NCBI RefSeq assembly: GCF_040359615.1
Contig: NZ_CP132942.1
Location: 1,550,001-1,614,000, forward strand
Direction: 5' to 3'
DNA: 64,000 nt
DNA from: Tunturibacter psychrotolerans
Lineage (GTDB): Bacteria > Acidobacteriota > Terriglobia > Terriglobales > Acidobacteriaceae
Part shown: positions 1-64,000 of the stretch, piece by piece
How the letters are laid out: the number at the start of each line of letters is the position of its first letter
Position numbering within the stretch: position 1 is the stretch's first letter
Made by a program: the position numbers and the translations under genes
Notes under the pieces: model-generated
What the model was told of the DNA's origin: nothing
The model's input: the letters and a program-made list of their open reading frames with translations, nothing else
Databases searched by the model: none

Positions 1-1
1 G

Positions 2-628
2 GGCTCCAGCCTCGGCGAACAGCTCAACCCCATCGACCCCCGCCAAAGCCGCACCATCTCAGCCTGGGACCTCAAGCACAACTTCGTAGCCAGCTACACC
101 TGGGCGCTCCCTCTCGCCACTCTCTTCCGCAAAAGCAACCGCCTCACCGAAGAGTGGAGCCTCTCCGGCGTCGCCCGCTTCGCCTCCGGTTTTCCCGTCA
201 CCTTGTTCGACAACTCCGACAACTCCCTCCTCGGCACCCTCGGCAACGGCGCCAACAACTATCTCCTCGACACCCCGCAGTACCTCCCCGGCGCTCTCAA
301 AATCAACACCAACGGTCGCAACGGACGGCCAGCCTTCAACACAGCGCTCTTTCCCGGAGAGCAATTCGGCCAGCTGGGCAACGCCAAACGCCGAGTCTTC
401 TACGGCCCCGGCATCAACAACTTCGACATGGCCCTCCAGAAAAATCTCCGCTTTGCAGAAGCAAGATCTCTCGAGTTCCGCCTCGAGTCTTTCAACACCT
501 TCAACCACGCCCAGTTTTACGGCCCCGCCGCAGTCGACGGACAAGTCGAAGACACGCAAAACTTCGGCAAAATCGTCAGTGCCGCAGCCCCACGTCTGGT
601 TCAGCTCGCAGCCAAGTTCTCCTTCTAA
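2..628 (+). CDS. TonB-dependent receptor, Oar-like, C-terminal part (5' truncated by window edge)
   Basis: The reading frame is open from base 2 and stops at 628, so only the last ~208 residues are visible. They have the look of the end of an Oar-like outer-membrane beta-barrel: a short stretch mentioning an ALP-barrel strand followed by SGVARFASGFPVTL, then a FDMALQKNLRF...LEFRLESFNTFNHAQF segment and a final phenylalanine in AAKFSF. The same closing segment (VDFSVSKSFH..LQFRAEAINALNHP) ends the two complete receptors downstream, which is the main basis for the call. The plug and carboxypeptidase-regulatory domains would lie upstream of the window. The substrate is unknown. The penicillin-acylase-family gene follows 83 bases later on the same strand. 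Confidence 0.85.
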   Translation, partial: GSSLGEQLNPIDPRQSRTISAWDLKHNFVASYTWALPLATLFRKSNRLTEEWSLSGVARFASGFPVTLFDNSDNSLLGTLGNGANNYLLDTPQYLPGALKINTNGRNGRPAFNTALFPGEQFGQLGNAKRRVFYGPGINNFDMALQKNLRFAEARSLEFRLESFNTFNHAQFYGPAAVDGQVEDTQNFGKIVSAAAPRLVQLAAKFSF

Positions 629-711
629 CGCAAAACTACTCATCTCCAGAAGGTAAACTGTTCGCACCGCTGCGCCATTCGAACGCACCTGCAATGGGAG
701 ACGAGTAGTTC

Positions 712-2928
712 ATGCAGAACAGAAACAGTCGTAAGCCTTTGGCCGTACTCATCGCTGTTCTGCTCGCTTCCTCCACTCTTCACGCTGCCGAAGACAGCGA
801 ATCCGCGCGCTGGAAGCAAGAAGCGGCGAGCGTCGTCATCACCCGCGATGACTGGGGTATCGCGCACATTCACGGCACCACCGACGCTGATGCCGTCTTC
901 GGTATGGAGTACGCCCAGGCCGAAGACGACTTCAATCGCATCGAGACCAACTACATCAACGCGATGGGCCGCCTCGCCGAAGCCGAAGGCGAATCCCGAA
1001 TCTACCAAGACCTTCGCATGAAGCTCTTCATCGATCCCGTTGAGCTGAAAAAGCAGTACACAGCCAGCCCCGATTGGCTCAAAACTCTCATGACCGCCTT
1101 CGCCGATGGCCTCAACTTCTACCTCTACAAACACCCCGAAGTAAAGCCACGCGTCATCCACCACTTCGAGCCGTGGATGGCCCTCTCTTTCACCGAAGGC
1201 AGCATAGGCGGCGATATCGAACGCATCAACCTGCCCCAGCTCGAAGCCTTCTACACGAACCCACCTGCGCCCCCCGCGTCCAATCTCACCGCTCATGAAG
1301 ACGGTCCCTACATCCACGACAGCGACCCCCCCGAGCCCACCGGCTCCAACGGCATGGCCATCGCCCCTTCGAACACACGCGACCACCACGCCCTCCTCCT
1401 CATCAATCCCCACACATCCTTCTTCTTCCGCTCCGAACTCCAAGTGTCCAGCGACCACGACCTCGATGCTTACGGAGCCGTCACCTGGGGCCAGTTCTTC
1501 ATCTACCAGGGCTTCAACGAGCGAGCTGGCTGGATGCACACCTCCAGCGGCGTCGACGCAGTCGACGAGTATCTCGAGACCATCCAGAACAAAGACAATC
1601 GCCTCTTCTACAAATACGGCAACGAACTCCGACCCCTCACCACAGAGCAGATTTCGGTCCCCTACAAAACCGATCACGGCCTCGCCGAAAAGACGTTCAC
1701 CATCTACCGCACCCATCATGGCCCCATCATCCGCGCGGCAGATGGCAAATGGATCAGCATCCGCCTCATGCAGGAACCAATCAAAGCGCTCACACAGTCC
1801 TACATCCGCACCAAGGCAAAAGACTACAAATCCTTCCGCCAGACCCTCGAACTCAAAGCGAACTCCTCCAACAACACCATCTTCGCCGACGCCGACGGCG
1901 ACATAGCCTACTTCCACGGTAACTTCATCCCCCGCCGCGACACCGCCTTCGACTTCACCAAACCAGTAGATGGCAGCAATCCAGCTACAGATTGGAAGGG
2001 CCTTCTCGCCGTCAACGAACTACCCCAGCTTCTCAACCCCGGCAGCGGCTGGCTCTACAACAGCAACAACTGGCCGTGGTCCGGTGCCGGCATCAGCAGC
2101 CTGCGCAAGGTCGACTATCCCGCCTACGTCGAAACCGGCACAGAGACCGCTCGCGGCCTTCACGCCATCCGCGTCCTGCAGGACAAAAAAGACTTCACCC
2201 TCGACTCGCTCATCGCCGCGGCCTACGACAGCTATCTCCCGTGGTTCGACCAAACCATCCCCGCGCTCCTCAACGCCTACGACGCGCTCCCATCCTCCGA
2301 CCCCCTCAAGACCAAACTCGCCGATCCCATTCAGCAACTCCGCACGTGGAACCATCGCTGGGCCATCGACTCCCTCCCAACCTCCCTCGCCATATTCTGG
2401 GGCGAAGACATTCGCCGCAATGTCGCACGCGAAGCCCAAAAGGAAGGCCTCCGCGTCGAAGACTACCTCACCACCAACGCCTCCCCCGAGCAGCTTCTGC
2501 AATCCTTCTCCGCCGCCACCGACGAACTCGCCTCAAACTTCGGCACATGGAAGACCCCGTGGGGCAACATCAATCGCTTCCAGCGCCTCACAGGAGACAT
2601 CGTCCAACCCTTCAACGACGCCGGCCCCAGCATCCCCGTCGGCTTTACGTCTTCCTTCTGGGGCTCCCTCGCCTCCTTCGGAGCCCGCACCTACCCCGGA
2701 ACGAAGAAGTGGTACGGCACCAGCGGCAACAGCTTCGTAGCCGTCGTCGAGTTCGGCGAGAAAGTTCACGCGAAGGCCGTCACCGCAGGCGGCGAAAGTG
2801 GCAATCCCTCCTCTCCTCACTTCAATGACCAGGCGAAACGCTACAGCACAGGCGACCTACGTGATGTTTACTTCTACCCCTCCGATCTCAAGGGACACAT
2901 CGAGCGCCAGTACCACCCCGGAGATTAA
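712..2928 (+). CDS. Penicillin acylase family protein (exported Ntn hydrolase)
   Basis: The 738-residue product starts with a Sec-type signal (KPLAVLIAVLLASSTLHA) and fits the 700-850 residue penicillin/acyl-homoserine-lactone acylase family. The alpha-chain motif ITRDDWGIAHIHG...AFGMEYAQAEDDF type is present near residues 43-75. The expected autoproteolytic junction is Gly211-Ser212 in TGSNGMAIAPS; Ser212 would become the beta-chain N-terminal nucleophile. Family members are made as one precursor, cleaved in the periplasm, and hydrolyse amide bonds of acylated amines (penicillins, N-acyl-homoserine lactones, acyl peptides). Which amide this one cuts cannot be read from sequence. It follows an Oar-like receptor on the same strand with an 83-base gap, so co-transcription is possible. 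The family call is firm; the substrate is not. Confidence 0.9.
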   Translation: MQNRNSRKPLAVLIAVLLASSTLHAAEDSESARWKQEAASVVITRDDWGIAHIHGTTDADAVFGMEYAQAEDDFNRIETNYINAMGRLAEAEGESRIYQDLRMKLFIDPVELKKQYTASPDWLKTLMTAFADGLNFYLYKHPEVKPRVIHHFEPWMALSFTEGSIGGDIERINLPQLEAFYTNPPAPPASNLTAHEDGPYIHDSDPPEPTGSNGMAIAPSNTRDHHALLLINPHTSFFFRSELQVSSDHDLDAYGAVTWGQFFIYQGFNERAGWMHTSSGVDAVDEYLETIQNKDNRLFYKYGNELRPLTTEQISVPYKTDHGLAEKTFTIYRTHHGPIIRAADGKWISIRLMQEPIKALTQSYIRTKAKDYKSFRQTLELKANSSNNTIFADADGDIAYFHGNFIPRRDTAFDFTKPVDGSNPATDWKGLLAVNELPQLLNPGSGWLYNSNNWPWSGAGISSLRKVDYPAYVETGTETARGLHAIRVLQDKKDFTLDSLIAAAYDSYLPWFDQTIPALLNAYDALPSSDPLKTKLADPIQQLRTWNHRWAIDSLPTSLAIFWGEDIRRNVAREAQKEGLRVEDYLTTNASPEQLLQSFSAATDELASNFGTWKTPWGNINRFQRLTGDIVQPFNDAGPSIPVGFTSSFWGSLASFGARTYPGTKKWYGTSGNSFVAVVEFGEKVHAKAVTAGGESGNPSSPHFNDQAKRYSTGDLRDVYFYPSDLKGHIERQYHPGD

Positions 2929-3017
2929 AGCTGCCATTTGATTTCTGAGTTATTCCATTGGCGTCAACCAAGCTGTCTCAGGTCCTGAGTCGTGTAGAAT
3001 CCTCAAACCACCACATC

Positions 3018-3665
3018 ATGATTAAGCTGGCTAAAATCCCAAACCTTACTGAGCTTACCTACCGGAGCATTAAGCAGAATGTGCTGAATGGGACGTTAGG
3101 GGAACTATCCCGGCTCACCGAAGAGTCCCTCGCCACCCAACTCGGAATCAGCAAATCTCCCGTACGCGAAGCACTCAATCGATTAGAAGCTGAAGGTCTC
3201 GTCCGCATTGAAGCGCGGCGCGGTGCCTACGTTCGTCAGTTCTCCGCGAAAGAGATCAAGGACCTCTACGAGCTTCGCGAAGTTCTCGAGATGCACGCCA
3301 TCGACGCGGCCAACATCACGCCGAAGTTGCTCAGCGATCTATCAGCCAGCATCAATCGCACCAAGAAGTTTCTCAAGAACGGCAACAAGCTCGAGCACAT
3401 CGAAGAAGACATGCGGTTTCACAATCTGATCACCGCAGCCACCGGCAACCAGGAGCTTTGCCGCGTCCTCGACAACGTCCAGCAAAAGGCCCTTCTCTGC
3501 CGTTCCAAGTCCTACGAACTTTCGGCAACAACTGCTCCCGTCGCTCACACGAAGATCTACCAGGCTCTCAAAAAGGACTCCAGGCGCGAGGCGCGTCTAG
3601 CCATGCGCGAGCACATAGTCTTCGTTCGCGAACGCTTACTGGCCACCTTTAAAACATCGAGTTGA
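3018..3665 (+). CDS. GntR family transcriptional regulator, FCD (FadR/VanR) subfamily
   Basis: An N-terminal winged helix-turn-helix (LTEESLATQLGISKSPVREALNRLEAEGLVRIEARRGAYVR) is followed by an all-helical FCD effector domain with the usual acidic and His residues (EEDMRFHNLI, AHTKIYQAL, REHIVFVRE) that bind a metal and a small carboxylated ligand. I placed the start at the ATG at 3018, giving 215 residues and a usual family N-terminus; a TTG at 2958 in the same frame would add 20 residues. Neither has a strong ribosome site. It sits between the acylase gene and a receptor gene 634 bases downstream. FCD regulators commonly control neighbouring uptake or sugar-acid/fatty-acid genes, so the receptor at 4300 is a possible target, but no operator can be assigned to it. 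Confidence 0.88.
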   Translation: MIKLAKIPNLTELTYRSIKQNVLNGTLGELSRLTEESLATQLGISKSPVREALNRLEAEGLVRIEARRGAYVRQFSAKEIKDLYELREVLEMHAIDAANITPKLLSDLSASINRTKKFLKNGNKLEHIEEDMRFHNLITAATGNQELCRVLDNVQQKALLCRSKSYELSATTAPVAHTKIYQALKKDSRREARLAMREHIVFVRERLLATFKTSS

Positions 3666-4299
3666 ATTTCTAACAGTACACACAGCACACCACACGACTA
3701 CTTCGAGGAGGCATACTCCTCAGAAGATCGACGAGGTGTCCCGCTGTCTCAGAGACCATCGATGTCGTCTGAAACGGACCGCCTGAAGAATTCCGGGCCA
3801 TCTGTTCCGACGTACTTTCTCGTCAGTTACAAGACTCCTTCCACGATCGATTTTTTCGAAAATCAGAGTCTTCCACCTTCTTCGGCTCTCATCCTTCCTT
3901 CTCCTCTAAGTAACTGATTTAAAACTCGCGCAGCGTGAATCCCCGCTGCCCATCAGGGGTTTTGGAAACATCACTCAGAAGCCGAGCATGCGGTAGGACC
4001 TCTTCTATTCACATTTTGCCCTTGCATGTTAGTACAGTTGTCTATACCATTTGGCCTTCAAAAGAATTCATTATTTCGGAACGTCTAAATCGATATCGAA
4101 AGTTTTCTGCTCGCGGTTTGTTGCAGGGTTTCGCGACAACCGCAATGTCCGAGGGAATAGTTATCAAACGAGACGCAAAGGATTGAAGTCGCTGCGCAAC
4201 GACAAACTGCAGTGCTACTCAACCTCAGGCGCAAACACTCATAAAAATCTGAGCGACAGTCGAAGTCGCTTCAAAGAGAAATGTAATTGGAGGCCACCA
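3666..4299. other. Gene-free upstream region of the receptor at 4300
   Basis: This 634-base stretch separates the GntR gene from the receptor start. An open frame runs through its right half into the receptor gene, but the residues before 4300 lack a signal peptide and do not resemble the family, so I treat it as leader DNA. It holds the NagR-type box at 4035-4049. I see no convincing -35/-10 pair and no repeat. Confidence 0.6.
4035..4049. promoter_or_regulatory. Candidate NagR/DasR-type operator upstream of TonB receptor
   Basis: TTGTCTATACCA (4038-4049) matches the DasR/NagR/YvoA operator TGGTCTAGACCA at 10 of 12 positions, and its complement TGGTATAGACAA resembles typical NagR sites. The 13 bases CAGTTGTCTATAC are identical to those at 29906-29918 upstream of nagR in this window. 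It lies about 250 bases before the receptor start, rather far for direct repression unless the transcript has a long leader. Confidence 0.5.
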
Positions 4300-7200
4300 A
4301 TGAGAGTACGCATCGCTTTATGCAGTTTCTTCACGTTTCTGATCTGTACCTTTGCCCATGGGCAGGACATCAGCGCTAAGATCACCGGAACAGTCACCGA
4401 CGCCTCAGGCGCCGTCGTCGCAGGCGCGGAAGTCACAGCCCGCGAGATCTCCAGAGGCACCACCTATGACACCCGAACCAGTGCCTCCGGCATCTACTAT
4501 CTTTCCCCCCTCCCCGTAGGTCAGTACACGCTCAAGGTCACAGCCCAGGGGTTCTCCTCGTCAGAGCGCCCCGCCTTCACGCTCGACCAGGCACAGACCG
4601 CACGTATCGACATCGCCTTGACCGTCGGACAAGCCTCGCAGACGGTCGAAGTCACAGGCGCGCCGCCTCTCCTCCAAACCGATGACAGCTACCTCGGCAC
4701 CGTTCTCGATGCTCGCGCCAATGTCACTCTCCCCCTTGCTACACGCAACTATAACCAGCTCACCCTGCTCTCGCCCGGCGCCGTCACCTTAAACCCCAGC
4801 TCCTTTACCGGTCCGCAGGCTAGCTTCCAGGTCGGACGCCCCTACATCAACGGCAACCGCGAGCAGACCAACAACTACATCCTCGATGGCATGGATAACA
4901 ACCAGATCGACAACAACGACGTAGCCTTCGCCCCCAGCGTCGACGCCATCCAGGAGTTCAACCTCATCTCCCAAAACGCGCCATCCTCTTATGGCAACTA
5001 CCTCGGCGGCATCGTCAGCGTCACCATCAAATCCGGAACCAACCAGTTCCATGGCGACGCCTTCGAGTTCATCCGCAACGACGTCTTCAACGCCAACACC
5101 TGGGCCAACGGCCTCACCAAGACGGCTGGCGGCAGCGCAGCTCCCACACCGAAGCTTCGCTGGAACGAGTTCGGCGGCTCTATCGGCGGTCCCATTGTTA
5201 AGGACAAACTCTTCTTCTTTGCCGACTACCAGGGCTCCCGCTTCGACCAGCCCGCAACTTCGGCGCTATTTACCGTTCTCACGACTCCCGAGCGGAACGG
5301 CGACTTCTCCGCTCTCTGCACCGCTGGCTTTAACACTCAGGGCGTCTGCAAGAACCTGGCGCAGCAGCTCTACGATCCCCACTCCGCAGGTACCCCCACT
5401 GGCCGTCTGCCCTTCCTGAACAACCAGATCAGCAGCAACATCAGCCCCGCAGCATCGAAGATTCTCAACTCGCCACTCTATCCCCAGCCCATCAACTCCC
5501 TGGCCACCAACAATCAGATCAACCTCACCCATAGCTCCACCAACTCGGACCAGGGCGACCTCAAGATCGACTGGGTAGCCACGCAGAAAGATCACATCTA
5601 CGGCCGCTACTCCCAGCAGAACATCTCCAACCCCACCACCAACAGCCTCCCGCTGCAGGGCAACTCGCTCAGCACCTACCCGCTCTACAACGGTGTCATC
5701 GACTACTCCCACACCTTCAGCTCCACGCTCATCAATAACCTTCGCTTCGGCGGAAGCTACTTCCCCGTCACCTTCAGCAACACCAACCCCACCGGTCAGG
5801 ATCTTCCTGCAACCTTCGGCATCGCCGGAGCCGCACCAGGACAGACCTTCCTGCCTCAGATGCTCTTCGCCGGTGCCTTCAACGCCTCTGACTTCGGCAA
5901 TGACAACCTTGTTCAGCAGTTCCACGACACTGTGGTCCAGGTCGAAGACACCGTCACCATCGTTCACGGCAAACACACCTTCAACCTCGGCTTCGAGTTC
6001 TTCCGCTACATCACCAACATCCTCTACGTCGGCAACTCCGGCCTCGCCGGACAACTCACCTTCAACGGCTCCTTCACCGGCAACCCTGGCGTCGTGATCC
6101 CTGGCGCAAATGGTTCCACCACTACCCCCAGCGGCTTCGCCGAAGCTGACTTCCTCCTTGGCCTACCTGAAAACGTAGCCGTTGGCACAGGCACCGGTCA
6201 CAGTCTGCGCAACAACCTCTTCTCCGGCTTCGTCCAGGACGACTGGCATGCTCTACCAAACCTCACCCTCAACCTCGGCCTCCGCTACGAGGTCATCAAT
6301 CCCCGCGCCGATGCCCACAACGAGGCAGTCAACTACGGCCTCTTCACTGGCGACGTACAAATCGCCGGCATGAACGGCAACTCCTCCGCGCTCTATAACC
6401 AGTACAACGGCCCCACCAACTTCCAGCCTCGTATCGGCTTCTCCTGGCAGCCCAACGGCGATAAAGCCATGGTCGTCCGTGGAGCTTACGGCATCTCGAA
6501 CTTCAGCGAAACCACCGGCACCGGCAACCTGCTCTTCCAGAACCCACCCTTCGCCGTCCAGCCCAACGTGACCAACGCCGGCGGCTCCGTGCCCCTCCCG
6601 TCTTCCAACCTCGATGAAGGCTTCTCCACCCTATCCGCCCCCGGCTGTACTGCAGCCTTGGCCATCGCGCAGTCACCCCTCTGCTTCGCCAATGCCGGTA
6701 TCCACGCCTTCGACCCCAACAACACCCGCCCTGCCGTCTCCCAGCAGTACAACCTCACCGTTCAGCGGCAGATCGGCAACTCCTCCACCTTCTCCATCGG
6801 CTACGTTGGCCAGAAGACTGATCACCTCATGGCCATCTCGCTCATCAACCAGAAGGTCCTCGAGGCCAACGGCAACATCGCACCGAGCCCTTACCTCAAT
6901 CCCACCCTCCAATCTCTCGTCGGTCAGGCGCGTCTCACCTCGTCCGTCGGCTACTCCAACTACAACGCCATCCAGACCAGCTTCCAGCAGCGTCTCAGCC
7001 ATGGTCTCGAGTTCCAGGCCAACTACACCTTTGCCAAGTGTCTCGGCAACACCTCCGGCTTCTTCGCGCAGTACGGAGACTCCAACGCTGCTTTTACCCA
7101 GGCCGGCAACAACCACTTCTTCTTCCAGAACACCTACAACCCCGCAGCCGACTACGGACGTTGCGACCAGAACGTCACCAACTCCTTCAACGGCTTCGTC

Positions 7201-7722
7201 ACCTATGACCTGCCCTTCGGCCGCGGACGGCAGTTCGGCTCCAACATCCCTCGCGCTGCGGATCTCATCATCGGCGGATGGCAGGCCAACTCCATCCTCC
7301 AGTTCCACGATGGCTTCCCCTTCACCGCACAGGCGACCGACAACTCCGGCACCACCTCTGGCTTCGCTCGTGCCAACTGCGACGGTCCAGCCAGGAACAC
7401 GCCGTACCAGCGCTCTACTGTCGCCGGCAGCCCCGGCTACACCTGGTTCGATCCCGGCTCCGTCTCCCAACCCACCAGCGGCTTCGGCAACTGCGCGGTC
7501 GGCAGCTTCACCGGCCCCGGTCTCCAGGCTGTTGACTTCAGCGTCTCCAAGAGCTTCCACATCGTTGAAAGCCAGAGCCTGCAATTCCGCGCCGAAGCCA
7601 TCAACGCCCTCAACCACCCCATCCTGAACGCTCCCAACTCCTCCATCGGGCCTAACTTCGGTCTCGTCAACGCATCACAGGGAGAACGCAATCTTCAATT
7701 CGCTTTGAAGTACATGTTCTAA
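4300..7722 (+). CDS. TonB-dependent receptor, Oar-like (CarboxypepD_reg domain + plug + barrel)
   Basis: An outer-membrane receptor of 1140 residues. The ATG at 4300 is chosen because it follows a GGAGG site by 6 bases and opens a clean signal peptide (MRVRIALCSFFTFLICTFAHG), cleaved before QDISAKITG. Residues ~24-110 form the carboxypeptidase-regulatory beta-sandwich (GTVTDASGAVVAGAEVTAREI...). A TonB plug region (LDGMDNNQIDNNDVAFAPSVDAIQEF) and a long barrel follow, ending with F as outer-membrane proteins usually do. Such receptors import siderophores, glycans or oligomers using TonB energy; acidobacteria carry dozens. The NagR-type box upstream suggests, by inference only, an amino-sugar or chitin-derived substrate. 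No SusD-like partner is adjacent. A strong hairpin terminator follows. Confidence 0.93.
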   Translation: MRVRIALCSFFTFLICTFAHGQDISAKITGTVTDASGAVVAGAEVTAREISRGTTYDTRTSASGIYYLSPLPVGQYTLKVTAQGFSSSERPAFTLDQAQTARIDIALTVGQASQTVEVTGAPPLLQTDDSYLGTVLDARANVTLPLATRNYNQLTLLSPGAVTLNPSSFTGPQASFQVGRPYINGNREQTNNYILDGMDNNQIDNNDVAFAPSVDAIQEFNLISQNAPSSYGNYLGGIVSVTIKSGTNQFHGDAFEFIRNDVFNANTWANGLTKTAGGSAAPTPKLRWNEFGGSIGGPIVKDKLFFFADYQGSRFDQPATSALFTVLTTPERNGDFSALCTAGFNTQGVCKNLAQQLYDPHSAGTPTGRLPFLNNQISSNISPAASKILNSPLYPQPINSLATNNQINLTHSSTNSDQGDLKIDWVATQKDHIYGRYSQQNISNPTTNSLPLQGNSLSTYPLYNGVIDYSHTFSSTLINNLRFGGSYFPVTFSNTNPTGQDLPATFGIAGAAPGQTFLPQMLFAGAFNASDFGNDNLVQQFHDTVVQVEDTVTIVHGKHTFNLGFEFFRYITNILYVGNSGLAGQLTFNGSFTGNPGVVIPGANGSTTTPSGFAEADFLLGLPENVAVGTGTGHSLRNNLFSGFVQDDWHALPNLTLNLGLRYEVINPRADAHNEAVNYGLFTGDVQIAGMNGNSSALYNQYNGPTNFQPRIGFSWQPNGDKAMVVRGAYGISNFSETTGTGNLLFQNPPFAVQPNVTNAGGSVPLPSSNLDEGFSTLSAPGCTAALAIAQSPLCFANAGIHAFDPNNTRPAVSQQYNLTVQRQIGNSSTFSIGYVGQKTDHLMAISLINQKVLEANGNIAPSPYLNPTLQSLVGQARLTSSVGYSNYNAIQTSFQQRLSHGLEFQANYTFAKCLGNTSGFFAQYGDSNAAFTQAGNNHFFFQNTYNPAADYGRCDQNVTNSFNGFVTYDLPFGRGRQFGSNIPRAADLIIGGWQANSILQFHDGFPFTAQATDNSGTTSGFARANCDGPARNTPYQRSTVAGSPGYTWFDPGSVSQPTSGFGNCAVGSFTGPGLQAVDFSVSKSFHIVESQSLQFRAEAINALNHPILNAPNSSIGPNFGLVNASQGERNLQFALKYMF

Positions 7723-7744
7723 CCCTCTCGCAAACATTTCCCTT

Positions 7745-7786
7745 GGAGGAGAGCGCATCAACACCTTGCGCTCTCCTCCCCTTTAT
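7745..7786 (+). terminator. Rho-independent-type hairpin after the receptor at 4300
   Basis: GGAGGAGAGCGC (7745-7756) and GCGCTCTCCTCC (7768-7779) form a perfect 12-bp stem with an 11-base loop, followed by CCTTTATTT. It begins 22 bases after the receptor stop. Confidence 0.8.
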
Positions 7787-8013
7787 TTAAAGGAGTAACT
7801 AGTCTGAGTCCGAAAAGGTCTCTTTGAATCGTCTGACCAATTCCCAACCCCGTCTTGCATCTCTCCTCAATCCTCCCCCAATTGAGCGCCGTACGGCATA
7901 ATCATCTCCTAGTTCCGATCGAGAGACTTCAGGCAAAAGCCAAACTGGTACGACCAACAATCCCGGTCTGTTCCTGAAGGGTCTTCGGAGTCACCCCCAC
8001 GCCAAAAACTTTC

Positions 8014-8043
8014 TTGACAAGCAATAGTTCAATCCAGCAGAAT
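8014..8043 (+). promoter_or_regulatory. Possible sigma-70 promoter for receptor at 8262
   Basis: TTGACA (8014-8019) is a perfect -35 hexamer; CAGAAT (8038-8043) after an 18-base spacer is a fair -10. The palindrome at 8079-8090 lies about 35 bases past the -10, a sensible place for a repressor. Confidence 0.35.
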
Positions 8044-8078
8044 CCTCAGCCGGGGAAGACTAACATCATTTCCTCTAC

Positions 8079-8090
8079 TCAAACGTTTGA
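8079..8090. promoter_or_regulatory. LacI-family-like palindromic operator
   Basis: TCAAACGTTTGA is a perfect 12-bp palindrome, flanked by ACT on one side and AGT on the other. The AAACGTTT core is typical of LacI/GalR-family operators. No LacI-type regulator is encoded in the window, so the regulator would be elsewhere. Confidence 0.4.
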
Positions 8091-8261
8091 AGTAAATGCA
8101 GTACGAGCTTCACTTGCCGCACAATAGGGCGATTTTTCCATAAAACAGCAACTGCATTCCTAGTTTGTTGAGCAGAATTCAACGAAACTCTGCCAGCCAA
8201 GCACTGCAACGAGAAATCGACTTAAACGATTTACAAACCAAGCACCGAAGGGCAGGACAAT

Positions 8262-11200
8262 ATGATCTACGATTCGAAAACCCAGATGAACCGCATAGGC
8301 CAGTGCGGACGCAGATTGTCTCGGGGATGGAGTAAGCCGGCTTATCTACTGGCGCTTCTTGTCCTCTTTACCTCAGCAGCCTTCGCGCAGCTGACCACCG
8401 CCGACATCCTCGGCACCGTCACCGATGCCACAGGCGCCGTCGTTCCCAACGCCACCGTGGTCCTCACCAACGTCGGAACCAACGAAAAGCGCACCACAGT
8501 CTCCAACAGCTCGGGCGACTATAACTTCACGCTCCTGTCAGTCGGACACTACTCCATTTCGGTCAAAGCCGCGGGCTTCCAGACCTTTGTAACGAACGAC
8601 CTCTCCGTAGAGGCTGGTGACCGCGCCCGTAACGACGTTCACCTCCTGCTCGGTGCAGAATCGACCGTCGTCGAAGTCACCGCCAGCACCCCTCTTCTCC
8701 AGGCTGACAGCGCAACCGTCAGCTCCACCGTTACTGCAAAAGCCGTGCAGGACCTTCCCCTCAACGGCCGTAACTTCGTTCAGCTCGTGGGCCTCGTCCC
8801 CGGCGCCAACGAAGGTGCTGGCAACGGCCTCTCGAGCGGTGGCCGTCCAGATGATCGCCGCACCAACGCAGCCGGCTTGTCCGTCAACGGACAGGACGAC
8901 TCCCTCAACAACTGGGTCGTTGACGGTATCGACGACAACGAGCGCATCATCGGCACCATCGGTATCAAGCCGAACGTTGAAGGTATTCAGGAAATCACCG
9001 TCCAGACCAACAGCTACTCTCCAGAGGCTGGTCGTACCGCCGGCGGCGTCATCAACCTCATCACCCGCTCTGGAACAAACGCATTCCACGGTTCCGTCTA
9101 CGAGTACTTCCGCAACGATGTAACCGACGCTCGTAACGTCTTCGCAACCACCGGCAGCAAACCCGAGCTGCGTCAGAATCAGTACGGCGTCAGCATCGGC
9201 GGACCGATCATCAAAGACAGAACCTTCTTCTACTTTGACTGGGAAGGCCTCCGGAACGTCCAGGGCGTAACCGACACCGGCACGGTGCCGACTCAATCCG
9301 AATTCAACAACATCAACAGCATCAACGGTGGATCGCCTCAGGCTCTTTTCAGCACAAGCAACGGAACACTTCAGGCGTCTCAAGGATTGGTCACCGGTAC
9401 GCCAGTGCCCATCAATCCGATTGCACTCGCCTACCTGAAGCTGTACCCGGCACCGACCAACAGCAATCTCTCAAACAACTACATCATCAGCCCGAGCAAA
9501 ACCCAGGACTACAACCTCTATGACGCTCGCGTAGACCACAAGTTCAACGATAAAAACATATTGTTTGGCCGTTGGTCCTACAACAAAGTTACGAGCTTCA
9601 CGCCTCCCAACTTCGGAACCGTAAACGGTGTTGAGGTTTCGGGTGGAAGGTACAACTTTGACGGTCCCGCCTCCGACTTCGCAACACAGTTTGCATTCGG
9701 CTTCACGCACATCTTCAACCCCAATCTGCTGGTCGACCTGCGGTTAGGCTACACTCGCATCAACAACCTCTCTCTTCCGCTCAACTATGGCGTCGGGATC
9801 GACCAGAAACTCGGCTTCCCTGCCAGCATGACCAGCTTCAGCCCCTTTGCTGACTCTCTCACGCCCTTCGCGGTTGGCCCCTTCGGCGACATCGGCGACG
9901 GTGCGTATGTTCCCCTGCAGGACATCGACAACACCTTCCAGTACTCCGGTACGCTTAGCTGGACCAAGGGCAACCACAACATCAAGGCGGGCCTCAGCCT
10001 CATTCGCCGCCAGGCTCGTAACGTCCAAAGCGCCTCTGCAGTCGGTGCGTATCAGTTCAACCTCCAGAGCGACACCTTGAATGCAGGTGGCGACCAGCAA
10101 ACAATTCAGGACAACCAGCTGGCCTCAACTCTCCTCGGCGGCTTCAACAACCAGCAGCGTAATTTCAACATCAACGCGCCGGACTATCGCAGCTGGGAGC
10201 CAGGCGGGTTCGTTCAGGACAGCTGGAAGGTCAACCCCAAGCTGACCTTGATCTATGGCCTTCGCTACGATGTATTCACCCCGTTCACCGAAGCTCATAA
10301 CCATATCTCGAACTACGACTTCCTTGACGCGCTCAGCAACCCAGCCGCCGCCACAAGCAGCGCGTTGAAGATTGCTGGTGTCAATGGCGTCAACTCGCAG
10401 GTCAACCTCCCAACCGACTACGGTGATGTTGCTCCGCGCGTTGGTTTCTCCGCGCAGCTCACACCCCAAACCGTCCTCCGCGGTGGCTACGGAATCAGCT
10501 ACTTCCCCGGCAACTACACCTCCAATGCCGACCTGAAGAACGCACCGTTTACCTCCGTGTATAACCCGTCCTGCCAATCCACCATCGCTGTCCAACTCAT
10601 TAAGTATGAGAATGGCGGCGCGCTGCCCAAGGGCCAAAACGGAGACTGCGTCGCTCAGGCACAACCTGGGGACTTGAGCCTCGGAATACCCCAACCCGCC
10701 GCCCCCAACGCGGCACAACTCGCCAATCTTGCTACGATCCCCGGCATCGGGTTCGTCGCAGAAGCGCCGAAGTTCAAGAACGCCATGATCCAGCAGTACA
10801 ACCTGCAGGTTCAGCAGCAGTTCGGATCCAACGTCTTCACCATCGGCTATGTCGGCAACATCGGCCAGCATCTGCCGGAGTCCATCAACAACATCAATCA
10901 GGCGCTGCCGTACGATCCCTTCGCCCCACTGGGAAGCGCTACCAACCCAGTAGGCGGAGCCCGTCCGCTCGATGCAGTCTTCCATGCTGCCGGACCTAAC
11001 GCACCAGGCGGTATCAGCTACATCAATAGCGGCGGTATCTCCAACTACAACGCTCTCCAGACCTCCTACCAGCGTCGCTTTACCAAGGGGCTGGCCTTTG
11101 ATGCGAACTACACTTGGGGCAAAGCTCTGAGCGACATCACTGGCTTCTCCCAACAGGGCGGCAACCAAGGTTGGAGCAACGCCAATCCGTTCAACATCCG

Positions 11201-11831
11201 GGGGACGGAATACGGAGTGGCAGAACTTGATATCCAAAACCGCTTCGCTCTTGGTCTGAACTACGAACTCCAGTACGGCAAGAACTTCACAGGTGCAAAG
11301 AAAGCCGCTCTTGGCGGGTGGTCGTTCAATACCATCACCGTCTGGCAGAGTGGTAAGCCCTTCACCATCGTTAACAATGGTGGCGGAGGCGGCGGCCCTC
11401 TCAACACCCCGAACGACAACCCTGACGGCAACGGCTTTAACAATCGCGCAGTTCCCCAAAACAGCGGGGGCCAGGATCGTCCCAATCTGATTGGGGATCC
11501 ACGCGGATCTAAGTCGATTCACAACTTCTTCAACACACAAGCCTTCCAGCCTCAAGCCCTCGGAACCATTGGGACTGCACCGCGCAACGTGCTGTTCGGA
11601 CCCAACTTCCGTCACGTGGACCTCTCGGTCTTCAAAAACTTCACCATCACCGAACGGTTTGGACTGCAGTTCCGCGCAGAGAGCTACAACATCTCGAACA
11701 CGCCGAACTTCTACCTCCAGAACGGTCAACCTGGCGATGCCTTGGGTAATGCCGGATTCGGAAGCATCTCGCAGACCGATCCGAACTACACCGCACGGCA
11801 GTACCAGTTTGCCCTCAAGGTGCTGTTCTAA
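8262..11831 (+). CDS. TonB-dependent receptor, Oar-like (CarboxypepD_reg domain + plug + barrel)
   Basis: This 1189-residue outer-membrane receptor has a longer N-terminus, with a signal segment at residues ~27-46 (PAYLLALLVLFTSAAFA) and cleavage before QLTTADILG. The carboxypeptidase-regulatory domain (GTVTDATGAVVPNATVVLTNVG) covers residues ~50-135. The plug includes LPLNGRNFVQLVGLVPG and VDGIDDNERIIG, and the barrel ends in ALKVLF. It starts with ATG preceded by an AGGAC site. It differs clearly from the receptor at 4300, so the two are paralogues and not a recent duplication. Substrate unknown. The upstream LacI-like palindrome hints at carbohydrate control. The next gene, after a terminator, is an exported beta-glucosidase. 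Confidence 0.93.
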   Translation: MIYDSKTQMNRIGQCGRRLSRGWSKPAYLLALLVLFTSAAFAQLTTADILGTVTDATGAVVPNATVVLTNVGTNEKRTTVSNSSGDYNFTLLSVGHYSISVKAAGFQTFVTNDLSVEAGDRARNDVHLLLGAESTVVEVTASTPLLQADSATVSSTVTAKAVQDLPLNGRNFVQLVGLVPGANEGAGNGLSSGGRPDDRRTNAAGLSVNGQDDSLNNWVVDGIDDNERIIGTIGIKPNVEGIQEITVQTNSYSPEAGRTAGGVINLITRSGTNAFHGSVYEYFRNDVTDARNVFATTGSKPELRQNQYGVSIGGPIIKDRTFFYFDWEGLRNVQGVTDTGTVPTQSEFNNINSINGGSPQALFSTSNGTLQASQGLVTGTPVPINPIALAYLKLYPAPTNSNLSNNYIISPSKTQDYNLYDARVDHKFNDKNILFGRWSYNKVTSFTPPNFGTVNGVEVSGGRYNFDGPASDFATQFAFGFTHIFNPNLLVDLRLGYTRINNLSLPLNYGVGIDQKLGFPASMTSFSPFADSLTPFAVGPFGDIGDGAYVPLQDIDNTFQYSGTLSWTKGNHNIKAGLSLIRRQARNVQSASAVGAYQFNLQSDTLNAGGDQQTIQDNQLASTLLGGFNNQQRNFNINAPDYRSWEPGGFVQDSWKVNPKLTLIYGLRYDVFTPFTEAHNHISNYDFLDALSNPAAATSSALKIAGVNGVNSQVNLPTDYGDVAPRVGFSAQLTPQTVLRGGYGISYFPGNYTSNADLKNAPFTSVYNPSCQSTIAVQLIKYENGGALPKGQNGDCVAQAQPGDLSLGIPQPAAPNAAQLANLATIPGIGFVAEAPKFKNAMIQQYNLQVQQQFGSNVFTIGYVGNIGQHLPESINNINQALPYDPFAPLGSATNPVGGARPLDAVFHAAGPNAPGGISYINSGGISNYNALQTSYQRRFTKGLAFDANYTWGKALSDITGFSQQGGNQGWSNANPFNIRGTEYGVAELDIQNRFALGLNYELQYGKNFTGAKKAALGGWSFNTITVWQSGKPFTIVNNGGGGGGPLNTPNDNPDGNGFNNRAVPQNSGGQDRPNLIGDPRGSKSIHNFFNTQAFQPQALGTIGTAPRNVLFGPNFRHVDLSVFKNFTITERFGLQFRAESYNISNTPNFYLQNGQPGDALGNAGFGSISQTDPNYTARQYQFALKVLF

Positions 11832-11849
11832 ATCAAACGCAGCATAATC

Positions 11850-11893
11850 ACCCGTCGGCGAAGAGAAACCCTCTTCGCCGACGGGTAACTTTT
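11850..11893 (+). terminator. Strong hairpin terminator after the receptor at 8262
   Basis: ACCCGTCGGCGAAGAG (11850-11865) pairs perfectly with CTCTTCGCCGACGGGT (11871-11886), a 16-bp stem with a 5-base loop, followed by AACTTTT. Confidence 0.85.
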
Positions 11894-12174
11894 GCCTCGA
11901 CTCCTTAAGCCGCAAAAAGCCGCAAAAGGAGATCGCTTACTTCCTCAATCGCGGCATGAAAAATAAATCTCGAAACACTGTCACATTTTTCCAACCCCGA
12001 AAACACATCATCTAAAACACCACATCTACCACGCATCGCACCACAAACTCACCACCAAAACACCACGTTCCTGACCAGGTTTTCCCCGAACCCCCCTTCA
12101 AATTCCGAGTTTTCCCCATCCTATTTTTTTGTGCCATAGAGCACGCAAAGCAGTCCACCCGGAGACCACCTGAC

Positions 12175-13671
12175 ATGAACCGCCGAAGTTTTCTCGCCCA
12201 AACATCTGCGTGGGCCGCTGCAGCCGCGCTTCCCAAGCTCTCCGGAGCCTCCATCCTCCCCACCCTCAACGCCGTCGCAGAGCAGACTCCCGCCGCAGGC
12301 GAAATCAAGTTTCCTAAGGACTTCCTCTGGGGCACCGCCACCGCCGCATACCAAGTCGAAGGCGCCTGGAACGTCGATGGCCGCGGAGAAACAGTTTGGG
12401 ATCGCTTCAGCCACGCTCCAGGCAACGTCAAGGGCGCCTACACCGGCGACGAAGCCTGCGATGACTATCACCGCTTCCCCGAAGACATTGCCTTCATGAA
12501 GCAGATGAACATGCGCAGCTATCGCTACTCCATCGCATGGTCACGCATTCAACCGACTGGTGAAGGCACCATAAACCAGAAGGGAATCGACTACTACAAG
12601 CGCCTCACCGATACAGTCCTCAAAGCCGGCATGCGTCCGCTCGTCACCCTCTACCACTGGGACCTCCCTCAGCCTCTCGAGGACAAAGGCGGCTGGCCCA
12701 ACCGCGACACCGCCGCACGCTTCGCTGACTACGCCGAGATAGCAGTCAAGGCGCTAGGCGATCGCATCAACACATGGGCCATCTTCAACGAGCCCTGGGT
12801 CTTCACCTATCTAGGCTATGGTAGCGGCGTCCATGCTCCTGGCAAACAGGACTTCGACCTCTTCCTCAAAGCCTCACATACCGTCAACCTTGCGCAGGGA
12901 GACGCCTTCCGCGCCATCAAAGCCATCGCTCCGAAGTCCAAAGTCGGCACAGCCTTCAGCATGTCTTCCACCACGCCGGCGACTTCCTCACCCGAGGACG
13001 CAGCCGCAGCCAAACGCTTCGACGCCTTCAATAACGTCTGGTTTCTCGAGACCGCCCTGCGTGGTCACTATCCCGAAGCTTTCGTCCACGGCGTTCCCCT
13101 AGAGACCATGGGCTTCCAGAGCGGCGACGACAAGCGCATGACCGCGCCACTCGACTACATCGGAGTCAACTACTACTTCCGCCAAATAGTCGCTAACCTC
13201 GCGACCCCTGCTCCCACTAAACCCTCCTACGACGCCATGGGCTTCAACCACTACAACGGAAAAGAGGGCCCCCTCACCGAAATCGGTTGGGAGGTCTATC
13301 CACGCGGTATGTATGAGATCGTGCAGCGTGTCTCAAAGGACTACAAACTCCCGATCGAGATCACCGAAAACGGCTGTTCCTACGGCGACTATCCAGACGC
13401 CAGCGGTCGCGTCGCCGATGTCCGCCGCATTCACTACTACCGGGAACACCTTCGCGAACTCGCTCGCGCCATTCAAGACGGTGCCGATGTTCGCGGCTAC
13501 CACTCCTGGTCCATCCTCGACAACTTCGAGTGGTCCGAAGGCTATACCCAACGCTTCGGCATGGTCTTCGTGGACTTCCCCACGCAGCGCCGCTTCATGA
13601 AGGATTCAGGAAAGTGGTACGCCCGCGTCGCATCCACGAATACTGTTGAAGCCAGTGCCGCGACAACGTAG
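12175..13671 (+). CDS. Exported GH1 beta-glucosidase
   Basis: A 498-residue family 1 glycoside hydrolase preceded by a twin-arginine-type signal (NRRSFLAQTSAWAAAAALP). The GH1 core begins at FPKDFLWGTATAAYQVEGAW. The acid/base is Glu206 in IFNEPW and the nucleophile is Glu398 in ITENG; both are intact. The enzyme retains configuration while hydrolysing beta-glucosides such as cellobiose; GH1 members also include beta-galactosidases and others, so exact specificity is open. The Tat signal predicts a folded periplasmic enzyme. The gene stands alone on the plus strand between two hairpins, and the one after its stop (13684-13720) is probably its terminator. The 281 bases before it are C-rich with no ORF. 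Confidence 0.93.
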   Translation: MNRRSFLAQTSAWAAAAALPKLSGASILPTLNAVAEQTPAAGEIKFPKDFLWGTATAAYQVEGAWNVDGRGETVWDRFSHAPGNVKGAYTGDEACDDYHRFPEDIAFMKQMNMRSYRYSIAWSRIQPTGEGTINQKGIDYYKRLTDTVLKAGMRPLVTLYHWDLPQPLEDKGGWPNRDTAARFADYAEIAVKALGDRINTWAIFNEPWVFTYLGYGSGVHAPGKQDFDLFLKASHTVNLAQGDAFRAIKAIAPKSKVGTAFSMSSTTPATSSPEDAAAAKRFDAFNNVWFLETALRGHYPEAFVHGVPLETMGFQSGDDKRMTAPLDYIGVNYYFRQIVANLATPAPTKPSYDAMGFNHYNGKEGPLTEIGWEVYPRGMYEIVQRVSKDYKLPIEITENGCSYGDYPDASGRVADVRRIHYYREHLRELARAIQDGADVRGYHSWSILDNFEWSEGYTQRFGMVFVDFPTQRRFMKDSGKWYARVASTNTVEASAATT

Positions 13672-13683
13672 TGAACCATCGGC

Positions 13684-13720
13684 GAGGCACAGAGGGTAAG
13701 CGATAATACCTCTGTGCCTC
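13684..13720 (+). terminator. Hairpin between GH1 gene and MutS-like gene, covering the latter's start codon
   Basis: GAGGCACAGAGG (13684-13695) pairs perfectly with CCTCTGTGCCTC (13709-13720), 12 bp with a 13-base loop. It starts 13 bases after the GH1 stop. There is no U-run, and the 3' arm contains the GTG start (13714) of the next gene, so it may work as a translational lock as much as a terminator. Confidence 0.6.
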
Positions 13721-15507
13721 CGTCTGACCTTTCCCCTTCCGAAGAATATAAACAGCGCCAGCAAGCCCGCGAGCAACACGTCGCGCACTTCGAAAAACTG
13801 CATCGTCGATTTGGAAACCTCCGACTCCTCATAGTCACTGCAACCCTGATCGCTGCCTGGTTCTCTCTCCACAACGACGCATTCTCGCCCTGGTGGCTCC
13901 TAACCGGCCCCGCGTTATTCCTTGCGATCGCCATCCTTCACGCAAGCGTCCTTCGCAAGCGTGCCTGCGCCGAGCGAGCTGTCGACTTCTATCGCAAGGG
14001 CCTCACCCGCATCGAAGACCGCTGGATAGGCACCCGCCAAACCGGCGAACGCATCGACACCCACACCAGCCTCTATGCCACCGACCTCGACCTCTTCGGC
14101 TCCGGCAGCCTCTTCGAACTTCTCTCCTTAGCTCGCACACGCATGGGCGAAGACGCCCTCGCCATGTGGCTCCTCACCCCATCCCCGATCGCCGACATCA
14201 AGCAGCGCCACACCGCAGTCACGGAACTGCGTACCCGCCTCGATCTTCGCGAAGACGTCGCCGTCCTCGGAGAAGATCTGAAAGTCGGCATCCACACAGA
14301 AGCCCTCACGCACTGGGCCGAAGCACCCAATCAACTCAAACATCGTGCTCTTCGCTGGTTCTCTCTCGCTCTCTCCTTCGCATCGATAGCATCAGCCGTC
14401 TACTGGGCCGAGCGCGGAGAAAAAACTCCCTTCTTCCTAATTCTCGCTCTCGCATGCATCATCACCGCATCTCTTCGCAAGCAAACCGCCGAAGTTCTCC
14501 AATCCACCGAGCACGCCCTAAAAGACCTCCAACTCCTCTCATCTCTCTTGGCCCGCCTCGAACGCGAAGCCTTTGAATCCCCCCGTCTGCAAACCCTTAG
14601 GCAAGCGCTCTCCTCGCATCACCTCCCCGGCTCTCAAGCCATCGGCCGCCTGCGAACCATCGTGGAGTACATCAACGCGCTCGAAAACCCCATCATGCGC
14701 GCCCTCAACGTGCCGCTCCTGTACGCCGTTCAGGTCGCCTACGCAGCCAAGGCCTGGCGCAGCGCCCACGGAGCCGCCGTTCGCACCTGGCTCACCGCCA
14801 TCGGCGAAGCCGAAGCGCTCCTCTCCCTCTCTGCCTACGCCTACGAGCATCCCACCGATCCCTTCCCTGAGTTTGTCGAAGGACCGCCCTGTTTCGTCGC
14901 TGAACAACTCGGTCACCCGCTCATCGCCGTCGCAAAGTGCGTCCGCAACGACGTCAGTATCTGTGGCGACACTCGCGTCCTCCTCATCAGCGGCTCCAAC
15001 ATGTCCGGCAAAAGCACGCTCATGCGCGCCGTCGGCATCAACACCGTCCTCGCCATGGCCGGAGCCCCCGTTCGGGCCAAAAGATTGCAACTCACGCCGC
15101 TACAAATAGGCGCAAGCATCCTCATCAACGACTCTCTCCAGGAAGGAAGCTCCCGTTTCTATGCCGAAATCACGCGTCTCCGCCAAATCTGCGACCTTGC
15201 CGAAAATCATCCCCCCGTCCTCTTCTTGCTAGACGAACTTCTCCAGGGCACAAACTCAAAGGACCGCCTAGTTGGAGCCCAAGGCGTAGTTCACGCCTTA
15301 CTCGACAGCGGAGCCATCGGTCTCATCAGCACCCACGATCTCGCCTTGACCAACATCGGCCAACAGCGCGATCCTCGCCTCCACAACGTTCATCTCCAGG
15401 ACGAAATCGAAGACGGAAAGATGAAGTTCGACTTTAAGCTGCAGGAGGGCGTCGTCACCAAAAGCAACGGCATCGAGCTCATGCGCCTCATCGGCCTCAA
15501 AGTTTGA
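13714..15507 (+). CDS. MutS-like (domain V only) membrane-anchored ATPase
   Basis: The 597-residue product carries only the C-terminal ATPase of the MutS family. Walker A is GSNMSGKST at residues 427-435, followed by the Walker B-type LFLLDELLQGTNSKDR and ISTHDLALT, all intact. The N-terminal part lacks the mismatch-recognition domain and instead has hydrophobic segments near residues 45-80 (LLIVTATLIAAWF, WWLLTGPALFLAIAILH) and 215-250 (WFSLALSFASIASAVYW, FFLILALACIITASL). Similar membrane MutS-related proteins occur in Acidobacteria and Bacteroidetes; their role is not established and mismatch repair should not be assumed. The GTG start at 13714 is used because no other in-frame start lies close to the conserved region; it lies inside a hairpin. 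Confidence 0.85.
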   Translation: MPPSDLSPSEEYKQRQQAREQHVAHFEKLHRRFGNLRLLIVTATLIAAWFSLHNDAFSPWWLLTGPALFLAIAILHASVLRKRACAERAVDFYRKGLTRIEDRWIGTRQTGERIDTHTSLYATDLDLFGSGSLFELLSLARTRMGEDALAMWLLTPSPIADIKQRHTAVTELRTRLDLREDVAVLGEDLKVGIHTEALTHWAEAPNQLKHRALRWFSLALSFASIASAVYWAERGEKTPFFLILALACIITASLRKQTAEVLQSTEHALKDLQLLSSLLARLEREAFESPRLQTLRQALSSHHLPGSQAIGRLRTIVEYINALENPIMRALNVPLLYAVQVAYAAKAWRSAHGAAVRTWLTAIGEAEALLSLSAYAYEHPTDPFPEFVEGPPCFVAEQLGHPLIAVAKCVRNDVSICGDTRVLLISGSNMSGKSTLMRAVGINTVLAMAGAPVRAKRLQLTPLQIGASILINDSLQEGSSRFYAEITRLRQICDLAENHPPVLFLLDELLQGTNSKDRLVGAQGVVHALLDSGAIGLISTHDLALTNIGQQRDPRLHNVHLQDEIEDGKMKFDFKLQEGVVTKSNGIELMRLIGLKV

Positions 15508-15836
15508 TTTCCAGCAGCGGTGCTGTCGCTTCCCTCCGACCAAAGGAAGGACGAGGCCCCACCCTACCAAGACCGGTACACAAGTCACGAAGTGACCGCC
15601 TCCCGCGCAGGGAGCCCGTCCGGCAGGACGCGTCGTTGGGGCGTTCAGCGTGACGCGTTGACGAACTGAACGCCCATTCAGTATCCTTCTCGCGTCGAAG
15701 CAAAGCTCTTTTCGCAGCACCGATCCAGCGACACCGCACCACGTCTCGATCAAACCAAACGCGGTATCCACTCACAACGCCAAGCCGCCTCAAAGAGTCA
15801 AATCACACGACGCACAGGAATGAAGCAGGAGAACAC
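15508..15836. other. Gene-free region before etfB
   Basis: No credible ORF. It contains the dispersed intergenic repeat at 15580-15612 and ends in the ribosome site of etfB (AGGAG at about 15826). Confidence 0.6.
15580..15612. repeat. Dispersed intergenic repeat, copy 1 (GTCACGAAGTGAC element)
   Basis: A 33-base element, identical at 32 of 33 positions to 25257-25289. It starts ACAAGTCACGAAGTGACCGC and ends CCCGCGCAGGG. The GTCAC-GAA-GTGAC core is an inverted repeat. Both copies are intergenic and in the same orientation. Confidence 0.8.
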
Positions 15837-16595
15837 ATGCGCATACTGACCTACATTCGGCAGGTACTCGACGCTGAAGAGAGCGTGCACATAGCAAACG
15901 ATGCCGTCGCGCTCGAAAACAGCAAGCTCGTCATGGACACCATGGACGAGTACGGCGTCGAAGAGGCACTGCGCCTTCGCGAGAGCGGCATCGAGGCCGA
16001 AATCGTCGCCGTGGCCGTAGGCTCCGCCCGCATCCAGGATGCACTCCGAACCGCCCTTGCGATGGGCGCCGACCGCGCCATCCACGTCGAAACCGACACC
16101 CGTCTCGACGCCATCGCCCTCAGCAAAGTTCTCGCCCAACTCGCCACGCAAGAGCAGGCAACTCTCATCTTCTCCGGCGGTCAGCAAGCCGACTGGGACT
16201 CGCACGCCCTCGCCGCCGCAACCGCCGAACGCCTCAACTGGCCGCAAGTCACCTGGACCAGCGCCCTCGAACTCAAAGGCACAACCCTCACCGGCAAGCA
16301 CGACGCCGACGAAGGCAGCGAATCCTTCACCCTCGAACTCCCCGCCGTCGTCACCACCCAGCAGGGCCTCAACGAGCCGCGCTATCCCACACTCCCCAAC
16401 ATCATGAAGTCAAAGAAAAAAGAGCTGCGCAAAGAGTCTCTCGATGAGTTCGACGTCACCCCAAAGCTCAAATTCGTCAGCGCCGAAATCCAGGTAAAAA
16501 ATCGCCTCAATAAAATCCTCGACGGCAAAGACGCGCCCGCCGCCGCCGCTCAACTCGTAGATCTTCTCCGCAACGAAGCAAGGGTGATCGCATGA
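15837..16595 (+). CDS. etfB: Electron transfer flavoprotein subunit beta
   Basis: A 252-residue ETF beta subunit, full length for the family. It opens [16 protein letters not shown] and keeps the conserved C-terminal [29 protein letters not shown] segment, where beta subunits hold AMP and contact alpha. The ATG follows an AGGAG site. The stop overlaps the etfA start by four bases (ATGA), so the two are translationally coupled. ETF collects electrons from acyl-CoA and similar flavin dehydrogenases in the cytoplasm; the EtfD-like gene 223 bases past etfA is the likely route to the quinone pool. Confidence 0.95.
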
Positions 16596-17542
16596 TTCTC
16601 ATCGTCGTGGAGTACGCCAACGGCAAAGTAAGCAAGAGCACTTGGGAGATGATCACTGCCGCCCGCGAGTCCGGCCGCGAAGCTCCTCTCACAGCGCTCG
16701 TCCTTGGCAGCAACATCTCCGCCATCGCCGCCGAAGTCGCCCGCGCCGTCGACCAGGTCCTCGTCGCCGACCTCCCCGCGCTCGCCCAATATGACCCCGA
16801 ACTCTGGTCAGCCGCCGTCGCGCAGATCGCCGCCGAAGGCGAAGCCAACCTCGTTCTCATTGGCGGCAGCCGCAGCGGCCGCGAGTACAGCCCCCGCGTC
16901 GCCATCAAACTCGACGCCCCCTTGCTCGAAGACGTCATCACCCTCAAATCCAGCGCCGAAACCAACACCGCACAGCGCTACACCTTCCTAGCGCGCGTCA
17001 CCGAAACTATAGAGTCGACCACACCCATCGCCGTAGTCACCATTAAACCCGGTGTCTTCAATCCCGCAACGCCGAAGGCCGAGGCAGCGGAACAATTCGA
17101 TGTAGACCTAAACTTACCCACCCCACGCCTCAAAGTCACCGGCAAGACCGCCGAGCGCAGCTCACGCATCTCGCTCTCCGAAGCCGAAATCGTCGTCTCC
17201 GGCGGCCGCGGCGTTGGCAGCGCCGAAGGCTTCACCCAATACGTCGAAGCGCTCGCCGACCAACTAGGAGCCGCCGTCGGCGCAACCCGCGCCATCGTCG
17301 ATGCAGGCTGGCGCCCCTACTCCGAACAAGTCGGCCAGACAGGCAAAACAGTTCAGCCAAAGACCTACATCGCCATCGGAATCTCCGGCGCGGTCCAACA
17401 CCTCTCCGGCATGAACAAGAGCAAAACCATCGTAGCCATCAACCGCGACCCCGAAGCTCCCATCTTCAAAATCGCCGACTACGGCATCATCGGCGACGTC
17501 ACCCAACTAGTCCCAGCCATCCTCACAGAACTGAAGAAATAA
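16592..17542 (+). CDS. etfA: Electron transfer flavoprotein subunit alpha
   Basis: The 316-residue alpha subunit has the N-terminal Rossmann-like domain ([25 protein letters not shown]) and the C-terminal FAD-binding signature: [51 protein letters not shown] and [10 protein letters not shown]. All expected FAD contacts are visible. It begins with an ATGA overlap with etfB and forms the FAD-carrying half of the heterodimer. Confidence 0.96.
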
Positions 17543-17630
17543 TCGTGGCACGTTCCGACAGTTACAACGAAGTCGTTCTCCTGAGCAATAAAGATTGCGG
17601 TTGTCATTCATAGCGATAACAATGAGATTG

Positions 17631-17656
17631 TCATTCTGAGCGGAGCGAAGAATCCC
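17631..17656. repeat. Dispersed REP-like intergenic element (TCATTCTGAGCG type)
   Basis: TCATTCTGAGCGGAGCGAAG followed by AATCCC in the etfA/etfD-like gap. A related, more diverged copy lies in the opposite orientation at 42890-42931. Elements of this type (CTGAGCG...GAAGAATCCC) recur between genes in acidobacterial genomes, as I recall from general knowledge. Confidence 0.5.
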
Positions 17657-17765
17657 TATATTTTGTCCTTGTTGTCGCTCGGCCCCTGATCAAGAACGCC
17701 CCGAATTCGAACGACCAGAAATCATCACGAGCACCTGAACAACGAACGCGAACGACGCCGGCCCA

Positions 17766-20486
<2,721 letters not shown>

Positions 20487-20487
20487 C

Positions 20488-21432
20488 CTACCGACCCGCT
20501 TTCACCCAATCCGCCACTTTCCGCAGCATCTCCTTCGCCTGCGGCAAAAAAGGAAACTCATTCGCCGAAGCCGCGAACCCATGGTTCATCCCTTCGGCAA
20601 ACACCTCCGTCACCTCCACTCCAGCCTCTGCCATCTTCTTCGCATAGACCTGCCCCTCATCCCGAAGCACGTCATACTCCGCCGTCACAACAAACGCCCT
20701 CGGCAATCCAGCCAGCGACTCGGCCAGCAGAGGAGACGCGCGAAAGTCCATCCCCTCACTCTTGTCATTCAAATAATGATCCCAGAACCACATCATCCCC
20801 AACCGCGTAAGCCCATATCCCTCTGCATTTTCCAGATAAGAAGCCGTAGGCGGATCATAGTAGGCCGCCGCCGGATAGAGCAGAATCTGCCCCGCCAGCC
20901 CACTCACCCCCTTGTCCCGCAGCAACAAAGCCACCACCGTCGCCAGCGTCCCCCCGGCGCTGTCACCCCCCACCATCACCCGCGAAGCGTCCGCACCCAT
21001 CTCCCCGGCATGTGCGAGCACCCACTCGGTCGCCGCCAGGCAATCCTCCAACCCCGCAGGAAACTTATGCTCCGGCGCCAGCCGATAGTCCACCGAAACC
21101 ACCAGCACCCCCGCCTCTTTCGCCAGCGCCCGGCAGTAAGGATCATGCGTCTCCAGTGTCCCTGCCACCCACCCGCCGCCATGAAAGAACACCACCACTG
21201 GAGCCGGCCCATCGTCACCCGCCGAATAAGCCCGTACTCTGATCTTCCGCCCACCCGCGGCGATCATCCCCTCTTCCACCCACACGTCGGCGAACTCCGG
21301 CATCGGCACAAACCGCGCCATCATCTCCACCCTATGCACCCTCGCCTGCTCCGGAGTCAGTTCGTGCGCTGGCGGATGGCCCAACGACTTCGCCTCATCC
21401 AAAAGCATCTGCAATCGGGGATCGAGCGGCAT
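20488..21432 (-). CDS. Alpha/beta hydrolase, hormone-sensitive-lipase family esterase
   Basis: The 314-residue product shows the HSL-family oxyanion motif HGGGW, the nucleophile elbow GDSAGG and a later PRAFVVTAEYDVLRDEG with the catalytic Asp and a NHGF histidine near the C-terminus. Family members hydrolyse short-chain carboxyl esters in the cytoplasm. I chose the ATG at 21432 (MPLDPRLQMLLDEA), the usual family start; an ATG 12 codons upstream is also in frame. Its stop lies one base past that of the EtfD-like gene, so the two are convergent with no terminator between them. Confidence 0.9.
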   Translation of the reverse strand: MPLDPRLQMLLDEAKSLGHPPAHELTPEQARVHRVEMMARFVPMPEFADVWVEEGMIAAGGRKIRVRAYSAGDDGPAPVVVFFHGGGWVAGTLETHDPYCRALAKEAGVLVVSVDYRLAPEHKFPAGLEDCLAATEWVLAHAGEMGADASRVMVGGDSAGGTLATVVALLLRDKGVSGLAGQILLYPAAAYYDPPTASYLENAEGYGLTRLGMMWFWDHYLNDKSEGMDFRASPLLAESLAGLPRAFVVTAEYDVLRDEGQVYAKKMAEAGVEVTEVFAEGMNHGFAASANEFPFLPQAKEMLRKVADWVKAGR

Positions 21433-21549
21433 AGAAGCAATATACCCGCGGCCTGCAAACAGACGCACTCAGGCGCCAAGGAAGAAATCCTCGGAAGCAG
21501 GGAATCGCAGCTAATGCAAAGTCAAACCCGGCCGATAAGACCGGAAAGC

Positions 21550-22065
21550 TTAGTTCTGATAGGTCAGCAGTTCCAGTTTCACCGGATCGACGCCCGTATT
21601 CACCATTCGCAGCTGCCGCGCCGCGGCAAGCGACAGATCAATCACCCTGCCCGGGAAGAATGCCCCCCGGTCGGTGATCGTCACAATCACGGATCGCTGG
21701 TTCCGCAGATCGGTCACCTTCACCTTGCTGCCGAACGGGAGCGTCTTATGCGCCGCCGTCATCTCGTTCATATCGAAGATCCGGCCGCTGGCTGTCCGGC
21801 GCCCCTGCCACATGTCGCCATACCAACTCGCCAGCCCGCTCTTGATCCTGGTCAATACCGTAGCCTTTGGCATCCGCACCGTCGTGACGATCTCAGACGT
21901 GGTCACGTCATGCATCACCGGCACCGCTTCCGCCGCTCGCACAGTTGCCGGGATGGCATTGTCCGTCGCAAAGGCTGACAGAACTACCATCGCCGCTAAA
22001 GTGAAAGCGGTTCTGGCCCTTCCTGTCATGGTTGCTATACGTTCATTTCCAAGTCTCGGTTCCAT
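21550..22065 (-). CDS. RlpA-like double-psi beta-barrel protein (septal-ring lytic transglycosylase family)
   Basis: A 171-residue exported protein. The C-terminal ~90 residues match RlpA: GLASWYGDMWQGRRTASGRIFD, AAHKTLPFGSKVKVTDL and ITDRGAFFPGRVIDLSLAAARQL. The Asp of TDRGPF-type motifs is present. RlpA proteins cleave or bind denuded peptidoglycan in the periplasm. There is no lipobox; the hydrophobic stretch TAFTLAAMVVLSAFA suggests a Sec signal. Two starts are possible: the ATG at 22065 (used) and an ATG at 22029 that puts the signal at the very N-terminus. No SPOR domain is present, unlike E. coli RlpA. Confidence 0.85.
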   Translation of the reverse strand: MEPRLGNERIATMTGRARTAFTLAAMVVLSAFATDNAIPATVRAAEAVPVMHDVTTSEIVTTVRMPKATVLTRIKSGLASWYGDMWQGRRTASGRIFDMNEMTAAHKTLPFGSKVKVTDLRNQRSVIVTITDRGAFFPGRVIDLSLAAARQLRMVNTGVDPVKLELLTYQN

Positions 22066-22476
22066 CCCTTAAGTATAAGAAATTCAAGGCTTAAAGGGTA
22101 TTTTTAATACACAAAAATGGCCTTCGGTTCACCACACCGGAGCCGCCTTGTCAACCATTTTTGGGGTTGCCTCAAGCCACAAAAAAAGTGCAAAAAGCTT
22201 CCCATTTTGGCAACTCCAGGTTACCAAAGGAGTTACTAAGGGGCTATGTGCCTTCCGCATCCAGAAACAGACGGGTGGCGCAGATCGATTTCGGCTGTCG
22301 GTTGGACTTGCTTTCATAGAAGTCCGGGCAGATACTTTCGGCGGGACGGATTTGCATCTGGCGACGGTCGCATTTTTCCGAAGTTCCAAGCGGGCCGATG
22401 TGCTTCTGTCCTGCATCCCTTCATTTGAGATCAGTGGGCCACACAAGAAACTAATCCAGCGGGAAAAGGAAATCCT
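22066..22476. other. Gene-free region between divergent rlpA-like and DUF4136 genes
   Basis: Overlapping ORFs of about 110-120 residues exist on both strands but show no family features, no signal peptide and no ribosome site, so I do not call them. The first 60 bases are AT-rich and probably hold the rlpA-like promoter. No clear hairpin is seen. Confidence 0.5.
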
Positions 22477-23049
22477 ATGAGATGTGGTTTGCAAATCGTA
22501 CTTGCCGGTGCACTTTTGTTGGGGTCCTCAGTCATCGCTCTTGGCGATAATGTGAGGACAGACTACAACCATCAGACTAATTTCAGCCAGTACCACACGT
22601 ATTCCTGGGGAAAAGTCACGACGAAGATTCCTTTTTATACCGACCGTATTAAGCAGGAGGTCAATCTACAGTTCCAGGCGAAGGGCTGGAGGCTAGTGGA
22701 TTCGGGCGGTGCAGTCACTGTGTTTGCCTCCGATAATCTTCATAATCAGCAGGAAACACAGACGATGTACGACGGCTTTGGCGGCGGTTGGGGTGGTGGC
22801 TGGGGTTGGGGTGGCTGGGGTTGGGGCGGAGGATGGGCGGATCCTGGGCTAAGCCAGGCCACCACGACTACGACCAACCAACAGACGACCAACCTCGTGA
22901 TCGACATATTCGAGAGCAATTCGAAGAACCTGCTGTGGAGGGGACTCGCCACAGCGGATCTTTCGAGTAACGCGTCCAAAAACGCGAAGTCCATGGACAA
23001 CGATATCTCGAAGATGTTCAAAGGCTTTCCGCCGAAGCCGCAGAAGTAA
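22477..23049 (+). CDS. DUF4136 family exported protein with Gly/Trp-rich insert
   Basis: A 190-residue protein with a Sec signal (QIVLAGALLLGSSVIALG). The pattern V.TDYNHQTNFSQYHTYSWG, then ..VNLQFQAKGWRLVDSGGAVTVFA and a C-terminal TTNLVIDIFESNSKNLLWRGLA, is that of DUF4136, usually a periplasmic lipoprotein or secreted protein of unknown function. No lipobox cysteine is present. A run of alternating glycine and tryptophan (GGGWGGGWGWGGWGWGGGW, DNA about 22780-22840) sits where the family has a variable loop. The ATG follows a purine-rich AAAAGGAA site, and a hairpin terminator follows the stop. Confidence 0.85.
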   Translation: MRCGLQIVLAGALLLGSSVIALGDNVRTDYNHQTNFSQYHTYSWGKVTTKIPFYTDRIKQEVNLQFQAKGWRLVDSGGAVTVFASDNLHNQQETQTMYDGFGGGWGGGWGWGGWGWGGGWADPGLSQATTTTTNQQTTNLVIDIFESNSKNLLWRGLATADLSSNASKNAKSMDNDISKMFKGFPPKPQK

Positions 23050-23064
23050 ACCAGACACGTCCAT

Positions 23065-23100
23065 TCAACGCTCCCGTGATTGGGTTCATGGGAGCGTTGA
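23065..23100 (+). terminator. Hairpin terminator after DUF4136 gene
   Basis: TCAACGCTCCC (23065-23075) pairs with GGGAGCGTTGA (23090-23100), 11 bp with a 14-base loop, 15 bases past the stop; only a weak T-rich tail follows. Confidence 0.65.
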
Positions 23101-23295
23101 TGTTTCGCGTTACACGAAGAGCACGAGACGCGATGCCATTTTGCGTTATTTGCTTCTCTTGCGTCCTGATACGGACCTCGGCGATCTCGATTGAACCGGA
23201 TAGAGAACGAGGCGACGACCGGCAGGCACAGTTCACGGATTGCTGATAAGCTTCTCCCTCCCCCCGGAATCCATCGAATCACGAAAGGAAACGTT

Positions 23296-23883
23296 ATGAA
23301 GATGAGATATCTGGCAGCGCTGCCGATTCTTGCCGCACTCCTGGCGCCCCTAAGTTCGGCACAAGTTCCGGTCTTCAAGTTCGACAAGACTAAGAGCAGA
23401 ATTGGGTTCAACGTGAAGGCCTCGGTCCCGATAGCCGGCAAATTCGACAAGTGGGAAGCCACTATGACATTCACCTCCACCGACGTCAAAACGGGTGTCC
23501 TGGACATCAAGGCCCAGGCAGACAGCGTCGACACAGGAAGCGGAATGAAGGACGGCAAGCTGAAGAGCAAAGACTTCTTCGACGCCGAGAACAATCCGTA
23601 CATCACCTTCCACGCAGACAAAGTCGTTCAGACCGGTCCGAACACCTTCGACATCCCCGGCACCTTTACCATCCGCGGAGTCTCCAAACCTCAGACCTTG
23701 TCTATGACCGTCTCCGGTATCGGGACAGGCGAAGGCGATATCAAGGGAATACTCGCCTTTGACCGCAAAGACTACGGAATGAATAGCGGGATCCCCTTCA
23801 TCAAGATCGCCGACCGCGTAGAGGTGGAAGTCAGCCTCCACGGCAAGCGCGTCAGCGGCCCCCCGATGAACGTAAAGCAATAG
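23296..23883 (+). CDS. YceI family exported protein
   Basis: A 195-residue YceI-like lipocalin-fold protein: signal peptide KMRYLAALPILAALLAPLSSA, then VFKFDKTKSRIGFNVKASVPIAGKFDKWEATMTF, the SGMKDGKLKSKDFFDAENNPYITFHADKV block and a final DRVEVEVSLHG. YceI proteins bind long isoprenoid or amphiphilic ligands in the periplasm; the actual ligand here is unknown. The ATG at 23296 is chosen over upstream in-frame starts because AAAGGAA precedes it by 5 bases and it begins the signal peptide. Confidence 0.92.
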   Translation: MKMRYLAALPILAALLAPLSSAQVPVFKFDKTKSRIGFNVKASVPIAGKFDKWEATMTFTSTDVKTGVLDIKAQADSVDTGSGMKDGKLKSKDFFDAENNPYITFHADKVVQTGPNTFDIPGTFTIRGVSKPQTLSMTVSGIGTGEGDIKGILAFDRKDYGMNSGIPFIKIADRVEVEVSLHGKRVSGPPMNVKQ

Positions 23884-23957
23884 CTGATTCGGCCGTTTCA
23901 CTTTGGAACCTTATGACCGCGAGGACTGGAGTTCGGAGTCCAGGCCTCGCACCGCCA

Positions 23958-24401
23958 TCACTTCCTGGCTTCTACCCTGGTCAGCTGCGAAGCCACCGAG
24001 ACCCAGCGCCCATCCCGTCTCTGCCAGACATCCAGCCAGTTGTAGGTCCCGCTGTTGTCCTTTCCCTTGTACGAGCTCACCTCATCATCGAACCCCTGCA
24101 CAAAAGCCACATCGCCGAGCACCCGAACATGAACGTCATGGAGCCTGAAACTCTTGATGATCAGCGCCCCCGACCTCACATCATCGAGGAAGCCAGCCTT
24201 CGTACCCATGGTCCCGCTGTCGCTCTGTATGGTCCAGTCGCCCCCAACCAGCCTATCGAGCGTCGTTAGATCCTTGTGAAACATCGCCTCTCCCAGGGCA
24301 GCCTCAGAGTCGTTGATCGTGGTTTCGGCTGGCACATCCATCGTCCCCGCTACACATGTGAGAAGAATGTTCACTGCAAATAAACCAATCATTCGCTTCA
24401 T
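23958..24401 (-). CDS. Exported NTF2-like (DUF4440/SnoaL-type) protein
   Basis: A 147-residue protein with a Sec signal (MIGLFAVNILLTCVAG) and an NTF2-like cone fold pattern: a first helix EAALGEAMFHKDLTTLDRLVGGDWTIQSDSG, GFLDDVRSGALIIKSFRLHDVHVRVLGDVAFVQGF, and the final YNWLDVWQRRDGRWVSVASQLTRVE that is typical of DUF4440. Members bind small molecules or serve as enzymes; function unknown here. The start at 24401 follows a strong GGAGGAG site. It reads toward yceI (convergent). Confidence 0.85.
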   Translation of the reverse strand: MKRMIGLFAVNILLTCVAGTMDVPAETTINDSEAALGEAMFHKDLTTLDRLVGGDWTIQSDSGTMGTKAGFLDDVRSGALIIKSFRLHDVHVRVLGDVAFVQGFDDEVSSYKGKDNSGTYNWLDVWQRRDGRWVSVASQLTRVEARK

Positions 24402-24481
24402 CGGTACTCCTCCTTTGGACATCTCGTTTCGTACTCCCCAAAACCAAGCCCGAATCGGTCCCCGTCCCTAAAGGCGTCTCC

Positions 24482-25099
24482 CTATTTGCTTTTCTGTTGT
24501 TGCCGGTAGTACCGGCGCGCCTTCTCCCTGTTCCCGCAGTCCTTCATGTCACACCAGCGCCTGCGCTTTCCTCGGCTCTCGTCGAGAAAAAGCCATCCGC
24601 AAAGCCCGCCTCCGCACATGCCGATCCGAGCCGACCTCCGAGAGCAGAACAAAGACAACGCCTCTCCCGCCAGAATCGCCCGCAACTGCTGCGAAGCGGA
24701 CTGCGAATCAGGCCGCCAATGCACTCTGCCGCCCTCACTCACAACCATCGGCTTGGGCGCGTTCGCCTCTTCGCGAATCGCCACCAGATCGTGCTCCGCA
24801 ACCGGGTCTCCCAGAGCGAGCGTCAATCCGACGTGGTAGATCTCTTCCCGAAGCTCCCAAACCTCATCGATAGGCGACGGAGAATCCACCAGTTCGCCGT
24901 ACAACTCAGGCTCGATTAATCCAACCTGAACCGTCCATCTGACAAACGACTCCCAGTCCCGAAGCAGCTCATCAGGCCGCTCGGCGAGGTGCTCCCCCGC
25001 GGTATTGCAAAAGTCGAGTGCAAGGTGGCCGCCAACTTGAGAAGAGACAATCTTCGCAAGTGCAGACCTCACAGCAACATCGCCATGACGATCTTTCAT
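24482..25099 (-). CDS. CGNR zinc-finger (ABATE domain) putative transcriptional regulator
   Basis: A 205-residue protein of the ABATE-CGNR family. The N-terminal ABATE domain (GGHLALDFCNTAGEHL...DELLRDWESFVRWTVQVGLI) is followed by a C-terminal treble-clef zinc finger: the cysteines of MCGGGLCGWLFLDESR and WCDMKDCGNREKARRYYRQ, with the name-giving CGNR intact. The family is thought to be a stress- or ligand-responsive DNA-binding group, mostly uncharacterised. The ATG at 25099 is used, with GGAG 11 bases upstream; a TTG directly before it is less likely. Its promoter contains a perfect palindrome between -35 and -10 (25148-25169), suggesting self-repression or control by a TetR-like protein. 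No other gene shares the transcript. Confidence 0.88.
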   Translation of the reverse strand: MKDRHGDVAVRSALAKIVSSQVGGHLALDFCNTAGEHLAERPDELLRDWESFVRWTVQVGLIEPELYGELVDSPSPIDEVWELREEIYHVGLTLALGDPVAEHDLVAIREEANAPKPMVVSEGGRVHWRPDSQSASQQLRAILAGEALSLFCSRRSARIGMCGGGLCGWLFLDESRGKRRRWCDMKDCGNREKARRYYRQQQKSK

Positions 25100-25142
25100 C
25101 AAAAAAATCGCTCCTATCGACCGTCTACTTTTATGCGAGACC

Positions 25143-25172
25143 GTTATACTATCTAACCGGTTAGATAGTCAA
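25143..25172 (-). promoter_or_regulatory. Promoter of CGNR gene with embedded perfect palindrome (operator)
   Basis: On the minus strand TTGACT (complement of 25167-25172) and TATAAC (complement of 25143-25148) form a good -35/-10 pair with an 18-base spacer. The spacer and parts of both hexamers form a 22-bp perfect palindrome at 25148-25169 with half-site GGTTAGATAGT. Repressor binding here would directly block RNA polymerase. The -10 is about 40 bases from the CGNR start codon. Confidence 0.7.
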
Positions 25173-25256
25173 GTTGCTCGAAAACAGGTATTTACGATCT
25201 CAGAGTCGCGAGCCATCTTTCTCCGCGACCAACGGGAGCGCCAACCACAGGGATAT

Positions 25257-25289
25257 ACAAGTCACGAAGTGACCGCCGCCCGCGCAGGG
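25257..25289. repeat. Dispersed intergenic repeat, copy 2 (GTCACGAAGTGAC element)
   Basis: One mismatch in 33 bases relative to the copy at 15580-15612, same orientation. It lies in the long gene-free gap between the CGNR gene and the lactonase gene. Confidence 0.8.
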
Positions 25290-25376
25290 CGCTTTCTTCA
25301 AAGAAAGGGAGGATCCAGCCGCGAAGCCCAAAGACTCTGTCAATGCCAAAAATCGTATAACCCAATTCCATTCAGT

Positions 25377-25470
25377 TACATACGCTCGGCGTATGAGTTA
25401 CAGACCAGTCACTATAATGGATACATAGACAAAGAAACCCCAATTTTACGCGCTGGGGCTTCTTTGTCTA
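25377..25470. other. Structured non-coding stretch: two hairpins around a TATAAT
   Basis: Within the 562-base gene-free gap 25103-25664 there is a small inverted repeat CATACGC-TCG-GCGTATG (about 25379-25395), then TATAAT (25413-25418), then a long hairpin whose arms are 25426-25442 and 25454-25470 (TAGACAAAGAA.CCCCA against TGGGG.TTCTTTGTCTA, one mismatch). The hairpin lacks a U-run on either strand. It could be the end of the lactonase transcript, an attenuator or a small RNA; I cannot decide. The rest of the gap holds two dispersed repeats and no ORF. Confidence 0.35.
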
Positions 25471-25586
25471 TCTAGCAACGTATTCATTGTAGTGCTAACT
25501 AATTGATAACAAGTATTTTAGGCACAAGTCATCTGTTTTCTATATTTTGCAGGCGACATCTCCTCGCAAGCTACTGAATAGAAGTA

Positions 25587-25625
25587 CTTTACCGCCAAAA
25601 TACCCCCCCAGGCGGAGGGGGTACC
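25587..25625. repeat. Dispersed intergenic element (CCCCC...GGGGGTATTTTGG type), copy 1
   Basis: Read on the minus strand this segment gives CCCCCTCCGCCTGGGGGG followed by TATTTTGGCGGTAAAG. The plus strand at 42731-42767 reads GCCCCCTCCC...CCCGGGGG followed by TATTTTGGGCGTAAAG. The two therefore share an element in opposite orientations, both just past gene ends. Confidence 0.55.
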
Positions 25626-25664
25626 CCCGGGTGGCATAAAACCCGGAGATTCAACAGAAAGGAA

Positions 25665-26816
25665 TTAAGCAAACACCAGGCACTGTGGTCGCGACAATGG
25701 AAAACTCTTACCCGAGTACGTCAGTTTACCTGTCTTCGGGTCGCGAGCCAGCACCGAGATATTATCCGATTCCTGGTTGGCTATCAGAAGCCAGTGCCCA
25801 CTGGGGTCGAGTGCAAGATGACGGGGAACCTTCCCGCCGCAGGGCATCCGGTTCAACAGAGTCAGCTTCCCATCGGTCGGTGAGATGGAAAACGTGACCA
25901 CAATATCGTCGAAGCGGTCTGTCGCATAGGCAAACTTGCCCTCACGGTCGATCGTAATATCGTCCCCGTTGGTCGCGCCCTGGAAGTCGGCAGGCTTCAT
26001 CACGATCTCCTGCACGGTCTCGAGCGTCCCGAGCTCGGAGTTCCACCGCAGTACCACCACCGAGGACGCCATCTCGGTGACGCAGTATGCAACCTTGCCG
26101 TTCGGATGAAACCGGAGCGCCCGCGGTCCTGCTCCCGGAGCCGACCGCCACGCCGCCGGCTCATTCGGAACAAGCTTCGCAGTAGAAGCATCCAGCCGGT
26201 AGATGTGAATCTCATCGAGCCCCAGATCGTTGACCAGGAGGAAGCGGTTATCCGGCGACACCGTCACCCGGTGAGCATGCGGAGCCTCCTGTCGCTCCGT
26301 GTTCGGACCGTGTCCGGTGTACTGAAAGAACGAAACCGCGGGACTCAACATCCCGCCCGTTCCAACCGCGAACGAAGCGGCGCTGCCCCCGCCGTAGTTC
26401 GCCGCAAACGCAGCCCGGCCCGTATGGTCGAAGGCGACATGACAGGTTCCTCCGCCCAGCGAAGGCTCCTGGTTCACCTTGGACAACCGCGTCTTGGTCC
26501 GGTCCAGCATAAAAGTCGACACCGCACCACTGTCCTTGCCCTCGAACTTATCCAGTTCGTTCGCAACAAGGAGGGTCTTGCCATCAGGAGCCAGAGCCAG
26601 AAAGGTAGGGTTCTCGGTCTCAGCCGCAAGACCAATCGCAGTCAAGTCCCCGGTCTTCTCCGAGAACGAGTAGGCATAGATCCCCTTGCTCGAGCCCGAA
26701 GTCTGAGTCCCAATCAGCAACGGCACCCCCTCCCGCTCAGCCGCAAACCCCACCCTGCCCACCACCGACAACGCTGCCGAACCGAAAACAAATCCACGCC
26801 GAGTAATCTGTTTCAA
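25665..26816 (-). CDS. Exported beta-propeller lactonase (6-phosphogluconolactonase-like, lactonase family)
   Basis: The 383-residue product begins with a Tat-type signal (KQITRRGFVFGSAALSVVG) and continues as a seven-bladed propeller of the lactonase family: LLIGTQTSGSSKGIYAYSFSEKTGDL, GGGTCHVAFDHTGRAAFAANYGGGSAASFAV, GPRALRFHPNGKVAYCVTEMASSVVVL and PRHLALDPSGHWLLIANQESDNISVL. Cytoplasmic relatives (Pgl) hydrolyse 6-phosphogluconolactone, but an exported copy more likely acts on unphosphorylated sugar lactones in the periplasm. It is divergent from nanE with a 111-base shared promoter region, which places it beside the amino-sugar locus without proving a role there. Confidence 0.88.
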   Translation of the reverse strand: MKQITRRGFVFGSAALSVVGRVGFAAEREGVPLLIGTQTSGSSKGIYAYSFSEKTGDLTAIGLAAETENPTFLALAPDGKTLLVANELDKFEGKDSGAVSTFMLDRTKTRLSKVNQEPSLGGGTCHVAFDHTGRAAFAANYGGGSAASFAVGTGGMLSPAVSFFQYTGHGPNTERQEAPHAHRVTVSPDNRFLLVNDLGLDEIHIYRLDASTAKLVPNEPAAWRSAPGAGPRALRFHPNGKVAYCVTEMASSVVVLRWNSELGTLETVQEIVMKPADFQGATNGDDITIDREGKFAYATDRFDDIVVTFSISPTDGKLTLLNRMPCGGKVPRHLALDPSGHWLLIANQESDNISVLARDPKTGKLTYSGKSFPLSRPQCLVFA

Positions 26817-26927
26817 TCTACGCTCCTTTTTCCCTCATCCACAATAACTCGAATTGCAGATAGTCTGTCTTTTACAGCCGTTGCATGAGCATTTCCCTCG
26901 ACAGCTGCGTCCAAGGAAGCAAGCAAA

Positions 26928-27674
26928 GTGTCTCAAGCCTCAAACGCCCCCTTCAACTCGCCATTCCAACAGCTTCACGGCCGCATCGTCGTCTCTTGTC
27001 AAGCAGATGAAGGCGATCCGCTGGACGATCTAGACACGCTCAACCGAATCGCGACCTCCGTTCTGCGCGGCGGAGCAGGTGGTCTGCGCGCCGAAGGCGT
27101 AACCCGCATTGCAGCCTTCCGCTCCCTGACTGATCTCCCAATCATCGGTATCATCAAGGCCTATGACGCCAACGGAGACGTCTACATAACGCCCGACTTC
27201 TTCTCCGCGAAGGCCATCAGCGACGCCGGAGCTGACATCATCGCCCTCGACTGCACAGCGCGCCGTCTCACCGCTCCCGAACCCTGGACCGAACTCATCC
27301 CCCGAATCCACGCCGAGCTCCACCGTCCAGTCCTCGCCGATATCGCCTCCCTCGAAGACGCCGTCGCAGCCGAGCGTGCTGGAGCCGACGCCGTCGCGAC
27401 CACCCTTTACGGCTACACTGCCGAGACCGCGGGCATTCGCACCCCTTCCTGGCCTCTCCTCCAAGCCCTCGTGGCACACTTGACCGTACCTATACTCCTG
27501 GAAGGCCACATCACCCACCCCCCGGACGCACTGCATGCCCTCACCCTGGGCGCCACCGCCGTCGTGGTCGGCTCTGCCATTACCCGTCCCGAGACCATCA
27601 CTCGCCGATTCGTAGGGGTGGCCCGGCAGAAAAATCTCCACTTTACCAACGATCAAGCTGACGACGCAGTATAG
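26928..27674 (+). CDS. nanE: N-acetylmannosamine-6-phosphate 2-epimerase
   Basis: A 248-residue NanE-type TIM barrel. Visible signatures are GRIVVSCQADEGDPLDD, GGAGGLRAEGVTRIAAFRSLTDLPIIGIIK, VYITPDFFSAKAISDAGADIIALD, the ADIASLEDAVAAERAGADAVATTLYGYT block with catalytic-type residues, and LLEGHITHPPDALHALTLGATAVVVGSAITRP. It interconverts N-acetylmannosamine-6-phosphate and N-acetylglucosamine-6-phosphate, feeding NagA. It starts with GTG preceded by AAGGAAGC. NagP follows 47 bases later with a NagR-type box between. Confidence 0.92.
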   Translation: MSQASNAPFNSPFQQLHGRIVVSCQADEGDPLDDLDTLNRIATSVLRGGAGGLRAEGVTRIAAFRSLTDLPIIGIIKAYDANGDVYITPDFFSAKAISDAGADIIALDCTARRLTAPEPWTELIPRIHAELHRPVLADIASLEDAVAAERAGADAVATTLYGYTAETAGIRTPSWPLLQALVAHLTVPILLEGHITHPPDALHALTLGATAVVVGSAITRPETITRRFVGVARQKNLHFTNDQADDAV

Positions 27675-27686
27675 TCATCTAGACAT
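27675..27686. promoter_or_regulatory. Candidate NagR-type operator before nagP
   Basis: TCATCTAGACAT, immediately after the nanE stop, keeps the TCTAGAC core of the DasR/NagR consensus TGGTCTAGACCA (8 of 12 matches). It lies about 36 bases before the nagP start. Confidence 0.45.
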
Positions 27687-27721
27687 ATCAAATGCGATTT
27701 AGATCGCAACAGGGGAAAGAA

Positions 27722-29002
27722 ATGGCAATCGGAGTCGCGGGAGAACCTTCAACTACAACCGTCAGCAACGTCAGCAGGAGTTACACCGTTCCGCTGATGC
27801 TGATGGTCTCTCTCTACTTCGGCATTGGTTTTATTACCGCACTCAACGACATCCTGGTTCCTCACTTCAAAGACCTCTTCCATCTCACTAACGTCACTGC
27901 GCTGTTGGTCCAGTTTTGCTTCTTCGGGGCGTACTTCGTTATGTCGGTGCCTTCCGGATGGATAGTCGGCAAGATTGGCTACAAATCAGGGATAGTCGTC
28001 GCACTTTCAGTGATGGGCCTTGGCTTGCTCCTCTTCCTGCCCGCTTCGGTCGTCATCTTTTATCCACTCTTTCTCTTCGCTCTATTTGTAGTTGGTAGCG
28101 GCCTGGCGCTTCTTCAGGTAGCGATCAATCCCTACATCGGGGCGCTAGGATCTCCGGAGACTGCCTCCTCCCGGCTCAATCTGGCAGGGGGGTTCAATTC
28201 GATTGCAACGACCATCGCACCCAGGGTAGGCGCGGCCTTCATCTTCATCGCAGCCGGTGCTTCAGCAGCGCAGTTGGCTCATTCTGTCCGGATGCCCTAC
28301 GCAATCCTGGCTATCTGTGCCTTTGCCATGGCGATCATTACGGCCTTTGTACAGCTACCGGATGTCATCGAGAAATGCGGAGCTACGTCCCAAGCGGGTG
28401 GAAGCGCCTGGAGTTTCTCACACCTTCGCCTCGGCGCTCTCGCCATCTTCTTCTATGTCGGCGCCGAGGTCGCCATCGGAAGCATCATGATTACCTACCT
28501 CAGCCAACCATCGATGGGAAGTTTGAGCCACGAGGCAGCCGCCCGATACGTCTCCTTTTATTGGGGAGGCGCCATGGTTGGCCGCTTCATCGGCTTTGTT
28601 GCCCTACGCAAAGTTAGAGCTCAGCGAGCACTCGCATTCGTCTCGTTGGTCGCCGCTCTTCTGATTGGAGTCGCAATTGTGACTCAGGGACACGTCGCGA
28701 TGTGGGCTGTTGTTTCATGCGGGCTCTTCAACTCCGTGATGTGGCCGTGTATCTTCCCGTTGTCGGTGAATAGGTTGGGACGCTTCACAAGTCAGGGCTC
28801 CGGTATCCTGATCACCATGGTCGTCGGCGGCGCAGTAATTCCGGAAATTCAGGGTTTTCTGTCGGATACAGTGGGTTATCAGCGCAGTTTTGCCATCGTC
28901 TTGCTCTGCTACGTATATATACTCTTCTTCGCAGTCAGAGGGCATCGAAATTTGGATGTCTCGAGCAACACGTCCGCGATCAGTTCAGGGTTTACTCAAT
29001 AG
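27722..29002 (+). CDS. nagP: MFS sugar permease, FHS family, NagP-like (N-acetylglucosamine uptake)
   Basis: A 426-residue inner-membrane protein with about 12 hydrophobic segments. It matches the fucose/glucose/NagP branch: FGIGFITALNDILVPHFKDLFHL in TM1, FFGAYFVMSVPSGWIVGKIGYKSGIV, LLQVAINPYIGALGSPETASSRLNLAGGFNSIATTIAP, and the second-half SFYWGGAMVGRFIGF. The FHS family imports free sugars by proton symport. Gene context (nanE, nagA, nagB-II, nagR) points to N-acetylglucosamine. I chose the ATG at 27722 because AGGGGAAAG sits just before it; an ATG at 27692 adds ten polar residues. Its last 11 bases overlap the 3' end of the convergent nagR. Confidence 0.85.
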   Translation: MAIGVAGEPSTTTVSNVSRSYTVPLMLMVSLYFGIGFITALNDILVPHFKDLFHLTNVTALLVQFCFFGAYFVMSVPSGWIVGKIGYKSGIVVALSVMGLGLLLFLPASVVIFYPLFLFALFVVGSGLALLQVAINPYIGALGSPETASSRLNLAGGFNSIATTIAPRVGAAFIFIAAGASAAQLAHSVRMPYAILAICAFAMAIITAFVQLPDVIEKCGATSQAGGSAWSFSHLRLGALAIFFYVGAEVAIGSIMITYLSQPSMGSLSHEAAARYVSFYWGGAMVGRFIGFVALRKVRAQRALAFVSLVAALLIGVAIVTQGHVAMWAVVSCGLFNSVMWPCIFPLSVNRLGRFTSQGSGILITMVVGGAVIPEIQGFLSDTVGYQRSFAIVLLCYVYILFFAVRGHRNLDVSSNTSAISSGFTQ

Positions 29003-29855
29003 AAGTGGTTGGCACGCGGATCGAAGCTCGATAACGATCGCCACGATAACGGGAACAGGCGACCTCGATTGGAGTCTCTTCCGTGGTCATAATGGTCCGT
29101 GAGATTGAAAGGATGCTTGCCTTTTTTGGAATTGTAAGCAAGTCGGATTCTTCGCGAGTTGCCGGTAATGCCTCGATCACCTCATCCGCCCACGCCACCC
29201 GAACACCGAATGTTTCGCGAAGCACGAAGTAGAGAGATTGTTTAGCGAAGTTTATCTTCTCCAGACCTGGAAATTGCTTCAGTGGAATGTTTGATTCTTC
29301 GAGCGCCATCGGAATACCGTCGGCCAGCCGCAGCCGCCGTAGCCGCATGACAATTTCTCCTGCGTCCAGCTTTAATTTTTCCGCGAGTTCTGCAGGCGCT
29401 TTGACCGCCGCCTGCTCGATTAATTTTGAGCTCGGTACCATGCCGAGATGCTTCATATCTTCGGTAAAGCCGCGCAGATGCATGATGTTCTTCTCAAGCT
29501 TAGGCCGAGTGACAAAGGTGCCGCGCCCCTTCTGACTAACGGCGAACCCGCTGGTCTTCAACCCGTGGAGCGCCTGTCGTGCAGTCATTCGGCTTACCCG
29601 ATAGAGGCGCGCCAGTTCCTCTTCGGAAGCCAGGGGGTCTCCTGTCGAAAGCTCGCCCGAGTGAATCATTTCCATGAGAGCCCGTTGAATCTGGTAATAC
29701 AACGGTATGAAGCCGCTCTTATCCAGAGGACGTACTGTTGAAGCAGGTTGATGTTCAGGCTTCAGCACTCTAGCTCCTGAGATGTTTTGAAAAGCACTTG
29801 TGTCTTGATGGTTCACAGCTGTATGGGCAGCAGTTTTTAGCCAGCATCTTGACAT
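28992..29855 (-). CDS. nagR: GntR family (HutC subfamily) transcriptional regulator, NagR-like
   Basis: A 287-residue HutC-type regulator. A winged HTH at residues ~50-115 (PLYYQIQRALMEMIHSGELSTGDPLASEEELARLYRVSRMTARQALHGL...GRGTFV) is followed by a UTRA ligand domain (RGFTEDMKHLG... ALEESNIPLKQFPGLE ...SILSISRTIMTTEETPIEVACSRYRGDRYRASIRV). NagR/DasR/YvoA members bind GlcN-6-P or GlcNAc-6-P and release operators of the TGGTCTAGACCA type. Such a box lies 53 bases upstream of the start. The first ~45 residues are unlike the family and a downstream start is possible. The call rests on family plus context. Confidence 0.87.
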   Translation of the reverse strand: MSRCWLKTAAHTAVNHQDTSAFQNISGARVLKPEHQPASTVRPLDKSGFIPLYYQIQRALMEMIHSGELSTGDPLASEEELARLYRVSRMTARQALHGLKTSGFAVSQKGRGTFVTRPKLEKNIMHLRGFTEDMKHLGMVPSSKLIEQAAVKAPAELAEKLKLDAGEIVMRLRRLRLADGIPMALEESNIPLKQFPGLEKINFAKQSLYFVLRETFGVRVAWADEVIEALPATREESDLLTIPKKASILSISRTIMTTEETPIEVACSRYRGDRYRASIRVPTTSIE

Positions 29856-29908
29856 ACAACTTTTCGATTATTCGCTTCCCTTGTCTTTTTAGTCTTATCC
29901 CAGTTCAG

Positions 29909-29920
29909 TTGTCTATACAT
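29909..29920. promoter_or_regulatory. Candidate NagR autoregulatory operator
   Basis: TTGTCTATACAT matches the NagR/DasR consensus at 8 of 12 positions and is part of the 13-mer CAGTTGTCTATAC shared with the box at 4035-4047. It lies in the 150-base gap between nagA and nagR, upstream of nagR. Confidence 0.5.
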
Positions 29921-30005
29921 ACTTGCTGGGAGGCGTGAGCGGCCCAAGGCAATGGGCAGATTGGCCACTAATTTGATTCCGCGCAAGAGTATAAGTGCTT
30001 ACACT

Positions 30006-31172
30006 TTATGCGGTCGCCGATCTTCCCGCCAAAAAGGTTTGCATGACCTGCGCTGATGGCGACAATACTGTAATATTGGCGGCTCGACCCACTTCGAGAC
30101 TGCCCCAGTTCTCATCAATGCCCATTAGCCGTGAAGGATTGTGCGATGCAGCGGCCACCGCCATACTCAGGCTCGCGTCCGTAAAGTCGATGAGATTCTG
30201 TACTCCGCGGTCAAGAGTCAGGACGCTGCCCGCAAGTGTGCCATTGGAGGTGCAGCGCCCGTTATGCACCTCCACCTTCATATCACCCAGCATGTAAGTT
30301 CCGTCGGGCATTCCGGTGGCACTCATACCGTCGGTCACGAGAATGACACGATCTTTATCCTTGGCTTTTAAAAACAGCCTGACCACAAGGGGGTCAACAT
30401 GAATGCCATCACAAATGATCTCTGCAAACAACGATTGCTTATCCAGCACGTAGGCGGCTAGTCCGGGCTCGCGATGATCGATCGCACGCATTGCATTGAA
30501 CGTGTGCGTCGCGGAACGCGCTCCAGCCGAGAAGCCGGCCTCTGCTTCACATACTCGGGCATCGCTGTGTCCCATGCTGCAACGAACGCCTAGTGCAGTC
30601 GCATGAGCGATCAGTTCGGTCGCTCCGGGCAGTTCGGGAGCAATCGTCATAAGGCAAATTTGCCCTTCTGCTGCTTGCCAAAAACGATCGAACAGAGAGA
30701 CGGCAGGGGCTTCCAGAAGAGCCTCGGTATGTACGCCACGTTTCAGATGCGAGAGAAAGGGGCCCTCAAGATGTATTCCGAGCGGAGTAGCACCATAGTC
30801 GATTGTCTCGGTCCTCCGTTTGATTTCAGTCGCGAGCCCAGCCAAAGCGCGCAGAGTCTCATCTTTGGGAGATGTGACAGTCGTGGGAAAGTATGCTCCG
30901 ACACCACGGCTGGAAAGATAAGAACCAATCGCGTTCAGCGCCGGCGGGTCGGCTTCCATTACGTCGTGTCCAGCGCAGCCGTGAATATGAATGTCGACAT
31001 AGGCCGGAACGAGGGTGGCCTCGCGAAAGTTGTATGTTGCCTGTACTCGTTCGTGGTTGGCGGCGTTCAGGCTCTCTATTTGGCTGATACGGCCATCTTC
31101 TATCCTGAGGAGCGGATACTCCACCACTGAGTCTGAACTTATGAGTCTCCGCGCCGCTATAGTACTGATCAT
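30006..31172 (-). CDS. nagA: N-acetylglucosamine-6-phosphate deacetylase
   Basis: A 388-residue amidohydrolase with every NagA landmark: YVDIHIHGCAGHD (HxH metal site), LGIHLEGPFLSHLKRGVH (metal Glu), MGHSDA, ATHTFNAM, FAEIICDGIHVDPLVV, ILVTDGMSATGMPDGTYMLG (catalytic Asp) and the closing NPSRLMGIDENWGSLEVGRAANITVLS. It removes acetate from GlcNAc-6-P to give GlcN-6-P for NagB. Cytoplasmic. It is transcribed away from nagB-II across a 302-base divergent promoter region; nagR follows downstream on the same strand. Confidence 0.96.
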   Translation of the reverse strand: MISTIAARRLISSDSVVEYPLLRIEDGRISQIESLNAANHERVQATYNFREATLVPAYVDIHIHGCAGHDVMEADPPALNAIGSYLSSRGVGAYFPTTVTSPKDETLRALAGLATEIKRRTETIDYGATPLGIHLEGPFLSHLKRGVHTEALLEAPAVSLFDRFWQAAEGQICLMTIAPELPGATELIAHATALGVRCSMGHSDARVCEAEAGFSAGARSATHTFNAMRAIDHREPGLAAYVLDKQSLFAEIICDGIHVDPLVVRLFLKAKDKDRVILVTDGMSATGMPDGTYMLGDMKVEVHNGRCTSNGTLAGSVLTLDRGVQNLIDFTDASLSMAVAAASHNPSRLMGIDENWGSLEVGRAANITVLSPSAQVMQTFLAGRSATA

Positions 31173-31474
31173 TGCTACCCTTTCCTGATTTCGCCTGAAC
31201 GCAAGCTCTAGTTAACCATGTTTCTGAATCTTCGGCGCCGCCATGATGAAGACGGTGAGTCGACGGCGTCGGGCCCGGAGAATAAACCCTATCTTTGATA
31301 TCGCGAATCCAGTATAGTCGTACATACAAGTTTGAAGATGTAAAGATTTATTCGTATGTTCGGAACGGAGTCATAGACTTAATTGGATCTGCAATCGTCC
31401 AGTTTAGGGGATAGCGCTCATGTATCGATTTCAATAAGTCGGCAGGCCGTTACGCAGCTAGAGAAAGCAGTTGG
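31173..31474. promoter_or_regulatory. Divergent nagA / nagB-II promoter region
   Basis: A 302-base gene-free gap between divergent genes. Two weak NagR-like sites can be picked out: AGTCGTACATAC around 31315-31327 and GTCATAGAC around 31370-31378, each keeping only part of the core. No clean -35/-10 pair is evident. Confidence 0.35.
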
Positions 31475-32632
31475 ATGCCAAAGCAAATGACAGAACCGAC
31501 GCCCATATCGCAGGATCTCGGGGCATTTCCTCATGCTATGCTGCGTGAGATCTACGAGCAGCCTCAGGCTCTAGCTGCGACCATCGAACAATACGTCCCG
31601 GGCGGTCTTTCAACAGCAGAGACGTTTCAACCGGTTGTCGATGCTCTTGGAGGTCGAGAACGGCTCGTTATTGCCGCCAGTGGTTCCAGCCGACACGCTG
31701 GCCTGGCTGGCGAAATCATGCTTGAAGATCTGACTGGGATCTCTGTCGACGTCGAATACGCGAGTGAGTATACCTACCGCTCTACGCATACTCTTCATAA
31801 TCCCGGCGTTGTAGTCATCTCGCAGTCTGGGGAGACTGCCGACACGCTCGCCGCTCTCCGAGAAGCGCACGCACGGGGACTCGCCACAGTCGCAATCACC
31901 AATAACGCCGATTCCAGCATGGCAACCGAGGCGAGTGCCTCACTGCCTACCTTTGCTGGTATTGAGAAAGCCATACCGGCGACAAAAAGCTTTACCACCC
32001 AACTCGCTGTGCTCTACTCTCTCGCGCTTCACTTGGCGAGAGTCCGCGGTCGTATGACGCTGCAGACCGCTGAAGCTCACGGCCGCCAGTTGCGAGAGAT
32101 CCCCGGTCTCCTCCAGACCGCACTGCCTGGTTGGCAGAAGCAGATCGAAGCCTTGACGCCTCAGCTGGCAAGCTCTAGCACTTTACTGTACCTCGGTCGT
32201 GGTGCTCACTATGCGATAGCTAGGGAGGGTGCACTTAAGCTTAAGGAATCCGCATACCTAAACGCCGAAGGATATCCTTCGGGCGAACTGAAACATGGCC
32301 CTAACGCTCTCGTCAGCAAGGATTCTCCGCTGATTATGATCGCCACCGCCGACGCGGGTGATCCCGATTCGCTCCTGCGATACTCAAAGGTCCTTCAACT
32401 AATGAAGGATATGAGAGCGCAGGGCGCAAGAATTATTGCCCTGGCAACAGAAGGCGATCAGGATGTTCCTCAATGTGCTGATTCCTGTCTCTTTATTCCG
32501 CCAAGCAACGACCTTCTATCAACTATTTTGGAGGTCGTGCCATTTCAGCTGCTAGCTTACACTCTGGCGATCAGTCGTGGAATTGATGTCGATCGACCGA
32601 GAAATCTGGTCAAGGCCGTCATCGAAGAATAA
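31475..32632 (+). CDS. SIS-domain glucosamine-6-phosphate deaminase, NagB-II type (GlmS-like without glutaminase domain)
   Basis: A 385-residue protein made of two SIS domains and no N-terminal glutamine amidotransferase domain. Features include MLREIYEQPQALAATIEQ, AASGSSRHAGLAGEIMLEDL, VVVISQSGETADTLAALREA, ATKSFTTQLAVLYSLAL, YLGRGAHYAIAREGALKLKESAYLNAEGYPSGELKHGPNAL and the C-terminal RNLVKAVIEE tail typical of GlmS isomerase domains. In amino-sugar loci this architecture is the alternative deaminase NagB-II, turning GlcN-6-P into fructose-6-P and ammonia. AgaS-type galactosamine deaminase is the main alternative. No classical NagB is present, which fits this enzyme filling the step. Confidence 0.86.
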   Translation: MPKQMTEPTPISQDLGAFPHAMLREIYEQPQALAATIEQYVPGGLSTAETFQPVVDALGGRERLVIAASGSSRHAGLAGEIMLEDLTGISVDVEYASEYTYRSTHTLHNPGVVVISQSGETADTLAALREAHARGLATVAITNNADSSMATEASASLPTFAGIEKAIPATKSFTTQLAVLYSLALHLARVRGRMTLQTAEAHGRQLREIPGLLQTALPGWQKQIEALTPQLASSSTLLYLGRGAHYAIAREGALKLKESAYLNAEGYPSGELKHGPNALVSKDSPLIMIATADAGDPDSLLRYSKVLQLMKDMRAQGARIIALATEGDQDVPQCADSCLFIPPSNDLLSTILEVVPFQLLAYTLAISRGIDVDRPRNLVKAVIEE

Positions 32633-32995
32633 TTTTCACACAAGCTTCTCCTGTCAATCGACTTAAACGACGTCCCCTGCACGTCGAAACAGTCTCAGAC
32701 TCTAACCTTGATGCCGACCTTAGTCGCCGAGGTTGAGAGGAACTATTCCGCGTCGCCCCATTTGCCTGAAATTCCCGCAAATATAGGTCGCAGCAGGTGT
32801 CAGGCGCTCGTGCAGGCAAGCCTTCTTCCATTCCATTTTTACCCAGTGAGATTGCCCGTTCCGAATGCGGCTAGCGCGATCGGGGCCAATCGACTCATCG
32901 TCACGGTGCAACTTTCGTGTAATAGGTGAGTACTTACTCGGGAGGTTACGTTGAGTACTAAAGTTTGGTCGAAGTAACGAGCCAAGGGGAATCCT
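32633..32995. other. Gene-free region before the giant repeat protein
   Basis: 363 bases with no credible ORF. It includes the 15-mer AATCGACTTAAACGA (32656-32670) also found at 8215-8229 upstream of a receptor, and a G/A-rich ribosome site (AAGGGGAA) just before 32996. No clear terminator for the preceding gene. Confidence 0.5.
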
Positions 32996-35900
32996 ATGAC
33001 ACGCTTGTCTCACCGTTCGCCTTGTTTTTCTGTCTCGACTTTTATGAGTCTTTGCCGCACGCGAGTATTTTTTTTCCTCATCTTGTTATCAGTCGTCTCG
33101 CCCGCGGCCTTTGGAGCAACGCCCACCCCAACTGCAACCGTCACAACGTTGGCAATCTCGGCGACTTCTGTTGCCTACCAGACTCCGATCATTCTGACGG
33201 CAACCGTGACAGCAGGAAATTCGCCAATCACAGCTGGGCTAGTGCTTTTTTGTGAAGCGACGGCAAAGTATTGCGAAAATAACTCTGCTCTGGGAATCGC
33301 CCAATTGACTTTTCCTGCAGCTACCGCCTCCCTCAAAATCGGCAGCGGACCGATCGGAAATCACAGCTATAAATCGGTGTTCAGGGCGAACAACCTCTAC
33401 GCAAGCAGCGAATCAAATACGGTCACATATTCAGTGACAGGTACGTATGCATCGTCCTTGACTTTGACCTCAGCGGGATCTATCGGCAACTATAGTCTTA
33501 CTGGAACTGTCGCAGGTGTTGGCTCGCTTAACACTGGCCCCAGCGGCACTATCTCGTTTCTGGACACGAGCACGAGCAATAGTCTGCTTGGCTCCGAAAA
33601 TCTCGTAGTGTCGACGCTCTCGACGACATTTGTTCAAAACCAGCCATTCGCAATAGGCGGTAATGGCACAACCCTTCGGTCAGTCGCCATCGCATCGGCT
33701 TATCTTAATACCGACAACAATCTCGATGTGGTCACTGGGGATGCCGCACAAACGATTTCCGTGCTTCTCGGCAATGGAGATGGGACCTTTCAGCCGAAGG
33801 TGAACTATGCCGGTTGTAACGTTGGAAAAGCGCTCCAGATTGTCCTTGCCGATTTCAACCGTGATGGGGTCACCGATATTGCGCTTGGCTGTTCCGACGG
33901 CACTAATGGCGGCCTAGTTATTATCCTCGGTAGCGGTGATGGAACCTTCAAGACCCCTGTCTACTATCCTACCGGCGATGTCGCGAGCATTGCCATAGGC
34001 GACTTCAATAACGACGGTCTTTTGGATATCGCGCTCTCCAACAAGTCACAAGAGAATGTCACATTCTTCCTTGGCGACGGCACGGGCAAATTTGTCCAGG
34101 AGAAGGTATCTATTTCGACTACTGCCCTTGCCCATGGCGTAGTAGTTGCGGACTTTAACATGGATGGCAAGGACGATGTCGCCTACGCTGTCGATACAGC
34201 GACGCCCAACAGTTCGTTGTCAGATCTCTACCTTGCCTTCGGTAATGGTGATGGAACATTTCAAATTCCGACCTCTCCCGTAGCGAGCCAGATAGGTGAG
34301 TTCCTAACCGCCGGCGATACAAACGCCGATGACTTTCCAGATGTTGTATCAAGTTCCATCACACGACCGGGTAGTGGTAACAGTAATATCGGAAACAGCC
34401 TCTTCGTCCTTCTTGGAAACGGGAAGGGAGCTTTCCAGACATCCACCTACGTTTCCGATATTCCATCAGATCCTCATCTTGCCGACGTAAATGGAGACGG
34501 AATTCCTGACATTATCGCAGGAGGTAGTACCGGCGCTCTCGTCTACCAGGGTAATGGCGACGGAACCTTCCAAAATTACCAGGAGCCAGGCATTGGCGGC
34601 TTCGCCCTCACATATGCCGTCAATGCCGGAGACTATAACAACGACGGCAATGCAGACCTCATTGGAACAGACGCAGATACCCCCCGCGCCGCTGTTTCCT
34701 TGAGCCAGGTTCAACAAACGTCTGTCGCCTCTGCCCTCACTAATGTGGCTGTCTTCCCGCTTGGCAGTGGTATTCACAATGTGGATGCGAGTTACTCTGG
34801 CGACTCCGTTTATATAGGTAGCATCTCCGCCACAGTGCCTCTCACAGCTGCACCTGTAAATACAACGCTCACTTTGACGTCGTCGGCACTCTCATCAATT
34901 TTTCCGGGTCAATCTGTAGTGTTGACAGCTATGCTGGCCCCCTACACCGTCGGACCACCTACCACGACCACCAACAATGAGCTTGTCACGTTCTTCACGG
35001 GAACGACTTCTCTGGGGTCAGCCAAACTAGTAAACGGAGTCGCTACGCTGACGACAACTGCCCTGCCAGTAGGTGCCGACGCACTTACCGCCGTTTACGC
35101 TGGAGATTCTAACTACAATCCCAGCAACTCAAATACGGTTACAGCCACAGTTTCTAACGTCCTGCTAAGCTCTTCCCTCAATCCTTCACTTTATTTGCAA
35201 TCGGTCACCTTCACTGGAACCGTACCTAAAGGAAACTCCGGGACAATAGTCTTCTTCGACGGTTCAACTAACATTGGAAGCGGACTTATATCTGGAACCA
35301 CCGCAACATTCACGACGTCTAGTCTTTCGGTTGGTTCGCACAACATCACCGCGCACTATAACTCCAATATCTCAGCTGTTCTTGTCCAGGTTGTGAATAG
35401 GGCGACTCCGACCGTAAGCGTTGCCACCTCCGGTCCAAGCATCTACGGTGGTTCGGTCACAATTACTGCGACGGTTCCTTCGGGCACAACTGGCACCATT
35501 ACGATCACCGGCGGGGGATTGACTCTTGGCTCCGGCACCGTGAATCCGGCCGGAACAGTAACTATCACTACGACAACTCTTCCAGTTGGAAATGATCCAA
35601 TCATTGCTTCCTATGGCGGTGATACGAATAACAATCCGGCTACAGGTTCGACGACGCAGACGGTGAGGACAGCCTCTCCTGCTGAGACGCTGTCCTCATC
35701 GATCAATCCGTCGGTCACAAATCAGTCGGTCGTTTTCACCTCATCTCTTCCATCGAACGCAACCGGAACCGTGACCTTTACTAGCGGTTCAACCATCTTA
35801 GGCACGTCAACTTTGGCAAATGGTGTGGCAACCGTAAGTACTTCCACCCTGCCTATAGGTGCTGACTCGATCACTGCAACCTACAACGGCGATGCAAATA

Positions 35901-38900
35901 ACAACACGGCGACAGCAACTTTAACCCAGACCGTAAATAAGGCGACCCCGGCGGTCATTGTCACGACCTCTGGTCCGAGCACTTATGGAAACCCCGTCAC
36001 GATTACGACGACGGTCCCCCCTGGCACCACCGGCACGATAACAATTACCAGCGGCGGAACGACTCTGGGCTCCGGCACGGTGAATCCGACGACTGGCACT
36101 GTGACCATCACCACGACGACTCTGCCCGTCGGCAACGACCCAATTACAGCCTCCTATGGAGGTGATGCCAACGACAACCCAGCCACTGGCACCACCACTC
36201 AGACCGTGACAAAGGCCACCCCAACTGTAACTCTAACCTCGTCCACTAACCCGTCGACGGCAAATCAGTCCGTGACCTTTACCGCCTCGCTTCCCTCTGG
36301 CGTAACGGGCACGGTGACTTTCACAAGCGGTGTAACTGTCCTCGGGACAACAACACTTGCCAGCGGCTCAGCAACCGTGTCCACTTCTACCCTGCCAACA
36401 GGAAACGACCCCATCACCGCTACCTACAACGGGGATAACAATAACAACTCCGCATCCGCTAGTCTTGCCCAGGTGGTTGGCAAGGCCAAGGTAACTCCGA
36501 CTGTGACTGTCACGACCTCCGGCCCGAGCATTTACGGGGGCTCGGTCACAATTACGGCGACGGTTCCTTCGGGCACAACCGGCACTATAACAATCACCAG
36601 TGGCGGCGCGACTCTGGGCTCTGGCACGGTGAACCCAACAACCGGAACAGTAGCAATTTCTACAACCATTCTTCCAGTAGGCAACGACCCGATTACTGCC
36701 TCCTATGGGGGCGACACAAACAACAATCCCACCACTGGCACAACCACACAGACTGTGACCAAGGCCTCTCCAAAAGAGACCTTGTCTTCGTCGCTCAATC
36801 CCTCCCCTGCCAACCAGTCAGTCGTCTTCACCGCATCTCTTCCATCGAACGCTACCGGTACCGTGACCTTCATCAGCGGTTCAACAGCTCTGGGCACGTC
36901 AACTGTGGCCAATGGTGTAGCGACTGTAAGCACTTCCACGCTGCCTATAGGTGCTGACCCGATCACTGCGACCTACAATGGTGATGCGAATGACAACACG
37001 GCAACAGCAAATCTGACCGAGACAGTTAACAAAGCTACCCCACCGGTTACTGTCACCACTTCCGGTTCGAGCAGCTTCGGCAACCCCGTTACCATTACGA
37101 CTACTGTACCTCCCGGCACAACCGGCACGATCACGGTCACCAGTGGCGGGACGACGCTTGGCTCCGGCACGATAAACCCGACGACAGGCACCGTAACAAT
37201 CACAACGACAACACTCCCGGTGGGCAGTGATCCAATCACCGCTTCCTACGGTGGCGATACAAACGACAATCCGGCTACCGGCACAACCACCCAGACTGTG
37301 ACAAAAGCAACTCCCACGGTGAACCTGACTTCTTCGGTCAACCCGTCTGCATTGAATCAATCTGTAACCTTTACGGCTACGCTTCCGTCCGGCGTCACCG
37401 GAACTGTAACCTTTACCAATGGTTCGACGGTTCTGGGCACCTCGACGCTGACCGGCGGAGTTGCAACTGTGGCCAGTTCTACACTCCCAACAGGAAGCGA
37501 TACCATCACCGCCACCTACAATGGAGATGGGAACTACAACAGCGCGGCGGCGACTCTCGTCCAATCGGTCGGTAAGACGACTCCGACGGTCATCGTCACC
37601 ACCTCCGGTTCGAGCACCTTTGGCAACCCCGTCACGATTACAACGACGGTTCCCCCTGGCACCACTGGCACCATAACAATTACCAGTGGCGGAACGACTC
37701 TAGGTTCCGGCACAGTGAATCCGACGACCGGCACCGTAACCATCACCACGACGGCTCTGCCCGTCGGCAGCGACCCGATTACTGCCTCCTACGGAGGTGA
37801 TACCAACAACAATCCGGCCACGGGCACTACCACCCAGATCGTGACTAAGGTCACCCCGGCTGTAACTCTAACCTCTTCGGCTAATCCGTCGGTGGCGAAC
37901 CAGTCCGTGACCTTTACCGCCTCGCTTCCCTCTGGTGTAACCGGCACTGTGACTTTCACCAACGGTGCGACTGTCCTTGGGTCCTCGACGCTGACCAGTG
38001 GAGAAGCAACTATCTCCACTTCCACCCTGCCAGCAGGAAACGACCCCATCACCGCCACCTACAACGGAGATACTAATAACAACTCCTCTTCCGCCAATCT
38101 CACCCAGATAGTAGGTAAGGTAACTCCGATCCTACCTCCGCCCGTCGTCTCGTCCGCTAACCTTCCCGTCGATACGCCGGAGACCATCACCGAAAAAGTC
38201 CCAGTAGGTGTTACTGGCACAGTGACCTTTTCCGATGGCACGACACCGCTAGGCACCGCGCCTATCGTGGATGGGGTCGCAACTCTTACTGTTCCGTCGC
38301 TACCGCTTGGAGTTGATTCCATCACAGCGGCCACCTCGGGAGACGCGAACGACAATCCAGCTACGTCGCCGCCTACTCTGGTTACAGTCGGCAAAACGGC
38401 ATCCGTGGTGACTCTAACCTCGTCGACCAATCCCGCGGCATTCAATCAGCTCATAACTTTATCAGCCTCCGTACACTCCGGAGCCACGGGCGTGGTGACT
38501 TTTCTTGACGGTTCAACCATTCTGGGAACGGGAGCGCTAAATGCCGCGGGAGTCGCAACACTTTCCACATCGACGCTAGCGATCGGATCTCATCCAATTA
38601 CAGCTTCTTTTGGTGGCGATTCGAACTACAGCTCTTCGACATCTTCAGTACTGGCACAGGTCATCAATAAGATCCCGACTGTTATCACGATTACTGAAAG
38701 CACACCTGCCCAACTGATCAAGACTGGAATCACCTTCACGGCCAACGTTACCGCTTCGAGTCCTAATGCAACAGGAACGGTGACCTTTTTGGATGGTACA
38801 ACCGTATTGGGAACGGCTTCTCTCACCGCAAATGGTGGCGTTGCGGTGTCGCTCAGCACGAATGCGAATGCGGCTCTGCTCACCTCAAACCTGGCAATGG

Positions 38901-39505
38901 GAACACATCAGATCGTAGCGGTCTATTCAGGGGACGGCACCTTTGCTCCCAGCACGTCAGTTCCCGCTAACGACGTTGTGGAAGATTTCACAAACACAAA
39001 TAGTGGTCCCGCTAGCCAGAATGTTTTTCCAGGCGCGTCAACAAGCTATAACTTTAGTCTCGCTCCCATAAGCGCGACAACCTTCCTCAATAATGTGACG
39101 GTCACGGTCACAGGCTTGCCACCAGGTTCAACCTATACTTTTAGTCCATCTTCCGTTGCTGCTGGTAGCGGGACCACGGCAGTCGTTCTGAACGTGCAAA
39201 CCAGCAGTTCTCTCAGCGCGCGAAATTCCCCATTGCGAGGCACTCCTTCTTCAAAGAACGAACTGTCGGTCGCTCTCGGAATGCTTAGCATTCTAGGCCT
39301 CGGGACAATGAGGAAGCTGCGAAAGAAGATCCCTCGTACTCTGATGCTAGCCCTCTTGGCTCTCGGATCTCTTCTGCCAATCGCTGCACTGAGTGGGTGC
39401 GCAGGCGGGTATTTCACTCTTACCCCGACGACCTACACCGTCACGGTGACCGGCGTCGAAGGTACCGTCCAACATGCGGCAACCGCTACCTTGATTGTTC
39501 AGTAG
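32996..39505 (+). CDS. Giant secreted FG-GAP / Ig-like repeat protein
   Basis: A 2169-residue exported protein. A signal peptide near residues 20-40 (VFFFLILLSVVSPAAFGA) is followed by an Ig-like module, then an FG-GAP/VCBS propeller at about residues 220-580 with calcium-type loops (DFNRDGVTDIALG, DFNNDGLLDIAL, DFNMDGKDDVAY, DVNGDGIPDII, DYNNDGNADLIG). From about 630 to 2000 come tandem bacterial Ig-like domains ending each time in GDxNNNxA. Near the end are a hydrophobic stretch, a basic RKLRKK, a second hydrophobic stretch with LSGC at Cys2135, and a YTVTVTGVEG tail. Such proteins serve in adhesion or surface display; no catalytic domain is visible. The outer-membrane gene follows 10 bases later, so the two form an operon. 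Confidence 0.88.
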   Translation: MTRLSHRSPCFSVSTFMSLCRTRVFFFLILLSVVSPAAFGATPTPTATVTTLAISATSVAYQTPIILTATVTAGNSPITAGLVLFCEATAKYCENNSALGIAQLTFPAATASLKIGSGPIGNHSYKSVFRANNLYASSESNTVTYSVTGTYASSLTLTSAGSIGNYSLTGTVAGVGSLNTGPSGTISFLDTSTSNSLLGSENLVVSTLSTTFVQNQPFAIGGNGTTLRSVAIASAYLNTDNNLDVVTGDAAQTISVLLGNGDGTFQPKVNYAGCNVGKALQIVLADFNRDGVTDIALGCSDGTNGGLVIILGSGDGTFKTPVYYPTGDVASIAIGDFNNDGLLDIALSNKSQENVTFFLGDGTGKFVQEKVSISTTALAHGVVVADFNMDGKDDVAYAVDTATPNSSLSDLYLAFGNGDGTFQIPTSPVASQIGEFLTAGDTNADDFPDVVSSSITRPGSGNSNIGNSLFVLLGNGKGAFQTSTYVSDIPSDPHLADVNGDGIPDIIAGGSTGALVYQGNGDGTFQNYQEPGIGGFALTYAVNAGDYNNDGNADLIGTDADTPRAAVSLSQVQQTSVASALTNVAVFPLGSGIHNVDASYSGDSVYIGSISATVPLTAAPVNTTLTLTSSALSSIFPGQSVVLTAMLAPYTVGPPTTTTNNELVTFFTGTTSLGSAKLVNGVATLTTTALPVGADALTAVYAGDSNYNPSNSNTVTATVSNVLLSSSLNPSLYLQSVTFTGTVPKGNSGTIVFFDGSTNIGSGLISGTTATFTTSSLSVGSHNITAHYNSNISAVLVQVVNRATPTVSVATSGPSIYGGSVTITATVPSGTTGTITITGGGLTLGSGTVNPAGTVTITTTTLPVGNDPIIASYGGDTNNNPATGSTTQTVRTASPAETLSSSINPSVTNQSVVFTSSLPSNATGTVTFTSGSTILGTSTLANGVATVSTSTLPIGADSITATYNGDANNNTATATLTQTVNKATPAVIVTTSGPSTYGNPVTITTTVPPGTTGTITITSGGTTLGSGTVNPTTGTVTITTTTLPVGNDPITASYGGDANDNPATGTTTQTVTKATPTVTLTSSTNPSTANQSVTFTASLPSGVTGTVTFTSGVTVLGTTTLASGSATVSTSTLPTGNDPITATYNGDNNNNSASASLAQVVGKAKVTPTVTVTTSGPSIYGGSVTITATVPSGTTGTITITSGGATLGSGTVNPTTGTVAISTTILPVGNDPITASYGGDTNNNPTTGTTTQTVTKASPKETLSSSLNPSPANQSVVFTASLPSNATGTVTFISGSTALGTSTVANGVATVSTSTLPIGADPITATYNGDANDNTATANLTETVNKATPPVTVTTSGSSSFGNPVTITTTVPPGTTGTITVTSGGTTLGSGTINPTTGTVTITTTTLPVGSDPITASYGGDTNDNPATGTTTQTVTKATPTVNLTSSVNPSALNQSVTFTATLPSGVTGTVTFTNGSTVLGTSTLTGGVATVASSTLPTGSDTITATYNGDGNYNSAAATLVQSVGKTTPTVIVTTSGSSTFGNPVTITTTVPPGTTGTITITSGGTTLGSGTVNPTTGTVTITTTALPVGSDPITASYGGDTNNNPATGTTTQIVTKVTPAVTLTSSANPSVANQSVTFTASLPSGVTGTVTFTNGATVLGSSTLTSGEATISTSTLPAGNDPITATYNGDTNNNSSSANLTQIVGKVTPILPPPVVSSANLPVDTPETITEKVPVGVTGTVTFSDGTTPLGTAPIVDGVATLTVPSLPLGVDSITAATSGDANDNPATSPPTLVTVGKTASVVTLTSSTNPAAFNQLITLSASVHSGATGVVTFLDGSTILGTGALNAAGVATLSTSTLAIGSHPITASFGGDSNYSSSTSSVLAQVINKIPTVITITESTPAQLIKTGITFTANVTASSPNATGTVTFLDGTTVLGTASLTANGGVAVSLSTNANAALLTSNLAMGTHQIVAVYSGDGTFAPSTSVPANDVVEDFTNTNSGPASQNVFPGASTSYNFSLAPISATTFLNNVTVTVTGLPPGSTYTFSPSSVAAGSGTTAVVLNVQTSSSLSARNSPLRGTPSSKNELSVALGMLSILGLGTMRKLRKKIPRTLMLALLALGSLLPIAALSGCAGGYFTLTPTTYTVTVTGVEGTVQHAATATLIVQ
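35406..38115 (+). repeat. Tandem Ig-domain coding repeats, ~543-bp dimer unit, 1089-bp higher-order unit
   Basis: Five copies of an A-B domain pair. The A domains (TSGPSIYGGSV or TSGSSTFGNPV type) have equivalent points near 35432, 35972, 36521, 37064 and 37607, so the pair repeats every 540-549 bases. The B domains alternate between the LSSSxNPS...PSNATG and LTSSxNPS...PSGVTG types. The GGSV-SNATG-GNPV-SGVTG four-domain block occurs twice with a 1089-base period, showing duplication of a four-domain unit. Confidence 0.85.
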
Positions 39506-39515
39506 GAGAAGGATA

Positions 39516-40100
39516 ATGCATTTTCGAAGCGTCCTGCTAATGGCACTTCTATCCGTTCTATCCGGCGTTCTCCATGCCCAGGCGATATCAATGGGCGGGT
39601 CTCACGACGACATACCTCGATTTGAAGTCGGCGCCAACTATAACTACTTCCACGCGAATGCGCCTCCGGGCCAATGCGGCTGCTTCTCGCTCAATGGAGG
39701 AAGTGGAACGATACTTATGAACTTGACCGCAAGATGGGCTGCCTTAGCGGATATCGCCGTTGCCCACGCTAGTCAGGTGGACGACACGTCACAGAACATA
39801 ACCATCGTCAACTATCTATTCGGTGCGCGATACACTCGTCGCAATTCCAGTCGCTTTGTTCCTTATGGTGAAGCATTGTTTGGCGGAGCGAAAGAAGATG
39901 TCAATTTTCAGTTCACGATCAACCGTAACTCGTTTGGCCTGGCTGCGGGAGGAGGAGTAAGTACACAACTTAAGCGAAGATGGGGCGTGACACTTGGTCA
40001 ATTTGACTATGTTTATACCCAGATTCCCAACGCTAAGAACGACCGCCAAAACAACATACGAGTTAGCACCGGTGTTACCTATAACTTTGGCTTCAAGTAG
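39516..40100 (+). CDS. Small outer-membrane beta-barrel protein
   Basis: A 194-residue protein with a signal peptide (FRSVLLMALLSVLSGVLHAQ) and alternating amphipathic strands (FEVGANYNYFHAN, GGSGTILMNLTARWAALADIAVAHAS, IVNYLFGARYTRR, FVPYGEALFGGAK, SFGLAAGGGVSTQLKRRWGVTLGQFDYVYTQ) ending in RVSTGVTYNFGFK. This is the pattern of 8-strand OmpA/OmpX-like or porin-family barrels. The start at 39516 follows AGGAGAAGG. It is placed 10 bases after the giant repeat protein and is probably cotranscribed, perhaps anchoring or serving it; that link is inferred. Confidence 0.82.
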   Translation: MHFRSVLLMALLSVLSGVLHAQAISMGGSHDDIPRFEVGANYNYFHANAPPGQCGCFSLNGGSGTILMNLTARWAALADIAVAHASQVDDTSQNITIVNYLFGARYTRRNSSRFVPYGEALFGGAKEDVNFQFTINRNSFGLAAGGGVSTQLKRRWGVTLGQFDYVYTQIPNAKNDRQNNIRVSTGVTYNFGFK

Positions 40101-40226
40101 TCTTCAAATGTCAATTTGAATCCACTCTAGCAATTTGGTTATGCGGCCGCTTTCTCATCCTTCTCTGTTTGCCCGCTATTGAACTGTTCGTTTGTAGACT
40201 TCGGGCAATCACGTTTGTCATTGAAG

Positions 40227-41642
40227 TCAACTTCTTGCGGAAACGCTCCGAACCCTTTTGTAGCGCAACGCATACACAACGGAGCCTGCTGCTAGGATCA
40301 GTCCGGCCGTACGTATATCTCGCAAGAAGTTAGGTCGCGAAAAAAGAATGAAGACAAATCCGCTCAGCGCTAGCAGTACAGGCAGTGGATAGAGCGGCAT
40401 CCGAAATCCTCGTGTCTTGCGCTCGCTGCGATGCCTCGGTAGCAGTGCGGCTAGTCCCTGCAGGAGAAATTGGAACAAAATGCGGATCACTACGAGGGTT
40501 GTAATGACCTCCTGCAGCCTGAAAATGCAGCACATTAGTGTTATGCCGCCGAGCGTCAGCAAGGAATTGAGTGGAGCTCGATGCTTCTGGTCTATGATTC
40601 CAAACCATGACGGGAAATTATCGTCTCGTGCCGCTGCGAACGGAATCCTCGAATATCCAAGTAACAACGCAAACACTGAGGCAAGGGCTGCGAGGGCGAT
40701 GAGTACGACAATCACTGCGGCGGCGGCGTGTCCATATAACTTCTCCATAAAGACGGCCATGGTGAACATGCGGGCATGGCTGTCGCTGTTCTGTGCCAGC
40801 TCTCGCCATGGGAGCACGCCAAGAACACTTACGTTCATCAGCACGTAGAGCGTTGCGACCACACCGATTGAGCCAAGGACCGCGCGTGGAATCGTCCTTT
40901 GGGGATCGCGGACCTCGGCTCCCACGAAACAAACGCCGTAATAGCCCCAATAGTCGTAGGCTGAGATCAGCATCCCAGCGCCAAGTCCGGCGAAGAATGC
41001 CGCGTTGAGATGAAAGGCGCCGGCTGGGAAGTCGAAGGCCAGATGAGCGTTGAAGTGCGTGAATCCCGCGACGATCACTAATACCAGTGTGAGACCGACG
41101 GCCAGCCCAAGCCAGCGTGCGATTCGACCGATTGCGAAGATATTTCGGTGCAGAACTAGCATCGCGAGTGCGCACGCGGCCATTGCGATGAGCGTCTTTC
41201 CGCTCAGCACGACGGGCACCCCCGCAAAGGACGTGGATGCAAATGGGCGGCTCGCGTTCGGAAAAAAGAAAGAGATGTATTGCGCGAATCCGATGCATCC
41301 TGAGGCAATCGAGAGCGGTGCACTGATTAGGACTTGCCAGGCGTAGAGAAATGAAAATGGCCGCCCCCAGGTCTTCTCACCGTACAGGTGTTTCAGGTAG
41401 GCGTAGGAACCTCCGGCCTCTGGATAGGCGGTGCCTAGTTCGCTCCATATCAGGCCGTCGCAGAGGGACAAGGCGGCGCCCATTAGCCATCCGAGGATTG
41501 CCTGTGGGCCGCCCATCACTCCGACGATCAGGGGCAATGTAACGAAGGGGCCGACTCCGACCATGTCGATGACGTTGAGGCTGAGTGCAGCGCTGCTCGA
41601 CAGGCCGCGATGGAGTTCATGTGGTTGGGGCTCGGAGTTCAT
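40227..41642 (-). CDS. APC family amino acid permease
   Basis: A 471-residue inner-membrane protein with about 12 hydrophobic segments. The APC TM1 signature is present (AALSLNVIDMVGVGPFVTLPLIV), as are SELGTAYPEAGGSYAYLKHLYG and SAYDYWGYYGVCFVGAEVRDPQRTIPRAVLGS. It would import or exchange amino acids or related amines; specificity is not predictable. It follows yggS with an ATGA four-base overlap and is translationally coupled to it. The first strongly G-rich plus-strand sequence of the window begins at this gene. Confidence 0.9.
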   Translation of the reverse strand: MNSEPQPHELHRGLSSSAALSLNVIDMVGVGPFVTLPLIVGVMGGPQAILGWLMGAALSLCDGLIWSELGTAYPEAGGSYAYLKHLYGEKTWGRPFSFLYAWQVLISAPLSIASGCIGFAQYISFFFPNASRPFASTSFAGVPVVLSGKTLIAMAACALAMLVLHRNIFAIGRIARWLGLAVGLTLVLVIVAGFTHFNAHLAFDFPAGAFHLNAAFFAGLGAGMLISAYDYWGYYGVCFVGAEVRDPQRTIPRAVLGSIGVVATLYVLMNVSVLGVLPWRELAQNSDSHARMFTMAVFMEKLYGHAAAAVIVVLIALAALASVFALLLGYSRIPFAAARDDNFPSWFGIIDQKHRAPLNSLLTLGGITLMCCIFRLQEVITTLVVIRILFQFLLQGLAALLPRHRSERKTRGFRMPLYPLPVLLALSGFVFILFSRPNFLRDIRTAGLILAAGSVVYALRYKRVRSVSARS

Positions 41643-42337
41643 CCGGCGCTTGCCATGATCCGCTTGCCGAAGATGGAGGTTCCGATGCGGACGCAGGTGC
41701 TGCCCTCTTCGATCGCCACCTGGAAGTCATTCGACATTCCCATCGATAACTGTGTCAGTTTTGGGAAGCTAGCGAGCGACTGGTCTCTCAGTTTGCGAAG
41801 GTCGCGGAAGTAAGGCCGGGCGAATTCGGCGTCATCAGACCAAGGTGGAACCGTCATCAGGCCCACGGTTTGGACCGACTCAAGTGACTCGATCTCGGCG
41901 AGCAGAGTGGGAAGTTCCTCGGGAGCTAATCCGTGTTTGGACTCTTCGTGGCTCAGTTTTACCTCTACTAAGATAGGCAGCGTCTTTCCTAGTGCTTTGG
42001 CGGCAGCGTCGAGCCGCTGGGCGATCTTCAGCGAGTCGACTGCGTCGATCGCGTGGAATAGTTCGGCAGCGCGCGTTGTTTTGTTCGACTGAAGCGGGCC
42101 GATGAGGTGGAACTCAGCGTCGTTCAGTGTGACGAGATGCTGGGATTTTTCCTGAAACTCCTGTACCCGGTTCTCGCCGAAGAGTCGTTGGCCGGCGGCG
42201 TACGCTTCGAGGATGGCCTCGGCTGGATGGACCTTGCTGACTGCCATTAGGGCTACTTCGCTGTCGGAGCGGTTGGCTCGGCGACAGGCTTGGTGGATCT
42301 GTTGATGGAGATGTTCAAGGTTATCGGCGATGGTCAT
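41639..42337 (-). CDS. YggS family pyridoxal-phosphate homeostasis protein
   Basis: A 232-residue PLP-binding alanine-racemase-fold protein. The Schiff-base lysine is Lys35 in LMAVSKVHP; GQRLFGENRVQEFQEKSQHL, FHLIGPLQSNKTTRAAELFHAIDAVDSLKIAQRL, VEVKLSHEESKHGL, LMTVPPW and LSMGMSNDFQVAIEEGSTCVRIGTSIFGKR are all characteristic. YggS/PROSC proteins buffer PLP and influence amino-acid pools. It is the first gene of a two-gene operon with the APC permease, which fits an amino-acid homeostasis theme. Confidence 0.95.
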   Translation of the reverse strand: MTIADNLEHLHQQIHQACRRANRSDSEVALMAVSKVHPAEAILEAYAAGQRLFGENRVQEFQEKSQHLVTLNDAEFHLIGPLQSNKTTRAAELFHAIDAVDSLKIAQRLDAAAKALGKTLPILVEVKLSHEESKHGLAPEELPTLLAEIESLESVQTVGLMTVPPWSDDAEFARPYFRDLRKLRDQSLASFPKLTQLSMGMSNDFQVAIEEGSTCVRIGTSIFGKRIMASAG

Positions 42338-42395
42338 GCTCTTTGCATCTTATCGTTCAGCTTCCCATTTGATTGCATGGAGATTGAAACGAACT

Positions 42396-42725
42396 ATGTG
42401 GACCGTTTTTTTGCTGATCGGCTCGAATATCTTTATGACCTTTGCCTGGTATGGGCACCTGAAGTTCAAAGAGGTGCCGCTTTGGAAGGTCATTATCGTC
42501 AGCTGGGGTATTGCCTTCTTTGAATACTGTCTGCAGGTGCCGGCCAATCGTATCGGTTCGAAGACCTTCAGTCCGGATCAGCTCAAGGTGATCCAGGAGG
42601 TGATTACGCTGACGGTGTTTGGTGTCTTCTCGACTTTTTACTTTGGCGACAAGCTGCACTGGAACCACTTCGCTGCCTTTGGGTGCCTGGTGGCTGGTGC
42701 GTTCTTTATGTTCCACAAGTTCTAG
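42396..42725 (+). CDS. DUF486 / DMT-superfamily small membrane protein
   Basis: A 109-residue four-helix membrane protein: WTVFLLIGSNIFMTFAWYGHLKFKE, WKVIIVSWGIAFFEYCLQVPANRIG, SPDQLKVIQEVITLTVFGVFSTFYFGDKLHWNH and FAAFGCLVAGAFFMFHKF. This matches DUF486 over its entire length. Function unknown; relatives belong to the drug/metabolite transporter superfamily. The ATG at 42396 gives the family N-terminus; the longer in-frame start at 42330 would add 22 residues with no homology. It is divergent from yggS. Confidence 0.9.
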   Translation: MWTVFLLIGSNIFMTFAWYGHLKFKEVPLWKVIIVSWGIAFFEYCLQVPANRIGSKTFSPDQLKVIQEVITLTVFGVFSTFYFGDKLHWNHFAAFGCLVAGAFFMFHKF

Positions 42726-42753
42726 GCTTCGCCCCCTCCCCCCTCCCGGGGGT

Positions 42754-42840
42754 ATTTTGGGCGTAAAGCCTTTGGATGGATGAGTTTACAGGAGGGATGT
42801 GTCTGTAAAATATTCCATCCAAAGGCTTTACGTGCAAAAT
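42754..42840. repeat. Long inverted repeat / stem-loop downstream of DUF486 gene
   Basis: CGTAAAGCCTTTGGATGGA (42762-42780) pairs perfectly with its complement at 42814-42832, 19 bp with a 33-base loop. The arms extend to 42754-42780 and 42814-42840 with two mismatches. The left part also belongs to the element shared with 25587-25625. It may act as terminator for the DUF486 gene or be a MITE-like remnant. Confidence 0.7.
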
Positions 42841-42889
42841 ATTGTTTCTAAACGGGTTAGATCGAGAAAGTACGAGCAAAGATAAATAC

Positions 42890-42931
42890 GGGATCCTTCC
42901 CCTTCGGCTTCTCTCAGGGTCAGGATGACGG
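42890..42931. repeat. REP-like intergenic element, diverged copy
   Basis: GGGATCCTTCC...CTCAGGGTCAGGATGAC; its complement (GTCATCCTGA...GAAGGGGAAGGATCCC) resembles the element at 17631-17656. Confidence 0.45.
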
Positions 42932-43096
42932 CCTTGTTCGGTTTATATATTCAGTATAGCGATTGGGGCATAACTTATACGCCACGTGATTGTTCAACGT
43001 TGGCGCGGGTGTTTGCGTTTTGTGGACTTGACATGGAGTTTTGCTGGTTGTTTGGTGGTGTGTTGTGGTGTTTTTTTGCTTCGAGATGAACGATGA

Positions 43097-43885
43097 CTAC
43101 TGTTTGTCTGGTTCTTCGAACAGCGAAGGGGGTTCTTGGAAGAGTTCCTGCAGGAAATTGTCGCGGTCGGTGGTGAAGCGACGAACGATCTGGAGGGGGG
43201 CGGTGTCTTCGTAGTCGATCTCTTGGAGGTGGCCGCCGTCGAAGGAGAAGATTTGTGCGCCGGGGTAGCCAAGTAGGACGGGGGAGTGGGTGGAGATGAG
43301 GAATTGGGCATCTTTGTAGTGGCGGAGGGTGTCGCGGATGAGGAGGAGAAACGACAGCTGGCGCTGTGGGGAGAGGGCGGCTTCGGGTTCGTCAAGGAGG
43401 AAGAGGCCGTTGCGTCTGAATTTGCGATCGAGGAGCGTGAAGAAAGTTTCGCCATGAGATCTGGTGTGGAGGCTCTGGCCGCCATAGCTTGGAAAGATTG
43501 GGGGTCCTATCCCCGCGTTCTCGATCGGGTCGTCCAGCTTGTCGATTTGCGTGGCGGTATTGAAGAAGCTTTCTGCTCGAAGGAAGAAGCCTGCACCGGT
43601 GCGCTTGTCGAATGAGAGACGCAATGCTCGCACGAGGGTGTCTGTGGAGTGATTGTGCTCCGTGGTGTCATTGCGGATGTTTCGGTTGCCGCCTTCGGGG
43701 CCGAAGCCGTAGTGCGCAGCGATGGCTTCGAGGAGGGTGGATTTTCCGGTTCCGTTTTCTCCGGCGAAGAAGGCGATGCGGGAGTGGATCGATATCTCGG
43801 GCAGCGAGGCGATGGTCGGGACAGAGAAGGGGTAGGCGGTCCAGTCTTCGACTCGTTCGCGCAGGAGGGTTATTTTTTTTAGCAT
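43097..43885 (-). CDS. AAA family ATPase (predicted ABC-type single-domain ATPase)
   Basis: A 262-residue ATPase with an ABC-like site: Walker A AGENGTGKST (residues 41-50), Walker B GLFLLDEPEAAL, and a STHSP H-loop. Between them is SYGGQSLHTRSHGETFFTLL, a signature-like region. No membrane segment. Proteins of this compact type (MLKKITLLRERVEDWTAYPFSVPTIASL start) are widespread and called 'AAA family ATPase'; their role is uncertain, and OLD/RecF-like roles in DNA metabolism or defence are possible. No nuclease or partner gene is adjacent, so I do not propose a defence function. Confidence 0.88.
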   Translation of the reverse strand: MLKKITLLRERVEDWTAYPFSVPTIASLPEISIHSRIAFFAGENGTGKSTLLEAIAAHYGFGPEGGNRNIRNDTTEHNHSTDTLVRALRLSFDKRTGAGFFLRAESFFNTATQIDKLDDPIENAGIGPPIFPSYGGQSLHTRSHGETFFTLLDRKFRRNGLFLLDEPEAALSPQRQLSFLLLIRDTLRHYKDAQFLISTHSPVLLGYPGAQIFSFDGGHLQEIDYEDTAPLQIVRRFTTDRDNFLQELFQEPPSLFEEPDKQ

Positions 43886-44123
43886 GGAATTGGTTCAGAA
43901 CTCCTATCCAGCATAACTTCGGTCCGGTGAAGCAGGGCATTTAGGGTGTTGATATGGGGTTTTGCCGGTTCTTTGGTGGTGGAATGCGGTGGAGTCGCCA
44001 CTGGTGCTCAGCGGTGAGGGACGCTTCGCCAGGAAACGAGCGAAGGCGATTAGACTTGGCTGGCTGTTTTCGCGAAGTGGTTGGGTTTGCGTAAAATGAC
44101 GAACGCCGAGGAGGCGCAGTGCG

Positions 44124-45089
44124 GTGGCGACGAATCCGTCCATTCGACCGATCAAAGTTGGTCTACTGAAGGAGAGCGAACTGGGAGAGGCGGACCGAAT
44201 TGTCCGGCTGGCATTTGGAACGTTTATGGGGCTGCCCAATCCGCTGGATTTTATGGGTGACCGTCACTACATGACGCCACGGTGGCGCTCGACCAACGTG
44301 AAGGTGGTTGCGGCGCGGGAAGGTGACCGGCTGGTTGGGTCGAACGTCGTTACGCGTTGGGGATCGTTCGGATTTTTCGGGCCTTTGACGGTGGATCCGG
44401 AGTACTGGAATCGCGGGGTGGCGCAGCGTCTGATGGAATCCACGATGACGACCTTCGATCGGTGGGGTGTGCGGCATACCGGGTTGTACACGTTTGCGCA
44501 CAGCGCCAAGCATGTGGGGCTGTATCAGAAGTTCGGCTATTGGCCGCGCTATCTTACCGCGATAATGACGTTCGCTGCGGAAGAGGCTCGGTCTGAACAC
44601 GTGAAGGCGCCGATGCTGCTGTCGGCTTTCAAAAAAAATCAGCGGGAGGCTGCGATCGAAGCATGCGGAAGGCTTACCCACAGGATCGATAAGGGGCTTG
44701 ATCTTGGCGGGGAGATTCGCTCTGTGCTTGCGCGGCGTACTGGGGACGTGGTGTTGACCTATACGCGCAACGCGTTGGATGGTTTCGCAGTGTGTCTGAA
44801 TGGAGCGGGATCCGAGGGCGGCGAGAAGACATGTTACGTCAAGTTCGGAGCGGCTCGTAGCGGTGCGGGCGCGGCGGAACGGTTCGATGGATTGCTGGAG
44901 GCTTGTGAGGCATTCGCATCTTCGCGTGGGGCAGTAGTAGAGGCAGGTGTGAATATGGCTCGTGAAGATGCGTATCGGTGCTTGCGTTCTCGTGGGTATC
45001 GAGTGCTGATGCAGGGTGTCGCGATGCAGCGTCCGCATTTGGAGGGATTCAATCGGGCCGATGCGTTTGTGATCGACGATTGGCGTTAG
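44124..45089 (+). CDS. GNAT family N-acetyltransferase
   Basis: A 321-residue protein with one clear GNAT domain at residues ~10-150: KESELGEADRIVRLAFGTF, VVAAREGDRLVGSNVVTRWGSFGFFGPLTVDPEYWNRGVAQRLMESTMTTFDRWG (acetyl-CoA binding R/Q-x-x-G-x-A block) and YTFAHSAKHVGLYQKFGYWPRYL. The C-terminal half is a second, poorly conserved domain, perhaps a degenerate GNAT copy. Acceptor unknown. It starts with GTG preceded by GGAGG. Confidence 0.88.
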   Translation: MATNPSIRPIKVGLLKESELGEADRIVRLAFGTFMGLPNPLDFMGDRHYMTPRWRSTNVKVVAAREGDRLVGSNVVTRWGSFGFFGPLTVDPEYWNRGVAQRLMESTMTTFDRWGVRHTGLYTFAHSAKHVGLYQKFGYWPRYLTAIMTFAAEEARSEHVKAPMLLSAFKKNQREAAIEACGRLTHRIDKGLDLGGEIRSVLARRTGDVVLTYTRNALDGFAVCLNGAGSEGGEKTCYVKFGAARSGAGAAERFDGLLEACEAFASSRGAVVEAGVNMAREDAYRCLRSRGYRVLMQGVAMQRPHLEGFNRADAFVIDDWR

Positions 45090-45149
45090 TGGGTGGGAAA
45101 CTCGGTTCCTTCAGCATGACCTGCGAATTCTATATTTGTGAGCGGCACC

Positions 45150-46457
45150 TCAATTTCCTGGGAGAGTCGCGATGAATGCGTTCATTTCACGGAGGGTGTC
45201 AGCTTCATTCGATTTGAAGACGTAGTGGTCGGCGTTTGGCATGCGAACAATGTGTGCAGAGGGAACTCCAGACTGGAATGCGTCCGCCTGGGCTGTGCAG
45301 CGAATCCCGTCTTCTTTAATGATCGCTGCTTTCCCTTCAGGAGTGGAATGGACGTCATCGTCGTCGAAGGCATGCGGGCACGCCACTATGGAGAGGATAG
45401 GAGCGGGGATCTGAGTATATTTTTGCTGACCGAATTTGATCGCCAAACCAAGTGGCGGAGGCGCCGGTGGATACGGAGGTTGCATCTTTGCCAAATCCTG
45501 CTTCGTTTCCTGTAGATCTTTTTCGAGTTGGGCGACACCGGTCAACATGTTGTCTACGAACTTCGGCTCTAGCACCGCGCCTGCCTGAATCGCATCGATC
45601 TGTGTTCTGACGTCGACCATATCGAGGATCCAATCGGTGTTGGCATGGTTGTAGAAGGCGTAGGGGAAGGCTGCATCGAGGTAGATGAGTGCGGCGACTT
45701 TTTCGGGGTGACGGCTTCCGATCGAACTTAACTCTTCGCCGGCGATAGAGTGGCCCACGACGATCGGGTGATTCAGTTTGAGGGCGCTGATGACAGCAAG
45801 GACATCGTCACCGAGGCGGTCGGCGTTGTAGTTGGCTACGGTGGGGGGTGGCGCGCTGGAGTCACCGAAGCCGCGGCGGGTAATACCGTAGACGTGGTAG
45901 TGCGGAGTTAGTTTGAGCGCGAACTTGTCATAGACGTGGGCATCGTCGCCCAGACCTGTGAGGAGGACGAGTGGGCGGCCGGTGCCTCCCCAGTCGAGGA
46001 CTTCGAGTTTGACGTCTGCTTGAACAGGAACGAACTGGATCTTATGCGGCGACGGGTCGATGGGCCATGCGGTGGCTTCGGTGGCACGGTTGAAGGTGAG
46101 AGGTTGGGACTTGCCCTGCGTGAAGGTCCCAGTGATGGAGTTTCCGTCAGGAGAGAAGGTTCCTTCATACGAGACGTGGTAGTCATCGACGGTGAATTTG
46201 ATAAGAGCGCCTGTGATGGTAAGGGTCGTGGTGGGGTAGCCTTTGCTCGCCTGGTCGATGCTGTAAAGAGTTCCTTTCCAAGAGCCGGCGGTGCCGCTCG
46301 TCTCACCCTTGTCGATCTTCAGCATGATGCGGAGTCCTTCTGATCCAGCAGGTAGCGTGGCCTGCCAGGAGCCGATGGGATTTTGAGCGCGGAGTTGGCT
46401 TGCAGCAGAAAGAGTGATGGTGAAGAGGGCGATGAGTCTCAGGGCCAGTCGCGTCAT
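45150..46457 (-). CDS. Exported alpha/beta hydrolase with N-terminal lipocalin-like domain
   Basis: A 435-residue protein with a Sec signal (LALRLIALFTITLSAASQLRA). Residues ~28-130 form a small beta domain (IGSWQATLPAGSEGLRIMLKIDKG...GTFSPDGNSITGTFTQGKSQPLTFNRA) seen in acidobacterial hydrolases. The alpha/beta hydrolase follows with GLGDDAHVYDKFALKL, the nucleophile Ser237 in VVGHSIAGEE, YLDAAFPYAF and a late NADHYVFKS histidine. Substrate unknown. It is the last gene of a three-gene operon with ATGA overlaps (PadR, permease-prefix protein, hydrolase), suggesting PadR control of the hydrolase. Confidence 0.88.
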   Translation of the reverse strand: MTRLALRLIALFTITLSAASQLRAQNPIGSWQATLPAGSEGLRIMLKIDKGETSGTAGSWKGTLYSIDQASKGYPTTTLTITGALIKFTVDDYHVSYEGTFSPDGNSITGTFTQGKSQPLTFNRATEATAWPIDPSPHKIQFVPVQADVKLEVLDWGGTGRPLVLLTGLGDDAHVYDKFALKLTPHYHVYGITRRGFGDSSAPPPTVANYNADRLGDDVLAVISALKLNHPIVVGHSIAGEELSSIGSRHPEKVAALIYLDAAFPYAFYNHANTDWILDMVDVRTQIDAIQAGAVLEPKFVDNMLTGVAQLEKDLQETKQDLAKMQPPYPPAPPPLGLAIKFGQQKYTQIPAPILSIVACPHAFDDDDVHSTPEGKAAIIKEDGIRCTAQADAFQSGVPSAHIVRMPNADHYVFKSNEADTLREMNAFIATLPGN

Positions 46458-46945
46458 CTTGGGTCTCCGAATTGTGGGGTGCGGGCTGAGAGGGATGTTT
46501 CAGACGAGGAGCAGTTGAGATTGGCGTAGATGACGGGATTGGTTTCGATCCGATAGAGATGCCAGTAGGTGAAGGTGTGATGGATTCTGGAGGAGGAGAC
46601 CAGGGGGGAGTAGGAGAGTTTTGGTTGCGGGCCTTGTGGGCCGGATAGATGGGTGAGGGTTAATACGGCGATGATGGAGAGGATCGCCGCATGGACGATT
46701 CGACGCAGGGGCGGTGTCGAAGAGATCTCCGAGTAGAAGCCAGAAGGCTGTGGCTGGGGGTGAAGCTGAGCGTCGATATGTTGAACGAAAAGCGAACGCA
46801 GGACGTCGAAAAGAAGTTGGAACGAACGGCCTTCGCGAGTCTGCTCGTCGAAGATCCAAAGTATCTCTTCGCCAAAACGATTCCGGAAGGAACAGGGATG
46901 GAGATGAAGGAGGGCGCGATAAAAGAGACGGACGGGCGAGTTCAT
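46454..46945 (-). CDS. Orphan 'permease prefix' domain protein (ADOP N-terminal-like)
   Basis: A 163-residue protein whose N-terminus (VRLFYRALLHLHPCSFRNRFGEEILWIFDEQTREGRS) matches the prefix domain that precedes duplicated orphan permeases (ADOP) of Acidobacteria, usually found next to PadR regulators. One membrane segment (IVHAAILSIIAVLTLTHLSG) follows, and then the protein ends without the MacB/FtsX permease. It is coupled to both neighbours by four-base ATGA overlaps. It may sense or recruit a membrane partner, or be a shortened relic kept in the operon. Confidence 0.7.
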   Translation of the reverse strand: MNSPVRLFYRALLHLHPCSFRNRFGEEILWIFDEQTREGRSFQLLFDVLRSLFVQHIDAQLHPQPQPSGFYSEISSTPPLRRIVHAAILSIIAVLTLTHLSGPQGPQPKLSYSPLVSSSRIHHTFTYWHLYRIETNPVIYANLNCSSSETSLSARTPQFGDPR

Positions 46946-47295
46946 GCTCTGCGGGGCCTCTTTTCGTTGAGCGTCAGTCTTGCTTCGCGTACTACGTTGT
47001 GGAGGCGGTCTATTTCTGCTGAGAGCACAGTGCGGCCTTGAGCGGTAATGCGGTAGAGACGGCGGGTTTCGTCAACGGGGAGAGAGGGTTTTGGAGCGTC
47101 GATGACGAGCTTCTGGTCCATGAGCCTTTTGAGATTGTCGTAGAGAGTGCCAGGGCCAAGTTTGTAATGTCCGTGCGACTGGCGTGAGATCTCCTGGATG
47201 ATGCCGTAGCCGTGGAGGTCTTCGGCAGCGAGCGCCAAAAGAATATGCAGCGTGGCAGGGGCGAGAGGCGGGTTGAGTCTGGGATCGGGCTTCAT
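46942..47295 (-). CDS. PadR family transcriptional regulator
   Basis: A 117-residue PadR winged-helix protein: LAPATLHILLALAAEDLHGYGIIQEISRQSHGHYKLGPGTLYDNLKRLMDQKLV followed by RRLYRITAQGRTVLSAEIDRLHNVV. It is the first gene of the operon. On the coding strand the start codon directly follows two ATAGTCGGA repeats (47297-47330) and a TATAGT extended -10-like sequence only ~12 bases upstream of the ATG, so the message may be leaderless or nearly so. Self-repression is likely by analogy with other PadR proteins. Confidence 0.93.
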   Translation of the reverse strand: MKPDPRLNPPLAPATLHILLALAAEDLHGYGIIQEISRQSHGHYKLGPGTLYDNLKRLMDQKLVIDAPKPSLPVDETRRLYRITAQGRTVLSAEIDRLHNVVREARLTLNEKRPRRA

Positions 47296-47296
47296 G

Positions 47297-47330
47297 GTCG
47301 GAATCCGACTATATCAGATTCCGACTATTT
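47297..47330 (-). promoter_or_regulatory. Promoter/operator of the PadR operon
   Basis: Read on the minus strand: two direct copies of ATAGTCGGA spaced 16 bases apart, the second extending into GTCGGATTCCGAC, a near-perfect 13-base inverted repeat. TGATATAGT between them looks like an extended -10. The sequence touches the start codon at 47295. Confidence 0.5.
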
Positions 47331-47344
47331 ACCACACCCTGTTC

Positions 47345-47527
47345 TTAAATTTTTTTGTCGACGACCATTAGCTCGACGGGGACTATGGGACGGGTGCGGG
47401 GGAGAGTGCCACGGTGGGCGGCGAAGCCCATGAGGAGGCGGGCGTAGCCGAAGATGGATAGTTTAGTGAGGCTGGCTGCGTGTTTCGGGAGCGCCTTCCA
47501 GAAGAGCAGCGAGATGGTGACGGCCCC
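47345..47527 (-). pseudogene. Truncated duplicate of the 3' end of the membrane-protein gene at 48402
   Basis: On the minus strand this encodes AVTISLLFWKALPKHAASL, then TKLSIFGYARLLMGFAAHRGTLPRTRPIVPVELMVVD. The last ~60 residues of the product at 48402-49115 read AVTISQALLLAFWKTLPATR...LLMGLAAYRGTLPRTRPIVPGELMVAD. DNA similarity is also plain along the whole 180 bases. There is no matching N-terminal part and no signal peptide, so it is a remnant of a duplication that now flanks the lipocalin-like gene. Confidence 0.75.
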
Positions 47528-47577
47528 GTCAATTCTGGTAAGATTCTCGCCCCGCGGTTTGAGGATGGAGGGTTGCG

Positions 47578-48369
47578 ATGAAAAAGCTGTTCGTTCTTCT
47601 GGCGCTCGGGGCCCTGATAACACCTATGCTTGCGGCGCAAAGCGCCTTCGACGGCACCTGGAAGGTCAACATGAACACGGTGGATTTTCCTAAGAAGCCA
47701 GATGTGTTCCTGTTGCAGAACGGCACGTATGAATGCAAGAGCTGCACTCCACCTTACGTGGTCAAAGCGGACGGCACAGATCAGCCTGTCACCGGGCATC
47801 CTTACTATGACAGCGTCGCCATTAAAGTTGTAGACGACCACAACATCGAAGAGACGGATAAGAAGGACGGCAAAGTTGTCTCGGCGTCGACTTCGACTGT
47901 CTCGTCGGATGGCAACACGATGCTGTTTACCTTCAATGACAGCAGCAACACCAACGGCGGCCCTCCGGTGACCGGTCAAGGTGAAGCGACACGTGTCGCG
48001 AAGGGCCCGGCGGGATCGAATGTAGTATCCGGTTCGTGGCGAACCACCAAGATAGAAGGCATGAGCGACAATGCCACGGTCTGGACGTACAAAGCCAGTG
48101 GTGACGAGATGACGATGACCACTCAGACTGGGCAGTCTTATACGGCCAAACTGAATGGCGCGGAGGCTCCGATGAAGGGCGATCCGGGTGTGACGAGCGT
48201 GTCGGTGAAGACGATAGGCAAGGACACGCTGGTGGAGACCGACATGCGCGACGGCAAGGTGATCGGCGTCTTCAAGATGACGGTTGCGGCCGATGGCAAG
48301 ACCGCCAAGCTGAGCTTTGATGACAAGCTGCAGAATAGGACTACTAATTCAGATGCAACGAAGCAGTAG
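47578..48369 (+). CDS. Exported lipocalin-like repeat protein of unknown function
   Basis: A 263-residue protein with a Sec signal (KLFVLLALGALITPMLAA) cleaved before QSAFDGTWKVNMNTVDFPKKPDVFLLQNGTYECKSC. Two similar halves are visible: VAIKVVDDHNIEETDKKDGKVVSASTSTVSSDGNTMLFTFND and VSVKTIGKDTLVETDMRDGKVIGVFKMTVAADGKTAKLSFDD. The beta-rich repeat suggests a lipocalin-like barrel. An acidobacterial exported family of unknown role. The ATG follows GGAGGGTTG. It sits between a gene remnant and its parental gene. Confidence 0.8.
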   Translation: MKKLFVLLALGALITPMLAAQSAFDGTWKVNMNTVDFPKKPDVFLLQNGTYECKSCTPPYVVKADGTDQPVTGHPYYDSVAIKVVDDHNIEETDKKDGKVVSASTSTVSSDGNTMLFTFNDSSNTNGGPPVTGQGEATRVAKGPAGSNVVSGSWRTTKIEGMSDNATVWTYKASGDEMTMTTQTGQSYTAKLNGAEAPMKGDPGVTSVSVKTIGKDTLVETDMRDGKVIGVFKMTVAADGKTAKLSFDDKLQNRTTNSDATKQ

Positions 48370-48401
48370 CTTCCGCGGGACGTCACACAAGCTCAGACAT
48401 C

Positions 48402-49115
48402 TCAGTCCGCGACCATGAGTTCGCCTGGGACGATGGGACGAGTGCGGGGAAGAGTGCCGCGGTAGGCGGCTAGCCCCATGAGCAGAAGGGAAGCGGCGAA
48501 GATGATGAGCTTTGTCAGGCTTGCGGTGCGGGTCGCGGGGAGGGTCTTCCAAAATGCCAGGAGGAGCGCCTGCGAGATTGTTACTGCCCAGACGGAGCCG
48601 TAGAAGTAGCGGCGCTCTGTGCCTTCTCCTTTGGTGGACGGCCTGACGCGTGGCAGTATGCCGATTGCACCCAGCAGGAGGATTGTTCCGCAGAGAGGGA
48701 AGTAGGCGTAGGTGTAGATCTGCTTCATATACCAGGTGCCGGTTACTGCTGCGATGAGAAGACCGGTGAGGTTGAGAAGTGCGAAGCTTAGGACGGCGTT
48801 CCAGGCGAAGGTATAGCAGACGCGGCGATAAAGAGGATTGGGCTTGTCCTCGTCGAAGCGGAGGATGTATGGGCGGGGTTCCGAGCCTGGCAGGCGGCCG
48901 CGTGCGGCTGCGATGCCTGTGCCGAGGAGGACCGCGACCAACCAGGTAAGGTTGCCTCGTCCGAAGCCGTGGGCGAACAACGAAAAAGTTAATGGGCCGG
49001 GGGCGAGAAAGAAGACCCAGATCCAGATGGGCCAGTGTGCGAGACGGTAGAGAGCGGTGTTGCGTTCGCGGATCTTCCGCTGCTGAGCGTATTCAACCTT
49101 GCCGCTGTATTGCAT
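48402..49115 (-). CDS. Multi-pass membrane protein of unknown function
   Basis: A 237-residue protein with about six hydrophobic segments: WPIWIWVFFLAPGPLTFSLFAHG, LTWLVAVLLGTGIAA, YTFAWNAVLSFALLNLTGLLIAAVTG, YTYAYFPLCGTILLLGAIGILP, VWAVTISQALLLAFW and SLTKLIIFAASLLLMGLAAYRG. A soluble loop holds EPRPYILRFDEDKPNPLYRRVCY. I do not recognise a named family. The ATG at 49115 is preferred to a TTG 12 codons upstream. A decayed copy of its last quarter lies at 47345-47527. Confidence 0.75.
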   Translation of the reverse strand: MQYSGKVEYAQQRKIRERNTALYRLAHWPIWIWVFFLAPGPLTFSLFAHGFGRGNLTWLVAVLLGTGIAAARGRLPGSEPRPYILRFDEDKPNPLYRRVCYTFAWNAVLSFALLNLTGLLIAAVTGTWYMKQIYTYAYFPLCGTILLLGAIGILPRVRPSTKGEGTERRYFYGSVWAVTISQALLLAFWKTLPATRTASLTKLIIFAASLLLMGLAAYRGTLPRTRPIVPGELMVAD

Positions 49116-49249
49116 AGGGTGAGTCTCGCAGGGGTGTCGAGGGTGCGTCAATCCTGTTGGGTCTCTCTGCGATGCGGGCGCGCTGACAATTTATTGGTGG
49201 CATTTCGGGTAGAGTCGTGAGCAGAATTGGATACGAAGGGGTGACGGCT

Positions 49250-49786
49250 ATGTCCACAAACGCGGAGTCTCATGAGGGGAAGGTTGTGAGCTGGTGGGAA
49301 CAGAAGAACTTCGCTAAGCAGGGTGTGGGCGCGTTGAAGACGGGACTTGCTGCGATTCTCTGTATGTGGCTGGGCGATATGATTGGACTGATTCACAGCT
49401 ATTGGGCCGCGGTTTCGGCCATCGTTGTGATGGGCTTTGATACCACACTCACGTTTGCTTCGTGCCGTGACCGTATTCTCGGGACTGCGATTGGTGCGTT
49501 CCTGGGGTGGCTTACCTGCTACATCTGGCACGACCACTACGTTGTCTATGGACTGGCTGTGGCTGTTTGCATCTTTGTCTGCAGCGCGTTTGCGTTTGAT
49601 AAGGCCGGGCGGCTTGCTGCCGTGACACTTTCTATTATTGTTCTGGTCAGCATTGATGGCAGTCCGGGGCGGGCGGCAATCGCGAGATTTTCAGAGGTTG
49701 GGTTCGGGATTGTTGTTGCGCTTGCGGTGACGATGCTGGTGTTTCCGTCGCGCCCTGAAAAAGCAGCTATCAAAGCTTCGATTTAG
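49250..49786 (+). CDS. FUSC family (aromatic acid exporter-like) membrane protein
   Basis: A 178-residue protein with FUSC/ArAE features: GALKTGLAAILCMWLGDMIGLIHSYWAAVSAIVVMGFDTTLTFASCRDRILGTAIGAFLGWL, then LAVAVCIFVCSAFAFDKAGRLAAVTLSIIVL and a last VGFGIVVALAVTMLVFPSRP. About six membrane helices; the cytosolic domain of larger family members is absent. It may export organic acids or act as a small subunit. The ATG at 49250 follows AAGGGGTG; a GTG at 49217 is less likely. Its 3' end overlaps the convergent GNAT gene by 17 bases. Confidence 0.85.
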   Translation: MSTNAESHEGKVVSWWEQKNFAKQGVGALKTGLAAILCMWLGDMIGLIHSYWAAVSAIVVMGFDTTLTFASCRDRILGTAIGAFLGWLTCYIWHDHYVVYGLAVAVCIFVCSAFAFDKAGRLAAVTLSIIVLVSIDGSPGRAAIARFSEVGFGIVVALAVTMLVFPSRPEKAAIKASI

Positions 49787-50348
49787 TTCCGGTCTGGTTA
49801 TTGTGTTGCATCTTGCGCCAGTCTTCAAAGGTGAGCTCCCATTGCTCGGAGGGGAGACGACCTGAGACGTAGTCGCCTTCGGTTTCGGCGATGATGCGCA
49901 TTCCCTGGCGGAGTGAGATAGCGCGTGAGGCCGCGTTATCTCGAGCTTTTATTACGCGCAGGACCGGCTGATTTAGATCTTGGAACCAGAATCTGGTGAC
50001 TTCGGCGGCGGCCTCGGTCATCAGGCCTAGTCGCTGCCACTCGCGCGCTATCCAGAAGCCGCGATTCTTGTCTCCGTTCAGCTTGAGAGTGATGGAGCCG
50101 ATGACTCTTTGCTCTGGGTCGTTTTTGCGGCGGAGCATCCAGTGGAACTCTTGGCCGCGTGCGATGGCCGGGAGTGCGGAGTCGCGGTAGAACGTGTGAA
50201 CACCATCATCGGGAAAGGGCCATGGGACTTTGGCGTTGAGCTGCTTTACGATCTCCCAGCGGGCGAAGAGAGGTTGGACCTGAGCGGCATCGGTGAGTTC
50301 TAAAGGACGTAAGGACAGACGCGGTGTGTCGAGAGCCGGTCTGTCCAT
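49770..50348 (-). CDS. GNAT family N-acetyltransferase (RimJ/RimL-like)
   Basis: A 192-residue protein with the RimJ/L layout: LDTPRLSLRPLELTDAAQVQPLF, VIGSITLKLNGDKNRGFWIAREWQRLGLMTEAAAEVTRFWFQDLNQPVLRVIKARDNAASRAISLRQGMRIIAETEG. The acetyl-CoA pyrophosphate loop REWQRLGLMTEA replaces the usual Q-x-x-G-x-G/A. Acceptor may be a protein N-terminus or an amino acid. It lies 9 bases after trxB on the same strand, so they are probably cotranscribed. Confidence 0.9.
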   Translation of the reverse strand: MDRPALDTPRLSLRPLELTDAAQVQPLFARWEIVKQLNAKVPWPFPDDGVHTFYRDSALPAIARGQEFHWMLRRKNDPEQRVIGSITLKLNGDKNRGFWIAREWQRLGLMTEAAAEVTRFWFQDLNQPVLRVIKARDNAASRAISLRQGMRIIAETEGDYVSGRLPSEQWELTFEDWRKMQHNNQTGTKSKL

Positions 50349-50357
50349 ATCGTCGTC

Positions 50358-51311
50358 TCAGCGGCCGTGTTCTTCGAGGTATTTTTCGACCTCGAGGGCG
50401 GCCATGCAGCCGGAACCGGCGGCGGTGATGGCCTGGCGGTAACGGCGGTCCTGGATGTCTCCGCAGGCGAAGATGCCGGGGAGGATTTCGCCGTTGAGGG
50501 TGGTGAAGACGTTGTTGCGAGTGATGATGTAGCCCTCGGAGTCAAGGTCGATCATGCCGCGGAAGGCTTCGGCGTTGGGGATGTGGCCGATGGCGAGGAA
50601 CATGAAGGAGACGGGCAGGACGTACGCTTCGCCAGAGACCTTGTTTTTGACGCGGAGGCCCTTGACGTCCTTGTCCTCTACGCCGAGCACCTCTTCGACG
50701 ACGGTGCTGGAGAGGAACTTGACCTTGGGATGAGCTATGGCGCGATCGAGCATGATCTTCGAGGCGCGGAACTTTTCGCTGCGGTTGATGATCGTGACCT
50801 TGGTGGCGAAGCGGGTGAGAAAGAGAGCCTCTTCCATGGCAGTGTCTCCGCCGCCGATGACGGCGATCTCTTTGCCCGAGGCGAAGAAGCCGTCGCAGGT
50901 GGCGCAAGAGGTGACGCCGTGGCCGATGAGGGCCTGCTCGGAGGGGAGATTCAACCAGCGTGCACTGGCGCCCGAGGCGATGATGAGAGTGCGGGCGTGG
51001 ATGGTCTCTTTGCCTAGGTTGAGGGCGAAGGGACGTTTGGAGAGATCGATGGAGCTGAGATGGGCGAGGCGCAGCTCTGCCCCGAAGCGGACCGCCTGCT
51101 TCTTCATGTTCTCGATGAGGTCGGGGCCTTGGACGCCCTCGGGCCAGCCGGGGAAGTTTTCAACCAGCGTGGTGATGGAGAGCTGGCCTCCGGGCTCGTG
51201 CCCTTCGAGGACGAGGGGTTTGAGGTTGGCGCGGCCAGTGTAGATGGCGGCGGTGAGTCCGGCGCACCCGGAACCGAGGATGACAGTGTCGTGCGTGATG
51301 TTTTCGGGCAT
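50358..51311 (-). CDS. trxB: Thioredoxin reductase
   Basis: A 317-residue low-molecular-weight thioredoxin reductase. The FAD loop VILGSGCAGLTAAIYTGRANLKPLVLEG, the redox-active Cys136/Cys139 in SCATCDGFF, the NADPH loop IAVIGGGDTAMEEALFL and the C-terminal GEILPGIFACGDIQDRRYRQAITAAGSGCMAALEVEKYL are all intact. It reduces thioredoxin with NADPH in the cytoplasm. The ATG at 51311 fits the family start and lies past a GAGAG site; the longer frame upstream is not needed. Confidence 0.96.
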   Translation of the reverse strand: MPENITHDTVILGSGCAGLTAAIYTGRANLKPLVLEGHEPGGQLSITTLVENFPGWPEGVQGPDLIENMKKQAVRFGAELRLAHLSSIDLSKRPFALNLGKETIHARTLIIASGASARWLNLPSEQALIGHGVTSCATCDGFFASGKEIAVIGGGDTAMEEALFLTRFATKVTIINRSEKFRASKIMLDRAIAHPKVKFLSSTVVEEVLGVEDKDVKGLRVKNKVSGEAYVLPVSFMFLAIGHIPNAEAFRGMIDLDSEGYIITRNNVFTTLNGEILPGIFACGDIQDRRYRQAITAAGSGCMAALEVEKYLEEHGR

Positions 51312-51395
51312 ATGAGCTCTCTTAGTGTAAATGCGCCAGCGAGCGAAAAGATGCAAACCGGCCTTTTGGGCGTGTTTGGTGAAAGAATTGAGGTT

Positions 51396-51596
51396 ATGGC
51401 AAATCTGACCTTAGTGTATGGAATGAGGCTGTTACCTGCGGATGAAATCGCATCGGTGGGCGAGGCGCCCGTAACCCTGAAGAACGGCAACGAGGCGCAT
51501 GTGACGCTGCATGTGCTCGAAGGCAGCCGGGAGGAGATTGAGGCGCAGCTGCGAATGAGTATCGACGCGTTCTTTGACTTCTATCCGGAGATCTAG
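51396..51596 (+). CDS. Small 66-residue protein of unknown function
   Basis: The ORF encodes MANLTLVYGMRLLPADEIAS, then VGEAPVTLKNGNEAHVTLHV and LEGSREEIEAQLRMSIDAFFDFYPEI. It starts with ATG after TTGAGG and is divergent from trxB across 84 bases. The composition looks like a real small alpha/beta protein: a beta-rich first half, then an amphipathic helix. I do not recognise a family. A larger in-frame ORF extends upstream, but that part is antisense to trxB. Confidence 0.6.
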   Translation: MANLTLVYGMRLLPADEIASVGEAPVTLKNGNEAHVTLHVLEGSREEIEAQLRMSIDAFFDFYPEI

Positions 51597-51677
51597 CTGT
51601 TGCAGTGTCCGAAAATAGGACAACCGTTCGTAACGTGACTCTCCTGACGAAGAACAGGGAGAGGGCGGAGGGACGGG

Positions 51678-52424
51678 ATGGCGGGGATGCTGCGAGTCTT
51701 TGTTCGGCTGAACGCTGCCGCCGTGCTGCTGATGGCTCCGATTGGCTGGGGGCAGGCCTCGTCCGCTAACGGAGCGCAAACAGCTACAGATGTTTTGCAC
51801 CAGATGTCGGATCGGGCGGACGTCATCTTCATTGGGCAGGTGCTGACGGTGCATCTTCCCGAGGGCGGGAGCCCGGCTTCCGGGATTGTAGAGATTCAGT
51901 TTCGCGTCGATGAGGCGATTCGCGGGTGCAAAACGGGGCAGCCGTATGTTTTGCACGAGTGGGGAGGGCTTTGGGCAGGAGGCAGCGGGAGATACCGTGC
52001 CGGTCAGCGATTGCTGATGCTTTTGCATGCGCCTGGCGCGGGAGGACTGAGTTCGCCGGTTGGCGGGCTTGATGGAGCGATTCCCATTCGGCAGAGCACG
52101 ACGGGGGCGCCGCCGGCGGAGAATGTAACGCCGCCTTCTCTGCCGTTTGTCGACCTTCGCTGGCTCGGAGCGAGAGTGCCGCGTGCGGTCTCCTATCGCG
52201 ACGAGGCGGTGCGCCCGGCGAATGCGTTTCCGCAGTTGAGTCCGGGACAGCAGCGGGTCAAAACGGTGGTCGCATCGGGTGCTCGTGCCGGGGATGCGCC
52301 GATGATTCTGCCGCTCGGTTATACCAGTGCCGCCGATGCGTCGATCCCGGCGCAAGAGGCTTCGGTGGAGGTAGTGCTGGGGTTGTTGGCCACGTGGCAG
52401 AAGGCGGAGCATGGCACGCCCTGA
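51678..52424 (+). CDS. Exported protein with TIMP/NTR-like beta-barrel pattern
   Basis: A 248-residue protein with a Sec signal (LNAAAVLLMAPIGWGQ). Residues ~38-125 read SDRADVIFIGQVLTVHLPEG, EIQFRVDEAIRGCKTGQPYVLHEW and YRAGQRLLMLLHAP, the strand order of prokaryotic TIMP/netrin (NTR)-like domains (D-VF-G-V ... F-V-E-KG ... F-G-YLV). The usual Cys-x-Cys start is not seen, so the assignment is a fold guess. The last 14 bases overlap the next gene, so the two are translationally coupled, and that gene encodes a matrixin-like domain. Confidence 0.6.
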   Translation: MAGMLRVFVRLNAAAVLLMAPIGWGQASSANGAQTATDVLHQMSDRADVIFIGQVLTVHLPEGGSPASGIVEIQFRVDEAIRGCKTGQPYVLHEWGGLWAGGSGRYRAGQRLLMLLHAPGAGGLSSPVGGLDGAIPIRQSTTGAPPAENVTPPSLPFVDLRWLGARVPRAVSYRDEAVRPANAFPQLSPGQQRVKTVVASGARAGDAPMILPLGYTSAADASIPAQEASVEVVLGLLATWQKAEHGTP

Positions 52425-55353
52425 CACCAGCTTACGAATTCAATTCAATGCGTGGTTGCAGACTGTCCTGTTCGTGCTGTTTTGCTGGTTTGCGACCGCA
52501 GCGACTGCGTTGGCTGGCGGTCCACGCTGGGTGACGGGGCCGCCGTACTTTACGACCTCCGGAGCTCCGGTGGTTTGGTATACGAACCAGCCGCTTTATT
52601 TCACCGATCCTGGGGATCTGAGCTCGACGGTGAACCACGCGGCGGCGGACGCTCTTGTTGCTGCTGCGGCGGCGGTCTGGACTGTTCCGACTGCAACCCT
52701 TGTGCTGTCGCAGGGCGGAGCGCTGAATGAGCATGTCAGCGGAGCCAATGCTTTTCTGGGATCGAATGGGCCCATCTTTCCTGCCGATGTGCAGAGCAGC
52801 AACTATCTCGCCAAGCAGATCGCGGTGATTTACGACAGCGATGGGTCAATTACAGACCTTCTGCTGGGCAATGGGGCGAGCGATCCTTCGGGATGCCTGC
52901 AGAATGGCGTGACGGAGAGCGTTGATTCGATCGTGCCGGCTGGTTTCATTCAGCATGCGATTCTGATTCTCAATGGCCGCTGCACCGGGGCTGCGCCTGA
53001 GCAACAGATGCAGCTGCAGTATCAACTGATGCGCGCGTTCGGTCGTGTGCTTGGGTTGGGTTGGTCGCAGACCAATGACAACGTCTTCACGGACAGCCCG
53101 CAACCTACGTTCGACCAGGCGATGTTTTGGCCGGTGATGCATCCGATCGATATCATTTGTGGCCCGTATACCTACCAGTGCATGCCGCAGCCATTCACTC
53201 TTCGTCCGGATGATCTGTCGGCGCTGGCGCAACTCTACTTTATCGATCAAGGGCAGGCGGGCGCGGGCAAGATGGATAGCCTGCTGAACGCGAACCTGTT
53301 TGATGGGCATGTCATCTTTCCTACGGGAGAGGGAATGCAAGGGGTCAACGTCGTCGTGCGCCGATGGGCACAGTTTACCCTGCCGTCGGCGATCGAAGAC
53401 AGGTATACGGTTTCCAGTGTGTCGGGCGCTCTGTTTCGCCAATCGAACGGCAATCCTGTGAGTGGCCCAGACTCGTCGTTTGCCGGAAGCCAAGGGAGCC
53501 AGAATTCATCGGACGAGGGCTATTATTTGCTGGACCGAATACCGATGCTTCCTGGCACCTATCAGCAGCTGGTTATAGAGACAGAGCCTGTCAATCCGCT
53601 GTATACGGGACAATATGCTGTGGGACCGTATGTCGCCAATACCGTCGCGCCGTCTGGATCGGATCCGGTGACGGCCTATGGAATCTTCGGCAGCTACGCC
53701 CAGCCGTTCGTAGATTTTGTGACGAACGATGCAGCTGCGAGCTGCAATACGACCACGGACGGAACCGAAGCCACTCCTGCGGCTGTGGCGTCGCAGGGGT
53801 GGTGGTCCGGGTTGCTCTGCGGGTATGGGCACTCCGCCTGGTCTTCGCTCTCGGTGAAAGCGAACCGCTCGGCGACGTTTGAGGTTACGGCGGAAGATGA
53901 ACAGGGATTCGCGACCAGCGCCAAGGCGATGCCGGTGATTGGAATTTGGAATGCGACAGACGTGCTGGGCTCGTTGCCTGGCGTTGCGGGTGCTGGTGAG
54001 GCCTTCAACGGCGAGGCCAATGGGATGACTACGCTGACCACTACGTTTACGCAACCAAATCAGTTACGAATTGGGATCGCCGATCAGCGCGGAGATGGAC
54101 GCCCGGACTTCAATTACGAGGCACGCGTACTTTATGCGGATTCGCTGAGTCCTGCAACGGTGAGCGCTGCGGGCGGTACGATTACGATCAGTGGAATGGG
54201 CTTTCGTACGGGCAATGCGGTGACAGTGAACGGTGTTGCCGCCACAGTTTCGAGCTGGACCGCAAACACGATTGTCGCTACTGTGCCTTCGATTCACGCA
54301 CTCGGCTCGAGCACGGCGCTGGTTGCCGATGTCGCAGTTACGGATTTGTCTACCGGTGGGACAACTGTGATGACGCAGTCGCTGAGCTATGCTGCGCCGG
54401 TGCCTGTGCTTAGCCTGGTGAGTGCGCCTTCGGGTCTGGTGCAGCTCTCGCAACCTGCAGCGACGCCGTTTGCCGTGAAGGTGCTGAATGGCGATGGAGC
54501 GACTCCGGTCGTGGGCGAGGCTGTGACCTTTACCGCGACGAATGGCTCGGTGCAATTTTCTGCTTGTGGAACGGCCAGTTGTACCGTGAGTACAGGTGCG
54601 AATGGCATCGCCTCGACGGTTGTTACACCGATGAGCGCGGGCGGGATCACGCTGCAGGCGACCGGAGTGGACGGTACGGCGATTGCATCTTTCACGGCGG
54701 CTACACGCGTCCAAACCGCGACTGCGATACAGGCGGTCGAATATATCGTGGAGGGCGCGACTGTGGAATGGAGTCCGCAGCTTAGCGTAACCGATAACTT
54801 TGCTTCGACTGCGGGACTGCCGGTTGCTTGGCAGGCAATTTCAGGGGCGGTTTCGGTGTCGCCGGCAAGCTCTCAGGTCAACTCGCAGGAGATGGCGCAG
54901 ACTGTTGCGACGGCTGGTCCGTTGACGGCTGGAGGACAGGCTGTCCTTTCTGGCTGCGCCTGGACGAACACCTGTGCTTCGTTTACGACGCAGGGCGTCG
55001 ATCTTGCGGACCTGCGCTTGATTGCGGTTAGCGGAGCTGGTCAAATCGTTTCAGCGTCGGGTTCGCTTGCGTCGGTGGTGTTGCAAGTGACGGACACGGC
55101 ATCGCATCCGGTTGCTGGCGCTGTCGTTCAGATCTACCAGACGGTTGATGCCTGGGAGGCGGCTTGTCCGGACCGGGGGCGTTGTCCGATTGCGCCTGTT
55201 CTTGCTTCGTCGCAGTCTTCGGCCGTCTCTGATGCGAATGGTTTTTTGACCGTGGCCCCGCAGCAGACTTCGAGTATCGCTGAAACGACGAATCTTGTTG
55301 CCGCTACAGGCACGCAGGGTTTTATTTCTCTTGCTCTGCAAAAGCAGCCCTGA
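52411..55353 (+). CDS. Secreted protein with degenerate matrixin-like domain plus IPT/TIG and Ig-like domains
   Basis: A 980-residue exported protein; signal near residues 14-36 (WLQTVLFVLFCWFATAATALA). Residues ~37-285 follow a matrixin-type metalloprotease layout: a helix AAADALVAAAAAVWTVPTATLVL, the active-site helix as RAFGRVLGLGWS (208-219), a Met-turn at VMHP (242-245) and the terminal LRPDDLSALAQLYF. Aligned to HExxHxxGxxH, the ligands are replaced by Arg208, Arg212 and Trp218 and the Glu by Ala209, so zinc binding is unlikely. Further domains: a carboxypeptidase-regulatory-like region (~300-400), an IPT/TIG domain (~575-665; LSPATVSAAGGTITISGMGF) and bacterial Ig-like domains to the end. 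It is probably a binding or structural pseudo-protease. Confidence 0.75.
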   Translation: MARPDTSLRIQFNAWLQTVLFVLFCWFATAATALAGGPRWVTGPPYFTTSGAPVVWYTNQPLYFTDPGDLSSTVNHAAADALVAAAAAVWTVPTATLVLSQGGALNEHVSGANAFLGSNGPIFPADVQSSNYLAKQIAVIYDSDGSITDLLLGNGASDPSGCLQNGVTESVDSIVPAGFIQHAILILNGRCTGAAPEQQMQLQYQLMRAFGRVLGLGWSQTNDNVFTDSPQPTFDQAMFWPVMHPIDIICGPYTYQCMPQPFTLRPDDLSALAQLYFIDQGQAGAGKMDSLLNANLFDGHVIFPTGEGMQGVNVVVRRWAQFTLPSAIEDRYTVSSVSGALFRQSNGNPVSGPDSSFAGSQGSQNSSDEGYYLLDRIPMLPGTYQQLVIETEPVNPLYTGQYAVGPYVANTVAPSGSDPVTAYGIFGSYAQPFVDFVTNDAAASCNTTTDGTEATPAAVASQGWWSGLLCGYGHSAWSSLSVKANRSATFEVTAEDEQGFATSAKAMPVIGIWNATDVLGSLPGVAGAGEAFNGEANGMTTLTTTFTQPNQLRIGIADQRGDGRPDFNYEARVLYADSLSPATVSAAGGTITISGMGFRTGNAVTVNGVAATVSSWTANTIVATVPSIHALGSSTALVADVAVTDLSTGGTTVMTQSLSYAAPVPVLSLVSAPSGLVQLSQPAATPFAVKVLNGDGATPVVGEAVTFTATNGSVQFSACGTASCTVSTGANGIASTVVTPMSAGGITLQATGVDGTAIASFTAATRVQTATAIQAVEYIVEGATVEWSPQLSVTDNFASTAGLPVAWQAISGAVSVSPASSQVNSQEMAQTVATAGPLTAGGQAVLSGCAWTNTCASFTTQGVDLADLRLIAVSGAGQIVSASGSLASVVLQVTDTASHPVAGAVVQIYQTVDAWEAACPDRGRCPIAPVLASSQSSAVSDANGFLTVAPQQTSSIAETTNLVAATGTQGFISLALQKQP

Positions 55354-55491
55354 TTCCTTTGATGGAAGAAGCCAGGCTTCTCTGTAACTCCTCGGGGAGA
55401 AGACCGTCAAATCAGGCAGTGAATCTCGTGCAAAGCCGAAAAGGCTCTATTTGGCATCAAATAAGAGACAAGTAAATGAGGAGCCCGGACG

Positions 55492-56874
55492 ATGGCGGTA
55501 GCGACGGCAGTGGGAAGCGGACCTGTACGGAAGCGGGTCGTCATTCTGGGTGGGGGTTTTGGGGGCATCAATGCGGTGACGGGTCTGGGGAAGCTTCCGG
55601 TTGACGTCACACTTGTGGATCGCAGAAACCATTACTTATTTCAGCCGTTGCTCTACCAGGTGGCGCTCGCGGTTCTTTCTCCGGCCGATATTGCGCAGCC
55701 GATTCGTGCGCTTGTACGCAATCATCCGAATGTCGACGTGCTGATGGATGAGGCGGTGGGATTCGATGTGGCGCAGCGGCGCGTACATCTGAAGACGGGT
55801 GTGGAGCTTGAGTACGACTACCTGATTGTCGCGACGGGCTCGACGCACTCTTATTTTGGAAAGGACGAGTGGGCTAAGCTTGCGCCCGGACTCAAAACAG
55901 TCGAAGATGCGACGGAGATTCGCCGGAGGGTTTTGCTCGCCTTCGAACTCGCAGAGCGGCAGATGATGGAGACCGGGACTCATCCTGCGCTGAACTTCGT
56001 GATTATCGGCGGGGGGCCGACGGGGGTCGAGCTTGCGGGAGCTATCAGCGACATTGCGCGACTGTACATGGCACGTGATTTTCGCCACATCGACCCTTCG
56101 ATGGCGAAGGTTCTTATTCTGGAGGGCGGCCCGAATATTTTGACTGCTTATCCCACGGATCTGCAACAGAAGGCGATTGAGCAGCTTGCCGAGCTCGGTG
56201 TGATGGTTCGGACCGGCGCCCATGTGAGTGATGTGCAGCCGGGTTATGTGATGGTGGGGGAGGAACGCATCGATGCGGTGGTTACGCTGTGGGCGGCAGG
56301 AGTGCAGGCCTCGCCGCTAGGCAAGATGCTTGGCGCGGAGACAGATAGACGTGGTGCGGTGATTGTCGATGGGCATCTTAATCCGCCGGGGCATCCGGAG
56401 ATCTTTATCTGCGGGGATCTTGCGCACTTCGAGCAGGATGGCAAGCAGGTGCCGGGTGTGGCTCAGCCTGCCATGCAGATGGGAACCTATGCTGCGAAAC
56501 GTATTGGCCGGTTGGTCGCTGCCGCCTCAGGGAGTGACGGGAGCGGCAAGGACAAAGAGTTTCGGTACTTTGACAAAGGCGATATGGCGACGATCGGACG
56601 CAAGGCAGCGGTTGCTAAGATCGAGTGGCCGTTCAAGGCACATTGGAGCGGATTTCCTGCGTGGATGACGTGGCTGGTCGTGCACATCTTTTTTCTTATC
56701 GGTTTTCGGAATCGGCTTGCCGTCTTCCGCCAGTGGGCGTGGACGTATCTAACGTTCAAAGATGGGGCGCGGCTGATTACGGGCTCGCAGGAGCTTCCCG
56801 GCTGGAATGCGCAGGAGGAACATACGGGAGTTCTTCCGACCAAACCGCTGGATATGAGTTCGCCCAAAACATAA
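55492..56874 (+). CDS. ndh: Type II NADH dehydrogenase (NAD(P)/FAD-dependent oxidoreductase)
   Basis: A 460-residue non-proton-pumping NADH:quinone oxidoreductase. FAD loop VVILGGGFGGINAVTGLGKLPVDVTLVDRRNHYLFQPLLYQVA; YDYLIVATGSTHSYFG; NADH loop FVIIGGGPTGVELAGAISDIAR; VTLWAAGVQASPLG; IFICGDLAHFE...VPGVAQPAMQMG. The C-terminus has the membrane-facing segment FPAWMTWLVVHIFFLIGFRNRLAVFRQWAWTYLTF. It passes NADH electrons to quinone at the inner membrane face. ATG after AGGAG. A strong hairpin terminator follows. Confidence 0.94.
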   Translation: MAVATAVGSGPVRKRVVILGGGFGGINAVTGLGKLPVDVTLVDRRNHYLFQPLLYQVALAVLSPADIAQPIRALVRNHPNVDVLMDEAVGFDVAQRRVHLKTGVELEYDYLIVATGSTHSYFGKDEWAKLAPGLKTVEDATEIRRRVLLAFELAERQMMETGTHPALNFVIIGGGPTGVELAGAISDIARLYMARDFRHIDPSMAKVLILEGGPNILTAYPTDLQQKAIEQLAELGVMVRTGAHVSDVQPGYVMVGEERIDAVVTLWAAGVQASPLGKMLGAETDRRGAVIVDGHLNPPGHPEIFICGDLAHFEQDGKQVPGVAQPAMQMGTYAAKRIGRLVAAASGSDGSGKDKEFRYFDKGDMATIGRKAAVAKIEWPFKAHWSGFPAWMTWLVVHIFFLIGFRNRLAVFRQWAWTYLTFKDGARLITGSQELPGWNAQEEHTGVLPTKPLDMSSPKT

Positions 56875-56895
56875 TCCGGATGACAGGGCTAAATA

Positions 56896-56925
56896 GGAAA
56901 GAGCCGCATGATGGCGGCTCTTTCC
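56896..56925. terminator. Bidirectional hairpin terminator between ndh and aldo/keto reductase
   Basis: GGAAAGAGCCGC (56896-56907) pairs perfectly with GCGGCTCTTTCC (56914-56925) across a 6-base loop. It lies between convergent genes and can serve both. Confidence 0.85.
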
Positions 56926-56947
56926 CGGTTGGAATGGATTTTGGTGG

Positions 56948-57817
56948 TTATTTCGCGGAGTCTTCGATCTCTTTCCACTCGGCTGCCGATAGCTTTACAT
57001 CGGCTGCGGCGACGTTCTCTTCGAGGTGCTTTACCGAGGTCGTTCCCGGGATGGGCAGCATGACGGGGGAGCGATGGAGCAGCCACGCGAGTGAGAGTTG
57101 CGAGACCGTTGCATGGTGTTTCTTCGCGGCGGAGTCGAGTTTGCCGCCGGGCTGAGCGAGCTTACCTGCTGCTACAGGGAACCAGGGGATAAACGCGATT
57201 TTGTGTTTGGCGCAGTAGTCGACAACGTCCTCGTGCTGGCGGTCGCCGATGTTGTACTGATTTTGCACGCTCACGATCTCGACCACTTTACGAGCCTGGT
57301 CAATTTCGTGAGGTTTCACCTCGCTTAATCCGATGTGTCGGATCTTGCCCTGTTCCTGTAGTTTTTTGATTGCGCCGAGCGACTCCTCGACCGGCACCTT
57401 CGGGTCGATGCGGTGTAGTTGCCACAGGTCGATCCGTTCAAGTTTCAATCTGCGCAGGCTCATCTCCACCTGCTGGGTCAGGTACTCGGGGCGGCCTACG
57501 GGCAGCCACTGATTTGGTCCCTGGCGTGTGAGGCCGCCTTTGGTTGCGATGATGACATCCTTTGCGTAAGGAGCTAGCGCCTCGCCGATGAGTTGTTCGC
57601 TCACATCGGGTCCGTAGGCGTCGGCGGTATCGATGAAGTTGATGCCGAGTTCGACGACGTGTCGCAGAACCTTTTTTGCGCCTTCGATATCTTTGGGGTC
57701 GCCCCAGATCCCGTCGCCGGTGATCCGCATTGCCCCATATCCCATGCGATTGACGGTGAGATCGCCGCCGATCGAAAACGTGCCGCTTGCCTTCGCGTTT
57801 ACGGTTGAAGTTGTCAT
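56948..57817 (-). CDS. Aldo/keto reductase
   Basis: A 289-residue AKR TIM barrel. The tetrad can be read in order: the Asp/Tyr region [23 protein letters not shown], the Lys in DVIIATKGG and the His in [15 protein letters not shown] [44 protein letters not shown] and the NADPH-binding [25 protein letters not shown] complete it. It reduces aldehydes or ketones with NADPH in the cytoplasm; substrate unknown. It starts 4 bases after the stop of the MBL-fold gene on the same strand, so they form an operon. Confidence 0.93.
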
Positions 57818-57820
57818 AAG

Positions 57821-58738
57821 CTATCGGATGCTGGTCGCCGGGTGAAGATGCATCGTCTCGCCCTCGCCCAGAATTTTTATTTTTCGGTTGATTCCGAGTC
57901 TTTGTGCCTCCGCTTCGAGGCGCTGTACGGGCTCTTCCATCGGCTCGCGGCCGAGGCGGAAGGTCCCATAGTGCATCGGCACCATCTGCTCGGCTCCGAG
58001 TTCGACGAAGGCGCGCACGGCCTCTTCCGGGCTGGTGTGCACGGAGCGGTAGGTGTCTGGAAAATAGGCGCCTATGGGCAGGAGGGCAACTTCGGGTTTG
58101 AGTTTTGCGCCAATCTCGCGGAAGCCGTCGAAGTAAGCGGTATCGCCAGAGTGGTAGACCGACTGGCCGCCGCCGTGGACGACATATCCGCCGTAGCCAC
58201 GGTGGGTGTCGCGAAACATTCTTGCTCCCCAATGTTTGCAGGGAGTCATGGTTATCGTGAGGCCTTGTATTTCAATCTGTTCCCACCATGCCAGGCCGTG
58301 AATTCGCGAGAAGCCAAGGCGTTCCACGAGGTCCTCGACGCCGCGCGGCACTACGACCTCGGGAGTCTGGCCGGTTAGCTTTCGGGTTGCGCGGATGACG
58401 CGGCGCAGAGATGCCATATCGAGGTGGTCCATGTGGGCGTGGGTGAGAAGAACCACGTCGATGGCTGGCAACGCTTCGACTGTGACGCCAGGACGCCGTT
58501 GGCGGCGCAGGAGAACCAGGCGTTTTGAGAAGACAGGGTCGACGAGCAGCTTTCGCCCATGAACTTGCAGAAGAAACGAGGAGTGACCAATGAAAGTGAC
58601 TCCAAGTTCGTTGCGGTCCACCAGCTCGACGGGCCGGGAGATTCCGGTCATCGGTTGCTCGTGACTCTCGCGCACCAACCGCCAGAGCTGTTCCATCTTT
58701 CTAACTGCGAATGGTCTGCCTCGCCAGGTTCTTTGCAT
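57821..58738 (-). CDS. MBL-fold metallo-hydrolase (UlaG / NAPE-PLD-like)
   Basis: A 305-residue metallo-beta-lactamase-fold protein. The metal motif is LLTHAHMDHLD; further ligands are in TPCKHWGARMFRD, VYHSGDTAYFDGF and MVPMHYGTFRLG. The GVTFIGHSSFLLQVHGRKLLVDPVFSKR opening is that of the UlaG/NAPE-PLD-like subgroup, which acts on phosphodiesters or lactones. The start at 58738 follows GGTGAG; an ATG at residue 15 is possible. It is the upstream partner of the aldo/keto reductase. Substrate unknown. Confidence 0.9.
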   Translation of the reverse strand: MQRTWRGRPFAVRKMEQLWRLVRESHEQPMTGISRPVELVDRNELGVTFIGHSSFLLQVHGRKLLVDPVFSKRLVLLRRQRRPGVTVEALPAIDVVLLTHAHMDHLDMASLRRVIRATRKLTGQTPEVVVPRGVEDLVERLGFSRIHGLAWWEQIEIQGLTITMTPCKHWGARMFRDTHRGYGGYVVHGGGQSVYHSGDTAYFDGFREIGAKLKPEVALLPIGAYFPDTYRSVHTSPEEAVRAFVELGAEQMVPMHYGTFRLGREPMEEPVQRLEAEAQRLGINRKIKILGEGETMHLHPATSIR

Positions 58739-58985
58739 TCATCTCACCAATAAATAGATGCTCCAAGCGATCTTATGGACCAGATGCCGGTGGAAAACGA
58801 TCTTGTAATGGGTTTCCCTTTGGGCTGGAGCGGCATCTACCTTGCCAGAATGCCTGCTGGGAGCGCCTCGTAGAGAGACTTAGCGAGGGGAACCAGCATG
58901 CAGAGGGAGCGTCGCCATCTCTTCCGCCGATCCCATCCTCGATCCTGTTCATGGCGTCCGTGTTCAACGGCGCATATGGGATCTT

Positions 58986-59984
58986 GTGTCGCGGTCGCCG
59001 CTTCAATCTCTTTGGAATTTTGAGGGCATCCCGATCCGGGCTGTGGCGAAGCATACCTGGAGGTCCTTTCTGGACGATAACCTGGTGGGGCGTGCTGCCG
59101 AACTTGGTTTCTACTTTATCTTTGCGTTGTTTCCAAGCTTGTTTACGGCGACGTCGCTGCTTGGATTGGCTGCTCGCTCGGCATCGCACATCTATTACTC
59201 TCTGCTGGGCTATCTCTCGATTGTTATCCCGCGAGATGCGATGGGGACGGTGCTAGAGACCTTCAACCAGACAACTGCCGCGGCTACTGGCGGGAAGCTT
59301 ACCTTTGGGTTGGCTGCGGCGGTGTGGAGTGCTTCGGTGGGATTTTCCGCGATTCAGGACTCGCTTAATGTGGTCTATAAGGTCAAGGAGACTCGCTCCT
59401 ACTTTGCAGCTCGATTTTCCGCGATTGGCGTGACCATACTCTTGATGGGACTGGTGACGCTGATGCTAGCCTCACTGCTGGGGGGTGACTTTTTTGCCCG
59501 CCTCGCTCACCTGCATATCTACGACCATTTTTTTGCCGCGCTCGTAGCGCTTGTGGCTCGCGTCTTTGGATGGCTGTTCGCCGTGGTTCTGTTGTCGCTG
59601 TTCTTTGCGGTTATCTATTACTTCGCGCCGGATGTAAAACGAAGTCAATGGCATTGGCTTACGCCAGGCGCGGCCGTAGGCATTGTGGGATGGCTCATCA
59701 CTTCGATTGGACTTCGGCTCTATGTTCACTACTTCGACAATTACTCGGTGACCTATGGGTCGTTAGGCGCTGTGATCATCCTGCTGACGTGGTTTTATTT
59801 GACGGGTCTTATGCTGCTGCTGGGGGCTGAGATCAATAGCGAAATAGAGGCCGCCGCTGCAGCGAAGCGTCTGCTCGTTCTCGAGCAAAACAGCCTTGCT
59901 GCAGCGGCGGCTCCGGCTAATCCAACGCTGGTTTCTGCTGCAGATTCGTCAAGCGCCGAATCTGCTCCTAAGCCTGCTGCCTGA
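58986..59984 (+). CDS. YihY/virulence factor BrkB family membrane protein
   Basis: A 332-residue inner-membrane protein with about six helices, matching YihY/BrkB: WRSFLDDNLVGRAAELGFYFIFALFPSLFTATSLLGLAA, VWSASVGFSAIQDSLNVVYKVKETRSYFAARFSAIGVTILLMGLVTLMLASLLGG, FFAVIYYFAPDVKRSQWHWLTPGAAVGIVGWLITSIGLRLYVHYFDNYSVTYGSLGAVIILLTWFYLTGLMLLLGAEINSEIE. Function of the family is not settled; early naming as RNase BN was wrong. The GTG start at 58986 is used for lack of a better one. Its stop lies two bases before that of the convergent M61 peptidase gene. Confidence 0.9.
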   Translation: MSRSPLQSLWNFEGIPIRAVAKHTWRSFLDDNLVGRAAELGFYFIFALFPSLFTATSLLGLAARSASHIYYSLLGYLSIVIPRDAMGTVLETFNQTTAAATGGKLTFGLAAAVWSASVGFSAIQDSLNVVYKVKETRSYFAARFSAIGVTILLMGLVTLMLASLLGGDFFARLAHLHIYDHFFAALVALVARVFGWLFAVVLLSLFFAVIYYFAPDVKRSQWHWLTPGAAVGIVGWLITSIGLRLYVHYFDNYSVTYGSLGAVIILLTWFYLTGLMLLLGAEINSEIEAAAAAKRLLVLEQNSLAAAAAPANPTLVSAADSSSAESAPKPAA

Positions 59985-59986
59985 TC

Positions 59987-61870
59987 TTACTTCGCTGCGG
60001 GCTTCAGAATGTCATCCAAGCGATCGGGCACCGAGGAGACGCGCTCAAGCTGGGGATAACGCTCGCCATCGTGATAGTCCAGTTTGACCACCTTGTAGTA
60101 GCCGGTGTTGAAGACGATGAGCTCGACGGCCGGACCGGAATCTTTGGCGTCGTGAATTGCGGCCTTGAGGACATCGGGAGTGTAGGCGCGGCCGTTCACT
60201 GCCAGGATCTTCATCCCCGGACCGATACCGGCTTTATCGGTGACACCGCCTTTGAGGACGTCTGAGATATTGCCTGCCTTGTTGGCGTGGAAGCCGATGG
60301 AATACCAGAAGTCGAAGCTTTCCATCTGCTGGTCCTCGAGCGTGCTCCAAGGGTTTGGCTTGTCTGTGTAAGTGAGCCTGTAGCCGCCGTTTTCGATACC
60401 CCCCATGGGGGCTTGAGAGGAGTGCGAATCGAGGCGCGAGCGGAGGAACGTGGCCCAGTCGTTGGGTGCGACATCGTTGAGTACCGCAACGACATCTTCG
60501 AAGGTGTAGGGCACGACCTTTGGTCCTGTGTCTCCGCCGCGGCCGTGAAACTTCGCGACGAAGTCGTCGATCGATTTTTTGCCATTGGTCATCTTGCGAA
60601 TCGTCGTGTCGACGTCGAGCCAGATGAGTTCTCCCTCGTCGTAGTAGTCCACGTTGAGGCGCCAGTTGTCCCATCCCACGCCAGTGGAGTAGAACATCTG
60701 TGCTGAGGTCGCGGTGTCTTGAACATCACGCCAGGTGCGGCCTGGCCGGTTGTTGTACTCCGCTGCGATGGTCGAGAGCCGCTGTTTGTACTGGTCGGCT
60801 GTCCAGATGCCGCAACGTGCGGCGAGTACATCGCCCAGGTACTCGGTCAAACCTTCGTACACCCAGAGGAGGTCGCCTTCCATCGGCTTCTGATAGTTGT
60901 TGGTGGCGAGGCCGGCGGGGCGACGGTATTTGCCGTTCCAGCTATGCGTGAACTCATGCGGAAGCAGCAGGCCATCGAGCACAAACTCGCGATCGTCGGT
61001 GAAGGTAGTGGCTGGCACGCGGTCGTCGCTGGACTGATGATGCTCAAGGCCGAAGTGCGCGACCTCGTCGCTGAGCGTGACGAGGAAGTGGTAGGAGCCG
61101 TAGTGGCGCGACTTATAGAGGGCGCCGGTCTCGCGCACGAGTTTGTCGAAGTCGGCGATGTGTTCTTTGGACAGATCCAGTTGCTCGGGGCCGTCGGCTG
61201 CCATGTCGAGATAATGCTTCGGCGAAATCTCAGGAGCGAGGGGAATCTCGCGGAAGTATCGACCGGCGAGGACGGGGGAGTCGACTAATTGCTCGAGGCT
61301 TAGGGTTTTGAAGGTTGATGTTTGGCCGGATCCGCCATCTTTGTCCAATGCTGTTCCGAGATTCCACCCAACCGGCAACTTCACAGAGGGGGTGAACATG
61401 ACACTGGTGGCGTCGGTATCGGCGGGGTATACCAAAAGCGTGTTCCAGCTGAGAAGAGCGAGGTTTTCGCTGGTCGATCCACCTGCAGAGTATCCAGAGG
61501 TGCCGGCGGTTGCGAGGAAGTCAATTTTCATCTCTAACTGCGTGACGCCCTGTGGAACGGTGATGTGGTAGGCGAACATATCCACCTTGTCGCGCTCCCA
61601 TCTGATCGGCTGACCGTTTGCCGTGATGAAGAAGCCGGCCATGTTATCGATGGGCCCTGTTGGCCCATGCTCTCCGGGGATCCACTTGGGGTAGACGAGG
61701 GTGAGGGGGCCGGCTGACACCGGCATGACCTCGATTGCGTGGAGTATCTTGCGGGGAGCATCAGTGAGATCGACACTGAGGGTGATTGGCGCAGTCTGCG
61801 CCCCTGCCATCAAACCGCCTACGGTTGTTGCCAGAGCTACTCCGGCACACTTCTTCCAAAAACCAGCCAT
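59987..61870 (-). CDS. M61 family metallopeptidase with C-terminal PDZ domain
   Basis: A 627-residue exported peptidase; signal WKKCAGVALATTVGGLMAGA, cleaved before QTAPITLSVDL. The N-terminal beta domain is followed by the catalytic domain with HEFTH (His305, His309) and the third-ligand region LWVYEGLTEYLG (Glu339), all intact. A PDZ domain near residues 520-590 (AGNISDVLKGGVTDKAGIGPGMKILAVNGRAY) is typical of glycyl-aminopeptidase-like M61 proteins. Periplasmic peptide degradation is the likely role. It is divergent from an M13 peptidase gene, 124 bases apart. Confidence 0.93.
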   Translation of the reverse strand: MAGFWKKCAGVALATTVGGLMAGAQTAPITLSVDLTDAPRKILHAIEVMPVSAGPLTLVYPKWIPGEHGPTGPIDNMAGFFITANGQPIRWERDKVDMFAYHITVPQGVTQLEMKIDFLATAGTSGYSAGGSTSENLALLSWNTLLVYPADTDATSVMFTPSVKLPVGWNLGTALDKDGGSGQTSTFKTLSLEQLVDSPVLAGRYFREIPLAPEISPKHYLDMAADGPEQLDLSKEHIADFDKLVRETGALYKSRHYGSYHFLVTLSDEVAHFGLEHHQSSDDRVPATTFTDDREFVLDGLLLPHEFTHSWNGKYRRPAGLATNNYQKPMEGDLLWVYEGLTEYLGDVLAARCGIWTADQYKQRLSTIAAEYNNRPGRTWRDVQDTATSAQMFYSTGVGWDNWRLNVDYYDEGELIWLDVDTTIRKMTNGKKSIDDFVAKFHGRGGDTGPKVVPYTFEDVVAVLNDVAPNDWATFLRSRLDSHSSQAPMGGIENGGYRLTYTDKPNPWSTLEDQQMESFDFWYSIGFHANKAGNISDVLKGGVTDKAGIGPGMKILAVNGRAYTPDVLKAAIHDAKDSGPAVELIVFNTGYYKVVKLDYHDGERYPQLERVSSVPDRLDDILKPAAK

Positions 61871-61994
61871 TGTTCCGCCTTCCGCTTGCTATGTTGAACC
61901 GCAACCAGTCTAACCTTGGCCGACTGACCTTTGGAATGGATCGGCGTGCTTTGCAGGCGTTTTTACGGATAGGATGGTGCACACAGGAGAACTC

Positions 61995-64000
61995 ATGCTC
62001 TCGAAGCTACCGGTCGCCCTGGCGGCCACTGCACTCTGCCTCGTCGTGATGCGCCTTCCCGCGCAAGAAGCAGCTCAGCCACTTCAATCGATGCCTTATT
62101 CGCCGTCGCTTGATCTTTCGAGCCTGGACCGCTCCGTGGACCCGTGTGTCGATTTTTATAAGTTCACGTGTGGGGGCTGGCAGAAGAAGAATCCGATTCC
62201 CTCCGACCGGGCCAGTTGGAGCGTCTACGCCAAGCTGGGTAATGATAATGAGCAATTTTTGTGGGGAATTCTCGAGGCAGATGCGAAGGCGACCGATCGT
62301 ACCGCGGTTCAGCAGAAGGTGGGCGATTACTTTGCGGCCTGCATGAACACGACAGCGATTGATGCATTGGGTGTAAAGCCGGTGCAGCCAGGACTTGCGC
62401 GGATCGACGCATTGAAGACGCGGCCGGAGCTTATTCAGGGGATAGCCTCGCTGCATCATGAGTATGAGGGCAGCTTTTTCTTCGGCTCCAGCACTGACCA
62501 AGATGCGCTCGACTCCTCGCTGGTGATCGTGGAGGTTGAGGCGGGCGGACTTGGTCTTCCTGACCGTGACTACTACCTGAAGACGGATGACAAAAGTGTG
62601 AAGCTGCGCGAGCAGTACGTTGCATACATTCAAAAGCTGATGATGCTTGGTGGTGAATCGGCGGCCCAGGCGAAGTCTGATGCTGATGCGACTCTACGCG
62701 TCGAGACCGCTCTCGCGAAAGCATCTCTCACGCGGGTGGAGCGGCGGGATCCGCATAATACGTACCACATGATGACGATCGAAGAGCTTGGCAAGATTGC
62801 CCCTTCCTTCGATTGGCCACGCTATTTCGCAACGCAGGGTGCGCCGGGCGTAGCGAAGGTGAATGTAGCGCAGCTGGAGTTTATCAAGGCAGTTCAGGCG
62901 GAGCTTACGACTGAGTCGATTGACGCACTTCGTGGCTATCTGCGGTTCCACTTGCTTACATCTGCGGCACCGTATCTGGCGCACCCGCTGCAGCAGGCCG
63001 ACTTCGATTTTTATTCGACGACACTGCGCGGGGTTCCAGCGATGCCTCCGCGCTGGAAGACTTGCACGCGTGGAGTTGATGGCGACCTGGGAGAAGCACT
63101 GGGGCAGGAGTTTGTGAAGCGCACTTTTTCTGCCGACACGAAGGCCAAGACGCAGCAGATGACCGAACAGGTAGAAGCTGCCATGCAGCATGAGATTGAG
63201 AATCTCGATTGGATGAGTCCTGCAACGAAGCAAGAGGCACTGCGCAAGCTGAAGGTGATTCGCAATAAGATTGGCTACCCGGATCAGTGGCGCGACTATA
63301 CGGCTCTCGAGATCAGGCCCGACGACTACATTGGCAATGTGACGCGGTCTTACCGCTTCGAGGACGCACGCCAGTGGCACAAGCTGGGAAAGCCAGTCGA
63401 CCGGAACGAGTGGGGCATGACGCCGCCAACGGTGAACGCCTACTTCAATTCGCAGATGAACGATATCAACTTTCCTGCGGGCGTTCTACAGCCGCCGCTC
63501 TACGATACGAAGCTGGACGATGCGCCGAACTATGGCAACACGGGAGCGACGATCGGCCATGAACTGACGCACGCCTTCGATGATGAAGGACGGCAGTTTG
63601 ATGACAAGGGGAACCTTCGCGACTGGTGGACGGCCGCCGATGCAAAGGGCTTCGAGAACCGTATCAACTGCGTTCGCGATCAGTATGCGCAATATGTTGT
63701 TGTGGACGATATTCATATCAACTCGAAGCTGACCAGCGGCGAAGACGTGGCCGATCTGGGTGGGACGCTGCTCGCATATATTGCGTGGAAGAAGCAGACT
63801 GCAGGGCAGCAGCTAGAGAGTGTGGACGGGTTTACGCCTGACCAACGATTTTTCGTTGGGATGGCACAATGGGCTTGCGAGAACCAGCGTCCAGAGGTGC
63901 TGCGGGTTCGGGCGATAACGGATCCTCACTCACCAGGTTATGCGCGCATCAATGGCGTGGTTTCGAATCTGCCTGAGTTTCAGAAGGCGTTTAGTTGCAA
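61995..64000 (+). CDS. M13 family metallopeptidase (neprilysin-like), 3' truncated by window edge
   Basis: The frame is open from the ATG at 61995 (after ACAGGAGAA) to the window end, about 668 residues. After a signal peptide (LPVALAATALCLVVMRLPA) comes SLDRSVDPCVDFYKFTCGGWQKKNPIP, the M13 N-terminal signature, and later VNAYFNSQMNDINFPAGVLQPPLYD. The zinc site is GHELTHAFDDEGRQFD with His522, Glu523 and His526, and the third ligand is Glu583 in GEDVADLGG. The C-terminal residues, normally ending in CxVW, are beyond the window. Secreted or periplasmic endopeptidase of oligopeptides. Confidence 0.94.
   Translation, partial: MLSKLPVALAATALCLVVMRLPAQEAAQPLQSMPYSPSLDLSSLDRSVDPCVDFYKFTCGGWQKKNPIPSDRASWSVYAKLGNDNEQFLWGILEADAKATDRTAVQQKVGDYFAACMNTTAIDALGVKPVQPGLARIDALKTRPELIQGIASLHHEYEGSFFFGSSTDQDALDSSLVIVEVEAGGLGLPDRDYYLKTDDKSVKLREQYVAYIQKLMMLGGESAAQAKSDADATLRVETALAKASLTRVERRDPHNTYHMMTIEELGKIAPSFDWPRYFATQGAPGVAKVNVAQLEFIKAVQAELTTESIDALRGYLRFHLLTSAAPYLAHPLQQADFDFYSTTLRGVPAMPPRWKTCTRGVDGDLGEALGQEFVKRTFSADTKAKTQQMTEQVEAAMQHEIENLDWMSPATKQEALRKLKVIRNKIGYPDQWRDYTALEIRPDDYIGNVTRSYRFEDARQWHKLGKPVDRNEWGMTPPTVNAYFNSQMNDINFPAGVLQPPLYDTKLDDAPNYGNTGATIGHELTHAFDDEGRQFDDKGNLRDWWTAADAKGFENRINCVRDQYAQYVVVDDIHINSKLTSGEDVADLGGTLLAYIAWKKQTAGQQLESVDGFTPDQRFFVGMAQWACENQRPEVLRVRAITDPHSPGYARINGVVSNLPEFQKAFSC

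Follow-up and report, generated by a model that had tools for sequence, protein, structure and literature searches.

Two overlapping genes of Tunturibacter psychrotolerans (GCF_040359615.1, contig NZ_CP132942.1), termed P1 and P2 and located on the forward strand of the 64,000-nt stretch of DNA that was analysed (the window), probably represent an old two-gene module of the Acidobacteriota in which the protease lost its zinc site, so that its head would be non-catalytic and P1 would serve as its binding partner. Sequence and predicted structure together establish both folds, descent shared with zinc-intact relatives, fixation of the new residues across the lineage, a conserved order of the two genes and purifying selection. 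The pair looks like the outcome of one event that turned a protease into a non-enzyme; zinc-intact relatives still exist, and an NTR-like gene adjoins the matrixin gene in both groups, so that what becomes of an inhibitor-like protein once its enzyme is dead is open to direct study. A pair of this type was not found described in the literature on bacterial NTR/TIMP proteins, pseudo-metzincins, matrixins of Acidobacteria, potempins and OB-fold inhibitors, a body of literature that included few subscription journals.

Architecture and predicted folds of the two proteins

The open reading frames, their lengths and their 14-base overlap were checked in the sequence and are as the initial annotation had stated. 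P1 (51678–52424) is an exported protein of 248 aa with one Cys and a predicted NTR/TIMP fold, and P2 (52411–55353) is an exported pseudo-matrixin of 980 aa with an Ig-type C-terminal part, as delineated from its reading frame, repeats and profile matches. The stop of P1 and the start of P2 overlap at 52411–52424, and this spacing is identical in five close relatives (L002–L006). Signal peptides were assigned by eye at about residues 1–26 of P1 and about residues 1–36 of P2 (52411–52518); that of P1 has no Cys at its end and hence no lipoprotein feature.

The model of P1 is of the NTR/TIMP type, an OB barrel plus helix, in which a helix followed by five strands forms the predicted core (residues 36–138, 51783–52091; block pLDDT 84–97) and a further helix is predicted near the C-terminus (residues 230–245, 52365–52412). 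It can be stated that, as far as predicted structures go, both proteins have the folds that the initial annotation had proposed, an NTR/TIMP-like fold for the 248-residue protein and a matrixin scaffold for P2. Foldseek E-values were modest, the best being 0.0011 for P1 and 0.011 for the P2 head with none below 0.001, and potempin A (PotA) was absent among the 50 P1 fold matches listed. P1 matched no Pfam or NCBIfam family, and no NTR/TIMP family was present among the Pfam matches of the P1-type profiles A2 (43 members, E up to 1) and A6 (20 members, E up to 0.1), whose alignments contain no invariant Cys. Searching the PDB with A6 returned 11 matches at E up to 10, all unrelated and weak and none of them a potempin.

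The head of P2 (residues 37–278, 52519–53244), delimited by model, fold and profile comparison, has a predicted matrixin fold, with the model weak near the Met-turn (pLDDT below 50 at model residues 186–196 and 207–215). The end of the head reads LRPDD...LY in zinc-less P2 and LAPDD...LYP in zinc-intact relatives. It is followed by a segment at 53247–53646 that aligns to the profile of the zinc-intact relatives (profile match 1602510–1603646, that is, 52510–53646 of the window) and whose counterpart is carboxypeptidase-regulatory-like in some of them. Further downstream lie a TIG domain (residues 577–632, 54139–54306; PF01833, E 1.2e-8) and one Big_1-like module (residues 648–765, 54352–54705) recognized from repeat rows, Big_1 being confirmed in relative L070; some relatives carry several such modules in open frames of up to 2,218 aa. 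Ig stalks are a typical feature of adhesins, both secreted ones and those at the cell surface, and no cell anchor was found for the Ig-like stalk of P2.

Family searches of P2 with Pfam and NCBIfam recovered the C-terminal modules with no match to the head, and a sequence search of the PDB with P2 gave no match. Peptidase_M10 (PF00413) was matched by none of the 46 zinc-less P2 members of profile A1 at E up to 1. Against the PDB, profile A3 returned two polynucleotide kinases (best E 0.007) and the zinc-intact profile gave weak matches to metzincins, collagenase 3 included (best E 0.033).

Conserved replacement of the zinc site

At the position of the HExxHxxGxxH motif of matrixins, residues 208–218 of P2 read RAFGRVLGLGW, within the replaced site RAFGRVLGLGWSQTND (residues 208–223, 53032–53079). 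R208, A209, R212 and W218 occupy the zinc-site positions, so that all three His and the catalytic Glu are gone, and profile–profile comparison with hhalign places RxFGRxxGLxWSQxN onto HEFGHxxGLDHSQIN of the zinc-intact relatives (E 1.5e-40). The alignment comprised 88 zinc-less loci, 48 of the genus (own included) and 40 of the family, in none of which HExxHxxGxxH is present. Arg occupies position 208 and Gly positions 211 and 215 in all 88; position 209 is mostly A or V, position 212 is R in 82, Q in four and S and N in one each, and position 218 is W in 85 and Y in three. The Met-turn VMHP (residues 242–245, 53134–53145) retains its Met at position 243 in 87 loci, with L in one. Over the 48 comparable genus loci, the consensus of the site is R[AV]FGR[VI][LIV]G[LVI][GAS]W[SA]Q.ND. 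The loss of ligands and catalytic Glu with retention of the glycines, noticed beforehand in the single window sequence, is thereby confirmed across the alignment, and the matrixin scaffold proposed for P2 is supported by the predicted fold, the Met-turn and the profile kinship to zinc-intact matrixins.

Arg208 is encoded by five different codons in 85 loci, a count made with a pattern demanding Arg together with Trp or Tyr that no row failed, while the 88-locus count was taken on alignment columns free of any condition. In comparisons with two relatives, the head gave dN/dS values of 0.12 and 0.07; P1 gave about 0.25, and P2 outside its head about 0.15. Judged from sequence, the R208/W218 pattern is a conserved replacement and not decay, because Arg208 is kept in 88/88 loci, Trp218 in 85/88, and the head evolves at a dN/dS of 0.07–0.12.

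Distribution and descent of the pair

A sample of 100 genomes contained 60 of the genus, the own genome among them; P2 was present in 53 of these, with two weak, short matches outside the genus, and P1 in 52 of the 60 and in 0/40 of the others. The relatives, by record name, include Edaphobacter lichenicola, Granulicella, Terriglobus, Bryocella, Acidobacterium, Acidicapsa and Terracidiphilus. P2 is broken or a remnant in six of the 60 genus genomes (G008, G017, G018, G021, G034, G055) and seven have no P2 match. In 45 of 48 genus loci P1 is the gene directly upstream of P2 and has the same orientation; of the three exceptions, two have no P1 on the stretch, P2 being near the contig end, and the third (L016) has a P1 fragment in reversed orientation. 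A profile search of 300 family genomes located the P2 head in 185 of them and in 51 of 79 genera, among them g54, whose copies are zinc-intact. The zinc ligands are gone in all 40 family loci fetched outside the genus, and P1 is directly upstream in 27 of these and missing in 13. These 40 loci, and the 40 phylum loci described below, were hand-picked and not random, being mostly strong or middling hits spread over genera. Upstream frames in several of the 13 loci lacking P1 resemble, by eye, the antisense of a thioredoxin-reductase gene; such frames also lie beside the window pair, and the shared neighbour fits loss of P1 in place. In a class sample, in which ten candidates were scored per genome, P2 is present in 45 of the 46 own-family genomes that have a P1 match, while 14 of the 59 with P2 have no P1 match at E up to 0.001, so that P2 can do without P1 in some lineages.

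In a profile search of the class, zinc-intact relatives appeared in three other families and, within the own family, in genus g54. They are shorter, about 450–550 aa where complete, and HExGHxxGxxH with the Met-turn is present in all 21 that were fetched, a set drawn without the weak hit G464 (22 bits). The NTR-like gene (P1) lies directly upstream in 20 of the 21, and the remaining contig begins inside P2. Of 19 zinc-intact class members, all matched Peptidase_M10 at E up to 0.1 and 11 did so at E up to 0.001. Family genomes included, the zinc-intact profile matches 122 of 297 phylum genomes and the P1 profile 90 of 297. Each of the 40 phylum loci outside the class has the zinc motif (31 canonical, seven with Asn for Gly, two with a one-residue insertion), and 37 have an NTR-like gene before the matrixin, with none at L300, L326 and L328, weak matches at L334 (E 8e-4), L335 (9.5e-6), L313 (5.8e-7) and L330 (4.7e-7), and 870 nt separating the gene from the P2 match downstream of it at L320. 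Profile comparison joins the zinc-less and zinc-intact groups for P2 (E 1.5e-40) and for P1 (E 3.2e-21) alike. Two checks suggested in the initial annotation, whether the genes stay adjacent across Terriglobia and whether some homologues keep the zinc motif, give a positive outcome, the former in 45/48 genus, 27/40 family and 20/21 zinc-intact class loci and the latter in 21/21 class and 40/40 phylum relatives fetched. Its interpretation is supported in part.

On a 72-row tree, zinc-less and zinc-intact heads are split on one branch with support 100/100, and loss of the zinc site counts as one change. The absence of P1 takes two changes on that tree and three on a 125-row tree of zinc-less heads, and is best read as loss because P1 also adjoins zinc-intact matrixins. 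Rows dropped from the analyses were L079–L083 (broken or fragmentary), L018 (same place as L084) and L085 (same place as L016), together with L004, L013 and L001 (the window itself) from A1, L149 from A3 and L148 from A4.

The P1 proteins differ between the two sides in motifs that were chosen after inspection of the alignment. N..N..LF is found in 0/69 beside zinc-less heads vs 20/20 (class) and 22/37 (phylum) beside zinc-intact ones; QGxF in 7/69 vs 20/20 (class) and 32/37 (phylum); and REW in 62/69 vs 0/57. Two looser patterns separate less (30/69 vs 56/57; 45/69 vs 44/57). Such differences may reflect a partner adapting to a changed surface and may also reflect one long shared branch. When a motif-seeded scan was added (129 distinct sequences), position 218 was W in 85/85 with P1 adjoining and W in 16, Y in 18, F in five and L and N in one each of 41 without P1. 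Three loci of this count were cut by contig ends, and L372, missed by the pattern, reads RAFGRVLGLAWAQLDD and is also zinc-less. Retention of Trp218 on account of P1 was rejected as evidence, the tree holding a single change and no usefully differing independent pairs. The scan was seeded in part by the zinc-less motif, so its 0/80 for HExGHxxGxxH is no test, and several of its 80 places are on the same contigs as the G loci. A P1 loop motif, EPHP, was considered as facing the zinc; its Glu is present in 20/20 class partners of zinc-intact matrixins, but phylum partners do not have the motif and it is not general.

The long C-terminal part may have been gained together with the loss of zinc, the class relatives being short, but many phylum relatives also have long open frames, of 850–1,980 aa. 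Nine long phylum relatives have FG-GAP, TSP3 or no known module and none has TIG or Big_1 in the stretches covered, which are cut at their ends; Peptidase_M10 was detected in eight of the nine at E up to 0.01.

Proposed role and comparable systems

The ancestral module would have consisted of two exported proteins, a matrixin metalloprotease and one with an NTR fold whose gene came directly before that of the protease. The zinc site of the protease would have been lost, by one change according to the tree, in an ancestor of most sampled P2-bearing Acidobacteriaceae, with R in place of H208, mostly A or V in place of E209, mostly R in place of H212 and W in place of H218, and the zinc-less head would now stand before TIG/Big_1 modules. 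Such a head would no longer cleave; it presumably serves for binding without catalysis, carried outside the cell on an Ig-like stalk. P1 would bind it as TIMPs and potempins bind matrixins, being a structural or capping partner rather than an inhibitor. From fold and gene order we infer both this binding and inhibition of the zinc-intact relatives by their own P1.

A periplasmic folding or secretion helper, acting on P2 and its relatives whether active or dead and remaining outside the finished structure, is a rather unlikely role for P1. Its occurrence beside zinc-intact and zinc-less matrixins alike suits a helper blind to the active site, and the overlap in the window with short gaps elsewhere suggests co-translation; however, P2 persists in two or three lineages that have no P1, and NTR folds are typically those of binding modules outside the cell. 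Somewhat less probable still is that P1 guards the cell against other metalloproteases, its own or those of competitors, its place before P2 being inherited co-regulation with no contact. The fold is common to protease inhibitors, and potempins inhibit proteases according to PMC7296668, but P1 in the own family occurs almost always together with P2 (45/46 genomes), and a search with PF00413 alone, which is blind to P2, detected no Peptidase_M10 in the genome of the window and one in 31 genus genomes (G030).

A new activity of the P2 head, or another metal or ligand bound by its Arg/Trp pocket with P1 as regulator, appears improbable. The invariance of Arg208 in 88 loci despite five codons in 85 indicates that the residue itself is selected, yet the motif has lost its three His and its Glu, and we know of no catalytic constellation that matches the pocket. 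Decay of P2 as a pseudogene, to which the six broken or remnant copies and seven absences among 60 genus genomes might point, can be practically dismissed given the single open frame in most, dN/dS of 0.07–0.15 and a head spread over 185/300 family genomes and 51/79 genera (g54 included).

Returning to a binding head with P1 as its partner, a fuller version is put forward tentatively, namely that a TIMP–MMP-like pair of Acidobacteriota was converted whole, its zinc-less head, with the metal replaced by a fixed Arg/Trp pair, standing on an Ig-like stalk and still being gripped by the former inhibitor. Animal TIMP–MMP pairs likewise combine an NTR fold with a matrixin fold, as predicted for P1 and P2, but MMPs are active and P2 is zinc-less. 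TIMPs act through a zinc-binding N-terminal Cys and disulfides, whereas P1 has one Cys. P2 shares with Peptidase_M10 (PF00413) fold, Met-turn and homology, and differs in lacking the zinc ligands and the catalytic Glu.

The closest precedent is that of the potempin inhibitors of Tannerella, encoded directly before the KLIKK proteases, karilysin among them; PMC7296668 describes potempin genes directly upstream of the genes of the proteases that they inhibit. Potempin A and karilysin of Tannerella forsythia (PDB 8b2q) share this gene order with P1, but potempins are lipoproteins beside active proteases, whereas P1 is without a lipobox and has a partner without a zinc site; no potempin appeared among the sequence matches obtained for P1. 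The proposed fate of P2 has precedent because metzincin pseudopeptidases of the ADAM family serve other roles: ADAM11 (motif QTLGQNLGMMWN), ADAM22 and ADAM23 have lost zinc ligands and typically kept the Met-turn, as stated in PMC11266112. These are animal M12 proteins, whereas P2 is a matrixin of bacteria and its gene is paired with that of an NTR-fold protein.

The 120 listed matches to the profile of the zinc-intact partners have no Pfam domain, and the few names displayed were nearly all 'hypothetical protein'. At E up to 0.001 this profile matches 2,217 proteins, a large family for which an NTR fold is now predicted and a likely partner proposed.

Genomic surroundings and length of P2

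It can be seen in the window that the P1/P2 pair is flanked by a thioredoxin-reductase-like gene (50358-51356, minus strand) and an NADH-dehydrogenase-like gene (55492-56874), both named by eye from their translations. The P2 frame spans 980 residues here versus approximately 1,300-2,200 residues in some species, owing to the Big_1-like module (residues 648-765 in the window protein), which is multicopy in those species. Several copies of this module were observed in the fetched loci L069, L070, L076 and L077, among others (genomes G058, G031, G020 and G005).

Apparent damage to P1 beside an open P2

The P2 frame is open in genome G030, where P1 is reduced to a piece, turned in the opposite direction and located between P2 on one side and a small gene and a trxB-like gene on the other (L085:5250-5620; also fetched as L016, the same place). 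This state could indicate a natural loss of P1, possibly by way of a short inversion, or possibly an assembly error. In locus L066 (genome G051), P1 is interrupted by an in-frame TAG stop and the adjoining P2 is open.

Zinc-intact and variant relatives

Although genus g54 is a member of the window's own family, its matrixin retains the zinc site, and in the tree it clusters with another family; therefore, its zinc-intact pair is either basal or acquired. In one g54 locus (L227, genome G124), the pair of NTR-like and zinc-intact matrixin genes is present in two tandem copies.

Among phylum relatives from outside the class, Asn replaces the usual Gly (HExGHxxNxxH) in seven (L303, L317, L318, L320, L323, L324 and L325), while the zinc motif of two others (L305 and L307) is HEFGHFAGPLDH, one residue longer. 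Three P2 relatives (L362, L364 and L376) come from metagenome bins labelled Rhodanobacteraceae or Nevskia soli, which are most likely acidobacterial bins carrying wrong labels.
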